From: Kordia zhangzhouensis | GTDB lineage: Bacteria > Bacteroidota > Bacteroidia > Flavobacteriales > Flavobacteriaceae | Direction of reading: 5' to 3' | Length of the DNA: 62,467 bases | Assembly: GCF_001005305.1 (NCBI RefSeq) | Contig: NZ_LBMH01000015.1 | Span: 1-62,467 of the forward strand | Shown: positions 1 through 62,467 of the stretch, one piece after another | Position numbering within the stretch: position 1 is the stretch's first letter | Layout of the letters: every line of letters begins with the position of its first letter | The notes under the pieces: model-generated | What the model was told of the DNA's origin: nothing | What the model saw: the letters and a program-made list of their open reading frames with translations, nothing else | The model's database searches: none | Program-made: the position numbers and the translations under genes

Positions 1-453
1 CCACCATTCGAGTCTTGGACACCTACGTATGATCCTGATACAGGAACTGCAAACCCTGATGGAGTATATCCAACAGTAATGACAGGTTCATTAACAGGAG
101 TAAACTTTGGAATCAACTATGTAAACCTAAACTCTACATCAAGAGATGCCAACACTGGAAATGTTCTTATAACAAACGGAAGTGCATTAAGCGAAACTCC
201 AGAAGACATTTCAGATAGATTACACCTTTATCCAAACCCAGCTGTTAGAGAAATTACCATCAATACAGAAGAGTTTGCAGGTGATGTAACTGTAGAAATA
301 TACAATGACAGAGGATACAAAGTAATGACTACAACGGCAAGTCAATTTGGAGAAGAAGGAAAAGTTGATGTACAAAGATTAGCGCCAGGAATGTACTATG
401 CTAAATTTGTATCGAGAAATAAAGTTGCTAGCAAAAAGTTCATTAAGAAATAA
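1..453 (+). CDS. C-terminal end of a T9SS-exported protein (partial)
   Basis: The frame is open from base 1, so this is the tail of a longer gene cut by the window edge. About 150 residues are visible. The last 75 or so form a typical type IX secretion C-terminal sorting domain: an LYPNP motif, a beta-rich stretch with IYNDRGYKV, then APGMYYAKFVS and a basic KKFIKK end. Such domains direct cargo across the outer membrane through the Por/Spr machinery and are then cleaved. The part before it is Thr/Asn-rich and has no recognisable fold. The gene is followed by a strong terminator. The function of the missing N-terminal part cannot be inferred. Confidence 0.9.
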   Translation, partial: PPFESWTPTYDPDTGTANPDGVYPTVMTGSLTGVNFGINYVNLNSTSRDANTGNVLITNGSALSETPEDISDRLHLYPNPAVREITINTEEFAGDVTVEIYNDRGYKVMTTTASQFGEEGKVDVQRLAPGMYYAKFVSRNKVASKKFIKK

Positions 454-480
454 CCAATAGCAACTTCCCTGAACCATATG

Positions 481-508
481 AAAAGCCGCATTACTGCGGC
501 TTTTTTTA
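481..508 (+). terminator. Rho-independent terminator after the T9SS cargo gene
   Basis: The arms AAAGCCGCA and TGCGGCTTT pair around a four-base loop and run into a T tract. The hairpin begins about 30 bases after the stop codon at 453. Confidence 0.9.
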
Positions 509-536
509 TGATATCTCCTAGAATGAAATATTAGCG

Positions 537-544
537 TATATTTG
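537..544 (+). promoter_or_regulatory. Bacteroidota -7 element of the DUF4254 gene
   Basis: TATATTTG matches the TAnnTTTG consensus read by the Bacteroidota housekeeping sigma factor. It ends 18 bases before the ATG at 563. It also overlaps the upstream in-frame TTG at 542, so that codon cannot be the start. No convincing -33 TTG is present. Confidence 0.65.
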
Positions 545-562
545 CACCAAAATAAAAGAACT

Positions 563-1168
563 ATGTTTAGCGATTTAGCCAATAAAATATTTCAAGAAAG
601 TATTGACAAATATCATATCATTGATGATGTAGATCAACCGTTTGAAAATCCGTACCCAAAAGATAAAATAGAACACTTATTATATCGAAAAAATTGGATT
701 GATACAGTGCAATGGCATTATGAAGATATTATCCGTGATCCTAATATTGATCCTGTTGCAGCACTGAAATTAAAAAGGCTAATTGACGCTTCAAACCAAG
801 ATAGAACAGATACTGTTGAATATATTGATAGCTATTTTTTACAAAAATATAAAGATGTTCAACCCAAAAAAACAGCGACTATTAATTCTGAAAGTCCTGC
901 ATGGGCTATTGATCGGTTATCAATTTTGGCATTAAAAATATACCACATGCAAGAAGAAGTAGATCGAAAAGATGCTTCTGAAACGCACAAAGAAAAATGT
1001 CAAGCAAAGTTAAATGTGTTATTAGAACAACGTGTAGACTTGTCGACAGCAATAGATCAATTAATTATAGATATAGAGAATGGTAATAAATACATGAAAG
1101 TCTACAAGCAGATGAAAATGTATAATGACGACGATTTGAACCCTGTACTCTACAATAAAAACAAATAA
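563..1168 (+). CDS. DUF4254 domain protein
   Basis: This 201-aa soluble alpha-helical protein matches my recollection of the DUF4254 family, which in Bacteroidota sits next to glycosyltransferase genes of the LPS heptosyltransferase type. There is no signal peptide or membrane segment. The family's function is unknown; linkage suggests a role with the adjacent GT9 enzyme in surface glycan synthesis. The ATG at 563 was chosen because the -7 promoter element lies at 537-544, so a start at 542 would be untranscribed. The next gene begins 17 bases after the stop, implying one transcript. Confidence 0.8.
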   Translation: MFSDLANKIFQESIDKYHIIDDVDQPFENPYPKDKIEHLLYRKNWIDTVQWHYEDIIRDPNIDPVAALKLKRLIDASNQDRTDTVEYIDSYFLQKYKDVQPKKTATINSESPAWAIDRLSILALKIYHMQEEVDRKDASETHKEKCQAKLNVLLEQRVDLSTAIDQLIIDIENGNKYMKVYKQMKMYNDDDLNPVLYNKNK

Positions 1169-1185
1169 AAGAAGTCTCCATAAAA

Positions 1186-2220
1186 ATGGGATCAACTTCA
1201 AAGCATATTTTAGTTATACGTCTCTCCGCAATGGGAGACGTTGCTATGTGTGTGCCAGTCATTAAAGCAATGAATAGAAGTTATCCGCATGTCAAAATTA
1301 CGGTGCTTTCGAGGGCTTTTTTTAAGCCAATGTTTCAACAACTACCCAATGTAACATTTCATGCAGCAGATGTAAAAGGAAAGCACAGTGGCGTGTTTGG
1401 CTTATTTAAATTGTATAGAGAATTAAAAAAACAAAACATAGATGCCATTGCAGATTTGCATAATGTTTTGCGTTCAAAAATATTAGGAGCCTATTTTCAA
1501 ATATCTGGATATCAACTTTGTAGAATTGACAAAGGTAGAGCTGAAAAAAAAGCACTAACTCGTACAGAAAACCAGCAGTTTAAACAACTCAAAACAACGC
1601 ATCAACGGTACGCAGATGTTTTTAATAAATTAGGTTTTCCTATTCAGCTTACACAAGAAGATGTGTTGCCACGGTTACCATTAACAGAGAAAATTTCTTT
1701 ATTTATTGGGAAAGATGCTAAAAAGTGGATTGGAATTGCTCCTTTTGCAGCGTTCGATGGAAAAACATATCCTAAATCGTCTATGGAAAGTGTTATTGCC
1801 AAACTTAATGAAGCTTCTACTTGTAAGATTATATTATTTGGCGGTCCAGCAGATAAGAAGCAGTTGATTGATTGGGAAAAAAAGTACAAAAATGCTCATA
1901 GTTGCGCAGGCTTATTTTCTTTTGAGGAAGAGCTGACTTTAATATCCAACTTAGATGTTATGTTATCCATGGACTCAGGAAATGCTCATTTAGCTGCAAT
2001 GTTTGGTAGAAAAGTAGTAACCATTTGGGGCGTTACGCATCCTTATGCAGGATTTTATCCGTTCGGACAACCCAAAACACATGCACTTATAGCCGATAAG
2101 GAACAATACCCTTTGCTGCCTACTTCCATTTATGGAAACAAATTTCCTGAAGGATATGAAAACGTAATGGAAACCATTACACCTGAAATGGTTTATGAAA
2201 AGATTATAGAAGTACTATAA
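1186..2220 (+). CDS. Glycosyltransferase family 9 (heptosyltransferase-like)
   Basis: This 344-aa enzyme has the two-lobed GT-B layout of the ADP-heptose:LPS heptosyltransferase family. RLSAMGDV at residues 12-19 is the N-terminal motif. The C-terminal half carries FGGPADKK and MDSGNAHLAA (about 262-272), the conserved donor-site segment, followed by WGVTHPYAGF. It is expected to transfer a sugar onto lipid A core or another envelope glycan at the cytoplasmic face of the inner membrane. The true donor in flavobacteria is often not heptose, so the substrate is left open. It is co-transcribed with the DUF4254 gene upstream. Confidence 0.88.
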   Translation: MGSTSKHILVIRLSAMGDVAMCVPVIKAMNRSYPHVKITVLSRAFFKPMFQQLPNVTFHAADVKGKHSGVFGLFKLYRELKKQNIDAIADLHNVLRSKILGAYFQISGYQLCRIDKGRAEKKALTRTENQQFKQLKTTHQRYADVFNKLGFPIQLTQEDVLPRLPLTEKISLFIGKDAKKWIGIAPFAAFDGKTYPKSSMESVIAKLNEASTCKIILFGGPADKKQLIDWEKKYKNAHSCAGLFSFEEELTLISNLDVMLSMDSGNAHLAAMFGRKVVTIWGVTHPYAGFYPFGQPKTHALIADKEQYPLLPTSIYGNKFPEGYENVMETITPEMVYEKIIEVL

Positions 2221-2248
2221 AGGGATATTTTTAGTATATACCAATGTA

Positions 2249-3289
2249 TTAAATGTCGTCGTAATCAATTTTAATACTTGTAGTTGTAGGGTGTGCTTGA
2301 CAAGTGAGAATCATACCTTCTTCAATTTCACTATCAGTTAAAATTTGATTTTTTTCCATAACCGCTTTTCCTTCTACAACTTTAGCAATGCAGCTACTAC
2401 AAATACCTCCTTGACACGAATATGGTGCGTCTATTTTTTGCTTTAAAGCAGCATCCAAAATGGTTTCACTAGCGTCCATTTCAAAAGTAAAATCTTCATC
2501 ATCAACAGTAATAGAAATACGTGTGGTTCCAGAAATATTTTCTGCAGCTTTATTGGTTTCTTCTGAAGAAGTAAATAATTCAAAATTGATAGCATCTTCT
2601 GCAATACCATTATTTTTTAATGTATCAGATACAGTATGAATCATGGCTTCAGGCCCGCATATATAATAATGACTAAAATCAACATCTTTTAATTGATTTT
2701 TCAATACAAAATTGACCGCAGCACTATCAATTCGCCCAGCCAAAGCATTTTCGGCACGTGCTTGACTGTATACAAACTTCAAATAAAAGTTAGGATATTT
2801 ACTAGCTAAAGACATCAGCTCGTCGTTAAAAATAGTTTCATCTACAGATTTATTTCCATACAACAAAGCCACCGTATTTCCATAAGCCAAAGCTGTTTTC
2901 AAAATACTCATAATTGGAGTAATTCCACTACCGGCAGCAAACAACGCAATCGCTCCTTTATGTGTGGAAGGTGTATATATAAAATTACCTTCAGGAGTGT
3001 GTACATCTAATGTAGCGCCTTCGGTTAATTTTCTATTGGCATATGTTGAAAAAGTTCCGTTTTCAACTTCTTTAATAGCAACTTTCCACGTATTTTCATT
3101 GGGAGTTGTGCAAAGCGAATATGCTCTGCGAACTTCCTCACCATTTACTGAAGTTTTTAAAGTAATATACTGTCCAGCTTTAAAAGAAAAAGAAGGTTGT
3201 AATGCAGGTGGAACATTAAATTCAACACTAATAGCAGTTGGAGTTTCTCTATGTATACGATATACTTCTAACGAATGGAAATTTGACAT
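2249..3289 (-). CDS. PaaE-type flavin reductase with C-terminal 2Fe-2S ferredoxin domain
   Basis: A 346-aa electron-transfer protein. An FAD-binding barrel carries RRAYSLC (residues 54-60), an NAD(P)-binding lobe carries GSGITPI (about 120-126), and a plant-type 2Fe-2S ferredoxin domain has cysteines at 292, 297, 300 and 330 (C-x4-C-x2-C-x29-C). This order is that of the PaaE/ferredoxin-NADP reductase-like family, passing electrons from NAD(P)H to an oxygenase or desaturase partner. No paa genes are adjacent, so the partner is unknown and a fatty-acid desaturase or other oxygenase is equally possible. The Met at 3289 is used because an upstream in-frame ATG (3331) overlaps the -7 promoter element. 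The gene runs opposite to both neighbours. Confidence 0.88.
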   Translation of the reverse strand: MSNFHSLEVYRIHRETPTAISVEFNVPPALQPSFSFKAGQYITLKTSVNGEEVRRAYSLCTTPNENTWKVAIKEVENGTFSTYANRKLTEGATLDVHTPEGNFIYTPSTHKGAIALFAAGSGITPIMSILKTALAYGNTVALLYGNKSVDETIFNDELMSLASKYPNFYLKFVYSQARAENALAGRIDSAAVNFVLKNQLKDVDFSHYYICGPEAMIHTVSDTLKNNGIAEDAINFELFTSSEETNKAAENISGTTRISITVDDEDFTFEMDASETILDAALKQKIDAPYSCQGGICSSCIAKVVEGKAVMEKNQILTDSEIEEGMILTCQAHPTTTSIKIDYDDI

Positions 3290-3328
3290 TGACAATTTTT
3301 TAAAATGATCACTTTTGCGAATATTGTG

Positions 3329-3336
3329 CAAAAATA
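3329..3336 (-). promoter_or_regulatory. -7 element for the PaaE-type reductase
   Basis: On the minus strand this reads TATTTTTG, an exact TAnnTTTG match about 40 bases upstream of the ATG at 3289. It supports the downstream start. Confidence 0.55.
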
Positions 3337-3450
3337 AACAATACTCAAAGGCTTTAAAAACGATTTACTATAAATTACTTCTGAAAACACGAAACATATA
3401 AAAAATGAATCTATAAAAAGATGAATATTTGAACATAAAAAAGTTAATTT

Positions 3451-3484
3451 TTGACATTGAAACTGTAACAAATCCTTAAATTTG
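3451..3484 (+). promoter_or_regulatory. Promoter of the DUF5687/ABC operon
   Basis: TTG at 3451-3453 and TAAATTTG at 3477-3484 are separated by 23 bases, within the usual Bacteroidota range. The leader to the ATG at 3516 is about 30 bases. Confidence 0.7.
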
Positions 3485-3515
3485 ATACTAACACTACAAC
3501 CAATTCACATACATA

Positions 3516-4991
3516 ATGATTAAAAAATTTTTAAGCTTACAATGGAAAGAATTTGCCCGGTCGGCTTCTTTTCAAAAAGGGGTTGCGATTAAAATTTTAC
3601 TGTTTTTTGCAGCCTTATACTTTGGTGGTATGGCGATATTTCTAGGAACAGGAATTTATTTTATCATAAAAAAAGCGCTTCCTGGACAAGATCCGATGGT
3701 AATTGTCAACAATTTTCTCATCTTTTGGTTTATGCTCGATCTTATTATTCGCTATTTCATGCAGCAAATGCCTGTAATGAACATTAAGCCACTAATGGTT
3801 GTTCCTATAAAACAAAAAACAATCATTCACTTCCTTTTAGGAAAAACGATGATTTCATTTTTTAATTTTATTCCGCTTTTTATCTTTTTACCCTATAGTA
3901 TTGTATTGCTATTTCACGGATATGCTCCGTTGCATGTCATTTTTTGGTTCTTATCGGTGCTTGCAATTACGCAGTCATTAAACTTCTTGAATGTGTTGGT
4001 AAATAAAAGCAATACAGTATTTTATATTGTATTAGCATTGCTTGTACTATTAGGAGCTTTGGAATACTTCCAAGTGTACAAAGTGTCAGAGTTATTTGGT
4101 GTTGTTTTTAACGGAATATACAATCATCCATACTTGGTAATTGTTCCAATGGCTTTGGCAGGATTTCTATACTATCTTAATTTCGATTACCTCAATAAGC
4201 GTTTTTACCTTGACAATGCGATTTCTAAAAAAATAAAAGAAGTAAAAACTTCAGATTTATCTTGGATGGATCGTTTTGGAAAACTGGCTACTTTTTTGAA
4301 AAATGATGTACGAATGATTTGGCGCAACAAGCGTCCTCGACAAGTGTTGATGGCATCTGCATTCTTCTTATTTTACGGATTATTTTTCTTCACCCAAAAA
4401 GCATACGATGATATGCCTGCTATGGTTGCGTTTGCATCAATCTTTATCACCGCAGGATTTTTATTTTCGTTTGGTCAACTAGTGCCTTCATGGGATAGTG
4501 AACATTATAAAATGCTAATGAGTCAAAATATATCATATAGAAAATATTTAGAATCTAAATGGTACCTCATGGTATTAGCCGTATTTATTTCGTTTTTACT
4601 TAGCACGCCCTATATTTACTTTGGTTGGGATAAATATGCAATGATTGCCGCAGGCGCATCCTTTAATATCGGAATTAACTCATTTGTTACACTTTTTGGA
4701 GGTGCATTGAATAGAGTTCCTGTGAAACTTAATGAAAAAGCAAAGGCATTTAGCAATACTCAGGGATTTAACCCAACACAGTTGTTAATTGCATTGCCTA
4801 AAATGTTATTGCCGGTATTATTATTTTACATTCCGTACTTAATTACAGGATATAACCTTAATGCAGGAATCATTACGTTAGCAGCTAGTGGGTTAGTTGG
4901 ATTAGCGTTTAGAAACTTTTTCCTCAATCAAATTGAAAAAGTTTATCAAAAAGGAAAATATAAAACGATTGAAGCTTTTGGCGAAAAATAA
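3516..4991 (+). CDS. DUF5687 membrane protein, ABC exporter permease subunit
   Basis: This 491-aa polytopic inner-membrane protein has about twelve hydrophobic segments and no signal peptide. I recognise it as the DUF5687 type, which in Bacteroidota is paired with an ABC ATPase. The N-terminal LQWKEFARSASF and the mid-protein FLKNDVRMIWRNKRPR are cytoplasmic segments like those of ABC-2-like permeases. It would form the translocation path while the next gene, 21 bases downstream, supplies ATP hydrolysis. Substrate unknown. It has its own promoter at 3451-3484. Confidence 0.8.
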   Translation: MIKKFLSLQWKEFARSASFQKGVAIKILLFFAALYFGGMAIFLGTGIYFIIKKALPGQDPMVIVNNFLIFWFMLDLIIRYFMQQMPVMNIKPLMVVPIKQKTIIHFLLGKTMISFFNFIPLFIFLPYSIVLLFHGYAPLHVIFWFLSVLAITQSLNFLNVLVNKSNTVFYIVLALLVLLGALEYFQVYKVSELFGVVFNGIYNHPYLVIVPMALAGFLYYLNFDYLNKRFYLDNAISKKIKEVKTSDLSWMDRFGKLATFLKNDVRMIWRNKRPRQVLMASAFFLFYGLFFFTQKAYDDMPAMVAFASIFITAGFLFSFGQLVPSWDSEHYKMLMSQNISYRKYLESKWYLMVLAVFISFLLSTPYIYFGWDKYAMIAAGASFNIGINSFVTLFGGALNRVPVKLNEKAKAFSNTQGFNPTQLLIALPKMLLPVLLFYIPYLITGYNLNAGIITLAASGLVGLAFRNFFLNQIEKVYQKGKYKTIEAFGEK

Positions 4992-5012
4992 TCTCAGTTA
5001 AAAACACATACA

Positions 5013-5720
5013 ATGATCTCAATACAAAATATCTCAAAAACATACGGACAAAACACTGTTTTAAACATTAATAGCCTTGAAATCCCAAAAGGACAAAGTT
5101 TTGGGTTGGTGGGAAATAATGGAGCTGGAAAAACAACTCTGTTTAGCCTTTTATTAGATCTTATTCAACCCACAACAGGTCACATAAGTAATCATGGAAT
5201 TAAGGTGCATGAAAGCGAAGACTGGAAGCCTTTTACTTCATCGTTTATTGATGAAAGTTTCCTTATTGGGTATCTTACAGCAGAAGAATATTTTTACTTT
5301 ATTGGCGATCTTCGTGGTCAAAACAAAGCTGATGTAGATGCTTTATTGGCTCAATTTGAAGATTTTTTTCATGGAGAAATCCTTAATCAAAAAAAATACT
5401 TGCGCGATCTTAGTAAAGGAAACCAGAAAAAAGCTGGAATTGTGGCATCATTCATTGGAAATCCAGAGGTAGTTATACTAGATGAACCGTTTGCAAATTT
5501 AGATCCTACAACTCAAATTCGTTTAAAAGGAATCATTAAAAATTTAGCAGCCGATCAAGAAACGACAGTACTGGTTTCAAGTCACGACCTTATGCACGTT
5601 ACCGAAGTTTCAGATAGGATAGTGGTACTTAATAAGGGTGAAGTTGTAAAAGATATTGTCAAATCAGAAGCGACACTCAAGGAACTAGAAGCGTTCTTTG
5701 CTGGAAAAGAAGAAATATAA
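5013..5720 (+). CDS. ABC transporter ATP-binding protein
   Basis: A 235-aa ATPase with the full motif set: Walker A GNNGAGKTT (34-42), signature LSKGNQKK (133-140), Walker B VVILDE ending in the catalytic Glu158, D-loop ANLDP, and H-loop His191 in SSHDL. The size and sequence fit the single-domain ATPases that pair with ABC-2-like permeases for export. It lies 21 bases after the DUF5687 gene and ends just before a long terminator, so the two form a complete two-gene operon. Substrate not deducible. Confidence 0.92.
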   Translation: MISIQNISKTYGQNTVLNINSLEIPKGQSFGLVGNNGAGKTTLFSLLLDLIQPTTGHISNHGIKVHESEDWKPFTSSFIDESFLIGYLTAEEYFYFIGDLRGQNKADVDALLAQFEDFFHGEILNQKKYLRDLSKGNQKKAGIVASFIGNPEVVILDEPFANLDPTTQIRLKGIIKNLAADQETTVLVSSHDLMHVTEVSDRIVVLNKGEVVKDIVKSEATLKELEAFFAGKEEI

Positions 5721-5740
5721 TAGAGAGATGCTCTAAAAGT

Positions 5741-5797
5741 ACCGATTCTGTATTTCGATTTTACTTAATGACGAAATACAGAATCGGTGTTTTTTTA
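5741..5797 (+). terminator. Strong terminator after the ABC operon
   Basis: Two perfectly complementary 17-base arms (5741-5757 and 5772-5788) flank a 14-base loop and are followed by a T run. The stop codon of the ATPase gene ends at 5720. The convergent lipoprotein gene ends at 5826, so the hairpin may serve both strands. Confidence 0.9.
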
Positions 5798-5825
5798 AAG
5801 CTATTGAATTTATTCTTTTTAAAGA

Positions 5826-6293
5826 TTATAGCGGAACAGGTTGTGAGTAATCGCAAATAATATTGTAACCTAAAACCCAACCCAATTCACCGTCGCATTC
5901 TAAAATATAAGCCACAGCACAAATTACACAGTTAGGATTTGCATTCCATGTACCACATTGAATATATCGAACACCTTTAAGATCACAATCTCTATAGTCT
6001 CTTGGAACACCACTTGTAATGGAACAACCTTCATCAATAATCGCATACCCATTAACAAAAGTTACACAACCGTAGCGAACAGGATCTCTTTTAGCAATGG
6101 TTTGTAATTGTCGATCTAGGTAAGCATCTAAGTTTTTTACTGATTTTTCAGGAATTAGATTAAATGTGCCGAAGTTGTTTTTCCATTCCAGATTTTCTTT
6201 ATCAAAAGCTTCTACTTCTGAATTTATAGTATCTGTTTGACAAGCTAAAAAAGCAAATAATGATACTATCAAAGTATACGTAAGTTTTTTCAT
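5826..6293 (-). CDS. Cysteine-rich secreted lipoprotein, unknown function
   Basis: 155 aa with a clear lipoprotein signal: MKK, a hydrophobic core, then LFAFLAC at residues 11-17 as lipobox. The first half of the mature protein is a charged linker. The second half, from about residue 75, holds eight further cysteines in YGC, EGC, RDC, IQC, PNC, VIC, LEC and IIC contexts with many Gly/Tyr/Trp. That spacing suggests a small disulfide-rich or metal-binding domain. I do not recognise the family. It stands alone, convergent with the ABC operon and divergent from the giant secreted protein. No exact -7 element was found upstream. Confidence 0.7.
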   Translation of the reverse strand: MKKLTYTLIVSLFAFLACQTDTINSEVEAFDKENLEWKNNFGTFNLIPEKSVKNLDAYLDRQLQTIAKRDPVRYGCVTFVNGYAIIDEGCSITSGVPRDYRDCDLKGVRYIQCGTWNANPNCVICAVAYILECDGELGWVLGYNIICDYSQPVPL

Positions 6294-6601
6294 AACTATT
6301 GGTTTATAAATTACTATTCAAATTAAACAATTTAAAAATCAGGTAGTTACGGTAAAAACATACATTTAGAAAGTAAAAAATCTAACTAAACTCTATACAG
6401 TAGCCAAAAAAGATGACGAAAAAGCAATTTGTAAGATAAAGAGTGTTTTTAATGTAGTCTATTTTCTTTTTTGTGTCGACGATTTGATACGAAACTATCT
6501 TTCTTTGATACATTCCTATCATTTAACAGTAAGAGAATCTAAAAGGAGTATTTTTAGGGAGAAATTTATTAAGTCTCCCTATCTTACTAAAACTAACTGC
6601 C
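6294..6601. other. 308-base intergenic region, divergent
   Basis: This AT-rich gap lies between divergent genes. It must contain promoters for the Cys-rich lipoprotein and for the giant secreted protein, but neither strand has an exact TAnnTTTG. The nearest minus-strand match reads TTAATTTG shortly upstream of the lipoprotein gene. No RNA gene, repeat or ORF is seen. Confidence 0.5.
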
Positions 6602-9600
6602 ATGAATCAATATATAAGTTTTTATACTTATTTTATTTGCAATTTTTCTACTAAACGTACACTTTTCTTTATTCTATCTTTACTATGTTTCAGCGATTCT
6701 TTATCGCAAACAACCATTGCACGCCAACAGTTTAATAATGGTAGCTCTACAGGACAAGTAACTATAGCAGCTCAATATGCGAGCTCAAATATCACTACAC
6801 ATCAAGGTACAGATGATTGGGATTATGTAGCAACATCTACAAATGGGGTAATCAGAGTTGTAAATAGTTCGGTTACAGCTCCTGCTTCAAGTGATTATTG
6901 TTTAGAGTTCAAAAATTACTGGGATAATCAACCATCAATTGCTTTAGCCGATCAAGATATCAGTTTATACACTAGTGTTACGTTCTCTATTGCTTATCAC
7001 TCTTTAGGCGATCCAGATAATGCAGAAGACCTTTGGTTGGACTATTCATATTATGAATCAGGAACATGGGTAAATATTTCTGTAAAATTAATTGAAGGAA
7101 CAAATGATGCATCAGATGCATTAGCGTTTGGAGTAAGTGGAGTGCATACCAACCCATATACAGTTTCAATTCCAGATACTGCAACAGGATTCAGAGCAAC
7201 TATTCGTTGTGATTTTCAAAATGCGTCTGGCGGAAATGATAACTATTATATTGATGATTTAATCTTAGAAGGAACATTGTCAATCACACCACCACAAGCA
7301 AATTGTAATGATATCTCTATTACTTTAGATGCCTTCGATAATGCTACAATCATCCCTGCAGATATTGATAATGGCTCTACGGTTGATTCTGGAGTGCCAA
7401 TATTATCTATTGATAAAGCAAATTTTACATGTTCTGATATAGGAACAAACATTATAACCTTAACGGTAGAAGACTCCTATGGGTTTACAGATACTTGTAC
7501 TGCTACAGTTACAGTAAATCCATATACAGGAATCTTGGTTGCACCTTCCTTACCCAATGTTACTACATATTGTGATTACACCGCATCAGCACAAACAATA
7601 TCTTATCAGTGTAGGACTATTACACCTACAACAAGTGACCCGTTAACTTTTTCTGCACAAGGAAATTACACTATACATTGGCTCTATTATGATAGTGTTA
7701 CAGGGAATTCTGCAACGGCTGTAGAAATGGTGTCTATTGTAGCCACAACAGCACCAAGCAATATCAGCGCAAGTACTATAGAAGCTACAACAGCTACCAT
7801 TACTTGGGATGAGCTTACAGCTATATCTTCATATGAAATACAATATAGAGAAGTAGGAGCTACAAGTTGGACGTCTGTATTATCACCCGATAACACATTA
7901 AATATTGTAGGTTTACGCTCCAATACAAACTATGAACTTCAAGTAAGTGCCATTTGTAATGGAAGCAACTCCGCATTTTCAACTATGTTTAATTTTATGA
8001 CACCCAATCATGTATACTGTACTCCAAATGTACCTAATACGAACGCAGCACATTATATCAACAGAGTTCGTTTTGGCTCTTTAGCACAAAATATTGACAA
8101 CTCTTCTGGTTATGACAACGGATATGGAGACTATAGTGCTAATGTAGCAGATGTTTATATTGGAAATACAGAAACTATTCGTATCGATGTAAACAAAGAA
8201 CAAAATTGGATGCAAGTTGGGTTTGCGGTATGGATTGATTTAAATAATGACGGAGATTTTACTGATGTTGGAGAAGATATATGGTTTCAAGGAGGTACAG
8301 GAACTGGAGGAACTATTGCTGGGAACTCTGTGTCAACAAGTTTTACCATTCCTACATCAGCTACTGCTGGACTAACCAGAATGCGTATTGCGTTTCGAAA
8401 TTGGTGGCATCCTACAGATTCTTGTGACGGTTCTTTTGATGGGAACTTAGGAGAATATGAAGACTATTCTGTAAATCTTATGATTGATCCAAGCTCTCCT
8501 GGAGAAATTGCTGTTTCAGGAAATGGAAATAACATTACGAATGGTGCTGTTTTAGCAGATGCTACTGTTGACAACGGAACTGATTTTGCGGTATACGATA
8601 TTTATGAAGGAACCATCACAAAAGTATACACTATTACAAATAATGGAGGTTTGGATTTGAATCTGGTAGGGTCACCAATCATTCAAAGTTCAGGAAGTAC
8701 AGATTTCACAGTTACTCAACCTTCCGATACAGTATTAAGTGTTGGAGAAACAACTACATTTACGGTAAGCTATAATCCATCAACGCTTGCAGTGCATCAA
8801 GCAATCATAAGCATAGGTAGTGATGATACTGATGAAAATCCTTTTACATTCGTAGTTAGAGGAGAAGGTGTACAAACATTTCCAGATACAGATGGTGATG
8901 GTATAACAGATAATGTAGATATTGACGATGATAACGATGGTATTGTTGATACACTCGAAAACGCATCATGTAGTAGTTCGTCTAACGCAACACAAACAGA
9001 GGTAGTTTTTCTGAACGAATCCTTTGGATCTAATGCAGGAACACGTGTCGAAATAGATGCATTTACAATTGGAGTAACCACATCTTATTGTTATGAAGAT
9101 GGTTCGGGAACTGCTTGTGCTACTGCCTTCAATCCAACCAGTTTAAATGATGGAGAATATACAGTATATCATCAAATTGCCAATGGAGATGGTGTAGATC
9201 AAACACCAATAGGTGATATTTCTCAATGGGCAGATGACTATTGGTACGTAGGGGAAGATCACACTCCTGGAGATGTAGACGGACGTATGGCTATTTTCAA
9301 TGCAGATGAAGAGCCAGGAATATTTTTTGAAGCTGATATTGTAGGGGTAACACCTAATGTGCCAATTACCTATGGCTTTTCAGCATTAAATATAGACAGA
9401 ATAGATGCACCAGATATTGCGACAAGACTTCGTCCTGAAGTACAAATATTAATATACGACCCAAATGGAAATCAAATAGCTACGGCAACTTCTGGTCTAA
9501 TCCCACCAACATCACCTGCAGGCGATTGGGTAGATGTGAGTGCCACATTTACAACTTCGTTTACACAATTCAAAGTGCAATTAATAAATAGCCAATTAGG

Positions 9601-12600
9601 AGGAATTGGAAACGATTTAGCAATTGACGATATTTTTGTTAAGCAGCAATTATGCGATTCTGATGGCGATGGAATTTCAGATACAGTTGATTTAGATAAT
9701 GATAATGATGGAATTCCAAATGTTGTAGAACTCAACTTACCTGATAACGATAAAGATGCTACTCTATTCAATGACTCCGTAGTAACATGGGTTGATACAA
9801 ACAATAATGGTATGCACGATTTGTTTGAAAGTATCACCATACCCGATTCTGATGGTGATGGAACACCAGACTATATTGATTTAGATAGTGATAATGATGG
9901 TATTTTTGATAGTGTAGAATATGATGGTTTGGGAGATATTGATGTGAGTGGTGATGGAATTGGAACTGGAAATGATAAAGACGATGGAGATCCTTCTACT
10001 CAAGCAGATGGTGATGGAATACTTCCTATTATGGACTTAAATGATGATGGTGTAGGAAGCGACCACGGAAGTGCAAACTATCCAACACCTTTAGACAGTG
10101 ACGGAGATGGAATTCCAAATTACTTAGATGTAGATAGTTATGATGCGACAAACGATACTTCAAATGGCTCGGACATTAGTGGCACAATTTGGGCTCATTT
10201 AGATACCAACCACGATGGCATTATTGATGGAACGCTTGATGTGGATCATGATGGAATTTTAGATGCGTTTGATAGTAATACAAATTACTATGGATCTCCA
10301 AGAAATTTTGAAGATAAATATACACTATTCTTTGATGGAAGAAACGACTATGTAGAAGATAGTAATGTAATTAACTCTGGAGAAGCTACACTGATGGCAT
10401 TCATTCGAATTACAGGAAATAATGCAACCAATTCAACACGAACTGTTATTGGACAGCAAAACTTTAATATTACTGTAAACACAGATAATACAGTAAGTGT
10501 CTCTCTAAATGGTGTTGCACTAATTACCTCTACATCAACTGTTGTAAATGAAATCTGGACGCATATAGCAGCAACTACTTCATCAGGAGAAACAACACTA
10601 TTTATAAATGGAGAAGAAAGTGGCTCTGCTAGTTTGGGACTTTTAACTTCAGACACGTCCAATTTTACAATTGGAAAAGAATCAGAAATGGACGCCAATT
10701 ATTTTGCAGGAGAAATTGATGAGGTTCGGGTTTTTAATAAAGCATTATCTAATCAAGAACTTCAGCGTATGGTATATCAAGAATTGGATGATGTAAATAG
10801 CTTCGATAGTGGAAAAATAATCCCATACAATATTTCAACCTCTTTAGGCACCTCTTTAGTAAAATACTATAAAATGGATGCTTATAAAGACGATATTTTG
10901 GATAACAAAACAACTTCAACTATTGATGAAAATACAGGAGCTAGGATATATAATATCAAAAACATCTATCCACAAACGGCTCCATTACCTTATGAAACTA
11001 CTGCTGATGGAAATTGGACAACTCTAAGCACTTGGTTACATGGTAGTGTGTGGGATATCACCAATGTGACCTCCAATAAAGATTGGTCAATCGTGCACAT
11101 AAAGAACAATATTAGTACCTCAGATACGCATAAAGGTATTGGTTTACTAATTAATGCAGGGGTAAAACTAGAGGTTACCAACAATGTAGAGTTGTCAAAC
11201 TCTTGGTATTTAAATCTTGATGGAGAAATTGATCTACAAGGAGAGTCACAATTAGTTCAAACGAGTAGCAGCACAATTGTTGCCGGAGCTAATGGGAAAC
11301 TAGAAAGAGATCAGCAAGGAACAATAAATCTATATACATACAACTACTGGTCATCACCTGTACACTCTAACAACCCTAATGCTCTTATTGATGGAGATGA
11401 AACCTACACTCTACAAAATGTTCTTATGGATGGAACAGATGCTAGCAATCCTGTAGCCATTAACTTTGTGAGCGGATTAAATGGAAATGGCACAACGACG
11501 CCAATCCAACTGGCCGAATATTGGATTTGGAAATTTGTTAACAGTCTAGATGATGACTATTCGCAATGGCAGCAAGTACTTAGTGGAGGAAATCTCTCTG
11601 TTGGAGAAGGATATACAATGAAAGGTCCATCAACAAGTCCTTTAACTAATTTGCAAAACTATACATTTAGAGGCGTGCCCAATAATGGAACTATTTCATT
11701 AAACATCACAGGAGGAAACAACTATTTAGTAGGAAACCCTTACCCTTCGGCTATAGACGCAAACGAAGTTCTGAATGATAATACAAACCTTAATGGAACA
11801 TTATATTTTTGGGAACACTATGGAGGAAACTCTCATGCGTTAGCAGAATACCAAGGAGGTTATGGGCTTTACAACCTGTCAGGAGGAACACCTGCTATTG
11901 CTGATGCAGATGTAGATAGTGGAGGAACGGCACTCAAAACACCAAGAAGATATATTCCTGTAGCCCAAGGATTTTTTGTGGTAGCAGATTCTGACGGCTT
12001 AGTTACTTTTGAAAATGATCAGAGAATATTTGTAACTGAAGAGGGAAATACCAATTCGTGGTTCTACAGAAGTGGAAATAATGAAACTGCATTCATTGAA
12101 AACGAAAATAATAACTTACCTGAAGATGTGCGCCCTAAATTCAGAATCAAATACCATTCGCCTGAAAACTACGAGCGTCATTTATTACTTACGGTTGATG
12201 AAAATGCAACCAATCAATATGATTGGGGATATGATGGTGCGTTGATTGAAGATAATGTAGAAGACATGTCATGGTTACTCAATGGAACCAACTATGTGAT
12301 ACAAGGAATCAATGAAGTTAATGAAACGACTATTTTACCATTAAGCGTTAAAACTCAAAATGGTGGAATTATAGAAATTAGTATTCATGCCCTAGAAAAT
12401 GTAGCGAATGATGTACAAATATATATTGAAGACTTATATAACAATACGTACCATGATTTAAGGGCAAATAACTATTCTACTACAGTTGCTTCTGGTGTAA
12501 TTTCTGATCGTTTCAGAATCGTATTTGCAGATAACACATTAGCTGTAAACGAATTTGAAGTTGCCGAGGACATTCTAATGCATTACAATACAATCACAAA

Positions 12601-12805
12601 CTCTTTGGTTATAAAAAATCCTAAAAAACGCAACGTAGAAACCCTAAGTATTCATAATTTATTGGGACAAACGTTACTCAAAGAACAACTGAATACTTCC
12701 TTAGAAGAAGTAAATCTCCCTATATCACTTCAAACAGGGGTATATATTATTACCATGCAAACAGAAGGAATTACGATTACCAAAAAACAAATCATACATA
12801 ACTAA
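6602..12805 (+). CDS. Giant T9SS-exported mosaic protein: fnIII, GEVED, choice-of-anchor D, TSP3, LamG
   Basis: 2067 aa. The signal peptide ends near SLSQ (about residue 36). Visible modules in order: a beta-sandwich region; an HYR-like segment; fibronectin III (about 383-466); a GEVED domain (471-625); a choice-of-anchor D domain (632-758); clusters of thrombospondin type 3 calcium repeats of the DSDGDGI/DNDNDGI type (from about 761, 1017, 1081 and 1164); a LamG/concanavalin-like domain (1239-1394); a long C-terminal region; and a T9SS sorting domain in the last 70 residues (LLGQTLLKE, GVYIITMQT, KKQIIHN). It is probably a cell-surface adhesin or structural protein. It lies 37 bases before the next gene, with which it shares the fnIII-GEVED module. 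Confidence 0.88.
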   Translation: MNQYISFYTYFICNFSTKRTLFFILSLLCFSDSLSQTTIARQQFNNGSSTGQVTIAAQYASSNITTHQGTDDWDYVATSTNGVIRVVNSSVTAPASSDYCLEFKNYWDNQPSIALADQDISLYTSVTFSIAYHSLGDPDNAEDLWLDYSYYESGTWVNISVKLIEGTNDASDALAFGVSGVHTNPYTVSIPDTATGFRATIRCDFQNASGGNDNYYIDDLILEGTLSITPPQANCNDISITLDAFDNATIIPADIDNGSTVDSGVPILSIDKANFTCSDIGTNIITLTVEDSYGFTDTCTATVTVNPYTGILVAPSLPNVTTYCDYTASAQTISYQCRTITPTTSDPLTFSAQGNYTIHWLYYDSVTGNSATAVEMVSIVATTAPSNISASTIEATTATITWDELTAISSYEIQYREVGATSWTSVLSPDNTLNIVGLRSNTNYELQVSAICNGSNSAFSTMFNFMTPNHVYCTPNVPNTNAAHYINRVRFGSLAQNIDNSSGYDNGYGDYSANVADVYIGNTETIRIDVNKEQNWMQVGFAVWIDLNNDGDFTDVGEDIWFQGGTGTGGTIAGNSVSTSFTIPTSATAGLTRMRIAFRNWWHPTDSCDGSFDGNLGEYEDYSVNLMIDPSSPGEIAVSGNGNNITNGAVLADATVDNGTDFAVYDIYEGTITKVYTITNNGGLDLNLVGSPIIQSSGSTDFTVTQPSDTVLSVGETTTFTVSYNPSTLAVHQAIISIGSDDTDENPFTFVVRGEGVQTFPDTDGDGITDNVDIDDDNDGIVDTLENASCSSSSNATQTEVVFLNESFGSNAGTRVEIDAFTIGVTTSYCYEDGSGTACATAFNPTSLNDGEYTVYHQIANGDGVDQTPIGDISQWADDYWYVGEDHTPGDVDGRMAIFNADEEPGIFFEADIVGVTPNVPITYGFSALNIDRIDAPDIATRLRPEVQILIYDPNGNQIATATSGLIPPTSPAGDWVDVSATFTTSFTQFKVQLINSQLGGIGNDLAIDDIFVKQQLCDSDGDGISDTVDLDNDNDGIPNVVELNLPDNDKDATLFNDSVVTWVDTNNNGMHDLFESITIPDSDGDGTPDYIDLDSDNDGIFDSVEYDGLGDIDVSGDGIGTGNDKDDGDPSTQADGDGILPIMDLNDDGVGSDHGSANYPTPLDSDGDGIPNYLDVDSYDATNDTSNGSDISGTIWAHLDTNHDGIIDGTLDVDHDGILDAFDSNTNYYGSPRNFEDKYTLFFDGRNDYVEDSNVINSGEATLMAFIRITGNNATNSTRTVIGQQNFNITVNTDNTVSVSLNGVALITSTSTVVNEIWTHIAATTSSGETTLFINGEESGSASLGLLTSDTSNFTIGKESEMDANYFAGEIDEVRVFNKALSNQELQRMVYQELDDVNSFDSGKIIPYNISTSLGTSLVKYYKMDAYKDDILDNKTTSTIDENTGARIYNIKNIYPQTAPLPYETTADGNWTTLSTWLHGSVWDITNVTSNKDWSIVHIKNNISTSDTHKGIGLLINAGVKLEVTNNVELSNSWYLNLDGEIDLQGESQLVQTSSSTIVAGANGKLERDQQGTINLYTYNYWSSPVHSNNPNALIDGDETYTLQNVLMDGTDASNPVAINFVSGLNGNGTTTPIQLAEYWIWKFVNSLDDDYSQWQQVLSGGNLSVGEGYTMKGPSTSPLTNLQNYTFRGVPNNGTISLNITGGNNYLVGNPYPSAIDANEVLNDNTNLNGTLYFWEHYGGNSHALAEYQGGYGLYNLSGGTPAIADADVDSGGTALKTPRRYIPVAQGFFVVADSDGLVTFENDQRIFVTEEGNTNSWFYRSGNNETAFIENENNNLPEDVRPKFRIKYHSPENYERHLLLTVDENATNQYDWGYDGALIEDNVEDMSWLLNGTNYVIQGINEVNETTILPLSVKTQNGGIIEISIHALENVANDVQIYIEDLYNNTYHDLRANNYSTTVASGVISDRFRIVFADNTLAVNEFEVAEDILMHYNTITNSLVIKNPKKRNVETLSIHNLLGQTLLKEQLNTSLEEVNLPISLQTGVYIITMQTEGITITKKQIIHN

Positions 12806-12842
12806 ACAACAAACGTTAACTTAAACAAACCTACTTATTCAC

Positions 12843-15752
12843 ATGTATAAAAAATTACTTTTTTTAGCATTGCTATGCATGTCATATAGCTTTGCGCAAG
12901 GCCCTATGACACCTTTACCTTCATCTGTTACTTCTGGTTCAGATTGGAATACTACGACGCTTACCGCAGATTTTGCTTTTGACTTTCCTTGGGAAATTAC
13001 CTACGGCCCCGATAATAATCTTTGGATTACGGAACGCGTCGGAGAAAAAATAGTACGTATAGGAACTACTGGAGGAAGCATTACTACAATGATTGATCTA
13101 AGCAGCAAAGTAACCAATGCAAAGCAAGGAGGATTAATGGGAATGGCAGTACATCCAGCACTATACAATGATATCACTACCGTAACCAACAATTATGTGT
13201 ATGCAGCCTATACCTATACTGATGGAGGCCTAAAAGTTCGATTGGTACGCTTAGTATACAACAACACTACTGGAACACTTACAGAAGATACTTCATTAGA
13301 TGCCAATGGAACAATTTTAGAAGGTCTTCCAGGGAGCGCAGATCATAATTCAGGACGATTAATCATTGGACCAGATTTGAAACTATACTATACTGTTGGA
13401 GATCAAGGAGCTAATCAATTTGATTACTCATGCAACCCTGTACTATCTCAGGTATTGCCAACATCTTCTACAGATTATGATAATTACCCAGGAAAAACAC
13501 TTCGTATCAATCTAGATGGATCTATTCCCGCAGATAACCCTGTATTCAACAATGTGCAAAGTCATGTATTTAGTTACGGACATAGAAATGCACAAGGAAT
13601 TATCTTTGCTGAAGATGGAACTCTGTATAGCTCTGAACATGGGGCTAAAGTAGATGACGAAATTAATATTATTTATAAAGGTAAAAACTATGGTTGGCCA
13701 GAAATTGCCGGATATTATGATAACATGGCATATACGTATTGTAATTGGTCTTCATTAGGAGGAGCTTGTAATGCAAATGATTTTAGTGATCATAATTGTC
13801 CTGTGGGAGCAGAAACAGCTACTGAATACGAATCGTATCCAACAATCAATGATGTTCCAGTAAATTTTCAACCACCAATAGGAACGTATGGTAGTACTAC
13901 CAATGTTGATCCTTCAGGAGGTTGGTTTACATGGCCTACAATAGCACCTTCAGGAATTGATATTCATGAATCCAACAATATTCCTGGATGGGGACGATCG
14001 TTGCTCATTCCAGCACTAAAAAAAGGAACAATTTACAGGGCAAAAATTACTGCTAGTGGAGATGATATAGTAGGTGATAGCTATGAAGAATTTCACTCGT
14101 CAAATGACCGCTATAGAGACATCGCAATATCTCCTGACGGACTTACAATTTATGCTGTTACTGATAATAGCGGAGGAACGTCAGGCCCTTCTTCTACAAG
14201 TGGTGTTTCCATTGAAAATGGAGGTACAATTATAAAAATAGAATATATAGGTTCGCAAGTTTCCAATCCGCCAGTAGCCATTTGTCAAGACATTACCGTA
14301 ACTTTAAATCCAACAGGTAATGCAACAATCAATGCTTCACAAATAAATAATGGTTCTACAGGCGGTGCTGCAGGAATCAGTTCTGTAACCATTAATAGAG
14401 ATACATTCGATTGTTCTCATGTGGGAACTCCGCAAACTGTTTGGCTTACGGTAACTGATAATGAGGGAAATGAAAGCAGATGTTCTTCAACTGTTACTGT
14501 TCAACCAAATGCAAACCCAACACCTATTTCTTCACCAACACTTGATGACATCGTAAGCAATTGTGCCATTACAGTTGCGGCACCTTCAGTAATATCAAAT
14601 GGTTGTGTAGAAATTACAGCAACTACCAGCAATCAAATCACATATACTGCAGGACAAAGTGGAACAATAACATGGTCTTTCAACGATAATGGAAATATTG
14701 TAACCGCTACTCAAAATGTAGTAGTTAATGCCATTCCAGTTCCATCAAATATAATAATTTCACCTGGAGCAACTTCCGCAAGCGTTACTTGGGATGCTGT
14801 TGAAGATGTTACTTTTGATGTACGGTATCGACCAATTTCCGGAGGCGCATGGACTACTACAATAGCTCCAACAAATATGGTAACGCTTACAGGGTTAACA
14901 ACGCTAACAGACTACGAACTGGAAATCAGAAGTAATTGTGGAGCTAGTCAATCGGCATATAGTTTTCCAGAATATTTTACCACTACAACCATCACATATT
15001 GCACACCTAACGTTCCTAATACTGCTGCAGGGCATTACATTAATAGAGTTCGTTTTGGTTCGCAGGCTCAAAACATCGATTACTCTTCAGGTTTTGACAA
15101 CGGTTATGGAAACTATACAGTAAACATTGCTGATGTAGACATAGGAAGTACTGAAACTATTCAAATTGATGTGAATAGAGATCAAAACTGGATGGAAGTA
15201 GGATTTGCTGTTTGGATTGATTTCAATCAAGATGGTGATTTTACAGATTCTGGGGAAAATGTATGGTTTCAAGGTGGCTCAGGTACAAGTGGAACCATTA
15301 ATGGGGATTATATCTCGGCCAATATCGCGATTCCAAATTCAGCCTTTGAAGGACAAACTAGAATGCGTGTAGCATTCAGAAATTGGTGGCATCCTACAGA
15401 TTCTTGTGATGGAAGCTTTGATGGAAATTTAGGAGAGTATGAAGATTACACAATCAATATCATTGGAAATACACTTTCAATAACTGATGAAATATCGGTA
15501 AACTCAATTCGAGTGTTTCCAAATCCTGTTAGAGATATCGTTACCATTGCTTTGCCTTCTCAATATCAAGAATCACAAATACTACTTACACTGGTTGATG
15601 CACAAGGAAGAGTTGTATCTCAAAAACAAATCGATTCAAGTGAAAATGTATTAAAATTTAACGGATTAAAAAATGCAAATAAAGGAGTCTATTTCCTAAA
15701 AATACAATCATCTGAGGAAATCATAACTGTTAAAAAGCTTGTAAAACTATAA
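12843..15752 (+). CDS. T9SS-exported PQQ-dependent sugar dehydrogenase with fnIII and GEVED domains
   Basis: 969 aa with a signal peptide ending at SFAQ (residue 19). Residues 40-475 form a six-bladed soluble glucose/sorbosone dehydrogenase propeller: FPWEITYGPD near the start, DHNSGRLIIGPD with the probable catalytic base His168, YGHRNAQG, SSEHGAKVDDEIN and NYGWPEIAGY. Such enzymes use PQQ and calcium to oxidise sugars, or in some relatives act on other surface carbohydrates. HYR-like, fnIII (633-714) and GEVED (720-871) modules follow, then a T9SS sorting domain (890-969) with VFPNPVRD. PQQ synthesis genes are not in the window, and the actual substrate is unknown. It is probably co-transcribed with the 2067-aa protein upstream. 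Confidence 0.9.
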   Translation: MYKKLLFLALLCMSYSFAQGPMTPLPSSVTSGSDWNTTTLTADFAFDFPWEITYGPDNNLWITERVGEKIVRIGTTGGSITTMIDLSSKVTNAKQGGLMGMAVHPALYNDITTVTNNYVYAAYTYTDGGLKVRLVRLVYNNTTGTLTEDTSLDANGTILEGLPGSADHNSGRLIIGPDLKLYYTVGDQGANQFDYSCNPVLSQVLPTSSTDYDNYPGKTLRINLDGSIPADNPVFNNVQSHVFSYGHRNAQGIIFAEDGTLYSSEHGAKVDDEINIIYKGKNYGWPEIAGYYDNMAYTYCNWSSLGGACNANDFSDHNCPVGAETATEYESYPTINDVPVNFQPPIGTYGSTTNVDPSGGWFTWPTIAPSGIDIHESNNIPGWGRSLLIPALKKGTIYRAKITASGDDIVGDSYEEFHSSNDRYRDIAISPDGLTIYAVTDNSGGTSGPSSTSGVSIENGGTIIKIEYIGSQVSNPPVAICQDITVTLNPTGNATINASQINNGSTGGAAGISSVTINRDTFDCSHVGTPQTVWLTVTDNEGNESRCSSTVTVQPNANPTPISSPTLDDIVSNCAITVAAPSVISNGCVEITATTSNQITYTAGQSGTITWSFNDNGNIVTATQNVVVNAIPVPSNIIISPGATSASVTWDAVEDVTFDVRYRPISGGAWTTTIAPTNMVTLTGLTTLTDYELEIRSNCGASQSAYSFPEYFTTTTITYCTPNVPNTAAGHYINRVRFGSQAQNIDYSSGFDNGYGNYTVNIADVDIGSTETIQIDVNRDQNWMEVGFAVWIDFNQDGDFTDSGENVWFQGGSGTSGTINGDYISANIAIPNSAFEGQTRMRVAFRNWWHPTDSCDGSFDGNLGEYEDYTINIIGNTLSITDEISVNSIRVFPNPVRDIVTIALPSQYQESQILLTLVDAQGRVVSQKQIDSSENVLKFNGLKNANKGVYFLKIQSSEEIITVKKLVKL

Positions 15753-15789
15753 CATACAAGCTTCGTTTAATTTTTAGTGTTCCTAGCAA

Positions 15790-15846
15790 AAAAACACCTA
15801 TTCTGCATGATGACTGCGTTCAGTGTCTGGCAGAATAGGTGTTTTT
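15790..15846 (+). terminator. Terminator closing the giant secreted protein operon
   Basis: The 17-base arms at 15790-15806 and 15830-15846 pair perfectly, with A and T tracts at their outer ends. The 23-base loop contains its own small stem, ACTG-CGTT-CAGT. The stop codon of the dehydrogenase gene ends at 15752. Confidence 0.88.
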
Positions 15847-16117
15847 GTTGCAATGAAAGGATATGGATTTCTAAAAAAGGAAGAAAATAATCAATTAGCG
15901 CACATAAAAACGTGGTTTAAATCAAACAGATGAGGTTTTGTAGATATTTTATAAAAGGTACCTACTCTCCTAAAAATGTTCAAAAGTTTGTAATATCACT
16001 AAAAAACCTAGAGTTTATCCGAGTTTTTTCTCAATTTTTCAAAAAGAAATGTATTTTTACCCTTCTGTATACTAAACGCTTAACTTTTTAGTTTTACAAA
16101 TACAAAATTGAATCAAC
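15847..16117. other. Region upstream of sprE/porW
   Basis: This stretch is non-coding. The only promoter-like sequence for sprE is TATTTTTA at 16052-16059, one mismatch from TAnnTTTG. No RNA gene or repeat is seen. Confidence 0.4.
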
Positions 16118-18649
16118 TTGAAAAAAACACTATATACATCGGTAACCTTATCAATACTAGGAGTTTTGCTCTTTAGTTGTTCTACCAAAAAAGACACTTT
16201 TATCAACCGAAATTTTCATGCGGTAACCACCAAATATAATGTATTATTTAATGGAAATGTTGCCTTTGAAGAAGGTCGTGAAGCCTTAATGGATGCTTAT
16301 ATTGACAATTACTGGGAAATCCTTCCTGTTGAACGTATGGAAGTACAAGATGAACTTACGCTTCCTGGAAAAGGTGGAAAAAATCCAAATTTTAAAAAAG
16401 CAGAAGAAAAAGCGGTAAAAGCGATTCAAAAGCATTCTATGGAAATTAATGGTCGTCAACGCAATCCGCAAATAGATGAGGCTTATTTACTACTAGGAAA
16501 AGCTCGCTATTTTGATCAGCGATTTATACCTGCGTTAGAAGCTTTTAATTACACAATAAGTGAATATCCAAATAGTGACAAAATTAACGAAACAAAAATT
16601 TGGAGAGAAAAGACACATCTTCGATTGGAAAATGAAGAATTTGCCATAGCAAATCTTAAAAAAATCTTGCGCTATGAAAAACTAAGCGATCAAGAATATG
16701 CTGATGCAAATGCAGTTTTAGGGCAGGCATATATCAATCTAAAACATAAAGATAGTGCTGTACAAGTGCTAAAACGAGCGGTTACGACTACAAAAATCAA
16801 TGAGGAAAAAGGGCGTTATAACTATATTATTGGACAATTATTCAATGAATTAGGATATAAAGACAGTGCCAATATGGCTTTTGATAAAGTAATAGATCTC
16901 AATAGAAAATCACCTCGTGTATACATGATTAATGCGTACGTTGAAAAAGCAAAAAACTATGATCTGGAAAAAGGAGACAAAGAAGAATTTTTAGAAATGT
17001 TAACGGATTTAGCTGAAAATCGAGAAAATAGACCTTTTTTAGATAGAATTTATAGACGTTTAGCAGCATTTCACTTGTCACAAGACTCATTAACCTTAGC
17101 GGAAGAATATTTTAACAAATCGATTCGAAAAGTTACTACAGATAAATACCTAAAAGCTTTAGATTACGAAAATATTGCTGCACTACGTTTTGACGAAGCC
17201 AAATACAAGGAAGCAGGTATGTATTATGATAGCACACTTGTAAACTTGGAAAAAAACACGCGTAAATTTAGACGTATTGAAAAGAAAAAAGCCAATTTAG
17301 AAGACGTAATTGCTTATGAAAATGTTGCCTACACTAACGATAGTATATTAAAACTAGTGAACTATACAGATGCAGAACGCACGTCTTATTTTCAAAAACA
17401 TATTGACTTATTAAAAGCAGCAGAAGAAGAGCGAAAAAAAGCTAAAGAAGATTCAGAATATAGAGAAAGCTTTGTGGCTAACGAATTTGCAACTGGGAGA
17501 AACTCTGGACCTAGAAGTGGAGAAGGCGATTTTTACTTTTATAATCAAACAACAGTTGCTTACGGTAAAAATGAATTCCGAAAAAAATGGGGAGAACGAT
17601 CTTTGGAAGATAATTGGAGACTATTTAATAAAAGTACGGTTTCTAAAAACACAGTTGGTCAAAATCAAGCTACTACAGCAGATTCAAGTGCAGACGATAT
17701 ATACTCAGTAGCTTATTATACGGACAAAATCCCTACCGATACGAAGGTTATTGATAGTCTTACGAAAGACAGAAATTTTGCGTATTATCAGTTGGGGTTG
17801 ATATATAAAGAAAAGTTTAAAGAGTATGAACTAGCAGTACAACGTTTAGAACAACTATTAAAAAATAATCCAGAAGAAAAACTCGTTCTGCCATCAAAAT
17901 ACAATCTATATAAATTGTACACTCTTTTAGAGCAATCAACAGCGGCAGAGAAATATAAAAATGATATTCTTTCCAATCATGGTAACAGTCGCTATGCTCA
18001 AATTTTAAGAAACCCACAAGAGGTAATTGCTTCAGACGAAAACAGTCCTGAAAACTTATATGCGAAAACCTATAAAAAATTTACAGAACAACAATTTGAA
18101 GAAGCACTAACAGATGCTAATACCTACATTCTTCAATTTACAGGAGAACCAATCGTGCCTAAATTTGAAATGTTAAAAGCAATTGCCATTGCTCGTTTAG
18201 ACGGATATAATGCATACAAAGAAGCGTTGAATTATGTTGCACTAAACTACCCAAACAATGAAGAAGGGAAGCAAGCACAAGAAATCATTAATACATCACT
18301 GCCCAAAATAGCAAACAAAACACTGGTAAATGATGATAAATCTACCAGCTTTAAAATCATTTATGCGTTTCAAAAAAACGAAACCGAAGCAATGGAAGCT
18401 ATAGAAAAAACTATCAATCAAATGATTGAAGATAAAAATTACAACTCGCTTTCCATTTCACGTGATGTATATGACAGGAGTCAACATTTCGTAGTTATAC
18501 ACGGTTTCAAAACCAAATTAGCCGCCGTTACGGTGGAAGATATATTGGAAACGTTCAAGGAGTACAAAATTGCAAAGGAAAATGTAATTATGTCTTCGGA
18601 GAATTATCAAACCATTCAAATACATAAAAATCTTGACGAGTTAAAATAA
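16118..18649 (+). CDS. sprE: T9SS periplasmic lipoprotein SprE/PorW
   Basis: 843 aa. The start is TTG at 16118, giving MKKTLYTS and a lipobox LLFSC (Cys21). The mature protein consists mostly of TPR-like helical repeats, followed by a C-terminal SPOR-like segment. The N-terminal block NRNFHAVTTKYNVLFNGN and the overall length are characteristic of the SprE/PorW family. In Flavobacterium johnsoniae SprE is needed for gliding and type IX secretion. The protein is thought to link the periplasmic side of the secretion motor to the outer-membrane translocon. It would serve the four T9SS cargo proteins in this window. Downstream lie a bactofilin and the ATP synthase genes, an order I recall from other flavobacteria. 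Confidence 0.88.
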   Translation: MKKTLYTSVTLSILGVLLFSCSTKKDTFINRNFHAVTTKYNVLFNGNVAFEEGREALMDAYIDNYWEILPVERMEVQDELTLPGKGGKNPNFKKAEEKAVKAIQKHSMEINGRQRNPQIDEAYLLLGKARYFDQRFIPALEAFNYTISEYPNSDKINETKIWREKTHLRLENEEFAIANLKKILRYEKLSDQEYADANAVLGQAYINLKHKDSAVQVLKRAVTTTKINEEKGRYNYIIGQLFNELGYKDSANMAFDKVIDLNRKSPRVYMINAYVEKAKNYDLEKGDKEEFLEMLTDLAENRENRPFLDRIYRRLAAFHLSQDSLTLAEEYFNKSIRKVTTDKYLKALDYENIAALRFDEAKYKEAGMYYDSTLVNLEKNTRKFRRIEKKKANLEDVIAYENVAYTNDSILKLVNYTDAERTSYFQKHIDLLKAAEEERKKAKEDSEYRESFVANEFATGRNSGPRSGEGDFYFYNQTTVAYGKNEFRKKWGERSLEDNWRLFNKSTVSKNTVGQNQATTADSSADDIYSVAYYTDKIPTDTKVIDSLTKDRNFAYYQLGLIYKEKFKEYELAVQRLEQLLKNNPEEKLVLPSKYNLYKLYTLLEQSTAAEKYKNDILSNHGNSRYAQILRNPQEVIASDENSPENLYAKTYKKFTEQQFEEALTDANTYILQFTGEPIVPKFEMLKAIAIARLDGYNAYKEALNYVALNYPNNEEGKQAQEIINTSLPKIANKTLVNDDKSTSFKIIYAFQKNETEAMEAIEKTINQMIEDKNYNSLSISRDVYDRSQHFVVIHGFKTKLAAVTVEDILETFKEYKIAKENVIMSSENYQTIQIHKNLDELK

Positions 18650-18696
18650 AAAGAATAGCCTAACCAAATTATATAATACCCCAAACTAAAAAAATC

Positions 18697-19107
18697 ATGT
18701 TTTCAGAATCTAAAAAAAACAAAAACGGAGAAGCAACCCGCGGTCAATCAAATCGTATTGGAAAATCAACACACATAAAAGGTGATGTAGTCTCAGAAGC
18801 AGATTTTAGAATAGATGGAAAACTAGAAGGAAGTGTAAAAACTACAGGAAAAATTGTCATTGGAGCAAGCGGAGTCATTACTGGAAAAGTTAATTGTACC
18901 AATGCTGATATTGAAGGACGTTTTGAAGGAGAGCTTTTAGTGTCAAACTTACTTACCATAAAAAGCACAGCTACAATTGAAGGTGAAATCACAATAGGAA
19001 AACTTTCGGTTGAGCCTGGGGCGTCATTAAATGCTTCCTGTACTATGAAAACGGGTATCAAAGAACTCAAATCAAGTGAAGGAAAAAAAGCCGACAAAAC
19101 AGCTTAA
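18697..19107 (+). CDS. Bactofilin (polymer-forming cytoskeletal protein)
   Basis: 136 aa. After a basic Asn/Lys-rich tail comes the bactofilin beta-helix core: HIKGDVVSEADFRIDGKLE, then repeated G-x-I/V-x-G rungs to about residue 115. Bactofilins self-assemble into filaments without nucleotide and help localise cell-wall or envelope factors at the membrane. The gene begins 47 bases after sprE. Its 3' end overlaps the atpZ/I-like gene by 32 bases, so the two are probably translationally linked. Confidence 0.88.
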   Translation: MFSESKKNKNGEATRGQSNRIGKSTHIKGDVVSEADFRIDGKLEGSVKTTGKIVIGASGVITGKVNCTNADIEGRFEGELLVSNLLTIKSTATIEGEITIGKLSVEPGASLNASCTMKTGIKELKSSEGKKADKTA

Positions 19108-19297
19108 TAAGCTCATCCGATTCTCAGGATTAGGAATACAAATGGGAGTTACGTTCTATTTGGCAGCCTACTTTGGCAAAAAACTAGATACATACTACGG
19201 AAATGAAAAAAAGATAATTACTTTTATCTTCATTATTATTGCCTTAGTTGCAACCATGTACAGTGTTATTACACAACTCAAGAAAATAAAAGATTAA
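19076..19297 (+). CDS. AtpZ/AtpI-family F1Fo ATPase accessory protein
   Basis: 73 aa from a GTG start at 19076, inside the end of the bactofilin gene. Two transmembrane helices are visible (about 15-32 and 43-63), with a short loop AYFGKKLDTYYG between them, the usual AtpZ/AtpI layout. These proteins help assemble the c-ring or take part in magnesium/calcium movement. Position upstream of the DUF6168 and atpB genes supports the call. Confidence 0.8.
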   Translation: MKEKKPTKQLNKLIRFSGLGIQMGVTFYLAAYFGKKLDTYYGNEKKIITFIFIIIALVATMYSVITQLKKIKD

Positions 19298-19299
19298 AC

Positions 19300-19680
19300 A
19301 TGATAAGTAAGTCAATTGCTCGTTTTACAATTGTACTCACAATACTTCTTGGAGTTGTTTTTGCAATCCATATATTCGTATTGCAATTTTTAGAACTTTC
19401 ATTATTTGAACATCAAATTGTCAAAGCCTATATAGTCAATTGGATATTAGCAGTAGTTATTTTTGTCTCATTGTTATTATTAAAGAAGAAATATAATGAT
19501 CAACTAGGGTTTATCTTTATGGCAGGCAGTCTGTTTAAATTTCTCTTCTTCTTTATCCTATTTTATCCAGAATATCATGCAGATTCAAAAATGCAAGGAA
19601 TTGAGTTTGCAACATTTTTTATTCCGTACAGCATTTCTCTGATTATTGAAACCTTAGCAGTGATTAAACTTCTTAAATAA
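19300..19680 (+). CDS. DUF6168 family membrane protein
   Basis: A 126-aa protein with four predicted transmembrane helices (about 8-29, 43-61, 68-88 and 103-124), starting two bases after the stop of the AtpZ/I gene. I recall this family (DUF6168) from flavobacterial ATP synthase loci. It may play the AtpI-like role of helping insert the c- or a-subunit, but that is inference from position. A hairpin terminator follows, so the sprE-side transcript appears to end here rather than read into atpB. Confidence 0.72.
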   Translation: MISKSIARFTIVLTILLGVVFAIHIFVLQFLELSLFEHQIVKAYIVNWILAVVIFVSLLLLKKKYNDQLGFIFMAGSLFKFLFFFILFYPEYHADSKMQGIEFATFFIPYSISLIIETLAVIKLLK

Positions 19681-19682
19681 AA

Positions 19683-19713
19683 AAGAACTGTATAGAATAC
19701 AGCTCTTTTTTTA
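19683..19713 (+). terminator. Terminator between DUF6168 and the small peptide gene
   Basis: AAGAACTGTA and TACAGCTCTT pair with one A-C mismatch around a five-base loop, followed by a T run. The convergent peptide gene ends at 19719. Confidence 0.75.
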
Positions 19714-19718
19714 ATAAT

Positions 19719-19904
19719 TTATGCACTTCCCGTTTCCCCAGGTTCCCCAGGTTCCCCAGGTTCTCCATCTCTTGGTGCTCCTCTTGACTTTAACCATTCA
19801 ATAAAATCATCCCATAGACCTCCACCTAAAACAGTTTGTTTAATCAGTGCATCATTTTCTAAATTAATTTCAGACATGAAATACTTAATTGATTTTCTTT
19901 TCAT
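19719..19904 (-). CDS. Small peptide with GGG motif and collagen-like Gly-Glu-Pro tail
   Basis: A 61-aa gene on the minus strand in the gap before atpB. The first 26 residues are charged and leader-like (MSEINLENDALIKQTVL). Then comes GGG at 27-29, an amphipathic aromatic stretch LWDDFIEWLKSRG, and a tail of three GEP triplets plus GET (47-58). A double-glycine after a short acidic/amphipathic leader resembles bacteriocin or RiPP precursors, and the Gly-X-Y tail resembles collagen. No modification enzyme or transporter lies nearby. The start could also be Met10. It could be a secreted peptide, a regulatory peptide or a chance ORF; the non-random repeat argues against chance. Confidence 0.5.
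   Translation of the reverse strand: MKRKSIKYFMSEINLENDALIKQTVLGGGLWDDFIEWLKSRGAPRDGEPGEPGEPGETGSA
19732..19767 (-). repeat. Four-unit 9-base tandem repeat encoding Gly-Glu-Pro
   Basis: Units at 19732-19740, 19741-19749, 19750-19758 and 19759-19767 differ by only one or two bases (plus-strand GTTTCCCCA, GGTTCCCCA twice, GGTTCTCCA). On the minus strand each encodes a Gly-X-Y triplet. Near-identity at synonymous positions suggests recent expansion by slippage. Confidence 0.85.
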
Positions 19905-20085
19905 TTTAATAAGTTTTTGATTTCTTTAAAAGTAAGAAAAAAAACTTTTTTAGGGTAAAAATATTATATAAGCGTTAATCATTTTTAAGAACGATTGATT
20001 TTTTGTGAATTGTTTTGTTCTGTTGAAAAAAAAGAGTTCTAATCTTTAAAATTGAAGTATAATAAAATAAACTTGGAAATAGTTT

Positions 20086-20113
20086 TTGTTTTTAAGAGAA
20101 AAACATACCTTTG
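20086..20113 (+). promoter_or_regulatory. Promoter of the ATP synthase operon
   Basis: TTG at 20086-20088, a 17-base spacer and TACCTTTG at 20106-20113 form a full Bacteroidota promoter. The leader to the atpB ATG at 20147 is about 30 bases. An in-frame TTG at 20111 overlaps the -7 element and is therefore not the start. Confidence 0.8.
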
Positions 20114-20146
20114 CACCGATTTTTAAGACACTATTATCTGTGCGAT

Positions 20147-21259
20147 ATGCGAAGAAAATTTTCAATTAAAAAAATTACTCTCTTACTATTTTTAGTATCG
20201 TTTGTTACTGTTGCTCAGCATCATGGAGACGAATCAGGACACCAAGAAGGTTCAACTGAAGTAACTTCGGAAGATGCTCAAAAGAAAAGTATCAAAGATT
20301 ACATCAACCATCACTTATTAGATTCGTATGATTTCGGATTGTATTCTTATACAAATGATCATGGCAAAAAAGTGCATGTTGGTTTTCCATTGCCAGTAAT
20401 TTTATGGGATGGTGGATTAAAAGTATTCTCTTCTTCAAAATTCCATCACGGAGAAGAAGTTGCCAAAGTAGGTGATAATTATTACAAAATGTATCACAAC
20501 AAAATCTACAAAACAGATGCAGAAGGAACTATGAATTTTGAGGAGGGAGATCATGACCATCCTACAAATGCAAAGCCTTTGGATTTTTCAATCACTAAAA
20601 ATGTAGTATTTATATTCTTAGTGAGTTTGTTGATGTTTGTGGTATTTTCTCGAATGGCAAAATCATACAAAAAGAACCCTGTGCCTAAAGGAATAGGGCG
20701 TTTCTTAGAGCCAATTATTCTATATGTTAGAGATGATATTGCGATTCCAAATATTGGAAAGAAGCACTATAAAAAATATATGGGGTACTTATTGACAGTA
20801 TTTTTCTTTGTATGGATTATCAACTTACTAGGATTAACTCCGTTAGGAGTGAACGTTACCAATAATATCGCAGTTACATTTGCCTTAGCATTGATTACAT
20901 ACTTAATCACAACATTTACGGCTAACAAAAATTACTGGGGACATATTTTCTGGATGCCTGGTGTGCCGTGGCCAATGAAAATTATTTTGGCTCCAATAGA
21001 ACTTTTAGGGACATTTATTAAACCATTTTCATTAATGATTCGTTTGTATGCAAATATTACAGCAGGTCACGTTGTATTGATGAGTATTATTGGACTAATG
21101 TTCTTATTTAAAAACTGGTTAGGAAGCTCACTTTCTTTCGGATTGGCATTTGCGTTATCTCTGTTAGAATTATTAGTAGCTGCTTTGCAAGCATATATTT
21201 TCACAATGTTATCAGCATTGTATTTCGGGTCGGCAGTTGAAGAACACCATGACCACTAA
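20147..21259 (+). CDS. atpB: ATP synthase Fo subunit a
   Basis: 370 aa. It has the long N-terminal extension common in Bacteroidota: a signal-like segment ending at TVAQ, then a His-rich periplasmic stretch. About six transmembrane helices follow. The essential stator arginine lies in LMIRLYANITAGH, and the helix with LLELLVAALQAYIF is the conserved partner segment. Subunit a forms the two proton half-channels against the c-ring. It is first in the atpBEFHAG operon, under its own promoter. Confidence 0.96.
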   Translation: MRRKFSIKKITLLLFLVSFVTVAQHHGDESGHQEGSTEVTSEDAQKKSIKDYINHHLLDSYDFGLYSYTNDHGKKVHVGFPLPVILWDGGLKVFSSSKFHHGEEVAKVGDNYYKMYHNKIYKTDAEGTMNFEEGDHDHPTNAKPLDFSITKNVVFIFLVSLLMFVVFSRMAKSYKKNPVPKGIGRFLEPIILYVRDDIAIPNIGKKHYKKYMGYLLTVFFFVWIINLLGLTPLGVNVTNNIAVTFALALITYLITTFTANKNYWGHIFWMPGVPWPMKIILAPIELLGTFIKPFSLMIRLYANITAGHVVLMSIIGLMFLFKNWLGSSLSFGLAFALSLLELLVAALQAYIFTMLSALYFGSAVEEHHDH

Positions 21260-21292
21260 AAATTGAATGTTTAATTATTAAATATATATATT

Positions 21293-21484
21293 ATGACAAT
21301 TCCAAACATTGTAGGAGCAGGTTTAATCGTTATCGGTGCTGGTTTAGGTATTGGTAAGATTGGTGGATCAGCAATGGACGCTATTGCACGTCAACCAGAA
21401 GCTTCTGGAAAAATCCAAACAGCTATGCTTATTGCAGCAGCACTTATTGAAGGTATTGGATTTGCAGCGTTATTCGCAGCATAA
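21293..21484 (+). CDS. atpE: ATP synthase Fo subunit c
   Basis: A 63-aa two-helix hairpin. The first helix is Gly-rich (GAGLIVIGAGLGIG), the polar loop holds ARQPEA, and the second helix contains ALIEGIGF with the proton-carrying glutamate. Nothing visible suggests a sodium-binding type, but ion specificity cannot be settled from motifs alone. The gene lies 33 bases after atpB. Confidence 0.96.
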   Translation: MTIPNIVGAGLIVIGAGLGIGKIGGSAMDAIARQPEASGKIQTAMLIAAALIEGIGFAALFAA

Positions 21485-21577
21485 TGACTAAAATTATAGC
21501 TGCAACGGTTGGTTGTAGCTATAATTTATTCTGTATTTATAAAAAGAAAAATATAATAGTATTTTATATCATATATC

Positions 21578-22078
21578 ATGGAGAAGTTAATTAGTGAGTT
21601 TTCTTTTGGATTGTTTTTTTGGCAATTATTCCTTTTTATAGGATTAGTATTATTGCTATGGAAATTTGCATGGAAACCTATTTTGGAAGCTGTAAATGGC
21701 AGAGAAGAAGGGATTAAAAATGCGTTGGCATCAGCTGAAAATGCAAAAAAAGAAATGCAAAATCTTCAAGCAGATAACGAAAAGTTGTTGAAAGAAGCAC
21801 GTGCAGAAAGAGAGGCAATGCTAAAAGAAGCACGTGAGATCAAAGAAAAAATGATCGCAGATGCTAAAGAAGAAGCACAAGTGCAAGCAGGAAAAATGAT
21901 TGCTCAAGCTGAAGAAAGCATTCGAAGTGAAAAGCAAGCTGCTTTGGCAGAATTAAAAAATCAAGTGGCAACAATCTCTGTTGAAATTGCAGAAAAAGTA
22001 GTTCACGCTGAATTGGCAGACAAGGACAAGCAATTATCATTAGTTGATAAAATGCTGAACGACGTTACATTAAATTAA
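21578..22078 (+). CDS. atpF: ATP synthase Fo subunit b
   Basis: 166 aa: one N-terminal transmembrane helix (about 10-29, FFWQLFLFIGLVLLLW) followed by a long Ala/Glu/Lys-rich alpha-helical coil that dimerises as the peripheral stalk. It lies ten bases before atpH. Confidence 0.95.
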   Translation: MEKLISEFSFGLFFWQLFLFIGLVLLLWKFAWKPILEAVNGREEGIKNALASAENAKKEMQNLQADNEKLLKEARAEREAMLKEAREIKEKMIADAKEEAQVQAGKMIAQAEESIRSEKQAALAELKNQVATISVEIAEKVVHAELADKDKQLSLVDKMLNDVTLN

Positions 22079-22088
22079 TTAGCACACA

Positions 22089-22625
22089 ATGGCAGGATCT
22101 AGAGCAGCAATACGTTACGCAAAAGCAACCTTGGCATTAGCACAAGATCAAAATGCTGGAGAAGCGGTTGCAAAAGATATGGATAGCATCGTAAAAACTG
22201 TAGCTGAAAGCAAAGATTTACGACTGATGCTCAATAGTCCTATCGTAAAGCAAGAAATCAAAAAAGCGGCGTTACAAGAAATATTCAAAGAAGTTCATTC
22301 TGTTACAGAAGGATTAATTGATATTCTAGTAAGCAACAAACGTGTTGAATTATTAGGTGACGTTGCTGCACAATACAGTACTTTATTCGATGCGTCTCAA
22401 GGAAAAGAAAAAGCAGTAGTAACTACAGCAGTTCCTTTAACAGACGATCTTAGAACAAAAGTATTGCAAAAAGTAAAGGACTTGACAGGAAATCAAGTGA
22501 CAATTGAAAATAAAATCGACGAAAGTATCATAGGAGGATTTATTTTACGTGTAGGTGACTTACAGTATAATGCAAGTATCGCCAATCAATTAAATGCACT
22601 AAAAAGGTCTTTCTCTCAAAATTAA
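22089..22625 (+). CDS. atpH: ATP synthase F1 subunit delta
   Basis: 178 aa, with the OSCP/delta layout: an N-terminal helical bundle beginning RAAIRYAKA, and a C-terminal domain with IDESIIGGFILRVGD. It joins the peripheral stalk to the top of the F1 alpha subunits. It lies twelve bases before atpA. Confidence 0.95.
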   Translation: MAGSRAAIRYAKATLALAQDQNAGEAVAKDMDSIVKTVAESKDLRLMLNSPIVKQEIKKAALQEIFKEVHSVTEGLIDILVSNKRVELLGDVAAQYSTLFDASQGKEKAVVTTAVPLTDDLRTKVLQKVKDLTGNQVTIENKIDESIIGGFILRVGDLQYNASIANQLNALKRSFSQN

Positions 22626-22637
22626 ATACTAAATAAA

Positions 22638-24215
22638 ATGGCAGAAGTAAAAGCTGCTGAGGTATCAGCAATATTAAAAAAGCAACTATCAGGATTTGAA
22701 GCAACTGCTTCACTTGATGAAGTTGGAACTGTACTACAAGTAGGTGATGGTATCGCTCGTGTTTACGGATTAGCTAATGCTCAATATGGAGAATTAGTAG
22801 AATTCGAAACAGGAATGGAAGGTATCGTATTGAACCTTGAAGAAGATAATGTTGGTGTGGTATTATTAGGTCCTTCTAAAGAAATTAAAGAAGGTGACAC
22901 GGTAAAACGTACACAACGTATCGCTTCTATCAAGGTAGGAGAAGAAATGGTAGGACGTGTAGTGGATACCTTAGGAAATCCTATTGATGGTAAAGGACCA
23001 ATTGGAGGTGATCTATATGAGATGCCTTTAGAGCGTAAAGCACCAGGAGTTATCTTCCGTCAGCCAGTAAACGAACCGTTACAAACAGGAATCAAATCAA
23101 TCGATGCGATGATTCCAGTAGGTAGAGGTCAACGTGAGTTGGTAATTGGTGACCGTCAAACAGGAAAAACAACCGTTTGTATCGATACAATTCTAAACCA
23201 AAAAGAATTTTATGATGCAGGTGAGCCAGTATTTTGTATTTATGTAGCAGTTGGACAAAAAGCATCAACTGTAGCAAACATTGCAAAAACATTAGAAGAC
23301 AAAGGAGCATTAGCGTATACAGTTATTGTAGCAGCAAATGCATCAGATCCTGCTCCAATGCAGGTATATGCACCATTTGCAGGAGCAGCAATCGGAGAAT
23401 ATTTCCGTGATACAGGTCGTCCAGCTTTAATCGTATATGATGATTTATCAAAACAAGCGGTAGCATACCGTGAGGTATCGTTATTATTACGTCGTCCACC
23501 AGGACGTGAGGCGTATCCTGGAGACGTTTTCTACTTACACTCAAGATTATTAGAGCGTGCAGCAAAAGTAATCGCTGATGATGATATCGCTAAGAACATG
23601 AACGATTTGCCAGAATCATTAAAGCCAATCGTAAAAGGTGGAGGATCATTAACAGCATTACCAATCATTGAAACACAAGCAGGTGACGTATCAGCATATA
23701 TCCCAACAAACGTAATTTCGATTACGGATGGACAGATTTTCTTAGAATCTGACTTATTCAACTCTGGTGTGCGTCCAGCGATTAACGTAGGTATTTCAGT
23801 ATCACGTGTAGGAGGTTCGGCGCAGATTAAGTCTATGAAAAAAGTAGCAGGTACTCTAAAACTTGACCAAGCTCAGTTCCGTGAATTAGAAGCATTCGCA
23901 AAATTTGGTTCTGACTTAGATGCAGCGACATTAAATGTAATTGAAAAAGGAAAACGTAACGTTGAAATCCTTAAGCAAGCACAAAATGATCCATATACAG
24001 TTGAGGATCAAGTTGCAATCATTTATGCAGGTTCTAAAAACCTATTAAGAGATGTTCCTGTTGAAAAAGTAAAAGAGTTCGAAAGAGACTTCTTAGAGTT
24101 CTTAAATACAAAACACAGAAATATTTTAGATACCTTAAAAGCAGGAAAATTAACAGACGAAGTTACAGACACATTAACAAAAGTTTGTAAAGAGATGTCT
24201 GCGAAATACAATTAG
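22638..24215 (+). CDS. atpA: ATP synthase F1 subunit alpha
   Basis: 525 aa. It has the N-terminal beta-barrel, a Walker A GDRQTGKT in the central nucleotide-binding domain, the signature [17 protein letters not shown], and the helical C-terminal domain. Alpha subunits carry non-catalytic nucleotide sites; the catalytic beta subunit gene (atpD) is not in the window, as is usual in Bacteroidota where atpD-atpC sit elsewhere. A 122-base spacer with two hairpins separates it from atpG. Confidence 0.97.
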
Positions 24216-24228
24216 TAATTAGTATTGA

Positions 24229-24320
24229 GTACAAAGTATTGAGACAGCTCAGTATTTTGTACTTTTCAACATAAAAATATGATATTGAGTGTTAGCTATC
24301 TCAATACTAACAACTCAATA
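24229..24320 (+). repeat. Two hairpins built from AGTATTGAG repeats in the atpA-atpG spacer
   Basis: The first hairpin has 15-base arms at 24229-24243 and 24248-24262 with two G-U wobbles and a four-base loop. The second pairs 24283-24295 with 24307-24320, with one bulged A. The region is made largely of copies of TATTGAG and its complement. It has no T run and sits inside an operon, so it is more likely an mRNA processing or stability element, or a mobile repeat, than a terminator. Confidence 0.7.
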
Positions 24321-24337
24321 CTCAATACTAAAAACAA

Positions 24338-25198
24338 ATGGCAAACTTAAAAGAAATACGTAATAGAATTAGTTCTGTAAAATCAACAATGCAGATTACT
24401 AGTGCCATGAAAATGGTTTCTGCAGCTAAGTTGAAAAAAGCACAAGACGCAATTACAGCAATGCGCCCATATGCTAATAAACTTACAGAATTACTACAAA
24501 GTTTAAGTGCTACACTTGATGCAGATAGCGGAAGCAAATTTGCAGAACAACGTGAAGTAAATAAAGTACTTTTAGTAGCTATTACATCTAATAGAGGATT
24601 GTGCGGGGCATTTAACTCTAACATCATCAAACAATCAAATCACTTGATTAATAATGTATATGCTGGTAAGCAAGTAGATGTATTGTCAATTGGAAAAAAA
24701 GGAAATGATATTCTTTCTAAAAACAATACAATTGTTGCAAATCACAGTGACATTTTTGATAATTTGAACTTTGCAAACGTAGAAGTAGTTGCACAAAAAT
24801 TAATGAATTTATTTGAAAACGGTTCGTATGATAAAATCGAAATTGTTTATAATAAATTTAAAAATGCGGCAACTCAAGCTGTGATGACCGAGCAATTCTT
24901 GCCAATTGTACCTATGGCTTCCGATACGAATGTTCAATCAGATTATATCTTTGAACCATCTAAAGAAGAAATTGTAGAAGGATTAATTCCTAAGTCATTG
25001 AAGACACAACTGTTCAAAGCAATCAGAGATTCGTTTGCAAGCGAGCACGGAGCACGTATGACAGCAATGCATAAGGCAACCGACAACGCTGCAGAATTGA
25101 GAGATTCATTAACGTTGACGTACAACAAAGCACGTCAAGCAGCCATTACCAACGAAATCTTAGAAATTGTTGGTGGAGCGGAAGCTTTAAATAACTAA
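24338..25198 (+). CDS. atpG: ATP synthase F1 subunit gamma
   Basis: 286 aa. The N- and C-terminal helices form the rotating central shaft: MANLKEIRNRISSVKST at the start and TNEILEIVGGAEAL at the end, with the SNRGLCGAFN motif in the middle domain. It completes the atpBEFHAG set and is followed by a REP-like hairpin and a terminator. Confidence 0.96.
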   Translation: MANLKEIRNRISSVKSTMQITSAMKMVSAAKLKKAQDAITAMRPYANKLTELLQSLSATLDADSGSKFAEQREVNKVLLVAITSNRGLCGAFNSNIIKQSNHLINNVYAGKQVDVLSIGKKGNDILSKNNTIVANHSDIFDNLNFANVEVVAQKLMNLFENGSYDKIEIVYNKFKNAATQAVMTEQFLPIVPMASDTNVQSDYIFEPSKEEIVEGLIPKSLKTQLFKAIRDSFASEHGARMTAMHKATDNAAELRDSLTLTYNKARQAAITNEILEIVGGAEALNN

Positions 25199-25206
25199 AA
25201 TAATAG

Positions 25207-25232
25207 GTACACTGAGCGGAGTCGAAGTGTAC
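25207..25232. repeat. REP-like palindromic hairpin after atpG
   Basis: GTACACT and AGTGTAC (7-base arms) enclose a GAGCGGAGTCGA core. The core ACTGAGCGGAGTCGAAGT is a sequence I know as a recurrent intergenic hairpin in Bacteroidota genomes. A related copy lies at 26840-26861 inside a coding region. Confidence 0.7.
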
Positions 25233-25248
25233 TACATATAAAAATAAA

Positions 25249-25274
25249 AGCCTCATGGAAACATGAGGTTTTTT
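25249..25274 (+). terminator. Terminator of the atp operon
   Basis: CCTCATG and CATGAGG pair around a four-base loop, with an A-rich lead and a T run. Confidence 0.9.
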
Positions 25275-25291
25275 GTTTTTCATACCATTAG

Positions 25292-25400
25292 ATTCGTCAT
25301 TACGAGGAAGCATGACGAAGTAATCTGCCAAAATCACATTTCAGACTCGTATTTGAAACCAACAGATTGCCGCAAATTTTTCAAATTCCCGCAATGATAT
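25292..25400. repeat. Degenerate intergenic repeat of the CGTCATTGCGAGG type
   Basis: It begins CGTCATTACGAGGA and includes GACGAAGTAATCTG. It ends with CAGATTGC and TCCCGCAATGATA, which are imperfect inverted copies of the beginning. This resembles a short non-autonomous repeat found many times in Bacteroidota genomes. It has no ORF. Confidence 0.55.
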
Positions 25401-25550
25401 CTCAAAACCCAAACGTCAAATAGAGTAGCAAATTGAAGATTCATTATATCAAAAGGTACCCATAACTACAAAAACACACTTTAAAATATAATTTTTATCG
25501 AAAAAAACACGTTAAAACACAAAGTAAATTTTTACAAAACCGCCATTTTA

Positions 25551-25558
25551 TATCTTTG
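25551..25558 (+). promoter_or_regulatory. -7 element of the AraC-TPR regulator gene at 25579
   Basis: TATCTTTG matches TAnnTTTG exactly. It ends 20 bases before the ATG. Confidence 0.6.
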
Positions 25559-25578
25559 CAAAAACCGATACAAACTTC

Positions 25579-27276
25579 ATGAATCCAAAATCCCCTTTTG
25601 TCCTCTTTCTTTTTTGCTGTCTTAGTTTGAATATGTTGCTGAATGCGCAAACGCAAATTGATTCTTTGGCGAAGTATAGTTATGAGGAGTTGAAAGAATC
25701 AATAGATGAAAATGAATACACAGATATTGAACGTTCTAAACTTTATACTTTAGGGTATTTATTAAAAGCAAAAAAAGAAAAAAACAAAATACAAATAGCA
25801 GAAGCCTACTATCTATTAGCTGTATTTAATAGTGACAGTGTAGCATTAAAATATTCTGATAGCATCATAAGCATTACTAAAAACATTAAAGGTCATGAAA
25901 AATTTCCAGCTATAGGCTATTATTTTAAAGGATATTGCTTGTATGTGTTTGGAAAAAATCAAGAATCATTAAATAATTATTTTCTAGCTCTTAAATACTT
26001 AGAAGTCAATAGAAATATTAGGTTAGAGATTGATACTAGGATGTCTATAATAGCTTTAATGAGTAACTGGAAAGACACAAAAGAAGTAGTAAAAAATAAT
26101 GAAGAACTTGTTCTATTTCTTGAGCGAATTAAGGATAAAAATGTTCATTATAGAAATCGGTATTTAACAGCTATATATAATTTATCATTGTCATATTTTG
26201 GAATTAATGAGTACCGTAAGGGTTTATTAAATGTTAAAAAGGGAATAGAGGAAATAAGTAAAGCCAAAGACACTATTGAGTACTATGATTTCGTTTGTGT
26301 AGCAGGAACTGCTCAATACTATTTAAAAAATTATAAAGCAGCAATTGATAGTTCTTTGATTGCATTGCCACATTTAAAAGGAACTAAACTAGCCATGAGG
26401 TATTATTACTTAGCTAAAAGCTACAATAAACTCAACCAACTAGAAAAAGCCCAATTCCACTTCCTAAAAACAGATTCTATCTATCAAGCCACCAAAGATG
26501 TTTTCCCAGAAATGCGAGATGCGTATGAACATATTATCGAATATTATAAAAGTAAAAATGATGTGCAGAATCAAATAAAATACTATGACCGTTTGATAGC
26601 AGTGGATAAAGTTATTGATTCTACGTATACCTATGTAACAGAAACCGTTAACAAAAAATTTGACACGCCACAAGCCATCGCCGAGCGCAATCGCTTAGTA
26701 GAAGAAGCCAAAGCCAAGGAGAGTTCTTGGAAATACAGTTTTGCCGCCATTAGTGTTATTCTGTTGGTCATTTTAGGTGTGTTGGTCGCGGCGTTTCGCC
26801 GTCAGAAATATTATAAAAAACGTTTTGAAAATATTATGAGCATTGAGCAGAGTCGAAATGCGCTTAATCAAACAAAAGAAAAAGAAACGTCTAAAAAGAA
26901 AGACATTGACGTTCCCGAAGAAATCGTAGAATCCATTTTACAACAATTAGAAACATTTGAAGTATCCCAAAAATTTACCAAACAAATTTCATTAACAGAA
27001 CTTGCCAAAAAACTTGGAACAAACCCAAAATACCTGTCCAAAGTCATTAACGGACACTATCAAAAAAACTTCAGTACTTACATTAACGAATTACGTATTG
27101 AGTATGTCATTTCCAAACTAAAAGAAGATTCCAAATTTAGAAATTATACCATCAAAGCCATTGGGAAAGAAGCAGGTTTCGGAAATACAGAATCTTTTTC
27201 CAAAGCATTTCAAAAAACCACAGGAATCAATGTTTCCTACTTTATCAATCAGCTACAGAAACGGTTGGAGAGTTAA
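25579..27276 (+). CDS. TPR-transmembrane-AraC regulator
   Basis: 565 aa. A signal peptide (cut near LNAQ) precedes a long TPR-like helical sensor region (about 50-350). A single transmembrane helix (about 389-410, YSFAAISVILLVILGVLV) leads to a cytoplasmic coil and an AraC-type double helix-turn-helix (about 455-560), with LAKKLGTNPKYLSKVIN and AGFGNTESFSKAFQKTTG. The layout puts a TPR sensor outside the inner membrane and a DNA-binding domain inside. The ligand and targets are unknown. A REP-like palindrome (26840-26861) lies within its coding sequence, just after the membrane helix. Two related regulators lie near 58 and 60 kb. Confidence 0.85.
   Translation: MNPKSPFVLFLFCCLSLNMLLNAQTQIDSLAKYSYEELKESIDENEYTDIERSKLYTLGYLLKAKKEKNKIQIAEAYYLLAVFNSDSVALKYSDSIISITKNIKGHEKFPAIGYYFKGYCLYVFGKNQESLNNYFLALKYLEVNRNIRLEIDTRMSIIALMSNWKDTKEVVKNNEELVLFLERIKDKNVHYRNRYLTAIYNLSLSYFGINEYRKGLLNVKKGIEEISKAKDTIEYYDFVCVAGTAQYYLKNYKAAIDSSLIALPHLKGTKLAMRYYYLAKSYNKLNQLEKAQFHFLKTDSIYQATKDVFPEMRDAYEHIIEYYKSKNDVQNQIKYYDRLIAVDKVIDSTYTYVTETVNKKFDTPQAIAERNRLVEEAKAKESSWKYSFAAISVILLVILGVLVAAFRRQKYYKKRFENIMSIEQSRNALNQTKEKETSKKKDIDVPEEIVESILQQLETFEVSQKFTKQISLTELAKKLGTNPKYLSKVINGHYQKNFSTYINELRIEYVISKLKEDSKFRNYTIKAIGKEAGFGNTESFSKAFQKTTGINVSYFINQLQKRLES
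26840..26861. repeat. Copy of the REP-like hairpin inside a coding region
   Basis: CATTGAGCAGAGTCGAAATG shares 17 of 20 bases with the hairpin after atpG (25210-25229). Two of the three differences are a paired C-G to T-A swap that keeps the stem. It encodes the linker SIEQSRNA between the membrane helix and the HTH domain of the regulator. Confidence 0.6.
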
Positions 27277-27457
27277 GTAGTAGTGAGATGTTAGTAGTGA
27301 GTATTGAGAAGTTGCAAGGAATATTTGGGAAAATTACTTTTTAAGAGTCAAGAGCCAAAAAATCAAAAATCTACAATCGTACATCAAAAAACCGTACATC
27401 AAAGTGTAACATTTCTAAAAAACGGTATCTAAAGGGAAAATCAAAAAAACAAACAGT

Positions 27458-28303
27458 ATGCAAACCTTTAGAAAATTAATCGTATTATTTACCGTTTTTG
27501 TGAGTTATACAGTGCAATCACAAGAAACCGCTTTTCAAGTAGAAGTTATAGGAAAAGGCGATCCTATATTATTATTTCCTGGATTTAGTTGTACAGCCGA
27601 TGTGTGGGACGAAACGGTAAAAGAACTCTCCAAAACGCACGAATGTCATGTATTCACCTTTGCAGGGTTTGGAAATGTACCCGCAATCGATTCACCTTGG
27701 CTAGAAACTATTAAAAACGATGTCTCGAAATATGTCGCTCGAAAAAAACTAGCAAAACCTACCATTATCGGACACAGCATGGGTGGTTCATTAGCACTTT
27801 GGCTTGCTTCTAGTAATTCTAATGTTTATAAACAATTGATTATTGTGGATGGCTTGGCAAGTATCGGCGCATTGATGATTCCTAATTTTTCGCCAGAAAA
27901 AGTTAGTTATGAAACACCATTTGCAAAACAACAATTGGCAATGGATGATGGAGCGTTTAAGCAAATGGCAACACAAATGGCAGCAGGAATGACAATGAAT
28001 AAAGAAAAACAATCATTAATTGTCGATTGGATGCAGCAAGCAGATAGAAAAACCTATGTATATGGATATATTGATTTGCTAAAATTAGATCTTAGAGAAG
28101 ACATCCAAAAGATTAAAATTCCAGTAACCATCATGGCTGCAATAAGCTACTATCCGAAGCCGCAAGTGGAAAAACTCTACTCGGAACAATATCAAAAACT
28201 AGTCAATAAAGAAATCATATATGTTGAAAATTCAGCACACTTTATTATGTTTGATCAAGCAAAATGGTTTCAAGGGCAGCTTCAAAAATTGGTAACAAAC
28301 TAA
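27458..28303 (+). CDS. Exported alpha/beta hydrolase
   Basis: 281 aa with a cleavable signal peptide ending at VQSQ (about residue 21). The fold is an alpha/beta hydrolase: LLFPGFSC forms the oxyanion loop, GHSMGGS (105-111) is the nucleophile elbow with Ser107, and the catalytic His lies in ENSAHFIMFDQ near 260. It should hydrolyse an ester or amide in the periplasm or outside the cell; the substrate cannot be told. The gene lies 90 bases before an ECF sigma factor gene, which may share its transcript. Confidence 0.85.
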   Translation: MQTFRKLIVLFTVFVSYTVQSQETAFQVEVIGKGDPILLFPGFSCTADVWDETVKELSKTHECHVFTFAGFGNVPAIDSPWLETIKNDVSKYVARKKLAKPTIIGHSMGGSLALWLASSNSNVYKQLIIVDGLASIGALMIPNFSPEKVSYETPFAKQQLAMDDGAFKQMATQMAAGMTMNKEKQSLIVDWMQQADRKTYVYGYIDLLKLDLREDIQKIKIPVTIMAAISYYPKPQVEKLYSEQYQKLVNKEIIYVENSAHFIMFDQAKWFQGQLQKLVTN

Positions 28304-28392
28304 ATTGACGTAACTACACGTGTTTTAAGTGCTAAAAAAGAATAATTCTATATTCTACAACAAAAGAATTAAAAGTTAAAAAACAAGCATCA

Positions 28393-28881
28393 TTGTCACA
28401 ACAATTTACAAACATATATCAAAATCATTATGATAAAGTCTACAGGTTATGTCTCGGATACGTTAATGGTGACGAGGCATTAGCCAAAGACTTAGTGCAA
28501 GATACTTTTATCAAAGTTTGGGAGCACTTGGATCAATTCAAGCAAAAATCAAGTATAGGAACTTGGATTTACAGAATTACGGTCAATACCTGTTTATTAT
28601 TCATTCGAAAACAAAAAAAAGGAAAGTTCAACGAGTCTGATATATTAAATTCATTAGAAAATACAACCGAAGAAAAAATAATACAGGAAAATCGGCTACA
28701 GCAAATGTATGCCTGTATTCAGCAACTCAAAGAAACTGACAGAATTATAATTTTATTGGTTTTAGAAGGAGTATCACAAAAAGAAATTGCAGACATCACA
28801 GGACATTCACATCAAAATATTCGTGTCTTAGTACACCGAATCAAAGAAAAACTCTCAAAATGTGTATCACATGGAATTTAA
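28393..28881 (+). CDS. ECF-family RNA polymerase sigma factor
   Basis: 162 aa from a TTG start at 28393. Region 2 carries DEALAKDLVQDTFIKVW and FKQKSSIGTWIYRITVNTC. Region 4 carries EGVSQKEIADITGHSHQNIRV, the -35-recognising HTH. It is a small ECF sigma factor with no visible extra domain. Its stop overlaps the start of the next gene, a membrane protein that is the likely anti-sigma factor. Confidence 0.9.
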   Translation: MSQQFTNIYQNHYDKVYRLCLGYVNGDEALAKDLVQDTFIKVWEHLDQFKQKSSIGTWIYRITVNTCLLFIRKQKKGKFNESDILNSLENTTEEKIIQENRLQQMYACIQQLKETDRIIILLVLEGVSQKEIADITGHSHQNIRVLVHRIKEKLSKCVSHGI

Positions 28882-29422
28882 AGATTTACAACATACATGG
28901 CAACAACAGTCGCAACACAAAACCGTACCCGATTTTAAGCCAGCACAGCAAAAATTACAAAAATTGCGCAAACAACAACGTATTACTCAACTCATATTAG
29001 GAATTACAGGGATTATTCTAATTTACTTTTTTTTCTACATCTCTGCATACAAGTTTAGCGGTGTATTGGTTGGAATGTCTCTCCTCATTGGCGTAGTTGT
29101 CATTCGAAGCTATATTGAAATAAAAAGTAGACAAAAACTACAAAGGCTAAATGTATTGCTTCCATTAAATGATTTCAAAACTCAATTGGTAAACTACTAC
29201 AAACAGCGCAAACAACTTGCGTTTAAAATTATCCCTATATTATTGATTGTATACAACATAGGATTTGTCATTATGGCGTATTATTTCTATCAATATCTCA
29301 CAAGAGGATTCTTTTATTATGTTGTCATATCGTACGTAGTATCGTTTGTAGTTTTATTCTTTGTCATTCGAAAGCAAGTTTTAAATGAACTTCAAATCTT
29401 AAAAACACTCCAAGAATCATAA
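28871..29422 (+). CDS. Four-helix membrane protein, candidate anti-sigma factor
   Basis: 183 aa from the ATG at 28871, overlapping the sigma gene by 11 bases; an alternative GTG at 28862 adds three residues. The N-terminal 40 residues are soluble, beginning MEFKDLQHTWQQQ. Four hydrophobic helices follow (about 42-60, 63-80, 118-140 and 147-166), with a cytoplasmic helical hairpin between the pairs. No known domain is recognised. Overlap with an ECF sigma gene is the classic arrangement for a membrane anti-sigma factor, so that role is likely but inferred. Confidence 0.65.
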   Translation: MEFKDLQHTWQQQSQHKTVPDFKPAQQKLQKLRKQQRITQLILGITGIILIYFFFYISAYKFSGVLVGMSLLIGVVVIRSYIEIKSRQKLQRLNVLLPLNDFKTQLVNYYKQRKQLAFKIIPILLIVYNIGFVIMAYYFYQYLTRGFFYYVVISYVVSFVVLFFVIRKQVLNELQILKTLQES

Positions 29423-29524
29423 AAAAAGATATACAAGGGCTTAGAAAAGAGAAAAACAAACCCATTATTCCTTTTGGGAAAGCCCGAAGAAATCAATACA
29501 TTTAGAGCTTAAACGAAAGATTTC

Positions 29525-30994
29525 TTGAGCGCACTAAAAAAGTTTTTCAAAGACACCATCATCTATGGTATCGCTGCCATTTTGCCACGCGCAATCAACA
29601 TTGGTTTATTAAAGTTACATACCGATGTTTTTGGTGCAGATCGATATGCGGTAAATACCGAATATTATGTATATGCGGCCTATTTGAATGCACTATTGAC
29701 TTACGGAATGGAAACTGCTTTTTTTCGTTTCTTTAGCCGAGAACAAGAAAAAGGCAAAATCATTTCTACGTCATTCATAACATTGTTGGTGACAACGACT
29801 ATTTTCTTACTCCTAGGATTAACATTTGCACCTGAGATTACAACTGCATTAGGCTTTGAAAAAATCATGTATGTCAAGATTTTAATCTGGACCGTTTTTC
29901 TTGATACCATTGTTGTCATTCCTTTTGCATATTTGCGAGTAACAAACCGTCCAATTCGTTTTGCAGGAATCAAAATTGCGAACATTCTCTTTCTTGCAAT
30001 TTTAAATATTGTATTTCTTTGGATGATTCCTAACGGTGTCCTTTCGGAAAAATGGCTTCCAGATGCATTCAACTTTTATATAAAAGGAGAAGCACAAGTT
30101 ATTTATATCTTTTTGGCTAATGTATTGGCGAGTCTACTTACTTTGATAGTATTATTTCCAAATATTCTGAAAATACAATGGACGTATGATATACAAATCC
30201 TAAAAAAATTGCTTGTATATGGAACACCAATCATGATAGGTAGTTTAGCTTATGTAACCAATGAAAATGTCGATAAACTCTTTTTAGGAGAATTTATTGG
30301 AGATGCTGAGATGGGAAAATATGCAGGCTGTTATAAACTAGGTGTTTTCATGACATTATATATTACTGCATTTCGCTTAGGTGCCGAACCATTTTTCTTT
30401 AACCACGCCAAAGAAAAAAATGCCAAAAACAATTATGCAACTATTCTGAAATGGTTTACCATATTGGGAGCGATTTTTATGTTGGTAGTTGTAGCATATA
30501 TTGACCTTTTTGCAAATATGCTTATCAGCAAAAAAGAGTTTTTAGAAGCATTGGCAATTGTTCCAATCATATTACTAGCAAATCTTTGTTTGGGGATTTA
30601 CAACAATCTCTCTATTTGGTATAAACTTACAGACAAAACCAACTACGGGATGTATATTTCAATCTTTGGCGCTATGGTAACGATTCTATTCAATATCATT
30701 ATGATTAAAAAAATAGGATATATGGCATCCGCTTGGGCTACATTAGTTGCTTACGGAAGCATGATGGTAATTTCGTATATTTTGGGACAAAAGCATTATG
30801 CTGTTCCGTACAATATCAAAAAAATAATATGCTATTTAGTAGTAGTATCTATACTTTCTGGAATTGCCTTTTATGGACCATTACGAGGAAATTATTTCGT
30901 GTCAACTCTATTGGTTTTAGTATTTTTGACAATTGTTTATCTCTTAGAAAAGAACGAGCTCAAACAAATATTGCAAAAAACAGCCTTAAAATAA
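29525..30994 (+). CDS. Polysaccharide flippase of the MOP/Wzx type
   Basis: 489 aa from a TTG start (MSALKKFFKDTIIYG), with 12-14 transmembrane helices and no signal peptide. The N-terminal TIIYGIAAILPRAIN and the mid-protein YGTPIMIGSLAYVTNENVDKLFLG fit the oligosaccharide flippase family, which moves lipid-linked glycan units across the inner membrane. A role in O-antigen, capsule or peptidoglycan-related export is possible. It opens a six-gene co-directional run of mainly envelope genes. Confidence 0.85.
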   Translation: MSALKKFFKDTIIYGIAAILPRAINIGLLKLHTDVFGADRYAVNTEYYVYAAYLNALLTYGMETAFFRFFSREQEKGKIISTSFITLLVTTTIFLLLGLTFAPEITTALGFEKIMYVKILIWTVFLDTIVVIPFAYLRVTNRPIRFAGIKIANILFLAILNIVFLWMIPNGVLSEKWLPDAFNFYIKGEAQVIYIFLANVLASLLTLIVLFPNILKIQWTYDIQILKKLLVYGTPIMIGSLAYVTNENVDKLFLGEFIGDAEMGKYAGCYKLGVFMTLYITAFRLGAEPFFFNHAKEKNAKNNYATILKWFTILGAIFMLVVVAYIDLFANMLISKKEFLEALAIVPIILLANLCLGIYNNLSIWYKLTDKTNYGMYISIFGAMVTILFNIIMIKKIGYMASAWATLVAYGSMMVISYILGQKHYAVPYNIKKIICYLVVVSILSGIAFYGPLRGNYFVSTLLVLVFLTIVYLLEKNELKQILQKTALK

Positions 30995-31028
30995 CCTAGA
31001 TTCATCACAATTTGATAAAAAATAGATA

Positions 31029-31463
31029 ATGAACATACAAATCATTAACAAATCACAACACGCATTGCCTCACTATGAAACTGCTGCTTCTGCAGGAATG
31101 GATTTAAGAGCAAATCTTACGGAGTCTATAACATTACAGCCGTTAGAAAGAACTATTATCAAAACAGGATTATTCATTGAATTACCGATAGGTTATGAAG
31201 CTCAAGTACGCCCAAGAAGTGGGTTAGCTGCCAAAAAAGGAATCACGGTTCTTAATGCTCCAGGAACGATTGATGCAGATTACCGAGGCGAAATAGGCGT
31301 TATTTTAGTCAATCTTTCAAATGAATCCTTCACAATTGAAAATGGAGAGCGTATAGCTCAATTGGTCATTGCAAAACATGAACGTGCCGAATGGATTGAA
31401 GTCTCTGAACTATCTGAAACGGCTAGAGGTGAAGGCGGATTTGGAAGTACAGGAACCAAATAA
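31029..31463 (+). CDS. dut: dUTP diphosphatase
   Basis: 144 aa, with all five trimeric dUTPase motifs: AGMDLRA (22-28), [26 protein letters not shown] with the catalytic Asp, ERIAQLVI, and the C-terminal [10 protein letters not shown] that closes over the active site. It converts dUTP to dUMP, keeping uracil out of DNA and feeding dTMP synthesis. Confidence 0.96.
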
Positions 31464-31507
31464 AAACATTTCATAGTAACAAAAGAATCATAGAAAAAAA
31501 CAATAAA

Positions 31508-32527
31508 ATGAAGATTATAGTACCAATGGCAGGACGAGGTTCTCGACTGCGTCCACATACACTTACAGTTCCAAAACCGTTAATTCCAATTGCAGGGAAG
31601 CCAATTGTACACCGATTGGTCTCTGACATAGCAAAGGTATTAGGAGAACCTATCGATGAAGTTGCATTTGTGTTAGGAGATCCAGCTTTTTTTGGAGAAG
31701 ATGTGGTAAAAAGCTTGACAGACTTAGCAGAAAGTTTGGGCGCAAAGGCGAGTATCTATCGTCAAGATCAACCATTAGGAACTGGTCACGCAATAATGTG
31801 TGCAAAAGAATCTTTATCTGGTCCAGCTGTAATTGCATATGCCGATACATTAATTCGCGCAGATTTTAACTTAGATAAAGAAGCTGATGCGGCTATTTGG
31901 GTAAAACAAGTAGAACATCCAGAAGCATATGGAGTGGTAAAACTTAATGATGAGAATGAAATTATTGAACTGGTAGAAAAACCAGCCGAATTTGTCTCTG
32001 ATCTTGCAGTGATTGGAATTTACTATTTCAAAGATGTAGGTGTACTAAAAGAGGAGTTACAATACGTATTAGATAACAATATCATTCACGGAGGAGAGTA
32101 TCAAATCAATGACGGAATTAAAGGAATGATGGCAAAAGGACGCCGTTTTGTTACTGGACAAGTAGATGAGTGGATGGATTGTGGAAACAAAAATGTAACT
32201 ATTGAAACGAATGGAAAAATGCTAGGGTTTTTACAGGCCGACAATGAAAAATTAGTAGCGGATTCTGCAAAAATTGAAAACTCAGAAATCATACCGCCAT
32301 GTTACATTGGTGAAAACGTACTTATTAAAAATGCAACAGTTGGACCTAATGTTTCTATAGGAGATAATTCACAAATTGAAAATGCAACTCTTAAAAATAG
32401 CTTAATTCAAACGAATAGCTTGGTAAAAAATGCTAATTTAGAGGAAGCTATGATTGGTAACTATGCAAAATTTGATGGAAAGTTTACCAAAGTGAGTATT
32501 GGTGATTATTCAACAATGGAACAATAA
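31508..32527 (+). CDS. Sugar-phosphate nucleotidyltransferase with left-handed beta-helix tail
   Basis: 339 aa. The N-terminal Rossmann-like domain starts with PMAGRGSRLRPHT and PKPLIPIAGKP, the nucleotide-binding loop of RmlA/GalU/GlmU-type enzymes. GTGHAI and GGEYQIND follow, and a C-terminal hexapeptide-repeat segment (about 250-335) forms a short beta-helix. It makes an NDP-sugar; whether glucose-1-P or GlcNAc-1-P is used cannot be told. It fits with the flippase two genes upstream. Confidence 0.85.
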   Translation: MKIIVPMAGRGSRLRPHTLTVPKPLIPIAGKPIVHRLVSDIAKVLGEPIDEVAFVLGDPAFFGEDVVKSLTDLAESLGAKASIYRQDQPLGTGHAIMCAKESLSGPAVIAYADTLIRADFNLDKEADAAIWVKQVEHPEAYGVVKLNDENEIIELVEKPAEFVSDLAVIGIYYFKDVGVLKEELQYVLDNNIIHGGEYQINDGIKGMMAKGRRFVTGQVDEWMDCGNKNVTIETNGKMLGFLQADNEKLVADSAKIENSEIIPPCYIGENVLIKNATVGPNVSIGDNSQIENATLKNSLIQTNSLVKNANLEEAMIGNYAKFDGKFTKVSIGDYSTMEQ

Positions 32528-32545
32528 TTGAGACCATCTATTCTA

Positions 32546-33478
32546 ATGAAAAAAATAATACATATATTATTAATCTCAGGAATACTTTTTAGTGTTCCTG
32601 AAATTGTTTGCGCTCAAGAAGAAGAAGAAAGCGCAGCTATTTCATTAGAAGAAAATAATGACGAATTCCAAGAGCATTTTTTTGAAGCATTAAAACAACG
32701 TGGTATCGAAAACTATGATCGTGCGATTGATGAACTACTAAAATGTAAAGAAATTGATGACAATCCGACGATTGCTTTCGAATTAGGGAAAAATTACTTT
32801 TCCCTTAAAAAGTATGAAGAAGCCAAAGAATCATTTGAAGAAGCAGTAAGTAAAAAACCGCAAAATCAATGGTATTTAACAGGTTTATTTAATGCGCAGA
32901 TAAAACTTAATGAGCGGGAAGATGCTTTAAAAACAGGAAAAAAGATTGTCTACCTCAATCATTCATTCAGAGAAGATCTTGCAAAAGTATATATTGGGAT
33001 GAAAGAATATAAAAAGGCATTCGAGCAATTGGAAGAACTTCAAAAAAAAGGAACATTATCTTTTACGGCTACCAACATGAAACTCATGTTGGAAAAGCAA
33101 CTCAATAAAGATCAAACCTCTGATAAAGAAGTCGCCGAAGTCATTCAGCAAACACCAAAGCCAAGAGAAAATACAGACAGTAAAATTTTAGAACAAATAG
33201 AAGAAGCGTTGGAAATGAATGCGTACAAAGATGCCAATCGATTGGCGATTATTGGACTCAGTGATTTTCCGTCGCAACCCAAACTGTATCTGTACAATGC
33301 GCAAGCTTTACATGCGTTACAAGATTACAAAAAGGCAATTGAAATGCTTGAAATTGGACTCGATTACATCATTGATGATACGGCTCTAGAACAAGAATTT
33401 TATGAAGCCTTTGTGTTAGCCTACAAAAAAATAGGAAATACGAAAAAAGAGAACTATTACCGAAAAAAAATACAATAA
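32546..33478 (+). CDS. Secreted TPR protein
   Basis: 310 aa from the ATG at 32546, whose signal peptide (MKKIIHILLISGILF, cut near VCAQ) begins right there; an earlier TTG at 32528 would spoil it. At least four TPR-like helix pairs are visible (for example FEALKQRGIENYDRAIDELL and FSLKKYEEAKESFEEA), giving a protein-binding scaffold in the periplasm. It lies between the nucleotidyltransferase and the DUF4292 lipoprotein in the envelope operon. The partner is unknown. Confidence 0.82.
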   Translation: MKKIIHILLISGILFSVPEIVCAQEEEESAAISLEENNDEFQEHFFEALKQRGIENYDRAIDELLKCKEIDDNPTIAFELGKNYFSLKKYEEAKESFEEAVSKKPQNQWYLTGLFNAQIKLNEREDALKTGKKIVYLNHSFREDLAKVYIGMKEYKKAFEQLEELQKKGTLSFTATNMKLMLEKQLNKDQTSDKEVAEVIQQTPKPRENTDSKILEQIEEALEMNAYKDANRLAIIGLSDFPSQPKLYLYNAQALHALQDYKKAIEMLEIGLDYIIDDTALEQEFYEAFVLAYKKIGNTKKENYYRKKIQ

Positions 33479-33484
33479 AGACGC

Positions 33485-34258
33485 TTGAAAAACAGAATTC
33501 ACATTGCGATTATTAGCGTGCTAGCAATCATGCTACTGGTTAGTTGTAAATCATCTAAAACGTTGGTTTCTTCTGGAAAAGTCGCCAACTTATCTACGAA
33601 GAATATTGTAAAAAATCACTATAGGAATAGTTTAAAATTTAATACAATTCGCGGGAAGCTTAAAGTAGATTTTGATGACGGTAAAATGCAAGAAGGGTTT
33701 ACGTTGAGTCTACGCATGAAAAAGGACGAAGCTATCTGGCTAAGTGCTAAACTCTCATTGGTAAAAGTATATATAACGCCTACAAGAGTTAGTTTTTACA
33801 ATAAATTAGACAACACATATTTTGAAGGTGATTTTGCATTAATTAGTAAATTTCTTGGAACGGACCTTGACTTTGAAAAAATACAAAACTTACTTATTGG
33901 AGAAGCATTGTTCAATTTAAAAAATGAAAAATTCAACTCAGAAATTGTTGACAAAACGTATGCTTTAACACCAAAGCGTGATTTTGATCTTTTTAAACGA
34001 TTATTCTTTTTAGACGCATTTCACTTCAAAATTGCACAACAACAATTGGTACAAACAGCTGAAGAACGATTGTTAACAATCAACTATCCAGCGTATCAAA
34101 AAATTACGGGACAAGTATTTCCTAAAAATGTAGAAATCAAAGCTTCCGAAAGCAATAAAACAACGACTATTCAAGTTGAATATAAAAAAATCACTTTCAA
34201 CGAAGAGGTGCGTTTTCCGTTCAAAATTCCTAGTGGTTACAAAGAAATTAAAATATAG
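33485..34258 (+). CDS. DUF4292 lipoprotein
   Basis: 257 aa from a TTG start, with lipobox LLVSC (Cys21). The mature part is beta-rich, in the manner of DUF4292 and LolA/LolB-like folds, with FNTIRGKLKVDF near the start. It is probably anchored in the outer or inner membrane facing the periplasm. In flavobacteria it commonly sits between a TPR protein and an EnvC-like gene, as here. Function unknown. Its TAG stop overlaps the next gene's GTG start by one base. Confidence 0.85.
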   Translation: MKNRIHIAIISVLAIMLLVSCKSSKTLVSSGKVANLSTKNIVKNHYRNSLKFNTIRGKLKVDFDDGKMQEGFTLSLRMKKDEAIWLSAKLSLVKVYITPTRVSFYNKLDNTYFEGDFALISKFLGTDLDFEKIQNLLIGEALFNLKNEKFNSEIVDKTYALTPKRDFDLFKRLFFLDAFHFKIAQQQLVQTAEERLLTINYPAYQKITGQVFPKNVEIKASESNKTTTIQVEYKKITFNEEVRFPFKIPSGYKEIKI

Positions 34259-35490
34259 TGAATCCTTTATACTGTAAACATACCTATCAAAAAATAACTG
34301 TTATCATTCTCTTATTGGTGAGTGGTTTCAGTATGGCGCAAGATCGCAAAAAGGAATTGGAAGCAATGCGTTTGCGTTTGCAAAACGAAATTCGTCTCAT
34401 CAATAAACTCATCAAAAAAAATACATCTAAGACAAAATTTATTGTAGAAGATGTTCAAAGTATCAATCACAAAATTCGGGTTAAAAAAGATTTGATAAAG
34501 GTGATGAATCAGCAAACCAATCTCCTTACAAGTCAAATAAACAACAATATTAAAAAAATAGGACAGCTACGAGACGAATTAACGAAGCTAAAAGCAGACT
34601 ATGCGGCAATGATTCGAAAATCCTATAAAAGTCGCTCAGAACAAAGCAGATTGATGTTTTTACTCTCTTCGGAAAGCTTTTTACAAGCGTATAAACGTGT
34701 TCAATACATGAAACAATATACCGACTATCGTAAAAAACAAGGAGAAGCTATTGTAACTCGTACTCAAGAATTACAAGAACTAAACAAAACATTTGTCGCT
34801 CAAAAAAAGGAAAAAGAAGCACTAATAGTTGAGAATAGAAAAGTGCAGGAAGAACTTGAAAAAGAGAAGACGCTACAAAATGAAATGCTAGCGGTTTTAA
34901 GAAAAGACAAAAATAAGTATGCTGCGCAGGTTAAAAAGAAGCAAGAACAGGCAGACGAAATCGATCGTCAAATTGATAAAATCATTCGAGATGCAATTGC
35001 CAGCTCTAATAAAAAAGCAGGGAATAATTCTTCTACAAAAACATACGCGCTTACTCCTGAAGCTCAAGCCATTGGAAATAGTTTTGCTGCCAATAAAGGA
35101 AAGCATATTTGGCCAGTTGCAGAAGGAACCAAAATAAAAGGGTATGGAAACTATCGTGACGTAGTGAATCCGAATGTAACAAGAATGAGTAATGGAGTTG
35201 TTATTGCAACAAATGAGAATGAACCAGTACGCGCTATTTATGGAGGAGAAATCACACGAATATTTGCAACGAAAGAAGGTGTAAAATGTGTGTTAATTCG
35301 TCACGGAAGCTACTTTACTACGTATTTTGGTTTGGAATCGGTTTCTGTAAAAACAGGAGATAAAGTGTCTATGAAACAGCAAATAGGCATCATGTATACC
35401 AATCGTAGTACTGGAAAAACAGAGCTAAAATTTACAGTCTTTAAAAACACTACTCGCTTAAACCCAGAAACATGGTTGTATAGAATGTAA
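34258..35490 (+). CDS. envC: EnvC-like murein hydrolase activator with degenerate LytM domain
   Basis: 410 aa from a GTG start that overlaps the previous stop. After a signal peptide (cut near SMAQ) comes a long coiled coil (about 28-245) and then an M23/LytM domain (about 280-408). The zinc ligands expected of an active M23 peptidase are replaced: MSNGVVIAT has no Asp, the usual YxHL is YFGL, and the final HxE/HxH becomes LKFTVF. This matches EnvC-type proteins, which do not cut peptidoglycan but switch on amidases during daughter-cell separation. Confidence 0.85.
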   Translation: MNPLYCKHTYQKITVIILLLVSGFSMAQDRKKELEAMRLRLQNEIRLINKLIKKNTSKTKFIVEDVQSINHKIRVKKDLIKVMNQQTNLLTSQINNNIKKIGQLRDELTKLKADYAAMIRKSYKSRSEQSRLMFLLSSESFLQAYKRVQYMKQYTDYRKKQGEAIVTRTQELQELNKTFVAQKKEKEALIVENRKVQEELEKEKTLQNEMLAVLRKDKNKYAAQVKKKQEQADEIDRQIDKIIRDAIASSNKKAGNNSSTKTYALTPEAQAIGNSFAANKGKHIWPVAEGTKIKGYGNYRDVVNPNVTRMSNGVVIATNENEPVRAIYGGEITRIFATKEGVKCVLIRHGSYFTTYFGLESVSVKTGDKVSMKQQIGIMYTNRSTGKTELKFTVFKNTTRLNPETWLYRM

Positions 35491-35528
35491 TTTTTACAAT
35501 AAAAGAAATTTAAAAGAGAAGCAAAAAA

Positions 35529-36041
35529 TTAATGTTCAAACAGAGCTTTTAATTCGGTAGCTTCATTAGGCTTCATTTTCCCAGCCAATACCAAACTTAA
35601 TTGGCGTCTTCGTAAAGCGCCTTCGTAACGTTCTTTCTCCAAATCGGTTTCAGGAATCAATTCTGGAATGCGTACTGGACGACCAGTATCATCTACAGCT
35701 ACAAAAGTGTAAATAGCTTCATTTGCTTTATCGCGCATACCAGACTCACGATCTTCAATCCACACATCAATATAGGTTTCCATAGACGATTTAAAAGCTC
35801 TTGAAATTGAAGCTTCTACCGTTACTACACTTCCTACTGGAATTGAACGATTAAATGCAACATGATTAACAGAAGCAGTGACAACAATTCGTCTCGAATG
35901 TCTTCGTGCGGCAATACTTGCTGCTCTATCCATACGAGCCAACAATTCACCACCAAACAAATTATTCAAAGGGTTTGTTTCACTTGGCAAAACCAAGTCA
36001 GTCATAATTGTTTTAGAGTCTTTAGGGTATTTTGCTTCCAT
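35529..36041 (-). CDS. Acyl-CoA thioesterase, hotdog fold
   Basis: A 170-aa single-domain hotdog thioesterase of the YciA/cytosolic long-chain acyl-CoA hydrolase type. N-terminal LPSETNPLNNLFGGELLARMD contains the Asn/Gly/Glu core of the active-site helix, followed by ASVNHVAFNRSIPVG and FVAVDDTGRPVRIPEL. It hydrolyses acyl-CoA to fatty acid and CoA in the cytoplasm, probably as a hexamer. It is monocistronic, with its own promoter at 36056-36063. Confidence 0.9.
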   Translation of the reverse strand: MEAKYPKDSKTIMTDLVLPSETNPLNNLFGGELLARMDRAASIAARRHSRRIVVTASVNHVAFNRSIPVGSVVTVEASISRAFKSSMETYIDVWIEDRESGMRDKANEAIYTFVAVDDTGRPVRIPELIPETDLEKERYEGALRRRQLSLVLAGKMKPNEATELKALFEH

Positions 36042-36055
36042 CCAAAAATTTTTTG

Positions 36056-36063
36056 CAAAGGTA
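36056..36063 (-). promoter_or_regulatory. -7 element of the acyl-CoA thioesterase gene
   Basis: The minus strand reads TACCTTTG, an exact TAnnTTTG match ending 14 bases before the ATG. Confidence 0.65.
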
Positions 36064-36157
36064 CATAGATTCGTTTTTTACGTGGCCAAAAAAGAAGAAT
36101 AATTATAAGAAATAGGTAGATATCACAAAAGTGATACAATTTGTAAAGATTATGAAA

Positions 36158-36187
36158 TAAAAAAAGACTGCTTTAATAACAGTCTTT
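36158..36187 (-). terminator. Terminator of the HU/SPOR membrane protein gene
   Basis: On the minus strand AAAGACTG pairs with CAGTCTTT around a nine-base loop and runs into a T tract. It lies 26 bases after the stop codon. Confidence 0.85.
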
Positions 36188-36212
36188 AATATAAATTTTG
36201 GGTAGTTCTAAT

Positions 36213-37163
36213 TTATTCAGTTACTAATAACCAAGCTTCTGGAGCAATTGTTTCTTTGATTTTTAGCAACGCTTCAGCTGCTTCAGCTCTAGTGGTATAA
36301 CTTGCAAAAGAAACTTGATGCAAGCCATATTTATTTTTTCCAATCAATGAAGCATCAAAACCATTGGCTTTCAACTCTTCTACTTTTGTATACGCATTTT
36401 CTTCAACTCTAAAGGCGCCAGCTACTACATGATAATTTTGAACTTCTTTGGTAACTTGTAATGTTATAGAAGGAAGTTCTACAGGATTCGCATTAAAAAA
36501 AGTGGCTTGTTGAATATATGAATTGATTGATTTTTGTGCTTTGGTTTGTTCTGCAATTTGTTGTTGCGATTCGTATTGTTTAAACCCAAAAAAGCTAGCG
36601 CTAACAATAATGGCAGCTGCAGCGGCATATTTCCAAGGGAAACGATATTTAGTACGTTCTTGAGAAGCTACTAGAGAAATAACAGAAGTTTCTTCTTCAT
36701 TGGTAGCAACTACAACCTCTTCTTTTTTAGTTTCCTCTACAATTCTTTGAATCTCTGATGATACAAACGAAGAGAGCCCAAACGAAGAAGTTAGATAATT
36801 TAAGTGATAAGAAGGCTCAAATTGAATATTTCCTTCTACATTAAGAGATAAATCTCCAATATTTTCAAGTGAAACAATCTCTGTATTCTTTAATTGCTTT
36901 TTCCAATTAGCAACTTCCGTAAGTACCTTTTGCAAGGTGTTTTCATATCCATCTTCTGTAAGATCAGCAATATATTTTACCAATAATCCATCATTGGAAG
37001 TCAATTGAGCATTAAATGATACTACTTTTGATGGTGGATAAAATGCATTGGTTGTGTGATGTACTTGCGCTCCTTTTCGTTGCGTTAAAAAAGCACCAAA
37101 CTCAGGAACAGTCACACACTCATATCTATATAAAAGGTCGCTTATGTATTGGTCTAATCTCAT
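36213..37163 (-). CDS. Membrane protein with N-terminal HU-like domain and C-terminal SPOR domain
   Basis: 316 aa from the Met at 37163 (MRLDQYISDLLYRYECV). The first 125 residues look like the paired CCDC81-type prokaryotic HU-like domains (VPEFGAFL, ENIGDL). A single membrane helix follows (about 178-194), then a periplasmic linker and a SPOR domain (about 242-316, YHVVAGAFRVEENA and KYGLHQVSFASY). SPOR domains bind denuded peptidoglycan at division sites. The protein would place an HU-like domain in the cytoplasm and a glycan-binding domain outside. The longer start at 37208 is rejected because the -7 element lies inside it. Confidence 0.82.
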   Translation of the reverse strand: MRLDQYISDLLYRYECVTVPEFGAFLTQRKGAQVHHTTNAFYPPSKVVSFNAQLTSNDGLLVKYIADLTEDGYENTLQKVLTEVANWKKQLKNTEIVSLENIGDLSLNVEGNIQFEPSYHLNYLTSSFGLSSFVSSEIQRIVEETKKEEVVVATNEEETSVISLVASQERTKYRFPWKYAAAAAIIVSASFFGFKQYESQQQIAEQTKAQKSINSYIQQATFFNANPVELPSITLQVTKEVQNYHVVAGAFRVEENAYTKVEELKANGFDASLIGKNKYGLHQVSFASYTTRAEAAEALLKIKETIAPEAWLLVTE

Positions 37164-37168
37164 TAAAA

Positions 37169-37176
37169 CAAATTTA
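37169..37176 (-). promoter_or_regulatory. -7 element directly before the HU/SPOR gene
   Basis: The minus strand reads TAAATTTG, an exact match ending only five bases before the ATG at 37163. Transcription would start at or next to the start codon. Confidence 0.5.
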
Positions 37177-37264
37177 GAAAAAAATTGAAGCCGATAAAAT
37201 ATCTGCATAACTTTTTATTAACATTTAAAAATCCTGTAACTTTAGTCGTGTAAATCAAAAAGAT

Positions 37265-38371
37265 ATGAATAATGACCATGATTTGCTGTACACATTAGCA
37301 TTGCAAAAAACAGCAAAAGTTGGCGATATATTAGCGAAAAAACTAATAAAACATTGCGGATCCGCAGAAGCGGTTCTTAAAGAAAAAAAAGAAAATTTAC
37401 TTAAAATTGAGGGAATTGGAACCTATGTTTTAGCAGACTTATATAACGCAAGTAATTTGAGAGCTGCCGAAAATGAATTGCAGTTTATACAACGGGAAGC
37501 TATTCAAGCTCATTACTTTTTAGAGAAAACCTATCCACAACGATTATTGCATTGTCCAGACAGTCCGATTGTGTTATTTCAAAAAGGAAATGCAGATTTG
37601 AATGCTGCAAAAATGATTAGCATAGTAGGAACACGAAAGGCAACATCATATGGTGCGCAATTTTGTGAAGAACTGATTGAAAACTTATCTCCTATACAAC
37701 CAACGATTGTTTCAGGTTTTGCTTACGGAATTGATATTGTGGCACAGCGTTCAGCTATTCAAAATCACATTCCTACAATTGGTTGTTTGGCACATGGTTT
37801 AAATCAAATTTATCCTAAAGTACATAGTAAATATGTAGATTCTGTTCAAAAAAATGGGGCATTTGTAACGGATTTTTGGAGTAGTTCTAAGCCAGATAGG
37901 GAAAATTTTTTAAAACGAAACCGATTAATAGCAGGAATGTCACAAGCAACCATCGTAATTGAATCTGCCGAAAAAGGTGGAAGTTTAGTCACTGCTCATA
38001 TTGCCAATTCCTATAATAGAGATGTATTTGCTGTTCCAGGAAGAGTAGGAGACTTACAAAGTATAGGATGCAATAATTTGATTAAACAGCAACGAGCACA
38101 TATACTAACTACTGCGGCTGATATAGTATATATGCTAGGATGGTCGTTAGAAAGAGAAGAAATAAAACCGCTTCAAAAACAGCTTTTTGTTGATCTTAGC
38201 CCAGAGGAAACTTCCATACATTCCTACTTGCAGGAAAAAGGACAAAGTATGTTGGATACTATTGCGTTGGCTCAAAAATTGCCTATTCATAAAATTACAC
38301 CAATCTTACTTCAGATGGAAATGAAAGGTGTAATCAAGCCTTTGCCAGGAAAATTATTTGAAGCCGTATAA
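37265..38371 (+). CDS. dprA: DNA-processing protein DprA
   Basis: 368 aa. An N-terminal helix-hairpin-helix segment (about 10-60, EGIGTYVLADL) precedes the Rossmann-like DprA core with SIVGTRKATSYG, VSGFAYGIDIVAQ and NRLIAGMSQATIVIESAEKGGSL. A C-terminal winged helix of the DML1 type ends the protein. DprA loads RecA onto incoming single-stranded DNA during natural transformation. recA lies 6.7 kb downstream but is not part of this operon. A near-consensus -7 sequence (TAACTTTA) lies just upstream. Confidence 0.95.
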   Translation: MNNDHDLLYTLALQKTAKVGDILAKKLIKHCGSAEAVLKEKKENLLKIEGIGTYVLADLYNASNLRAAENELQFIQREAIQAHYFLEKTYPQRLLHCPDSPIVLFQKGNADLNAAKMISIVGTRKATSYGAQFCEELIENLSPIQPTIVSGFAYGIDIVAQRSAIQNHIPTIGCLAHGLNQIYPKVHSKYVDSVQKNGAFVTDFWSSSKPDRENFLKRNRLIAGMSQATIVIESAEKGGSLVTAHIANSYNRDVFAVPGRVGDLQSIGCNNLIKQQRAHILTTAADIVYMLGWSLEREEIKPLQKQLFVDLSPEETSIHSYLQEKGQSMLDTIALAQKLPIHKITPILLQMEMKGVIKPLPGKLFEAV

Positions 38372-38437
38372 TCGTAGCGCGTTGATTATTAGGAAATAAA
38401 AACTATATTTATAGTGAAAACTAACACTATTGAACGT

Positions 38438-39397
38438 ATGAAAAAACTTTCTTTTGGAGTATTCTTTTTGAGTGTCAATTGCCTTTTGGCTCAGATCCAT
38501 TTAGTAAGTCCTGAAAAACTAGAGCAACAAAATACAAGCACAATACATATCAGTGCACAAACTCCAGTAAAAAATCAAGGAAATGGAAATACATGTAGCG
38601 CTTTTGGAGTTGCTGCTGCATTGGAGACTTTGCCAAACATGCCTAAAGATATTAGTGAAAACTTTTTGTATTCTGCCCAAAAATACGAACAATTAGATGC
38701 TGAAACAGGCGTTACTAGAGGGAATTTTTTAAAATCCTATATCATGTCTTTGCCAAAATATGGGATTCTTACGGAAGCTGCGTTACCATACCCAAATATA
38801 ATTGCGGGAACATGGAATGAGAATGATCCAGAAATCATGAAAGCCTTAAAAGAGTCCACTACTGGACCGGTAACCTTTCTGCTTAAATACAAGTCGACTG
38901 CCAAAAAAATATCATTAGATTCTTTTGAGTATTTAGGGCAAATAGATAGTAAAAATGTAAAACATTTAAAATTTTTGTTAGACAGTGGAATTAAAGCAAT
39001 TCCTGTATCATATGAACTATATATACCTGCCTGGAAACCTTTTAAAGCTCAAAAATACCATACCATAACGCCTGATGAAGGTTATGGTGTGTTAATGCAA
39101 GATGGAAGCTATGCTAAATATTCTGATATTAAAAGTCGTTTTCCAGATATTAACGAACGAATTAACAATCAGCAGGTTTCTTTTCTTCGAACTGTAGCAC
39201 CTACAGCCAATTTTAATCCTTACGGAGGACATGTAGTCACAATTGTTGGGTATGACTCAGAAGGATTTATTATTAAAAATTCTTGGGGAGCTGATTGGCG
39301 TTACTTTGGTTATGAACGCATTAGTTATGATTATCACGAATTATTTGCCTATGAGGCATTGGTTATCAAAAGAGTAAGTTATAAGGAAGATAATTAA
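38438..39397 (+). CDS. Exported C1 (papain-like) cysteine peptidase
   Basis: 319 aa from the ATG at 38438, whose signal peptide ends at LLAQ (residue 19); an in-frame GTG at 38414 would bury it. The papain triad is present: Gln47 (oxyanion) and Cys53 in PVKNQGNGNTCSAFG, His265 in GGHVVTIVGYD and Asn281 in KNSWG. There is no long inhibitory propeptide; the catalytic region begins about 20 residues after the signal cleavage site. No lipobox or T9SS tail is seen, so it is probably periplasmic. The substrate is unknown. Confidence 0.88.
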   Translation: MKKLSFGVFFLSVNCLLAQIHLVSPEKLEQQNTSTIHISAQTPVKNQGNGNTCSAFGVAAALETLPNMPKDISENFLYSAQKYEQLDAETGVTRGNFLKSYIMSLPKYGILTEAALPYPNIIAGTWNENDPEIMKALKESTTGPVTFLLKYKSTAKKISLDSFEYLGQIDSKNVKHLKFLLDSGIKAIPVSYELYIPAWKPFKAQKYHTITPDEGYGVLMQDGSYAKYSDIKSRFPDINERINNQQVSFLRTVAPTANFNPYGGHVVTIVGYDSEGFIIKNSWGADWRYFGYERISYDYHELFAYEALVIKRVSYKEDN

Positions 39398-39398
39398 A

Positions 39399-39433
39399 AA
39401 AAGCAGTTAAACCTTTAAAGTCAACTGCTTTTT
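39399..39433. terminator. Bidirectional terminator between the C1 peptidase and trpS
   Basis: AAGCAGTT (39401-39408) and AACTGCTT (39423-39430) form the stem, with A and T tracts on the two outer sides. The genes on both sides converge on it. Confidence 0.82.
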
Positions 39434-39454
39434 CATATAAAATATTTTTAAATC

Positions 39455-40423
39455 TTAATATCCTACCTTTTTACGAACTCTAGCGAGTACTTTGTTTGCA
39501 ATGGCAGAAGCTTTCTGAGCTCCAATAGCTAAGGCTTTATCAATTTCGTCTTTATTTTCTATATAATGATTAAAGCGCTCTCGAGGTGTAGCAAATTTTT
39601 CAGCAATTAATTCGTATAAAGCTTGTTTGGCATGTCCATAACCATAATTTCCTCCCAGATAATTTTGACGCATGGTTTCAATTTGCTCTTCAGAAGCAAG
39701 TAATTTATACAAGGCAAATACATTATCAGTATCTGGATCTTTTGGATCTTCTAAAGGAGTACTATCTGTTTGAATTCCCATAATTTGCTTGCGCAATTTT
39801 TTATCTGTTTGGAAAATATCAATAACATTGTTTTTACTTTTACTCATTTTAGAACCATCTGTTCCAGGAATTAATTGAGTAGCTTCTTGAATTTTAGCTT
39901 CAGGTAATACGAATGTTTCGCCTAATTTTTCATGAAAACGAGTGGCAACATTTCGAGTAATTTCCAAATGTTGTTCCTGATCTTTTCCAACAGGAACAAT
40001 TTCTGCATCATATAATAAAATATCAGCAGCCATCAACATTGGATATGTAAATAACCCCGCATTTACATCTTGCAAACGATCTGCTTTATCTTTAAAGCTA
40101 TGTGCTAGTTTTAAACGATTATATGGGAAAAAACAATTCAAATACCAAGCGAGCTCAGTAACTTGTGGAACATCACTCTGACGATAAAAAATAGTTTTAT
40201 TAATATCTAAACCAAATGCGAGCCAAGCGGCAGCAGTTCTATATGTGTTTTCTCTTAGAGTTTCGCCATCTTTAATCTGCGTAAGTGAATGCATATCAGC
40301 AATAAATAAAAACGATTCGTTTTCATCATTTTGAGCCATTTCGATAGCAGGCACAATTGCGCCTAAAATATTACCTAAATGCGGTGTTCCTGTGCTTTGA
40401 ATTCCTGTAAGTATTCGTGCCAT
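39455..40423 (-). CDS. trpS: Tryptophanyl-tRNA synthetase
   Basis: 322 aa, a class I synthetase. The HIGH-type motif is TPHLGN (13-18) and the KMSKS loop is intact (GSKMSKSKNN, near residue 195). It charges tRNA-Trp. It stands alone, with a -7 element at 40452-40459. Confidence 0.97.
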   Translation of the reverse strand: MARILTGIQSTGTPHLGNILGAIVPAIEMAQNDENESFLFIADMHSLTQIKDGETLRENTYRTAAAWLAFGLDINKTIFYRQSDVPQVTELAWYLNCFFPYNRLKLAHSFKDKADRLQDVNAGLFTYPMLMAADILLYDAEIVPVGKDQEQHLEITRNVATRFHEKLGETFVLPEAKIQEATQLIPGTDGSKMSKSKNNVIDIFQTDKKLRKQIMGIQTDSTPLEDPKDPDTDNVFALYKLLASEEQIETMRQNYLGGNYGYGHAKQALYELIAEKFATPRERFNHYIENKDEIDKALAIGAQKASAIANKVLARVRKKVGY

Positions 40424-40451
40424 GGGTTAAGTGTAATTATAGAATTTTTAG

Positions 40452-40459
40452 CAAATGTA
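40452..40459 (-). promoter_or_regulatory. -7 element of trpS
   Basis: The minus strand reads TACATTTG, an exact match ending 28 bases before the ATG. Confidence 0.6.
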
Positions 40460-40541
40460 CTTCTTTTACATAGAATTTTTAAAAATTATCATGCTTGGTT
40501 TCATAAAAGCATTTTTTGAACACATTTTCGAAACTTTAGTG

Positions 40542-40549
40542 TATTTTTG
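40542..40549 (+). promoter_or_regulatory. -7 element directly before plsC
   Basis: TATTTTTG matches TAnnTTTG exactly and ends six bases before the ATG at 40556. The TTG at 40547 lies inside the element, so it cannot be the start codon. Confidence 0.55.
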
Positions 40550-40555
40550 GCGGGC

Positions 40556-41305
40556 ATGATAGCTTTGATACAAAATATTGGACGATTTTTTTGGCGCATT
40601 TGGTTTTACCTTTTGGTCATCGTTCCTATTCTTTTATTTTTCCCAATTTTACTTATTCTAAGCGCTAGCGAAAAATTTTATCCGCAATTTTTTTGGATTG
40701 CTCGAAACTTGTGGGCGCGCCCAATTTTGTATGGAATGGGTTTTGTTCCTAAGTTTAAAAAAGAAGAAAAAATCATCAAAAGGAAAAGCTATATGCTAAT
40801 TGCAAATCACACAAGTATGACTGATATCATGCTAATGCTGGTAGCTTCTAAAAACCCTTTTGTATTTGTTGGAAAAAAAGAATTGGCAAAACTTCCTATT
40901 TTTGGACTATTTTACAAAAGAACTAGTATTTTAGTTGATAGAGGAAGCGCTCGAAGCAGAAAAGCAGTGTATGATAGTGCGCAAAGGCGTTTAAAACAAG
41001 GAATGAGTATTTGTATTTTTCCTGAAGGAAGAGTGCCTGAAGAAGAAGTGTATTTGGATCTTTTTAAAGATGGTGCTTTTCGATTGGCAATTGAACATCA
41101 AATACCTATTGTACCAATGACATTTGCAGACAATAAAGAACGTTTTCCATACAGTTTTTTTAAAGGCTCACCAGGGCGTATGCGGGTTACCATTCACAAA
41201 TTTCTTCAAACGGAAGGTAAAACACTTGAAAGCAAAAAGGAACTGACAGAAACAGCTCGGAATATCATTCTTAATGAATTACAAGCGTATGGCGTAAAGT
41301 CATAA
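40556..41305 (+). CDS. plsC: 1-acyl-sn-glycerol-3-phosphate acyltransferase
   Basis: 249 aa. An N-terminal membrane anchor (about 14-36) is followed by the PlsC active-site motif NHTSMTD (His85-x4-Asp90), the substrate loop FPEGRVPEEE and IPIVPMTF. It acylates lysophosphatidic acid to phosphatidic acid at the inner-membrane face, in phospholipid synthesis. The ATG at 40556 is chosen because the upstream TTG lies in the -7 element. Confidence 0.9.
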   Translation: MIALIQNIGRFFWRIWFYLLVIVPILLFFPILLILSASEKFYPQFFWIARNLWARPILYGMGFVPKFKKEEKIIKRKSYMLIANHTSMTDIMLMLVASKNPFVFVGKKELAKLPIFGLFYKRTSILVDRGSARSRKAVYDSAQRRLKQGMSICIFPEGRVPEEEVYLDLFKDGAFRLAIEHQIPIVPMTFADNKERFPYSFFKGSPGRMRVTIHKFLQTEGKTLESKKELTETARNIILNELQAYGVKS

Positions 41306-41309
41306 AAAG

Positions 41310-41341
41310 AAAAAACCGCTTTTATAAAAAAAACGGTTTTC
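41310..41341. terminator. Terminator between plsC and the barrel-protein gene
   Basis: AAAACCG (41312-41318) and CGGTTTT (41334-41340) pair across an AT-rich 15-base loop. The two flanking genes converge here. Confidence 0.7.
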
Positions 41342-41396
41342 TGGCAAACATCATTGCTTTTAAAGGTATATGGCAAATACCTAACCAACTAAAAAA

Positions 41397-43001
41397 CTAA
41401 AACCTAAAACTAACACCGGTATACACTCCTACAGAGTAAGGTCTAAAGGTGCCAGTATTTCCTGAAAATGAATTGATTTGATATTTTAGCATAGGTTCTA
41501 AGTTGAACTCCAATTGGTCAGAAAATTTATAATCAATTCCAACACCAATATTTGTACTAAAACTCACATCATTTATATTGGTTGCTTCTCCCAATTCTGC
41601 CAGTAACTCAGGAGAATCTAATATGATACTATTCTCGGTTAATAGTAGTGTACTTACACCACCAATTACATTTACACCCAATTTTTTATCTAAAACAGCA
41701 TATTTGAGTTCTACGGGAACTTCAATATAACTCATGCGCTGATTTAGGTTTCCTTCTATTTGTTTTTCGCGTATTGATGACTCAGAAGTAGGAAGTTGGT
41801 ATTGTGAATACACAATATCAGTAGGTGTTTGACGGTCTTTAATGTCAAAAGAGACATCATTTGTTTTGAAGGCAATTGTTGTTAAGTCAGTTCCATCAAT
41901 AGAAGGAACCAATGCAATATCTTTAGTGCTATAGCTATAATCAACACGATGAATTCCAGAACGAACAGTCAATCTTTTTGAAATATCATACCCTACATTC
42001 AATCCGTAACTTAAATTTACATCACCAACTTTAGTATTGTCTGCAAACGTTTGATCAATTGGAGAACCGTTGGAAAATGTATTGTAATAAGTTGGTGCGG
42101 CATTAGGAGAAATGCTCCATTTTTTGCGTTTTGTTTCAGCAACTTCTGTATTTTCTTTTTCCAATTCATGCAATTCATTGATTACATCTAATAGTGATTT
42201 TTTAATTTCTGTTTCTTTTTCTACTTCTGTAACTGTGGTTTCTGTAGAAATTTCTTTTTCAGATGAAGTATTTGTAGCTGTTGTTAAATCTGCATCAGTT
42301 GCATTTTCTGTTACAGCAACAGTAGTTGCATTGGAGTTCTCGTTTATGTTTTTATTGTTTTTAGTATTGATTGCTCGCTTTTGAGAATCATTTATAGAGT
42401 TGTTCGAGTTTTGGTATGTAAGAGCTGTCTCTGAAACATGATTTCCATTCCCTGTTTTATGTGGATGAACCTTATTTTTTGACAAACTTACGTTGAACTG
42501 ATTATTTGTATGAGTATTATTTTGTTGGTTAACGGCATTTTGTAAAACAGAATTGTTTTCTTGTTTCTCCAAAGATTGTTGATCTGAATTATCAGTTTCG
42601 TTATTTACTATATGTTTTTCGTTTGAAAGATTTTGATGTGTAATGTTTTGATTTGTATCAAAATCTTTAGAATTGTTATCAGCATTCGTTACTGGTGTAT
42701 CTTGATCTGTGTGATTCGTATTTTCCTTTTTTGTAGAAGTAATTGGAGAATCAGTGTTCAATCTGTCCTTAGAATTTGTATTAAATATTGCATTTCCTGC
42801 AAAAAACAATACTACAATAGCAGCAGCTATGCCTGCTCCTTTGTATAACCACGGAAGAAATACAATGCCTTTTCGGTCGCGTTTTTGTTCTTTAGCTGTT
42901 AACTTTTCAGAAATGCTATCCCATAACGCTGGATCTGGTGACGCTTCAAAATCTCGAAAACGTTCTTGAAATAATTTATCTATATCTTTTGGATCACTCA
43001 T
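41397..43001 (-). CDS. Anti-sigma-like N-terminus fused to an outer-membrane beta-barrel
   Basis: 534 aa. Residues 1-48 are a soluble acidic/basic segment with FRDFEASPDPALWDSI. One membrane helix follows (about 53-70, GAGIAAAIVVLFFAG). Residues 75-260 are an Asn/Thr/Gln/Ser-rich low-complexity spacer. Residues 295-534 form a porin-like barrel: alternating aromatic strands, PVELKYAVL, and a final YSVGVYTGVSFRF ending in Phe. It seems to span inner membrane, periplasm and outer membrane. The start overlaps the stop of the upstream ECF sigma gene by eight bases, so it probably restrains that sigma factor while sensing the outer membrane. That role is inferred. Confidence 0.75.
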   Translation of the reverse strand: MSDPKDIDKLFQERFRDFEASPDPALWDSISEKLTAKEQKRDRKGIVFLPWLYKGAGIAAAIVVLFFAGNAIFNTNSKDRLNTDSPITSTKKENTNHTDQDTPVTNADNNSKDFDTNQNITHQNLSNEKHIVNNETDNSDQQSLEKQENNSVLQNAVNQQNNTHTNNQFNVSLSKNKVHPHKTGNGNHVSETALTYQNSNNSINDSQKRAINTKNNKNINENSNATTVAVTENATDADLTTATNTSSEKEISTETTVTEVEKETEIKKSLLDVINELHELEKENTEVAETKRKKWSISPNAAPTYYNTFSNGSPIDQTFADNTKVGDVNLSYGLNVGYDISKRLTVRSGIHRVDYSYSTKDIALVPSIDGTDLTTIAFKTNDVSFDIKDRQTPTDIVYSQYQLPTSESSIREKQIEGNLNQRMSYIEVPVELKYAVLDKKLGVNVIGGVSTLLLTENSIILDSPELLAELGEATNINDVSFSTNIGVGIDYKFSDQLEFNLEPMLKYQINSFSGNTGTFRPYSVGVYTGVSFRF

Positions 43002-43533
43002 TGATGGCGATTTTTTTTTTAAACGATTCTATTTTATTTTTTAAAATCATACGAGCTCTAGCTAAGTTTGACTTTGAAGTGCCTTCTGAAATACCTAACA
43101 TTTCTGCAATTTCTTTATGCGAATACTCATCAAGCACGTATAAATTGAACACCAATCGGTATCGATCAGGCAGTTCTTGTACAATATGTAATAAATAATC
43201 TAACGATACATCTTCTTCATATACTGTAACCGGGACATCTTTCAGTACACGTTCATTGACTATTTCAAAAATACCTTTGGTTCGGTATTTTTGAAGTACT
43301 GTATTTACAGTAACTCTTCGCAACCAACCTTCAAAGGAACCTTTAAAATTGTATTGAGAGATTTTGTCAAAAATAACCATAAAACTATCTTGTAGATTAT
43401 CTTCTGCTTCTACTTGATTACGTGAATACTTTAAGCAAGTACCATATAGTTTTTTTGCAAACATCTTATATAGTTGTGCTTGGGCTTCACGATTGTTATT
43501 CTTGCAATTATATATGAGTTGTTCTAAACTCAC
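42994..43533 (-). CDS. ECF-family RNA polymerase sigma factor
   Basis: 179 aa. Region 2 carries EAEDNLQDSFMVIFDKI and FEGWLRRVTVNTVLQ; region 4 carries YSHKEIAEMLGISEGTSKSNLARAR. It is a standard small ECF sigma factor. Its TGA stop overlaps the ATG of the barrel-fused protein (ATGAGTGA), indicating coupled translation. A lipoprotein gene ends 31 bases upstream, making a likely three-gene operon. Confidence 0.92.
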   Translation of the reverse strand: MSLEQLIYNCKNNNREAQAQLYKMFAKKLYGTCLKYSRNQVEAEDNLQDSFMVIFDKISQYNFKGSFEGWLRRVTVNTVLQKYRTKGIFEIVNERVLKDVPVTVYEEDVSLDYLLHIVQELPDRYRLVFNLYVLDEYSHKEIAEMLGISEGTSKSNLARARMILKNKIESFKKKIAINE

Positions 43534-43564
43534 TCGGTCTGTTGGTTTGGTTGATAACGATTTT

Positions 43565-43987
43565 CTAATTATTTACGGATACCTCATAAATCAAATACAT
43601 ATCTTGTCCGTTTGCATCTTTTCCTTGCCAAAACTTAAATGTGTACGGTTCCGTATCTAATACACTAAAGTTAAAACTTACAGTTTTAAATTCCTCTTCT
43701 AATGTTTCACAATCACTGCGTATGGCAACAAAATTAACAACAGCTACATTGCGAACATTTTGAGGTTCTTGTACGTACTGAAAGTTACTAAATGAATGAC
43801 ATGTAGTAGGTTGTTTGTAAGTGACATGGATGGTATGCGTATTGCCAAAATTGAATTCTTGTGGCATTTCGACACTTTCAATTGGAATAAACTCAAATTG
43901 AAACTCTGCCGTAGAATTATCGTCTACCGAACACGCTTGAAGCATGAACAAACTCACTAAAATAGCTACGAATAATATCTTTTTCAT
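43565..43987 (-). CDS. Lipoprotein of unknown function upstream of an ECF sigma gene
   Basis: 140 aa, with lipobox MLQAC (Cys19). The mature part is beta-rich and compact, with PTTCHSFSNFQYV and RSDCETLEEEF providing two cysteines that may pair. I do not recognise the family. It is the first gene of the probable operon with the sigma factor and barrel protein, so it may belong to the same envelope-sensing unit or be a target. A short inverted repeat, CTACTT-N3-AAGTAG, lies at 44003-44017 just upstream. Confidence 0.7.
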   Translation of the reverse strand: MKKILFVAILVSLFMLQACSVDDNSTAEFQFEFIPIESVEMPQEFNFGNTHTIHVTYKQPTTCHSFSNFQYVQEPQNVRNVAVVNFVAIRSDCETLEEEFKTVSFNFSVLDTEPYTFKFWQGKDANGQDMYLIYEVSVNN

Positions 43988-44051
43988 AGTTCAAAAATTG
44001 GGCTACTTTTCAAGTAGATACATATCTTATCAAAAGGTTGCGTATAAAAAT

Positions 44052-44078
44052 AAAAAAATCCCTAAATAGGGATTTTTT
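44052..44078 (-). terminator. Terminator of recA
   Basis: On the minus strand AAATCCCTA and TAGGGATTT form a tight hairpin flanked by A and T tracts. It begins a few bases after the recA stop. Confidence 0.85.
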
Positions 44079-44085
44079 TAATGAT

Positions 44086-45093
44086 TTAGCTATTAGCAAT
44101 AGCTTCTTTTATTTTTGTTTCGAGTTCTTCAAGTAACTCAGGATTATCTTCCAGGAGTGTTTTTACAGCATCACGACCTTGACCGAGTTTGGAGTCGCCA
44201 TAACTAAACCAAGATCCACTTTTTTTAATAATTTCATAATTGACACCAATATCTAAAATTTCTCCAATTTTAGAAACACCTGTTCCGTACATAATATCAA
44301 ACTCTACAGTTTTAAAAGGTGGAGCGACTTTGTTTTTCACTACTTTGACACGTGTTTTATTTCCTTTTACATCACCATCAGTTCCTTTAATCTGAGTAGA
44401 ACGTCTGATATCCAAACGTACAGAAGCGTAAAACTTTAAAGCATTTCCTCCAGTAGTGGTTTCTGGATTTCCGAACATTACCCCAATTTTTTCACGTAAT
44501 TGGTTAATGAAAATTACGGTACAATTGGTTTTACTTATAGAAGCTGTTAATTTACGAAGTGCTTGAGACATCAAACGCGCATGTAATCCCATTTTCGAAT
44601 CACCCATTTCTCCTTCTATTTCACTTTTTGGAGTCAATGCGGCAACAGAGTCAATCACTACAATGTCAATAGCTCCCGAACGAATCAAATTATCAGCAAT
44701 TTCCAAAGCTTGCTCTCCATGATCTGGTTGAGAAATAATCAAGTTATCGATATCAACGCCTAGTTTTTCTGCATAAAAACGATCAAAAGCATGTTCTGCA
44801 TCAATAAAAGCGGCAATACCTCCTTTTTTCTGAGCTTCTGCCATTGCATGAAGTGTCAACGTTGTTTTACCTGATGATTCAGGTCCAAAAATCTCAATAA
44901 TTCTTCCTCTTGGATAACCACCTACGCCCAAAGCTATGTCTAACCCAAGCGAACCTGAAGAGATTGTATCTACATCTTCTACTACAGAATCTCCTAGCTT
45001 CATGACAGAACCTTTTCCGTAAGTTTTGTCTAGTTTATCTAACGTAAGCTTCAGTGCTTTTAATTTTGCGTCTTTTTCTTTATCTGAACTCAT
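44086..45093 (-). CDS. recA: Recombinase RecA
   Basis: 335 aa, full length. Walker A is GPESSGKTT (70-78); [13 protein letters not shown] is the Walker B strand; [21 protein letters not shown] covers loop L2 and the DNA-binding region. It forms filaments on single-stranded DNA for recombination and repair, and would act with DprA. It is monocistronic. No exact TAnnTTTG and no SOS-box-like palindrome were seen upstream. Confidence 0.97.
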
Positions 45094-45475
45094 TATGTCA
45101 ATTTTCTATTAATTTGAATGTTGCTAAATTACTATTTCTTTTTACTGAAAACAATTTGTCATTTTTCATTTTAGCAATCTACAGGCAAAAAAAAATGATT
45201 ATTGAAACGCAACCTTTTAAACAAACTTGAATCTAGTGAATAAAATTGCATCATAAATATGAGAATTTTAAACAGATTTATTTACCAAAAAAGAGATAAC
45301 GCTTCGGTTCCTTTATTTGGGAATTGCAAGCTTGATGGTGGCTAGCTTCATTGTTAATTTGTACTCTTTAATAGAGAAAATTAATATTAACAATGAATTA
45401 GCTAGTAAAAGTGCTTCTTACCTTAGGAAGCACTTTTATTTTTTCCCGTAGTTGCAGTAAAAAGTTTTTTTCACT
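45094..45475. other. 382-base gap upstream of recA with a hairpin and an unexplained plus-strand open frame
   Basis: The left part must hold the recA promoter. The right part, 45272-45451 on the plus strand, is an open frame without a good start codon; it would encode a membrane-like segment (RFLYLGIASLMVASFIVNL) and overlaps the hairpin at 45407-45437. It may be a decayed small gene, an RNA gene or chance. Confidence 0.35.
45407..45442. terminator. Hairpin with A/T-tract arms, probably bidirectional terminator
   Basis: AAAAGTGCTTC (45407-45417) and GAAGCACTTTT (45427-45437) pair perfectly. On the plus strand a longer T run follows; on the minus strand it would end the 45476-46054 gene, whose stop is about 40 bases away. 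Confidence 0.8.
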
Positions 45476-46054
45476 CTAAAAAATGATCTTTTTTTCCTTC
45501 AAAATTGTACTAATCTCAGGAGGTAAATCAATCAAGCTGTTAAAAAAATCATCCATAAAGCCACTAGATTCATCCGATAAACAATCGTCTAATAATTTAA
45601 TGGCTTTCTCGCCTAATAAATTTGCCGAACCTATTACTAGATTTTCCGATACATATGCAGACAATTCATACTCATATAATTCTTCCATAGTTTTTTTTGT
45701 TACTGCACATATGGGCTTAGGCAAATAATCTTTATAAACGTCTGTAATTACAATTTGAATATTTGGACTCAATCCTGGATATTCTTTAGCGAGTTTTTCA
45801 AAAGCGCTCAATGTTTCCTTTGAAAAATTATTGGAATAGGTTTCTGAGCAATCTTGACACATTACAAGTTCAAAATTTAAAACAAACGAATCTTCCAAAC
45901 TTAACCGCGAAAAACTTTTACAAATAGTATACTTGACATTAGTTAAATTTTGATGGCAAAGCGTACAATTTGCAAAAGGTTGTTTTGTGTTCTCACTATA
46001 TAACCATTCTGGAATCGGTTTGCCGAATTGCTCTGCAAATGATTTTTCTGCCAT
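45476..46054 (-). CDS. Hypothetical protein with two CxxC pairs
   Basis: A 192-aa soluble protein without signal peptide. CTLC near residue 30 and CQDC near residue 68 could bind one zinc ion, as in a zinc-ribbon-like fold. The rest is acidic and helical, ending LPPEISTILKEKKIIF. I do not recognise the family. It has an exact -7 element (46115-46122) with a 17-base palindrome just upstream, so its expression may be controlled. It is divergent from the trhO operon. Confidence 0.65.
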   Translation of the reverse strand: MAEKSFAEQFGKPIPEWLYSENTKQPFANCTLCHQNLTNVKYTICKSFSRLSLEDSFVLNFELVMCQDCSETYSNNFSKETLSAFEKLAKEYPGLSPNIQIVITDVYKDYLPKPICAVTKKTMEELYEYELSAYVSENLVIGSANLLGEKAIKLLDDCLSDESSGFMDDFFNSLIDLPPEISTILKEKKIIF

Positions 46055-46114
46055 ATCTTACCTTATACTCTTCGTTGCTCAATTAGTAATATCCTAAAAA
46101 TACATGAATTATTT

Positions 46115-46122
46115 CAAACGTA
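46115..46122 (-). promoter_or_regulatory. -7 element of the CxxC hypothetical protein gene
   Basis: The minus strand reads TACGTTTG, an exact match, about 60 bases upstream of the ATG at 46054. Confidence 0.55.
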
Positions 46123-46123
46123 G

Positions 46124-46140
46124 CTTGTAAAATGTACAAG
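46124..46140. promoter_or_regulatory. Palindrome overlapping the promoter of the CxxC protein gene
   Basis: CTTGTA-AAATG-TACAAG, a perfect 6-base inverted repeat, sits directly upstream of the minus-strand -7 element, between it and the expected -33 position. This placement suits a repressor operator. No regulator can be named. Confidence 0.4.
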
Positions 46141-46204
46141 CGTAGAAATTTATGTATAAGCGTTGATTTTTATGTCAAATAGGACCTAATTCTCTCAAAA
46201 AATG

Positions 46205-46212
46205 TACTTTTG
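46205..46212 (+). promoter_or_regulatory. -7 element of the trhO operon
   Basis: TACTTTTG matches TAnnTTTG exactly and ends 42 bases before the ATG at 46255. Confidence 0.6.
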
Positions 46213-46254
46213 CGAAAAATATTGACACTTTATAACTTAAAAAATTGATATAGC

Positions 46255-47286
46255 ATGCAACTGTACAATAAATTAAGTGCTAAAGAAAGAGCCGAACTTA
46301 TCGAAAAAGCGGGTAAGGATCGAATGACGATATCTTTCTATCAGTACGCCAAAATTGGAAATCCAGAAATTTTACGAAATCATTTATTTATCAATTGGGA
46401 CAAACTAGAAGTTCTTGGGCGAATTTATGTGTCTTATGAAGGAATAAATGCACAACTCTCAGTTCCTGCAGAAAATTTCAACGCATTCAAAACACACTTG
46501 GATACAATTTCTTTTCTGGAAAATGTTCGTTTAAACGTGGCTATAGAACAAGATAATATGTCTTTCCTAAAGTTGAAAGTAAAAGTGAGAGATAAAATTG
46601 TAGCCGATGGACTCAATGATGATAGTTTTGATGTTACCAACAAAGGAATTCATGTCGCTGCCGAAGAATTCAACAACTTATTGGACGATGAGAATACGAT
46701 TCTTGTAGATATGCGAAACCACTATGAAAGTGAGATAGGTCATTTTAAAGGAGCTATTACACCCGATGTGGATACATTTAGAGAATCATTGCCAATTATT
46801 GAAGAAGATCTTTCTGAGCATAAAGAAGATAAAAACTTAGTAATGTATTGCACAGGAGGAATTCGCTGCGAAAAAGCAAGTGCGTACTTTAAGCATAAAG
46901 GCTTCAAGAAAGTATATCAATTAGAAGGAGGAATTATTAATTATGCTCGCCAAGTAGAAGAGCAAAACTTAGAAAATAAATTTATCGGTAAAAATTTTGT
47001 ATTCGATCACCGTAGAGGAGAGCGTATCTCTGATGATATTATTGCAAACTGCCATCAGTGTGGTAATCCATGCGATACACATGTAAACTGTGCCAATGAA
47101 GCGTGTCATCTATTATTTATTCAATGTGAGTCATGCGCCGAAAAAATGAATAATTGTTGTTCGGAAGAGTGTAAAGAAGTACATAGCTTACCTGAAGAAG
47201 TACAAAAAGAACTTCGCAAGGGAAAAGAAGTAAGTAATAAAATTTTCAAAAAAGGACGTTCAGAGGTTTTAAAATTCAAAAAATAA
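46255..47286 (+). CDS. trhO: tRNA uridine-34 hydroxylase TrhO, rhodanese family
   Basis: 343 aa. An N-terminal acylphosphatase-like domain (about 15-105, with VSYEGINAQLSVP) is followed by a rhodanese domain whose active loop is YCTGGIRCEKA (Cys199). A C-terminal Cys-rich zinc-binding segment (CHQCGNPCDTHVNC and later cysteines) completes the TrhO/YceA layout. TrhO uses oxygen to make 5-hydroxyuridine at wobble position 34 of certain tRNAs. Its TAA stop overlaps the start of the U32 gene, so the next step is translationally coupled. Confidence 0.93.
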   Translation: MQLYNKLSAKERAELIEKAGKDRMTISFYQYAKIGNPEILRNHLFINWDKLEVLGRIYVSYEGINAQLSVPAENFNAFKTHLDTISFLENVRLNVAIEQDNMSFLKLKVKVRDKIVADGLNDDSFDVTNKGIHVAAEEFNNLLDDENTILVDMRNHYESEIGHFKGAITPDVDTFRESLPIIEEDLSEHKEDKNLVMYCTGGIRCEKASAYFKHKGFKKVYQLEGGIINYARQVEEQNLENKFIGKNFVFDHRRGERISDDIIANCHQCGNPCDTHVNCANEACHLLFIQCESCAEKMNNCCSEECKEVHSLPEEVQKELRKGKEVSNKIFKKGRSEVLKFKK

Positions 47287-48533
47287 TGATGCAGCATATA
47301 GAATTAATGGCACCTGCAGGAAATTTTGAATCCTTACAGGCTGCTTTAGATAATGGAGCAGATTCTGTTTACTTCGGAGTAGAACAGTTGAACATGAGAG
47401 CGCGAGCTTCTATCAATTTTACATTAGATGATTTAGAAGAAATCTCTTCTCGCTGCAAAGCAAAAAATGTACGTACCTATCTTACGCTGAACACAATTAT
47501 TTACGATCATGATTTATCAATTGTCAAAACATTGATAAAAAGAGCTAAAGAAGCAGATATTACAGCAGTAATTGCTATGGATCAAGCAGTAATCGCTACC
47601 GCTAGAGAAGCAAATATGGAAGTTCATATTTCTACGCAAATAAACATTACAAATATTGAAACGGTAAAGTTTTATGCAATGTTTGCAGATACAATGGTAC
47701 TCAGTAGAGAATTAAGTTTGCGACAAGTAAAAAAAATTACCGAACAAATAGAAAAAGAACAAATCAAAGGACCTTCAGGGAAATTAGTTGAGATAGAAAT
47801 ATTTGGCCATGGAGCATTGTGTATGGCGGTTTCGGGAAAATGCTATATGAGTTTGCATTCACACAACTCTTCTGCGAACAGAGGTGCATGTAAACAAAAC
47901 TGTCGTAAAAAATATACGGTAATTGACCAAGAAACTGGTTTTGAAATGGAGTTGGATAACGAGTATATCATGTCTCCGAAAGATTTATGTACTATCGATT
48001 TTTTAGATCAAATTTCAGAAGCAGGGATTAAAGTTCTTAAAATAGAAGGCAGAGGTAGAGCACCCGAATATGTTGCAAGAGTTATCAAATGTTACCGAGA
48101 AGCTATTGATAGTATTGCAACGGGAACTTACAACAAGCAGCAAGTTATTGAATGGATGCAAGAACTTGAAAAAGTATACAATCGCGGGTTTTGGAGTGGT
48201 TATTACTTAGGGCAAAAACTAGGCGAATGGAGTAAAGGATCAGGTTCACACGCCACTCAAAAAAAGGTTTACATTGGAAAAGGAATGCACTTTTTTCCTA
48301 AATCAATGATTGGCGAATTTAAAATTGAAGCCTTCGACCTCACAATTGGAGATACCATCTTAATCACAGGGCCTACCACAGGAGCGAAAGAAGTAGTTGT
48401 TCGTGAAATGTTAGTAAATGATGAAAAGCAAATTAAAGGAACCAAAGGAGACTCAATTACGATGCCATTAGAGTTTAGGATTCGTCCATCAGACAAACTA
48501 TATAAAATTGTAGAAACTAAGATTGAAGCATAA
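47286..48533 (+). CDS. Peptidase U32-family protein, TrhP/YegQ-like tRNA hydroxylation enzyme
   Basis: A 415-aa TIM-barrel-like U32 protein starting MMQHIELMAPAGNFESL. Four conserved cysteines lie in the pattern C-x6-C-x15-C-x3-C (CMAVSGKC to RGACKQNC), a likely iron-sulfur site. A C-terminal beta-barrel follows (about 330-410). Despite the name the family is mostly RNA-modifying. The E. coli member TrhP (YegQ) hydroxylates U34 using prephenate-derived chemistry, independent of oxygen, in parallel with TrhO. Adjacency to trhO favours TrhP over the rRNA enzyme RlhA. Both its ends overlap neighbouring genes by one base. Confidence 0.85.
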   Translation: MMQHIELMAPAGNFESLQAALDNGADSVYFGVEQLNMRARASINFTLDDLEEISSRCKAKNVRTYLTLNTIIYDHDLSIVKTLIKRAKEADITAVIAMDQAVIATAREANMEVHISTQINITNIETVKFYAMFADTMVLSRELSLRQVKKITEQIEKEQIKGPSGKLVEIEIFGHGALCMAVSGKCYMSLHSHNSSANRGACKQNCRKKYTVIDQETGFEMELDNEYIMSPKDLCTIDFLDQISEAGIKVLKIEGRGRAPEYVARVIKCYREAIDSIATGTYNKQQVIEWMQELEKVYNRGFWSGYYLGQKLGEWSKGSGSHATQKKVYIGKGMHFFPKSMIGEFKIEAFDLTIGDTILITGPTTGAKEVVVREMLVNDEKQIKGTKGDSITMPLEFRIRPSDKLYKIVETKIEA

Positions 48534-48763
48534 TGGTAGTTATTACACTACAAAGGAATAAATGTATAGGCTGTAATTATTGTGTGGAATTAGCTCCAGA
48601 GCAATTTCAAATGTCTAAAAAAGATGGGAAATCTGTTTTATTAAAAGCAACAGAAAAAAAAGGATTTCATACAATAAAATCACATGATCATATCATTTAT
48701 GATGATTGCATGCAAGCGTCTAAAGCATGTCCTGTAAAAATTATTGATGTAAAGCTCGTTTAG
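48533..48763 (+). CDS. 4Fe-4S ferredoxin
   Basis: A 76-aa ferredoxin with CIGCNYC (C-x2-C-x2-C) near the N-terminus and DCMQASKACPVKII near the C-terminus, enough for one 4Fe-4S cluster plus an extra Cys. It overlaps the U32 gene by one base (TAATG), so it is the third gene of the trhO operon. The tight linkage suggests it supplies electrons or a cluster to the U32 enzyme; this is inference. Confidence 0.88.
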   Translation: MVVITLQRNKCIGCNYCVELAPEQFQMSKKDGKSVLLKATEKKGFHTIKSHDHIIYDDCMQASKACPVKIIDVKLV

Positions 48764-48824
48764 AGGCGATGTATAGAATTAAAATAATGAGTATCTTTAC
48801 GACTTTAGAGAAAAATACGAACCC

Positions 48825-48857
48825 TATATCTGTTTCCCCGAAAAAACAGATTCTATA
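48825..48857 (+). promoter_or_regulatory. Hairpin in the leader of ricT
   Basis: ATCTGTTT (48828-48835) and AAACAGAT (48844-48851) pair around an eight-base loop; flanking TAT/ATA extends the stem past a two-base bulge. It lies just before the ATG at 48867 and could affect translation. A near-consensus -7 sequence, TATCTTTA, lies upstream at 48792-48799. Confidence 0.4.
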
Positions 48858-48866
48858 TACAAAAAT

Positions 48867-50162
48867 ATGAGTTGCAACAATTGTTCAACTGGTAAAGATG
48901 GCCAACCAAGAGGCTGCAAGAACAATGGAACTTGTGGCACAGATAGCTGTAATAAACTTACAGTATTCAATTGGTTATCAAACATGTCGCTACCTAGCAA
49001 TCAAAAACCATTTGATTGTGTTGAGGTGCGTTTTAAAAACAGTAGAAAACATTTTTATAGAAATACAGAAGATTTATCACTAAGTATAGGTGACATTGTC
49101 GCTACCGAAGCTTCTCCTGGACACGATGTTGGAATTGTGACGCTTACTGGAGAATTGGTTCGTGTACAAATGAAAAAGAAAAAAGTAAATCCTACTAGTG
49201 AAGAAATCAAAAAAGTCTATCGAAAAGCCTCACAAAAAGATATTGATGTTTGGTCACGAGCTCGTGATCGAGAAGAAGAGATTAAAAAACGTTCCCGCGA
49301 ATTAGCCATTGCTTTGGGACTAGAAATGAAGATTTCGGATGTTGAATTTCAAGGAGACGGTTCAAAAGCTACATTTTATTACACTGCCGAAGATCGTGTT
49401 GACTTTCGTCAGTTAATTAAAGATATGGCAAAAGCATTCAGTATTCGTATAGAAATGCGTCAAATAGGATTTCGTCAAGAAGCAGCTCGTTTGGGCGGAA
49501 TTGGTTCTTGCGGAAGAGAACTTTGTTGTTCAACATGGCTTACCGATTTTCGTTCGGTAAACACAGCTGCCGCTAGATATCAACAATTATCACTCAATCC
49601 ACAAAAATTAGCAGGACAATGTGGAAAACTAAAATGTTGTCTTAATTTTGAATTAGATGCCTATCTAGAAGCTTTGCAACAGTTTCCTAAAAACGATATA
49701 AAACTCTATACTGAAAAAGGAATTGCTGTTTGTCAAAAAACAGACATCTTTAAAGGATATCTGTGGTATGCATACGAAGGAGAATGGATGAATTGGCATA
49801 AGCTTACCACTGAGCAAGCAAATGAAATCATTGAACTCAATGCACAAAAGAAAAAAGTTGCTAGTTTAGAAGAATATGCTTCTGAATTGGCAGACGAACA
49901 TACTAAAACAGACTTTGAAAACGTTGTAGGACAAGACAGTCTTACGCGATTTGACAAAAAAACCACTCGAAACCGAAAAAGAAGAGGCGCTCAAAACAAG
50001 AAAAAGCGTAAAAACAACCATTCTGGAGCACAAAATAATCCGGGCAAAAACACTAAAAGCAATAGTAGTCAGCCTAGAGCAAAAAATAGTGCCAAGAATA
50101 CGAACGGTAACAAGAATAACAAACGACGTAAAAAACCAAACAAAAATGCGAATCCTAAATAA
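48867..50162 (+). CDS. ricT: RicT/PSP1-family protein
   Basis: 431 aa. A short Cys-rich N-terminus (CNNC, GCKNNGTCGTDSC) precedes the PSP1/YaaT core (about 50-310), with GIVTLTGELVRVQMK, RVDFRQLIKDMAKAF, GGIGSCGRELCCSTWL and GQCGKLKCCLNFE. The last 100 residues are a basic, disordered Lys/Asn tail suggestive of RNA binding. In Bacillus RicT belongs to a Y-complex that aids mRNA maturation by RNase Y and carries iron-sulfur clusters. The tail overlaps the start of gldH by 17 bases. Confidence 0.88.
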   Translation: MSCNNCSTGKDGQPRGCKNNGTCGTDSCNKLTVFNWLSNMSLPSNQKPFDCVEVRFKNSRKHFYRNTEDLSLSIGDIVATEASPGHDVGIVTLTGELVRVQMKKKKVNPTSEEIKKVYRKASQKDIDVWSRARDREEEIKKRSRELAIALGLEMKISDVEFQGDGSKATFYYTAEDRVDFRQLIKDMAKAFSIRIEMRQIGFRQEAARLGGIGSCGRELCCSTWLTDFRSVNTAAARYQQLSLNPQKLAGQCGKLKCCLNFELDAYLEALQQFPKNDIKLYTEKGIAVCQKTDIFKGYLWYAYEGEWMNWHKLTTEQANEIIELNAQKKKVASLEEYASELADEHTKTDFENVVGQDSLTRFDKKTTRNRKRRGAQNKKKRKNNHSGAQNNPGKNTKSNSSQPRAKNSAKNTNGNKNNKRRKKPNKNANPK

Positions 50163-50634
50163 ATGTGCATTTTTACTTTGTATTCTTAGTACAGTTGTGT
50201 TGATTTCATGTGATGGAAAACGCATATATGATGAATATGCTTCTGTCGATAACTCATGGAATAAAGAAACTTCTTTATCATTCAAATTTCAACAGCCAGA
50301 TACGATAAACAAATACAACTTGTTTATCAATGTAAGAAATACGAACGAATATGAATTTCGTAACTTATTTCTTATTGTACACATGAACTTTCCAAACGGA
50401 AATGTTGTTTCAGATACTCTTGAGTATGAAATGGCAGCTCCCAATGGAGAATGGCTTGGAGCAGGTGTGAGTACCAAAGAAAGTAAACTTTGGTACAAAG
50501 AAAATGTACGTTTCCCAGAAGAAGGAACTTACGAAGTAAACATCCAACAAGCCATGCGAAAAATTAATGAACCTAAAGGAGTCCAAAGCTTAAAAGGAAT
50601 TTCTGAGGTTGGCTTTAGAATTGAAAAAAAATAA
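50146..50634 (+). CDS. gldH: Gliding motility lipoprotein GldH
   Basis: 162 aa with lipobox VLISC (Cys22), then a compact beta-sandwich domain with DEYASVDNSWNKE and EWLGAGVSTKESKLWY. It matches GldH, a lipoprotein needed for gliding and chitin use in Flavobacterium johnsoniae. The ATG at 50146 gives the signal peptide; a longer frame from 49951 lies inside ricT and is discarded. The order ricT-gldH-PBP1A is one I recall from other flavobacteria. Confidence 0.9.
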   Translation: MRILNKCAFLLCILSTVVLISCDGKRIYDEYASVDNSWNKETSLSFKFQQPDTINKYNLFINVRNTNEYEFRNLFLIVHMNFPNGNVVSDTLEYEMAAPNGEWLGAGVSTKESKLWYKENVRFPEEGTYEVNIQQAMRKINEPKGVQSLKGISEVGFRIEKK

Positions 50635-50653
50635 TACAAACAACGTATTGAAA

Positions 50654-53008
50654 ATGGCAAAAAAGCAGGTCAAAAAACAAGCAAATAACACAGCGTCTTA
50701 CAAAAAGTATATCAAGTGGTTTTGGATTACCTTCATTTCTGGAATTAGTGGAATCTTATTACTTTTTCTACTCGCTTCTTGGGGATTTTTAGGAGATATG
50801 CCTTCGTTTGAGATTTTAGAGAATCCTCAAACCAATCTTGCAAGTCAAGTATTGTCTTCTGATGGCAAAATACTAGGGAAATACTATTTAAAAGACAATC
50901 GTACTCCTGTTGATTATAAAGACTTACCGAAAGATTTAGTAAATGCGCTAATTGCTACCGAAGATGCTCGTTTTCATAACCATTCTGGAATTGATGTACG
51001 AGGAACACTTCGCGCAGTAATTAAACTAGGAAGTGGTGGTGGAGCTTCCACAATTTCACAACAATTAGCAAAACAATTATTTCACGGAGAAGGTTCCAAA
51101 AACCTACCGCAACGAATCATTCAAAAAATAAAAGAATGGGTTATTGCCACACGTTTGGAGCGTCAATATACAAAGGAAGAAATCATTGCGATGTATTTCA
51201 ATATTTATGACTTTGGTAACAATGCAGACGGAATTCGATCAGCTGCAAGAATTTATTTTGGAAAAGAACCACAGGATTTAAAAATTGAAGAATCTGCTAT
51301 GTTGGTAGGAATGTTTAAAAACTCTTCGCTATACAATCCACGTAGAAATCCTGAAGGAGTAAAAAACAGACGAAATGTGGTGTTTGCTCAAATGTATAAG
51401 TATGAGTACATTACCGAAGAAGCCAAAGATTCATTACAAGCGTTGCCACTCACAATCAATTACACACCAGAGTCTCACAATGAAGGTTTAGGAACCTATT
51501 TTAGAGAACACTTAAAAGGATTCCTAAAAAGTTGGGTAAATGAAAACCCTAAAGAAGATGGTGAAAAATACAATATCTATCTTGACGGATTGAAAATCTA
51601 CACAACGATAGATTCGCGCATGCAGCAGTATGCAGAAGAAGCAGTAGAGCAACATATGAAAAACTTACAAGCAGAGTTTTTTCATCAAAACACTAAAAAG
51701 CGTAACAAAAATGCACCTTTTGCAAAAGATGTAGAACAAAGCTCTATAGATATTGCTTTAGATAGAGCAATGCGACAATCTGAACGTTGGCGTGTAATGA
51801 AAGAAGAAGGTAAATCTGAAAAAGAAATCATTGCTTCTTTCGATAAAAAAACACCAATGACTGTATTCTCATGGAAAGAAAAAAATAACCGTTTAGATAC
51901 CATCATGACGCCACGTGATTCAATTATCTATTCAAAATTTTTCTTACGAGCTAGTTTTATGTCGCTTGAGCCACAAACAGGACAAGTAAAAGCTTGGGTT
52001 GGTGGTATCAACTATAAAAACTTTAAATACGATATGGTAAAGCAAGGAAAGCGACAAATTGGATCAACCTTTAAGCCATTTGTATATGCTACCGCTATTG
52101 ACCAGTTGCATTTATCGCCATGCGATTCTATGCCAAACGGACCATTCTGTATTCCTGAAGGCAAATACAATTTATTAGAACCTTGGTGTCCAAAAAACTC
52201 AGATGGGCAATATGATGGCATGCGAACCCTTAAAAGCGCTTTGGCTAACTCTGTAAATACGGTAACAGCACGATTAATGGACAAAGTCGGACCAGCCAAT
52301 GTACGCTCGCTTGCACAACGACTAGGTGTAGAAGCAGACATTCCCGAAGTTCCTTCTATTGGATTAGGAACACCAGATATCTCTCTGTATGAAATGTTAG
52401 GTGCGTATGGTACATTTGTCAACCAAGGTGTATACGTAAAACCAGTGATTGTGACACGTATTGAAGACAAAAATGGAACGATACTATATGAATTTGTACC
52501 TGAAACCAAAGATGTATTAAGTGAAGAGGTAGCTTATACAGTAGTAAACTTAATGGAAGGAGTAACTCAAAGTGGTTCGGGGCAACGATTGCGTCATAAA
52601 TGGGCAGGTAAAACCGCTGTTTACAAAGATATCATTACAGGGTATCCGTACGAATTCAAAAATCCGATTGCTGGAAAAACAGGAACTACGCAAAACAACA
52701 GTGACGGTTGGTTTATAGGAATGGTGCCAAATTTAATTTCTGGAGCATGGGTTGGAGGAGAAGATCGTCAAGTACGATTTGCTACGACTACATATGGACA
52801 AGGTGCATCAATGGCACTACCTATCTGGGCATTATTTATGAAAAAATGCTATGCTGATGAATCTCTATCCGTTTCTAAAGAGAACTTCCCGAAACCTGAA
52901 GAGGAAATGACTATTAATGTTGATTGTTCCAAGGCAGGTTCAGATACTAATGATGACAAAGGAAATGATCAAAACAACGATAAGTTGGAAGGAATCGATT
53001 TTGATTAA
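50654..53008 (+). CDS. Class A penicillin-binding protein (PBP1A type)
   Basis: 784 aa. A cytoplasmic basic tail and one membrane helix (about 22-45) precede the GT51 glycosyltransferase domain, with EDARFHNHSGID, STISQQLAKQLF and TKEEIIAMYFN. The transpeptidase domain has the three serine motifs STFK, SVN and KTGTTQNN. It polymerises and cross-links peptidoglycan in the periplasm. The ATG at 50654 is chosen over an in-frame 50609 start because it matches the usual MAKK beginning. The acidic Asp/Asn-rich C-terminal tail (about 755-784) is unusual. Confidence 0.93.
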   Translation: MAKKQVKKQANNTASYKKYIKWFWITFISGISGILLLFLLASWGFLGDMPSFEILENPQTNLASQVLSSDGKILGKYYLKDNRTPVDYKDLPKDLVNALIATEDARFHNHSGIDVRGTLRAVIKLGSGGGASTISQQLAKQLFHGEGSKNLPQRIIQKIKEWVIATRLERQYTKEEIIAMYFNIYDFGNNADGIRSAARIYFGKEPQDLKIEESAMLVGMFKNSSLYNPRRNPEGVKNRRNVVFAQMYKYEYITEEAKDSLQALPLTINYTPESHNEGLGTYFREHLKGFLKSWVNENPKEDGEKYNIYLDGLKIYTTIDSRMQQYAEEAVEQHMKNLQAEFFHQNTKKRNKNAPFAKDVEQSSIDIALDRAMRQSERWRVMKEEGKSEKEIIASFDKKTPMTVFSWKEKNNRLDTIMTPRDSIIYSKFFLRASFMSLEPQTGQVKAWVGGINYKNFKYDMVKQGKRQIGSTFKPFVYATAIDQLHLSPCDSMPNGPFCIPEGKYNLLEPWCPKNSDGQYDGMRTLKSALANSVNTVTARLMDKVGPANVRSLAQRLGVEADIPEVPSIGLGTPDISLYEMLGAYGTFVNQGVYVKPVIVTRIEDKNGTILYEFVPETKDVLSEEVAYTVVNLMEGVTQSGSGQRLRHKWAGKTAVYKDIITGYPYEFKNPIAGKTGTTQNNSDGWFIGMVPNLISGAWVGGEDRQVRFATTTYGQGASMALPIWALFMKKCYADESLSVSKENFPKPEEEMTINVDCSKAGSDTNDDKGNDQNNDKLEGIDFD

Positions 53009-53045
53009 ATCTTTTTAAATTATTCTGAAAAATTAGAAACATCTT

Positions 53046-53082
53046 TTGAAAATTTCGTAATTTTCAATCAAAATTCTGATTG
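53046..53082 (+). promoter_or_regulatory. Two adjoining inverted repeats before scoA
   Basis: TTGAAAATT-TCGT-AATTTTCAA (53046-53067) and CAATCA-AAATTC-TGATTG (53065-53082) are both perfect; they overlap by three bases and the second abuts the ATG at 53083. They may be operator sites or a structured leader. Neither is followed by a T run. Confidence 0.45.
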
Positions 53083-53781
53083 ATGATTAACAAAAAAATA
53101 GATACTGTACAACAGGCTGTTGAAGGTGTTACTGATAACATGACCTTAATGCTCGGCGGTTTTGGTTTGTGTGGAATTCCTGAAAATGCAATTGCTGAAT
53201 TGGTAAAACTTGGCGTTCAGAATCTTACCTGTATTTCAAACAATGCAGGAGTAGACGATTTTGGTCTTGGATTGCTATTACAACAACGTCAAATTAAAAA
53301 AATGATCTCTTCGTATGTTGGAGAAAATGACGAGTTTGAACGTCAGATGCTCTCAGGTGAACTCGAGGTAGAATTGACTCCACAAGGAACATTGGCTGAG
53401 AAATGTAGAGCTGCTCAAGCAGGATTTCCTGCATTTTATACACCTGCAGGATATGGAACAGAAGTCGCAGAAGGAAAAGAATCGAGAGAGTTTAACGGAA
53501 AAATGTATATTCTTGAAAAGGCGTATGAGGCTGACTTTGCCTTTGTAAAGGCTTGGAAAGGTGATGAAGCAGGAAATTTAATTTTTAAAGGAACAGCGAG
53601 AAACTTTAATCCGTGTATGTGTGGAGCGGCTAAAATCACTGTTGCCGAAGTAGAAGAGTTAGTGCCAGTAGGTGAACTTGATCCAAATCATATCCATATT
53701 CCTGGAATTTTTGTACAACGAATCTTTCAAGGAAAAAATTACGAAAAGCGTATTGAACAACGCACAGTTAGAACACGCTAA
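53083..53781 (+). CDS. scoA: 3-oxoacid CoA-transferase subunit A
   Basis: 232 aa from the ATG at 53083. [16 protein letters not shown] is the CoA-transferase family I N-terminal motif, and [14 protein letters not shown] and GGLAEKC-like [12 protein letters not shown] regions follow. With subunit B it moves CoA from succinyl-CoA to acetoacetate, letting the cell use ketone bodies or intermediates of Leu, Tyr and polyhydroxybutyrate breakdown. Paired inverted repeats directly upstream hint at regulation. Confidence 0.9.
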
Positions 53782-53935
53782 TCTGATTGTGAGTATGCAA
53801 GGCTTGTTACGTTGATATAATAGATCTCTATAGAAATTTATCTTTTCCGAAGAGGTAAAAAATATTTCAAAGTAGTTCTCAAACCTTCAAATTAGCACAT
53901 TTTCAAAATACTAAAGACATACAACATCATATAAA

Positions 53936-54592
53936 ATGTTAGACAAAAACGGAATAGCAAAACGAATTGCAAAAGAAGTCAAAGACGGTTACTATGTTAA
54001 CTTAGGGATTGGAATACCTACATTAGTTGCCAACTTTGTACGCGATGATATTGAAGTAGAATTTCAAAGCGAAAATGGCGTGTTGGGTATGGGACCTTTT
54101 CCATACCAAGGCGAAGAAGATGCAGATATTATCAATGCAGGAAAACAAACCATTACCACTTTACCAGGAGCAAGTTTCTTTGACTCTGCTATGAGTTTCT
54201 CCATGATTAGAGGACAACATGTTGATCTTACTATTTTAGGAGCTATGGAAGTAGCTGAGAATGGAGATATTGCCAATTGGAAAATTCCAGGAAAAATGGT
54301 CAAAGGAATGGGAGGAGCGATGGATTTGGTTGCCTCTGCAGAAAATATTATTGTGGCTATGATGCATACCAATAAAAAAGGAGAATCCAAACTATTAAAA
54401 AAATGCTCATTACCTCTTACTGGTGTAGGATGTGTAAAAAAGATTGTGACCAATCTGGCTGTTCTGGAAGTGACAAACAAAGGATTCAAACTCTTAGAAA
54501 GAGCGCCAGGTATTACCGTTGAAGAAATCAAAAAAGCTACAGAAGGCACTCTCATCATAGAAGGAGAAATCCCAGAAATGGAAATAGCCTAA
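53936..54592 (+). CDS. scoB: 3-oxoacid CoA-transferase subunit B
   Basis: 218 aa. [13 protein letters not shown] is the family signature. The catalytic glutamate that forms the CoA-thioester intermediate is Glu46 in [11 protein letters not shown]. The gap from scoA is 154 bases, larger than usual for these paired subunits, and shows no gene or clear promoter. A strong terminator follows, so the pair forms its own unit. Confidence 0.92.
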
Positions 54593-54613
54593 TTTTTACT
54601 GTACAAACAAATA

Positions 54614-54650
54614 AAAAAAGCGTCTAAAATACATTTTAGACGCTTTTTTT
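54614..54650 (+). terminator. Terminator after scoB
   Basis: Nearly perfect arms AAAAAAGCGTCTAAAA and TTTTAGACGCTTTTTT enclose a four-base loop. Confidence 0.92.
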
Positions 54651-54844
54651 ATAAGCTCTAAGTTCTTTAACATACGATTAATGAGGAATTCTTGATTTGA
54701 AAAATTTTTAAGAATCTCGAAACATTTCGTGCATTTCATCGAAAAAAAATACATTTAATCGGATAATCCATAAAAAATTAACATATTTGATACGCTTATA
54801 TCTGTAAGCAAAATCTAAAAACCAACCAAAAATTAACTTTTAAT

Positions 54845-57079
54845 ATGAAAAAAATCTTTACTCATTCTCTTTTCTTATTAAGTTTATTGTGTGTTGGAAT
54901 GATGTCTGCGCAAGATCGCAACTGTTCTACCATGGATAACTTAGAATTTAGAAAACAACAAGACCCACAGTTGGAAGCTCGAATGCAACAAATTGAAGAA
55001 TTTACGCGCCAGCGTATCCAAGAAATGGGATCGCAAGAAAGTATCTCAGGAAACATTATCACGATTCCTGTTGTTGTACACGTAGTGTACAGAACTACTC
55101 AAGAAAACATCAGTGACGCTCAAATTCAGTCACAAATAGATGTTCTTAATGAAGACTTTAGACGAACCAATGCTGATGCAGATAACAGATGGTCACAAGC
55201 GGCCGATACTGAGATTCAGTTCTGTTTGGCTTCTGTTGATCCTAATGGAAATCCAACTACAGGGATTACCAGAAAATCATCAACTAGAACATCATGGGGA
55301 ACAAATGATGCTATCAAAAGTTCAGCACAAGGAGGAGTTGATCCTTGGAACACTAGTGAATACCTTAATATGTGGGTAGGAAATATAGGTAGTGGAATTT
55401 TAGGGTATGCACAATTTCCAGGAGGTAGTGCGGCTACTGATGGAGTTGTGATGAGTCCTCAATATTTTGGAAGTAGTGCAAAAGGCTCAGGATTTTACCT
55501 ATCGGCTCCTTTTGACTTAGGAAGAACAACGACACATGAAGTTGGTCACTACTTAAACTTACGTCATATTTGGGGAGATGGAAATTGTAATGTTGACGAT
55601 TTTGTAACTGATACACCAACCTCAGATGCTCCAAACTATGGATGTACACCTACGCATGTTTCTTGTAGCAGCACAGATATGGTACAAAACTATATGGACT
55701 ATTCAGATGATGGATGTATGAACTTGTTCACTGCAGGACAAAAAGCTCGTATGCGTGCGGTACTAGATGCGGGAGGAGTAAGAAGAAGTTTAGCATTATC
55801 AGATAAATGTAGCTCTACGCCACCACCACCGCCAACTTGTGATGATGGTATCCAAAATGGAGACGAAACAGGAGTAGATTGTGGAGGTTCATTATGTGCA
55901 CCATGTCAATCTGGTTGTTCAGAAAATGAAGTAACTATTACAATCACTTTTGATAATTATCCTGAAGAAACATCTTGGTCTATCGTAACTGATGGAGGAT
56001 CAACAGTGGCATCAAATAGCTATTCAACAGCAAACCCTGATGGGTCTACAGTGACAGAAACATATTGTTTACCGGATGATTGTTATACATTCACAATCAA
56101 TGACTCGTACGGAGACGGAATGTGCTGTACATATGGAAGTGGATCGTACACAATTACAGGACCAAACGGTGTTATCAAGTCTGGAGGAAGCTTTACAAGT
56201 TCGGAAGCTACCGATTTCTGCTTTGGAAGCACACCACCAACACCAACCTGTGATGATGGTATCCAAAATGGAGATGAAACAGGAGTAGACTGTGGAGGTT
56301 CATCATGTGCGCCATGTCAAACAGGAGGAACAACAGTGCTGCATGAAGGATATTTTGAAACAGGCCTTGATGGATGGGAAGATGGAGGAAGCGACTGTTT
56401 CCGATATAGTGGAAGCTTCTCATACGAAGGAAATTACTCAATCCGTTTACGTGATAACTCTGGAACAGCTTCTGCAATGACTTCTGAAGCATTTGACTTA
56501 CGTGGTTTCGATCAAGTAGAATTCAAATTCTATTTCTATCCTAACTCAATGGAGAGCGGAGAAGATTTCTGGGTACGCTACTACAATGGTTCAACTTGGA
56601 GTACAGTTGCTACGTATGCAAGTGGTACTAGTTTCTCTAATGGAAACTTCTACTCGGCAACAATAACGCTAGACAGTTCTCAAGTAAACTTTGCTTCAAA
56701 TTCTCAATTTAGAATACAGTGTGATGCGAGTGCAAACTCTGACCAAGTATACATTGATCAAGTTACCATTACAGGAATCAATGGAGCAGGAGCAAGAATA
56801 GAAGCAGATGGAGTACAACAATTACGTACAGGACCACAAGGATCAGCAGCAGGCGACATCTTGATTACGCCAACAGTAACTCGTGGAGGTATTACAATCA
56901 ATTTGGCAAGCTACAATATCAATTCTGCATACAGAGTACTAAACTTATTAGGGCAAACTGTAAAAACAGGAACGATAAAAGATGGACGATTGAATGTAAG
57001 TGAACTTAAGTCTGGAGTATACTTATTAGAAGTAACAGATGAAGAAGAAAAAATTATTCAGAAGTTTGTGAAGCAATAG
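54845..57079 (+). CDS. T9SS-exported M43 (pappalysin-like) zinc metalloprotease
   Basis: 744 aa. A signal peptide ends near MSAQ (residue 23). The M43 zinc motif HEVGHYLNLRH (about 231-241) has all three His ligands and the catalytic Glu, and a Met-turn-like NYMDYSDDGCMN follows. Two copies of a Cys motif (DDGIQNGDETGVDCGG, about 330 and 469) flank a beta-sandwich domain. A MAM/jelly-roll-like domain comes next (about 497-650), and then a T9SS sorting domain (last 90 residues, LLGQTVKTG and SGVYLLEVT). It is an extracellular protease for protein or peptide use. It is monocistronic. Confidence 0.92.
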   Translation: MKKIFTHSLFLLSLLCVGMMSAQDRNCSTMDNLEFRKQQDPQLEARMQQIEEFTRQRIQEMGSQESISGNIITIPVVVHVVYRTTQENISDAQIQSQIDVLNEDFRRTNADADNRWSQAADTEIQFCLASVDPNGNPTTGITRKSSTRTSWGTNDAIKSSAQGGVDPWNTSEYLNMWVGNIGSGILGYAQFPGGSAATDGVVMSPQYFGSSAKGSGFYLSAPFDLGRTTTHEVGHYLNLRHIWGDGNCNVDDFVTDTPTSDAPNYGCTPTHVSCSSTDMVQNYMDYSDDGCMNLFTAGQKARMRAVLDAGGVRRSLALSDKCSSTPPPPPTCDDGIQNGDETGVDCGGSLCAPCQSGCSENEVTITITFDNYPEETSWSIVTDGGSTVASNSYSTANPDGSTVTETYCLPDDCYTFTINDSYGDGMCCTYGSGSYTITGPNGVIKSGGSFTSSEATDFCFGSTPPTPTCDDGIQNGDETGVDCGGSSCAPCQTGGTTVLHEGYFETGLDGWEDGGSDCFRYSGSFSYEGNYSIRLRDNSGTASAMTSEAFDLRGFDQVEFKFYFYPNSMESGEDFWVRYYNGSTWSTVATYASGTSFSNGNFYSATITLDSSQVNFASNSQFRIQCDASANSDQVYIDQVTITGINGAGARIEADGVQQLRTGPQGSAAGDILITPTVTRGGITINLASYNINSAYRVLNLLGQTVKTGTIKDGRLNVSELKSGVYLLEVTDEEEKIIQKFVKQ
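55835..55909 (+). repeat. Direct repeat copy 1 inside the M43 protease gene
   Basis: This 75-base segment encodes TCDDGIQNGDETGVDCGG and the following CAPCQ. It is nearly identical to 56246-56320, including at most synonymous positions. Confidence 0.85.
56246..56320 (+). repeat. Direct repeat copy 2 inside the M43 protease gene
   Basis: Second copy of the 75-base segment at 55835-55909, separated from it by the intervening beta-sandwich coding region of about 336 bases. Confidence 0.85.
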
Positions 57080-57108
57080 TAACGACTTTTAAATAATTCC
57101 ATAAACTT

Positions 57109-57143
57109 TGAAACTCCCAAGAATATTTTCTTGGGAGTTTTTT
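57109..57143 (+). terminator. Terminator of the M43 protease gene
   Basis: AAACTCCCAAGA (57111-57122) and TCTTGGGAGTTT (57129-57140) pair perfectly around a six-base loop, followed by a T run. Confidence 0.92.
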
Positions 57144-57212
57144 AATATCACAATTAGAGCCCTGATTCAATTGCTTTATGTATTTATTTTGAATGATGAT
57201 TCGTGGTTGCAG

Positions 57213-57478
57213 TTACTTGTAAAATTTCCTTGGCATAATATAAATATGAGAATCTTTTTGATTTGCTTCTAGAGTAATTTTTACGTTAGTATGTTCCTTA
57301 TCAAACTCTCGAGTTGTAAACTTTTTAACTTTTTCATAAGCCTTCCTAAGCAGTTTTAATTGGTTCAGCCGTTTTATATGTTGGTAGAGGTTTAAAGAAT
57401 TAGGTGTTTTATTTGTACACTATCTACTTCTTTCATTAAGGATTCATATTCTACATCTGTAATGCCATATATATCCGC
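57213..57478 (-). pseudogene. Probable decayed gene, frameshifted
   Basis: Two adjoining open frames on the minus strand, in different phases, together look like one broken gene. The first (57478-57392) reads ADIYGITDVEYESLMKEV and ends at a stop. The second (57419-57213) reads 68 residues including LYQHIKRLNQLKLL and REFDKEHTNVKITLEANQK, with no start codon. Charged, protein-like composition in an AT-rich gap makes chance less likely. The family is not recognised. The rest of the 379-base gap (57144-57522) shows nothing else beyond the M43 terminator. Confidence 0.4.
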
Positions 57479-57522
57479 TTAAATATGTCATCATCTTATG
57501 TCGATTAAATAGGGATAAATAG

Positions 57523-58209
57523 CTAAAAATTTAGTTTTTCTACATAACCTGTTACTGTTTCTCCTGTTCGTTTTCTAAATGCTTTTGTAAAAGATTCTCG
57601 AGTGCTAAATCCTGCTTCATTTGCCATTGTACTTACGGTATATTTCCGGTAATGTTCACTACTTTTTAATTGCTGAATACTGTATTGAATTCGTAGGTCA
57701 TTAATGTACTTTCGAAAGCTTTTAAGTTTATAGTTATTAATTACTTTAGAAGCATATTTGGTATTGGTGTGTAATTTTTTAGCTAACTGATGTAATGAAA
57801 GATTTTGATTCAAAAAACCTTGTTCCTTTTCAAACAACTTCAAGTTTTCAAGAATAGCTGTAATAGTTTTGTCATCCAAACTCAATGGGTTGTTTTTTTT
57901 CTCTTGAGTATGTTCTTTCAACAAGTTAATAATTGTATTCAATCGGTTATCGCCTCGTTTTTGTAGTAAGTAAAGAATGCCAAACAAAAGGAATAAAAAC
58001 ACCAAAAACCCTATCAAGAAAAAGCATGTAAGCTCAAAATCTTCCTGTTGTTGTTTCAGTTCAGCTATAAGCTTATTCTGTTCTTGAATAATTAGCAAAC
58101 TATCTATAGGTTGCTCTTGTTGCCTAAGTGTAGCAATTTCACTTGCATGCAAACAATGCGAGGAAAATACATAGAAAAAGCTCATTAACAGTAATTTATA
58201 TATATTCAT
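57523..58209 (-). CDS. Membrane-bound AraC-family regulator lacking the TPR sensor
   Basis: 228 aa from the Met at 58209 (MNIYKLLLMSFFYVF), a signal peptide cut near LHAS. A short helical periplasmic segment, one membrane helix (about 61-82), a linker and an AraC double HTH (about 130-225) follow, with LAKKLHTNTKYASKVIN and AGFSTRESFTKAFRKRTG. The HTH closely resembles those of the TPR regulators at 25579 and 58910, but the TPR domain is missing. The longer start at 58260 lies inside a terminator hairpin. It may be a truncated relative or a receptor with a partner sensor. Confidence 0.78.
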   Translation of the reverse strand: MNIYKLLLMSFFYVFSSHCLHASEIATLRQQEQPIDSLLIIQEQNKLIAELKQQQEDFELTCFFLIGFLVFLFLLFGILYLLQKRGDNRLNTIINLLKEHTQEKKNNPLSLDDKTITAILENLKLFEKEQGFLNQNLSLHQLAKKLHTNTKYASKVINNYKLKSFRKYINDLRIQYSIQQLKSSEHYRKYTVSTMANEAGFSTRESFTKAFRKRTGETVTGYVEKLNF

Positions 58210-58226
58210 GTGTATAAATTTTTTTA

Positions 58227-58275
58227 AAAAAAGCCATGCGTAGTATAGGCTATGCTGCAAATAGCATGGCTTTTT
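58227..58275 (-). terminator. Terminator of the four-helix membrane protein gene
   Basis: On the minus strand AAAAAGCCATGC and GCATGGCTTTTT pair across a 24-base loop and lead into a T tract. It lies between the two minus-strand genes at 58307 and 58209. Confidence 0.82.
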
Positions 58276-58306
58276 AAATAGTCATAATAAAAATCAGCAA
58301 TAAAAC

Positions 58307-58657
58307 TTAACTATCGACGAGTTCAATGTCGTCCTCACTCTCATCATCGTGTTTAGAAAAACGCATGATTAAAAGAGGAATAATAATACAGGGGATTCCA
58401 ATTATGGATTTTAAATAAAAATCAGGCACAAAATTTATGACAATTAGATACAGCCCGCATATCAAAAACACGACCTTACTTCGCTTAGAATCCCAAACAT
58501 AGGCAGCAGATACAAACCAAATACCGATTAGGGTAAACATGGCGGTATTCAATATATAATTAATAGTATCATTGTACTTAAAAAACCAATTAGTGATTTT
58601 TCCTAGCAAAATGATTCCTAATAGAATTCTAAATATTAAAATAGGGCCTATTCTCAT
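58307..58657 (-). CDS. Small four-helix membrane protein, unknown function
   Basis: 116 aa, four hydrophobic helices (about 5-20, 32-51, 59-75 and 82-98) with short loops, and an acidic C-terminal tail (HDDESEDDIELVDS). No family is recognised. It is monocistronic, with its own terminator, and neighbours an AraC-type membrane regulator. The 252 bases upstream (58658-58909) contain no other gene; they hold the palindrome at 58868-58884. Confidence 0.65.
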   Translation of the reverse strand: MRIGPILIFRILLGIILLGKITNWFFKYNDTINYILNTAMFTLIGIWFVSAAYVWDSKRSKVVFLICGLYLIVINFVPDFYLKSIIGIPCIIIPLLIMRFSKHDDESEDDIELVDS

Positions 58658-58867
58658 AATGTATATTAGTTATTGTTTTTTTTTATCCATAAGTTAAAAT
58701 CTTGAATAAGATTATACATTTAATACCTAATCTGAGTTATAGTAGTAAGTTGTTTTTATTTTTAAGATTTCGCTTGTTAAAAATTAAACTGCTATTTTAG
58801 TACTCAGATTTTTTTGATTGGTGTAAATGTAACGACATAAAAATCTAAAAGTCAAGTAAAGGATTGC

Positions 58868-58884
58868 TCATTTCGTGGAAATGA
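58868..58884. promoter_or_regulatory. Palindrome copy 1, upstream of the AraC-TPR regulator
   Basis: TCATTTC-GTG-GAAATGA is a perfect 7-base inverted repeat with a three-base spacer. It ends 25 bases before the TTG start of the regulator gene. An identical pair of half-sites occurs at 60632-60648, which makes an operator likely. Confidence 0.6.
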
Positions 58885-58909
58885 CAAGCTTAATTAAATA
58901 TGTAAAAAA

Positions 58910-60601
58910 TTGAAAATCAAAATATTAAATATAATTTCTTTATATTTATTTCTCTGCTTTATATTTCCTTCTTATGTGAATTTTCAAGAGTTTGAAAATG
59001 ATAGTTTGTCGAGTAAAACTTTCGAAGAGTTACGACAAATCTTCTATACTTTAAAAGATAAAGGAGAGATAGAAAATGGTAAAAAAGTAGCTCTATATAC
59101 CCTTGAAAAAGCTAAAGTTGAAAAAAATAATCGTATAATAGTAGGGTGTTATATCCGTCTTTGTAGGGTTTCATATGCAAATTCATATAAGGCATTAGGG
59201 TATTTAAATTCTGGGATGGAAATTGCAGAAGCTAATGATTATAAAGATCTCGCAGCAGGAATAAATTTTTACAGAGGCATTGTTTACACAGATTTAAACG
59301 ACTACGATGCAGCAATTAAATATTATTTGAAAGGGCTTAAATATTTTAAAGGTAATGATGACTACATGTATTACACTACCTTGAGGAAAATAGGGAATAT
59401 TAATTTAAGGATAAGACGAAGCGAAGAAGCAGTAGAAATTTTTAAAGAGATTATTGAATACGAAAAAAATAAAGAAACGGTTTCCAGTTCTTATATAAGT
59501 GCTTTATACTCTCTAAGTGTAGCTTACAGTGCAATTGGCGAACTGGACTCTACATCTATGATAAATAAAAAAGGGTATAATTTCGCTTTAAATAACAATG
59601 AGTTTAGCCATCTAAGATTTACTCATTCTGAAGCAGGGGTTCAATTTCTTAAAGGTAACCACTCAGCATCAAAAGATAGTTTAAAAAAAGTAATTCCGTT
59701 TCTCAAAAGTAGTAATGACTCGCCAAACCTTTCTATCGCTTACTTTTATATGGGAATGATGGCAGAGAAGGAGTTAGAAAAAATTCAATATTTTAAAAAG
59801 GTTGATAGTATATTTGAAGTAGATAAGTTTGTATTGCCAAGCTTTTGGACTGCCTTTGAAGAGCTAAAAAACTATTATAAAAATAAAGAAGATTTGAAAA
59901 ATCAACTTCATTATACAGAGAAATTACTTACAATTGATACTTTGTTAAATACTGAATACATTAATATAACAGAAACACTTAATAAAGAATATAATATTCC
60001 AAAACTTCAAGAAGAAAAAGAGTTCTTGATAGAAAAACTAAGTGAGGAAAATAAGGGGTTTAAAACAAAAAATTATGTACTAATCCTTATATCTATAATA
60101 TTTTTATTCTTTGTAGGATTATTATATGTAACCAAAAAAAGAAGTAAACATAGATTTCAAAAAATTATTCAATCATTAGAAAGTGACGCTGAAGAAAGAA
60201 AAACCTCCGAATCTGATTATAAAAAATCAGATCGTACAATTCCAATTAATGAAGAAGCAGTAGAAGAAATTCTAAATAGATTAGAAAAATTTGAAAAAAA
60301 CAAAGAGTTTTTAAAGCCTAAATTGACACTACATACATTATCAAAAGATTTGAATACAAATAATAAGTATATGTCAATGATAATCAACAAATACAAATTA
60401 AAAAGTTTTAAAAACTATGTTAATGATTTGAGAGTGGATTATATAATCAGTAGATTGTATAAAGAAGAAAAAATGAGAAATTTTACGATTGAAGCTATTG
60501 CTGAAGAAGCTGGATTTTCTAGTACGGTAACATTTACAAGGGCTTTTACGAAAAAAACAGGGTTAAATGTTTCGTATTTCATAAAAAAAATAAAAATATG
60601 A
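58910..60601 (+). CDS. TPR-transmembrane-AraC regulator
   Basis: 563 aa from a TTG start at 58910 (MKIKILNIISLYLFLC, signal peptide). A TPR-like sensor region (about 45-340) outside the inner membrane is followed by a membrane helix (about 386-404, YVLILISIIFLFFVGLLYV) and an AraC double HTH (about 455-560), with LSKDLNTNNKYMSMIIN and AGFSSTVTFTRAFTKKTG. The palindrome TCATTTC-N3-GAAATGA flanks the gene on both sides. A role in controlling itself and the downstream peptide/protease genes is plausible. It resembles the regulator at 25579. Confidence 0.85.
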   Translation: MKIKILNIISLYLFLCFIFPSYVNFQEFENDSLSSKTFEELRQIFYTLKDKGEIENGKKVALYTLEKAKVEKNNRIIVGCYIRLCRVSYANSYKALGYLNSGMEIAEANDYKDLAAGINFYRGIVYTDLNDYDAAIKYYLKGLKYFKGNDDYMYYTTLRKIGNINLRIRRSEEAVEIFKEIIEYEKNKETVSSSYISALYSLSVAYSAIGELDSTSMINKKGYNFALNNNEFSHLRFTHSEAGVQFLKGNHSASKDSLKKVIPFLKSSNDSPNLSIAYFYMGMMAEKELEKIQYFKKVDSIFEVDKFVLPSFWTAFEELKNYYKNKEDLKNQLHYTEKLLTIDTLLNTEYINITETLNKEYNIPKLQEEKEFLIEKLSEENKGFKTKNYVLILISIIFLFFVGLLYVTKKRSKHRFQKIIQSLESDAEERKTSESDYKKSDRTIPINEEAVEEILNRLEKFEKNKEFLKPKLTLHTLSKDLNTNNKYMSMIINKYKLKSFKNYVNDLRVDYIISRLYKEEKMRNFTIEAIAEEAGFSSTVTFTRAFTKKTGLNVSYFIKKIKI

Positions 60602-60626
60602 TTTCCAGTTAATTATGTTCTTTTGT

Positions 60627-60657
60627 ATTTATCATTTCACTGAAATGATAAATGTTT
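60627..60657. promoter_or_regulatory. Palindrome copy 2, between regulator and peptide gene (operator, possibly terminator)
   Basis: The core TCATTTC-ACT-GAAATGA (60632-60648) repeats the half-sites seen at 58868-58884. Here the symmetry extends to 13-base arms (60627-60653). A weak T-rich stretch follows, so it could also end the regulator transcript. Confidence 0.55.
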
Positions 60658-60683
60658 TATTCTTTATTAACTATAAATAAAAT

Positions 60684-60691
60684 TAAGTTTG
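60684..60691 (+). promoter_or_regulatory. -7 element of the small peptide gene
   Basis: TAAGTTTG matches TAnnTTTG exactly and ends 27 bases before the ATG at 60719. The palindrome lies about 35 bases upstream, a suitable place for an activator or repressor. Confidence 0.6.
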
Positions 60692-60718
60692 TCATGTTAA
60701 ATTTTAAAAATTAAAAAA

Positions 60719-60934
60719 ATGAAAACAAGAACAAAAAAGAAAATCGTTTTGAACAAAATCAATATCGTTAGCCTTAATTCAGCTAATTGTATTCTAGCTG
60801 GTAATGACTCATTTGGTTGCCCATCAGGAGATCCTCAGAACCCTAAATGTGCTCAAGTGACAAACACAAATACTGTTATTTCTAGACAAAATATTGAAGT
60901 GTGCCGGTCTTATGTTGAGGGGAACTGTGATTAA
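60719..60934 (+). CDS. RiPP-like precursor peptide, five cysteines
   Basis: 71 aa. The start is strongly basic (MKTRTKKK), followed by IVLNKINIVSLN, which resembles leaders of Bacteroidota lanthipeptide-like or other RiPP precursors (Lys-rich, then L-N-K-x-x-I-x-x-L-N). From residue 22 the sequence holds Cys at 24, 34, 44, 62 and 70 and several Ser/Thr, so thioether or disulfide rings are possible. No modification enzyme is in view; the window ends about 1.5 kb later. It lies 14 bases before the S8 peptidase gene. It could instead be a small disulfide-rich exported peptide. Confidence 0.6.
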   Translation: MKTRTKKKIVLNKINIVSLNSANCILAGNDSFGCPSGDPQNPKCAQVTNTNTVISRQNIEVCRSYVEGNCD

Positions 60935-60948
60935 ACATTATTCAAAAT

Positions 60949-62467
60949 ATGTGCTTTAAAAAAATTTATATTCTATTCCTTTTATCTATAGGTTGTGTTG
61001 GCTCACGTAACCCGAACCAAATTAAAACTGACCCTAATAAGGAGAGAGAAGTTGATTGGTATCTTAAAGATTATCGATTAGATAGTATCCCAGGTATAGG
61101 ATTAATTAAAGCACAAAATCTTTTACACAATAAAAAGAGAGATACCGTTGTTGTTGCAGTTATAGATACTGAACTAGATATTGATCATAAAGATTTAAAA
61201 GATCAAATTTGGATAAATATAAATGAAATTCCAAACAATACTATTGACGACGACAACAACGGTTACATAGACGACATTAAAGGATGGAATTTCGTTGGAA
61301 CAACCAAAAAAGATGATGTTCCTTATAGTAATTATGAATATGTAAGAATAGTTAGGAAATATAAAACAAAGGAGAAAAAGAGTAGAACAGAAAACGAACT
61401 ATATGATAAAGCACTAGAAGCTTACCGTCACGAAGTAAATCAGCGAAAAAAACAAATTAAAAGATATGAGCAAATAAGAACTAACTACTTAAAAGGTTCA
61501 AAGTTAGCTCAAAAATTACTTTCCAATAGCTCTTATTCCGTCGAAAAATTAGATTCTCTAAAGAGGACTTTAGTAAATGAAGATGAAAAAAATAGTATAG
61601 ATACTTTAGTATATTATAAAAAATACAATGTTGATAATGAGTGGATTAATAAACGAATTGAGTTTGAAAATTTTAAACTTAATACACTACTCAATGTAAA
61701 TTATAATGATCGCTATTTAACTAATGATAATCCTAATGACATACAGGATTTTCCTTATGGAAATAATAATGTACAAGGAACTTTTAAAATTAGTCACTCA
61801 ACAAAAGTTTCTTCAATAATAGTCGCTTTGAAGAATGATTCTATTGTTCAAGGGGTTAATGATAAAGTAAAAATCATGCCTCTAAGTATATCCGTTGCTG
61901 GAAACGAACATGATAAAGATATCGCTTTAGCTATTCGCTATGCAGTAGACAATGGAGCAAAAGTCATTAATATGAGTATTGGTAAAAAGTTTTCACTGTA
62001 TCCTAAGTGGGTAAATGAAGCTATTAAGTATGCTGAAAAAAATAATGTTTTAATTGTTACTTCTGCGGGAAATGAAGGTATAAATATTGATTTCATTGAT
62101 GATTTTCCGACCGATAATTTTAATGGAAAAGAAAGTGTCGAAAACTTTATTAAAGTTGGGAATACTTCCTATCGTCTTGATTCAATGCTTATTCATAGTA
62201 CTTCCAATTATGGGAAAAAGAATGTAGATATTTTTGCACCTGGAACTAAAATTAATTGTCTGACAAGATACGGAATAGTGAAAGACACTGGAACTTCCTT
62301 ATCTTCTGCGGTAGTCAGTGGAATTGCGAGTTTACTTTTTTCTTGTTACCCAGACTTGACAGCACAAGAAGTGAAAGAAATTATCCTGAATTCAGGAACT
62401 TCAATTGACCTTATGGTGTTAAGACCTTATCCAGATGGAGCGAAAAGAGATCCTAATAAAGTACCTT
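60949..62467 (+). CDS. Subtilisin-family (S8) lipoprotein peptidase, cut by the window end
   Basis: 506 residues are visible from the ATG at 60949; no stop before the edge. Lipobox LLSIGC (Cys16) predicts a lipoprotein. The S8 catalytic elements are present: Asp in VAVIDTELDIDH, His in ISHSTKVSS (the usual HGTxVA is altered), oxyanion Asn in TSAGNEG, and Ser in DTGTSLSSAVVSG. About 150 residues of charged, mostly helical insertion separate the Asp and His motifs, longer than in plain subtilisins. The close spacing to the peptide gene suggests it acts on that peptide, perhaps removing its leader; this is inference. Confidence 0.85.
   Translation, partial: MCFKKIYILFLLSIGCVGSRNPNQIKTDPNKEREVDWYLKDYRLDSIPGIGLIKAQNLLHNKKRDTVVVAVIDTELDIDHKDLKDQIWININEIPNNTIDDDNNGYIDDIKGWNFVGTTKKDDVPYSNYEYVRIVRKYKTKEKKSRTENELYDKALEAYRHEVNQRKKQIKRYEQIRTNYLKGSKLAQKLLSNSSYSVEKLDSLKRTLVNEDEKNSIDTLVYYKKYNVDNEWINKRIEFENFKLNTLLNVNYNDRYLTNDNPNDIQDFPYGNNNVQGTFKISHSTKVSSIIVALKNDSIVQGVNDKVKIMPLSISVAGNEHDKDIALAIRYAVDNGAKVINMSIGKKFSLYPKWVNEAIKYAEKNNVLIVTSAGNEGINIDFIDDFPTDNFNGKESVENFIKVGNTSYRLDSMLIHSTSNYGKKNVDIFAPGTKINCLTRYGIVKDTGTSLSSAVVSGIASLLFSCYPDLTAQEVKEIILNSGTSIDLMVLRPYPDGAKRDPNKVP

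Follow-up and report, generated by a model that had tools for sequence, protein, structure and literature searches.

A palindrome repeated on both sides of a TPR-AraC membrane regulator gene of Kordia zhangzhouensis as a probable private operator of the regulator and its partner peptide gene

The contig NZ_LBMH01000015.1 of Kordia zhangzhouensis, 62,467 nucleotides long and analysed here in its full length (the window), encodes near its end a membrane regulator with TPR, TM and AraC-type HTH parts, followed by a short precursor-like peptide and an S8 protease whose gene is incomplete because the window is the whole contig. The same palindrome, TCATTTC-N3-GAAATGA, stands before the regulator gene and again before the peptide gene (Table 1), which raises the question of which protein reads the two sites and which genes it would control through them.

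Table 1. Features of the regulator locus, with positions numbered along the window.
Feature	Position	Strand	Description
Short TM + AraC-type HTH protein, no TPR	57523..58260	-	Circuit membership uncertain
Operator-like dyad 1	58868..58884	.	TCATTTC-GTG-GAAATGA; centre 34 bp before the TTG start of the regulator
Membrane regulator	58910..60601	+	N-terminal hydrophobic stretch ~1-24, TPR solenoid ~38-360, TM ~389-408, AraC-type HTH ~448-562
Operator-like dyad 2	60627..60653	.	13-bp arms around one base; contains TCATTTC-ACT-GAAATGA at 60632-60648
-7-like element	60684..60691	+	TAAGTTTG; fits TAnnTTTG
Precursor-like peptide, 71 aa	60719..60934	+	Leader ...IVLNKINIVSL...ILAGN; four Cys in core, one in leader
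S8 protease (subtilisin-like); by eye a putative lipoprotein	60949..62467	+	Cut by contig end

The regulator gene opens with TTG, an in-frame ATG near the start being absent, and its product matches TPR_12 as well as PF12833 (HTH_18; 36.8 bits, cut-off 33.6), which places its HTH in the AraC type; the score against PF00165 (24.5 bits) lies under the cut-off of 26.6. Its signal and TM stretches were assigned by eye from the sequence. An AlphaFold model based on an alignment of 36 homologues (mean pLDDT 88) predicts the solenoid and the HTH domain within the limits given in Table 1, and a single long helix (residues 363-429) that includes the hydrophobic stretch. In a fold search with the regulator, the best matches were partner-bound TPR domains of LGN, and Rap-Phr (6t46) stood at rank 49; these matches are to be read as fold resemblance, not as ligand evidence. 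The leader/core boundary of the peptide was likewise set by eye. TAnnTTTG is the Bacteroidetes -7 promoter consensus, and the centre of dyad 2 lies 44 bp upstream of TAAGTTTG; about 44 bp upstream of a -7 element is the usual position of an activator. Upstream of the regulator there is one dyad only, with no tandem partner, and TAnnTTTG was not found near it. The window holds a second TPR-AraC gene (25579-27276), which has no GG peptide and, by eye, precedes hydrolase-like and sigma-factor-like genes; an arrangement in another genome (G002:C6) resembles it.

The first-pass annotation had placed the two palindromes correctly, with all 14 arm bases identical, and had reported the window to be free of a third full copy; none was found even with up to two mismatches. 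Site 2 is longer than the core noted there, being a 27-bp palindrome, ATTTATCATTTCA-C-TGAAATGATAAAT. At least two matches with up to two mismatches occurred in 19 of 100 shuffles, so two are in themselves unremarkable, but both observed ones are perfect. Taken singly, perfect 7-N3-7 dyads number 9 in the window and average 8 per shuffled window; a pair with identical arms within 2 kb appeared in 1 of 200 dinucleotide shuffles, and the pair described here is the only one of that kind in 224 kb of DNA from the same genome, in stretches picked on other grounds. High genomic frequency, which had been named as a sign against a regulatory role, was not seen: the 4.03-Mb genome contains two perfect palindromes, both at this locus, and four places with one mismatch (a reversed control pattern has two places with at most one mismatch). 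One of the four, C1:23325-23341, directly precedes a TPR-AraC gene (C1:21662-23308), the closest long paralogue of the window regulator (36% identity), after which comes an S8 paralogue (C1:19758-21188), and the other three one-mismatch sites lie within open reading frames.

Across 11 genomes of the genus, 62 places match the palindrome with at most one mismatch, compared with 13 for the reversed control; at least five of the 62 adjoin a regulator among the matches listed (three in this genome, with G006:C43 and G008:C14), and 15 of the 18 places inspected are inside open frames. Since most of these places are not beside a listed regulator, the exact word is no genus-wide signal; related words, unlike the exact one, do appear from sequence comparison to be such a signal. 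One perfect copy in another genome (G010, C3:563695-563711; L100 1501-1517) lies outside frames of at least 100 aa and has no TPR-AraC neighbour among the matches listed. The three closest regulators among the matches listed (45-47% identity to the window regulator) each have two dyads 22 bp apart upstream, and the half-site GAAATGAG ends five of these six; it occurs upstream in all three loci and before the peptide in two, with a variant there in the third (peptide-side dyads CTACTTTCAAGGAAATGAG, CTCTTTTCAGTGAAATGAG and CTCTTTTCACGGAAAGTAG). Related dyads thus accompany both regions at all three loci, and the absence beside orthologous regulators that could have spoken against a regulatory site was not observed.

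Homologues of the window regulator occur in all 11 genomes of the genus, with 19 to 62 matches each when partial ones are counted. A first set of 45 regulators was made up of 10 from this genome, where 13 have open frames of at least 563 aa, and 35 others chosen for high rank or S8 adjacency; a second set of 40 new regulators was taken from the same match list blind to their neighbours, with peptides called by a leader regex. In the first set, the next gene encodes a short peptide that is basic at its start and has an LxLxK-like stretch and a leader end of GG type (GG or, e.g., AG) at 38 of 45 loci, including nine of the ten examined in this genome; one candidate, at G005:C13, was removed (39 to 38), its regex match being the start of a long secreted protein. 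A GG-type-leader peptide adjoins 33 of 40 regulators in the second set, and thus follows 71 of 85 TPR-TM-AraC regulators in both sets. An S8 gene follows 17 of the 41 full-length regulators tallied; set against 71 of 85, this makes the peptide, not the protease, the usual partner. Among other relatives, the regulator gene of Aquimarina aggregata (L153) is followed by a GG peptide and then an S8 gene, as in the window, and no clear paired site was found there; Dokdonia pacifica (L158) has a regulator, a GG peptide and a candidate paired site; and five Flavobacterium relatives show neither arrangement, with no GG peptide next to the regulator.

Several further features of these neighbourhoods were observed. 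Flavobacterium TPR-AraC homologues (L154-L157) adjoin genes that by eye resemble parts of integrated elements, and one homologue of the window regulator (L117 7985-13500, in G004) is in pieces, with a 400-aa transposase-like ORF (by eye) between them. A protein of 166-170 aa starting MYLIW or similar stands beside S8 genes (L115 8209-8712, L119 10035-10547, L113 8132-8632 and others); the two members scanned had no Pfam match. A subfamily of cassette peptides ending DTIDTQ lies beside TPR-AraC genes at L200, L202, L204, L208, L210, L213, L214, L216 and G000:C12:62180.

The 180 nt upstream of each regulator were compared with the 35-125 nt before the next ORF, using the best 19-mer on either strand. 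This was done for 42 loci of the first set (three of 45 were omitted, having no suitable next ORF); the next ORF is the peptide in 38, and four loci (G002:C12, G005:C13, G007:C213 and G000:C7:25600) lack a GG-type peptide and entered the comparison with the stretch ahead of whatever ORF comes next. Similarity averaged 16.18 within a locus and 14.28 between loci, a difference reached in 0 of 20,000 permutations; the locus's own upstream region ranked first for nine of 42 loci and among the best three for 19 (third of 42 for the window, sixth to 35th for the other nine regulators of this genome). Controls were flat: p was 0.16 for upstream against peptide coding DNA, 0.25 for far-upstream against intergenic DNA and 0.39 for regulator coding against intergenic DNA. 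In the second set (33 loci) the effect was smaller (15.07 within vs. 14.08 between, p = 2e-4), with the upstream/peptide coding control flat (p = 0.58) and the far upstream/intergenic control raised (14.17 vs. 13.71, p = 0.006). Taken alone, a single palindrome is seldom significant: of 36 loci, five reached p <= 0.05 in the upstream region and nine in the intergenic one.

The commonest core is TTC-N3-GAA, with locus-specific flanks. Over 39 loci (averages over 39 loci still include G005:C13, which counts over 38 exclude), it has 33 copies upstream of regulators and 19 in intergenic regions, in 19 loci each, with a background of two copies far upstream and one in regulator coding DNA. Both regions carry it at 17 of 38 peptide loci of the first set and five of 33 of the second (22 of 71), the intergenic copy lying about 75-95 bp before the peptide ATG. 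Neither region carries it at 17 of 38 first-set loci; in core-less loci (n = 22) some within-locus similarity remains, with other dyads (15.05 vs. 14.10, p = 4e-4). Among the 10 loci examined in this genome, the window locus alone has the core in both regions; the C1:21662 locus has tandem upstream cores and none before the peptide. Spacing and position recur as well: upstream self-similarity peaks at lags of 21 (z = 4.6) and 22 (z = 2.2), and tandem upstream cores 21-22 bp apart are found at 13 of 38 first-set loci and at four of 33 second-set loci (all at 21), a spacing of two helical turns that would fit binding on one face of the DNA. Strong dyads peak 70-100 nt before the peptide ATG (4, 7 and 4 of 39 loci per 10-nt bin, 0-2 elsewhere), with an extra group of five of 39 loci at 120-130 nt. 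Of the first-set cassettes, 19 of 38 have TAnnTTTG at a distance of 32-40 nt ahead of the peptide start codon (ATG); of the second-set ones, 10 of 33 have it at 31-41 nt.

Which protein reads the dyads is suggested by how they vary. Over the same 42 loci, operator similarity between loci tracks HTH identity (Mantel r = 0.46, p = 2e-4): it averages 14.0-14.4 for the 809 pairs under 60% HTH identity and 16.1-16.2 for the 52 pairs over that value, and locus pairs with at least 60% HTH identity match the similarity seen within loci. In partial Mantel comparisons, HTH and TPR identity are tied equally to operator similarity (r = 0.18 each). Shared descent alone hardly explains this co-variation, because the intergenic region is not a copy of the upstream one. 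Across the genus, the dyads pair within loci and vary with the HTH domain. The first-pass proposal that the TPR-AraC protein binds both sites and controls itself and the peptide-protease genes gains support from these paired, co-varying dyads in the sequences compared, and its emphasis on the protease holds in part, for the 17 of 41 loci with an S8 gene. Two perfect copies, recurring paired dyads at homologues, similar geometry, locus-specific words and co-variation with the regulator are what the comparison of sequences brings to light, and they point to a candidate DNA target of the regulator near a predicted promoter. We consider it probable, with good confidence, that the TPR-TM-AraC protein uses the two palindromes that flank its gene as its operators, and that a private operator of this kind controls the regulator and its partner peptide.

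An unlikely alternative is that the dyads are bound by another protein, such as the divergently encoded short TM-AraC protein (Table 1), with the TPR-AraC protein a mere passenger. The HTH of the short protein is indeed related (40% identity to the C-terminal part of the window regulator), and 10 of 17 S8-type loci, but none of the 24 others, have a homologue of it no more than 8 kb from the TPR-AraC gene, in stretches of ~6-20 kb; however, at 31 of 41 regulators no such homologue was found within 8 kb (stretches of ~6-20 kb can miss farther copies), and these include loci with dyads in both regions, such as L120, L126, L142, L143 and L149. The short protein might also cooperate or compete with the regulator at these operators. 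Less probable still is that the palindromes act as RNA hairpins, in a terminator after the regulator gene or a 5' leader structure: the RNA fold of site 2 is strong (-10.8 kcal/mol, z = -4.1, equalled in 1 of 200 shuffles), but that of site 1 is weak (z = -1.7), and upstream of regulators the motif often recurs at 21-22 bp, while before the peptide it sits upstream of the -7-like element. The terminator and RNA-family readings were dropped, as no terminator-like site was found in 58600-61000 and nothing in 57000-62467 reached the gathering score of an Rfam family. That the repeat is chance or a functionless relic is the least credible reading, for although single perfect dyads are as frequent in shuffled DNA as noted above and most genus places with at most one mismatch are not beside a listed regulator, a repeated pair is rare in shuffles and locus-specific dyad pairs recur across the genus.

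Leaders of Bacteroidetes class I LanA peptides have the form LxLxKx5L and many end in Gly-Gly, with a C39 protease often encoded in the cluster, according to the part of the work considered here (Walker et al. 2020, PMC7268733). The leader of the window peptide reads by eye IxLxKx5L with an AG end, and many cassette peptides have GG. The window peptide has no Pfam family match, scores 10.8 bits against the NF038153 lanthipeptide leader model (cut-off 22) and has no match to TIGR04149 (rSAM-modified RiPP); none of eight other cassette peptides scanned reaches either cut-off (best 16.5 bits for NF038153; 12.4 vs. 25 bits for TIGR04149). PF04738 (LanB) has exactly one match in each of the 11 genus genomes. 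This genome has one LanB and three LanC-like matches, not linked to the window locus: the LanB cluster (G000:C12:15583-26264; L162 5583-16264) encodes a LanC, LanB N- and C-domains, a TPR-AraC protein and two GG peptides, with an HlyD-like protein and a C39 ABC transporter on the opposite strand, and two more LanC-like matches and one more C39 match lie outside it. Among the matches listed, LanB has a TPR-AraC gene no farther than 2 kb away in at least four genomes (G000, G003, G004 and G009), and in a fifth (G002) the distance is at most 3.5 kb. Given a LanA-like leader and a lone LanB machinery elsewhere in the genome, the LanB/LanC/C39 machinery may act on the window peptide as an orphan substrate; eight of 71 cassette peptides have no Cys, which counts against a lanthipeptide substrate.

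In the mechanism proposed, the TPR solenoid would lie in the periplasm and a signal there would be relayed through the TM helix to the cytoplasmic HTH domain, which would bind the dyad ~45 bp upstream of the -7-like element of the peptide gene and activate that gene (and the S8 protease gene). Binding before the regulator's own gene would bring about auto-regulation, positive or negative. The peptide would be an orphan precursor of LanA-like type, which LanB/LanC/C39 encoded elsewhere in the genome may modify and export. As the operators have diverged together with the regulators, little cross-talk would be expected between the paralogous switches of a cell. A plausible ligand for the TPR domain is the peptide. 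A broader arrangement may be entertained tentatively, as rather doubtful: a multi-channel signalling system of a Gram-negative phylum, in which shared lanthipeptide machinery modifies and exports orphan GG-leader peptides, each the ligand of its own periplasmic TPR groove, and the regulator amplifies both genes through its private operator, giving some ten to several tens of insulated lines per genome. The hint behind it is that peptide cores track TPR rather than HTH identity: in 71 pairs, core similarity depends on TPR identity when HTH identity is held constant (r = 0.40, p = 3e-4) and not on HTH identity when TPR identity is held constant (r = 0.035, p = 0.23), a correlation carried by close pairs only (r = 0.03 among 2265 comparisons below 40% TPR identity).

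The locus family offers a testable cis-regulatory code for many regulator-peptide pairs of Flavobacteriaceae, and it links orphan precursor-like peptides to genomes with a single LanB. Diverged AraC-operator pairs form a natural set for reading rules of DNA recognition and the insulation of paralogues, and, if the peptides are indeed the ligands, a one-component route of peptide sensing in Gram-negative bacteria would follow. Dozens of sensor-peptide pairs in this species and its relatives, many with their own version of the site, hint at a large family of peptide-linked switches.

In the collection and with the terms searched, no description of TPR-AraC regulators paired with GG-leader peptides was recognised. 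In lantibiotic auto-induction of the NisRK type, the precursor is under a dedicated adjacent sensor; the present loci differ in having a one-component TPR-AraC protein instead of a two-component system, and many paralogous pairs. In RRNPP systems (Rap-Phr and kin, Firmicutes), a TPR receptor gene is adjacent to a small peptide gene, as the part of the source consulted has it (PMC10075063); the likeness is that the window TPR regulator gene adjoins a peptide gene, for which a signal role is here assumed. The RRNPP receptor is intracellular, however, whereas the window regulator appears membrane-anchored (TM stretch by eye between TPR and HTH), which sets it apart from that family, and it further carries a C-terminal AraC HTH and has peptides with GG-type leaders, whose role as ligands is hypothetical. 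Bacteroidetes class I lanthipeptides (split LanB, as in pinensin) have reported leaders of the LxLxKx5L/Gly-Gly form, to judge from the part of that account consulted (PMC7268733), which the window leader resembles by eye, and in this genome a split LanB, LanC and C39 transporter stand beside a TPR-AraC/peptide pair; in contrast, the window peptide is unlinked to the enzymes, its leader ends AG-N and it falls under the curated leader cut-off. For Bacteroidales RiPPs, the portion of the source considered reports TPR-like genes in two predicted clusters, with such domains regulating genes after pheromone binding in other bacteria, and raises signalling by mature peptides for some other clusters (PMC10352776); the AraC fusion, the putative operator and the one-to-one pairing, unnamed in that portion (PMC10352776), are features of the loci described here.
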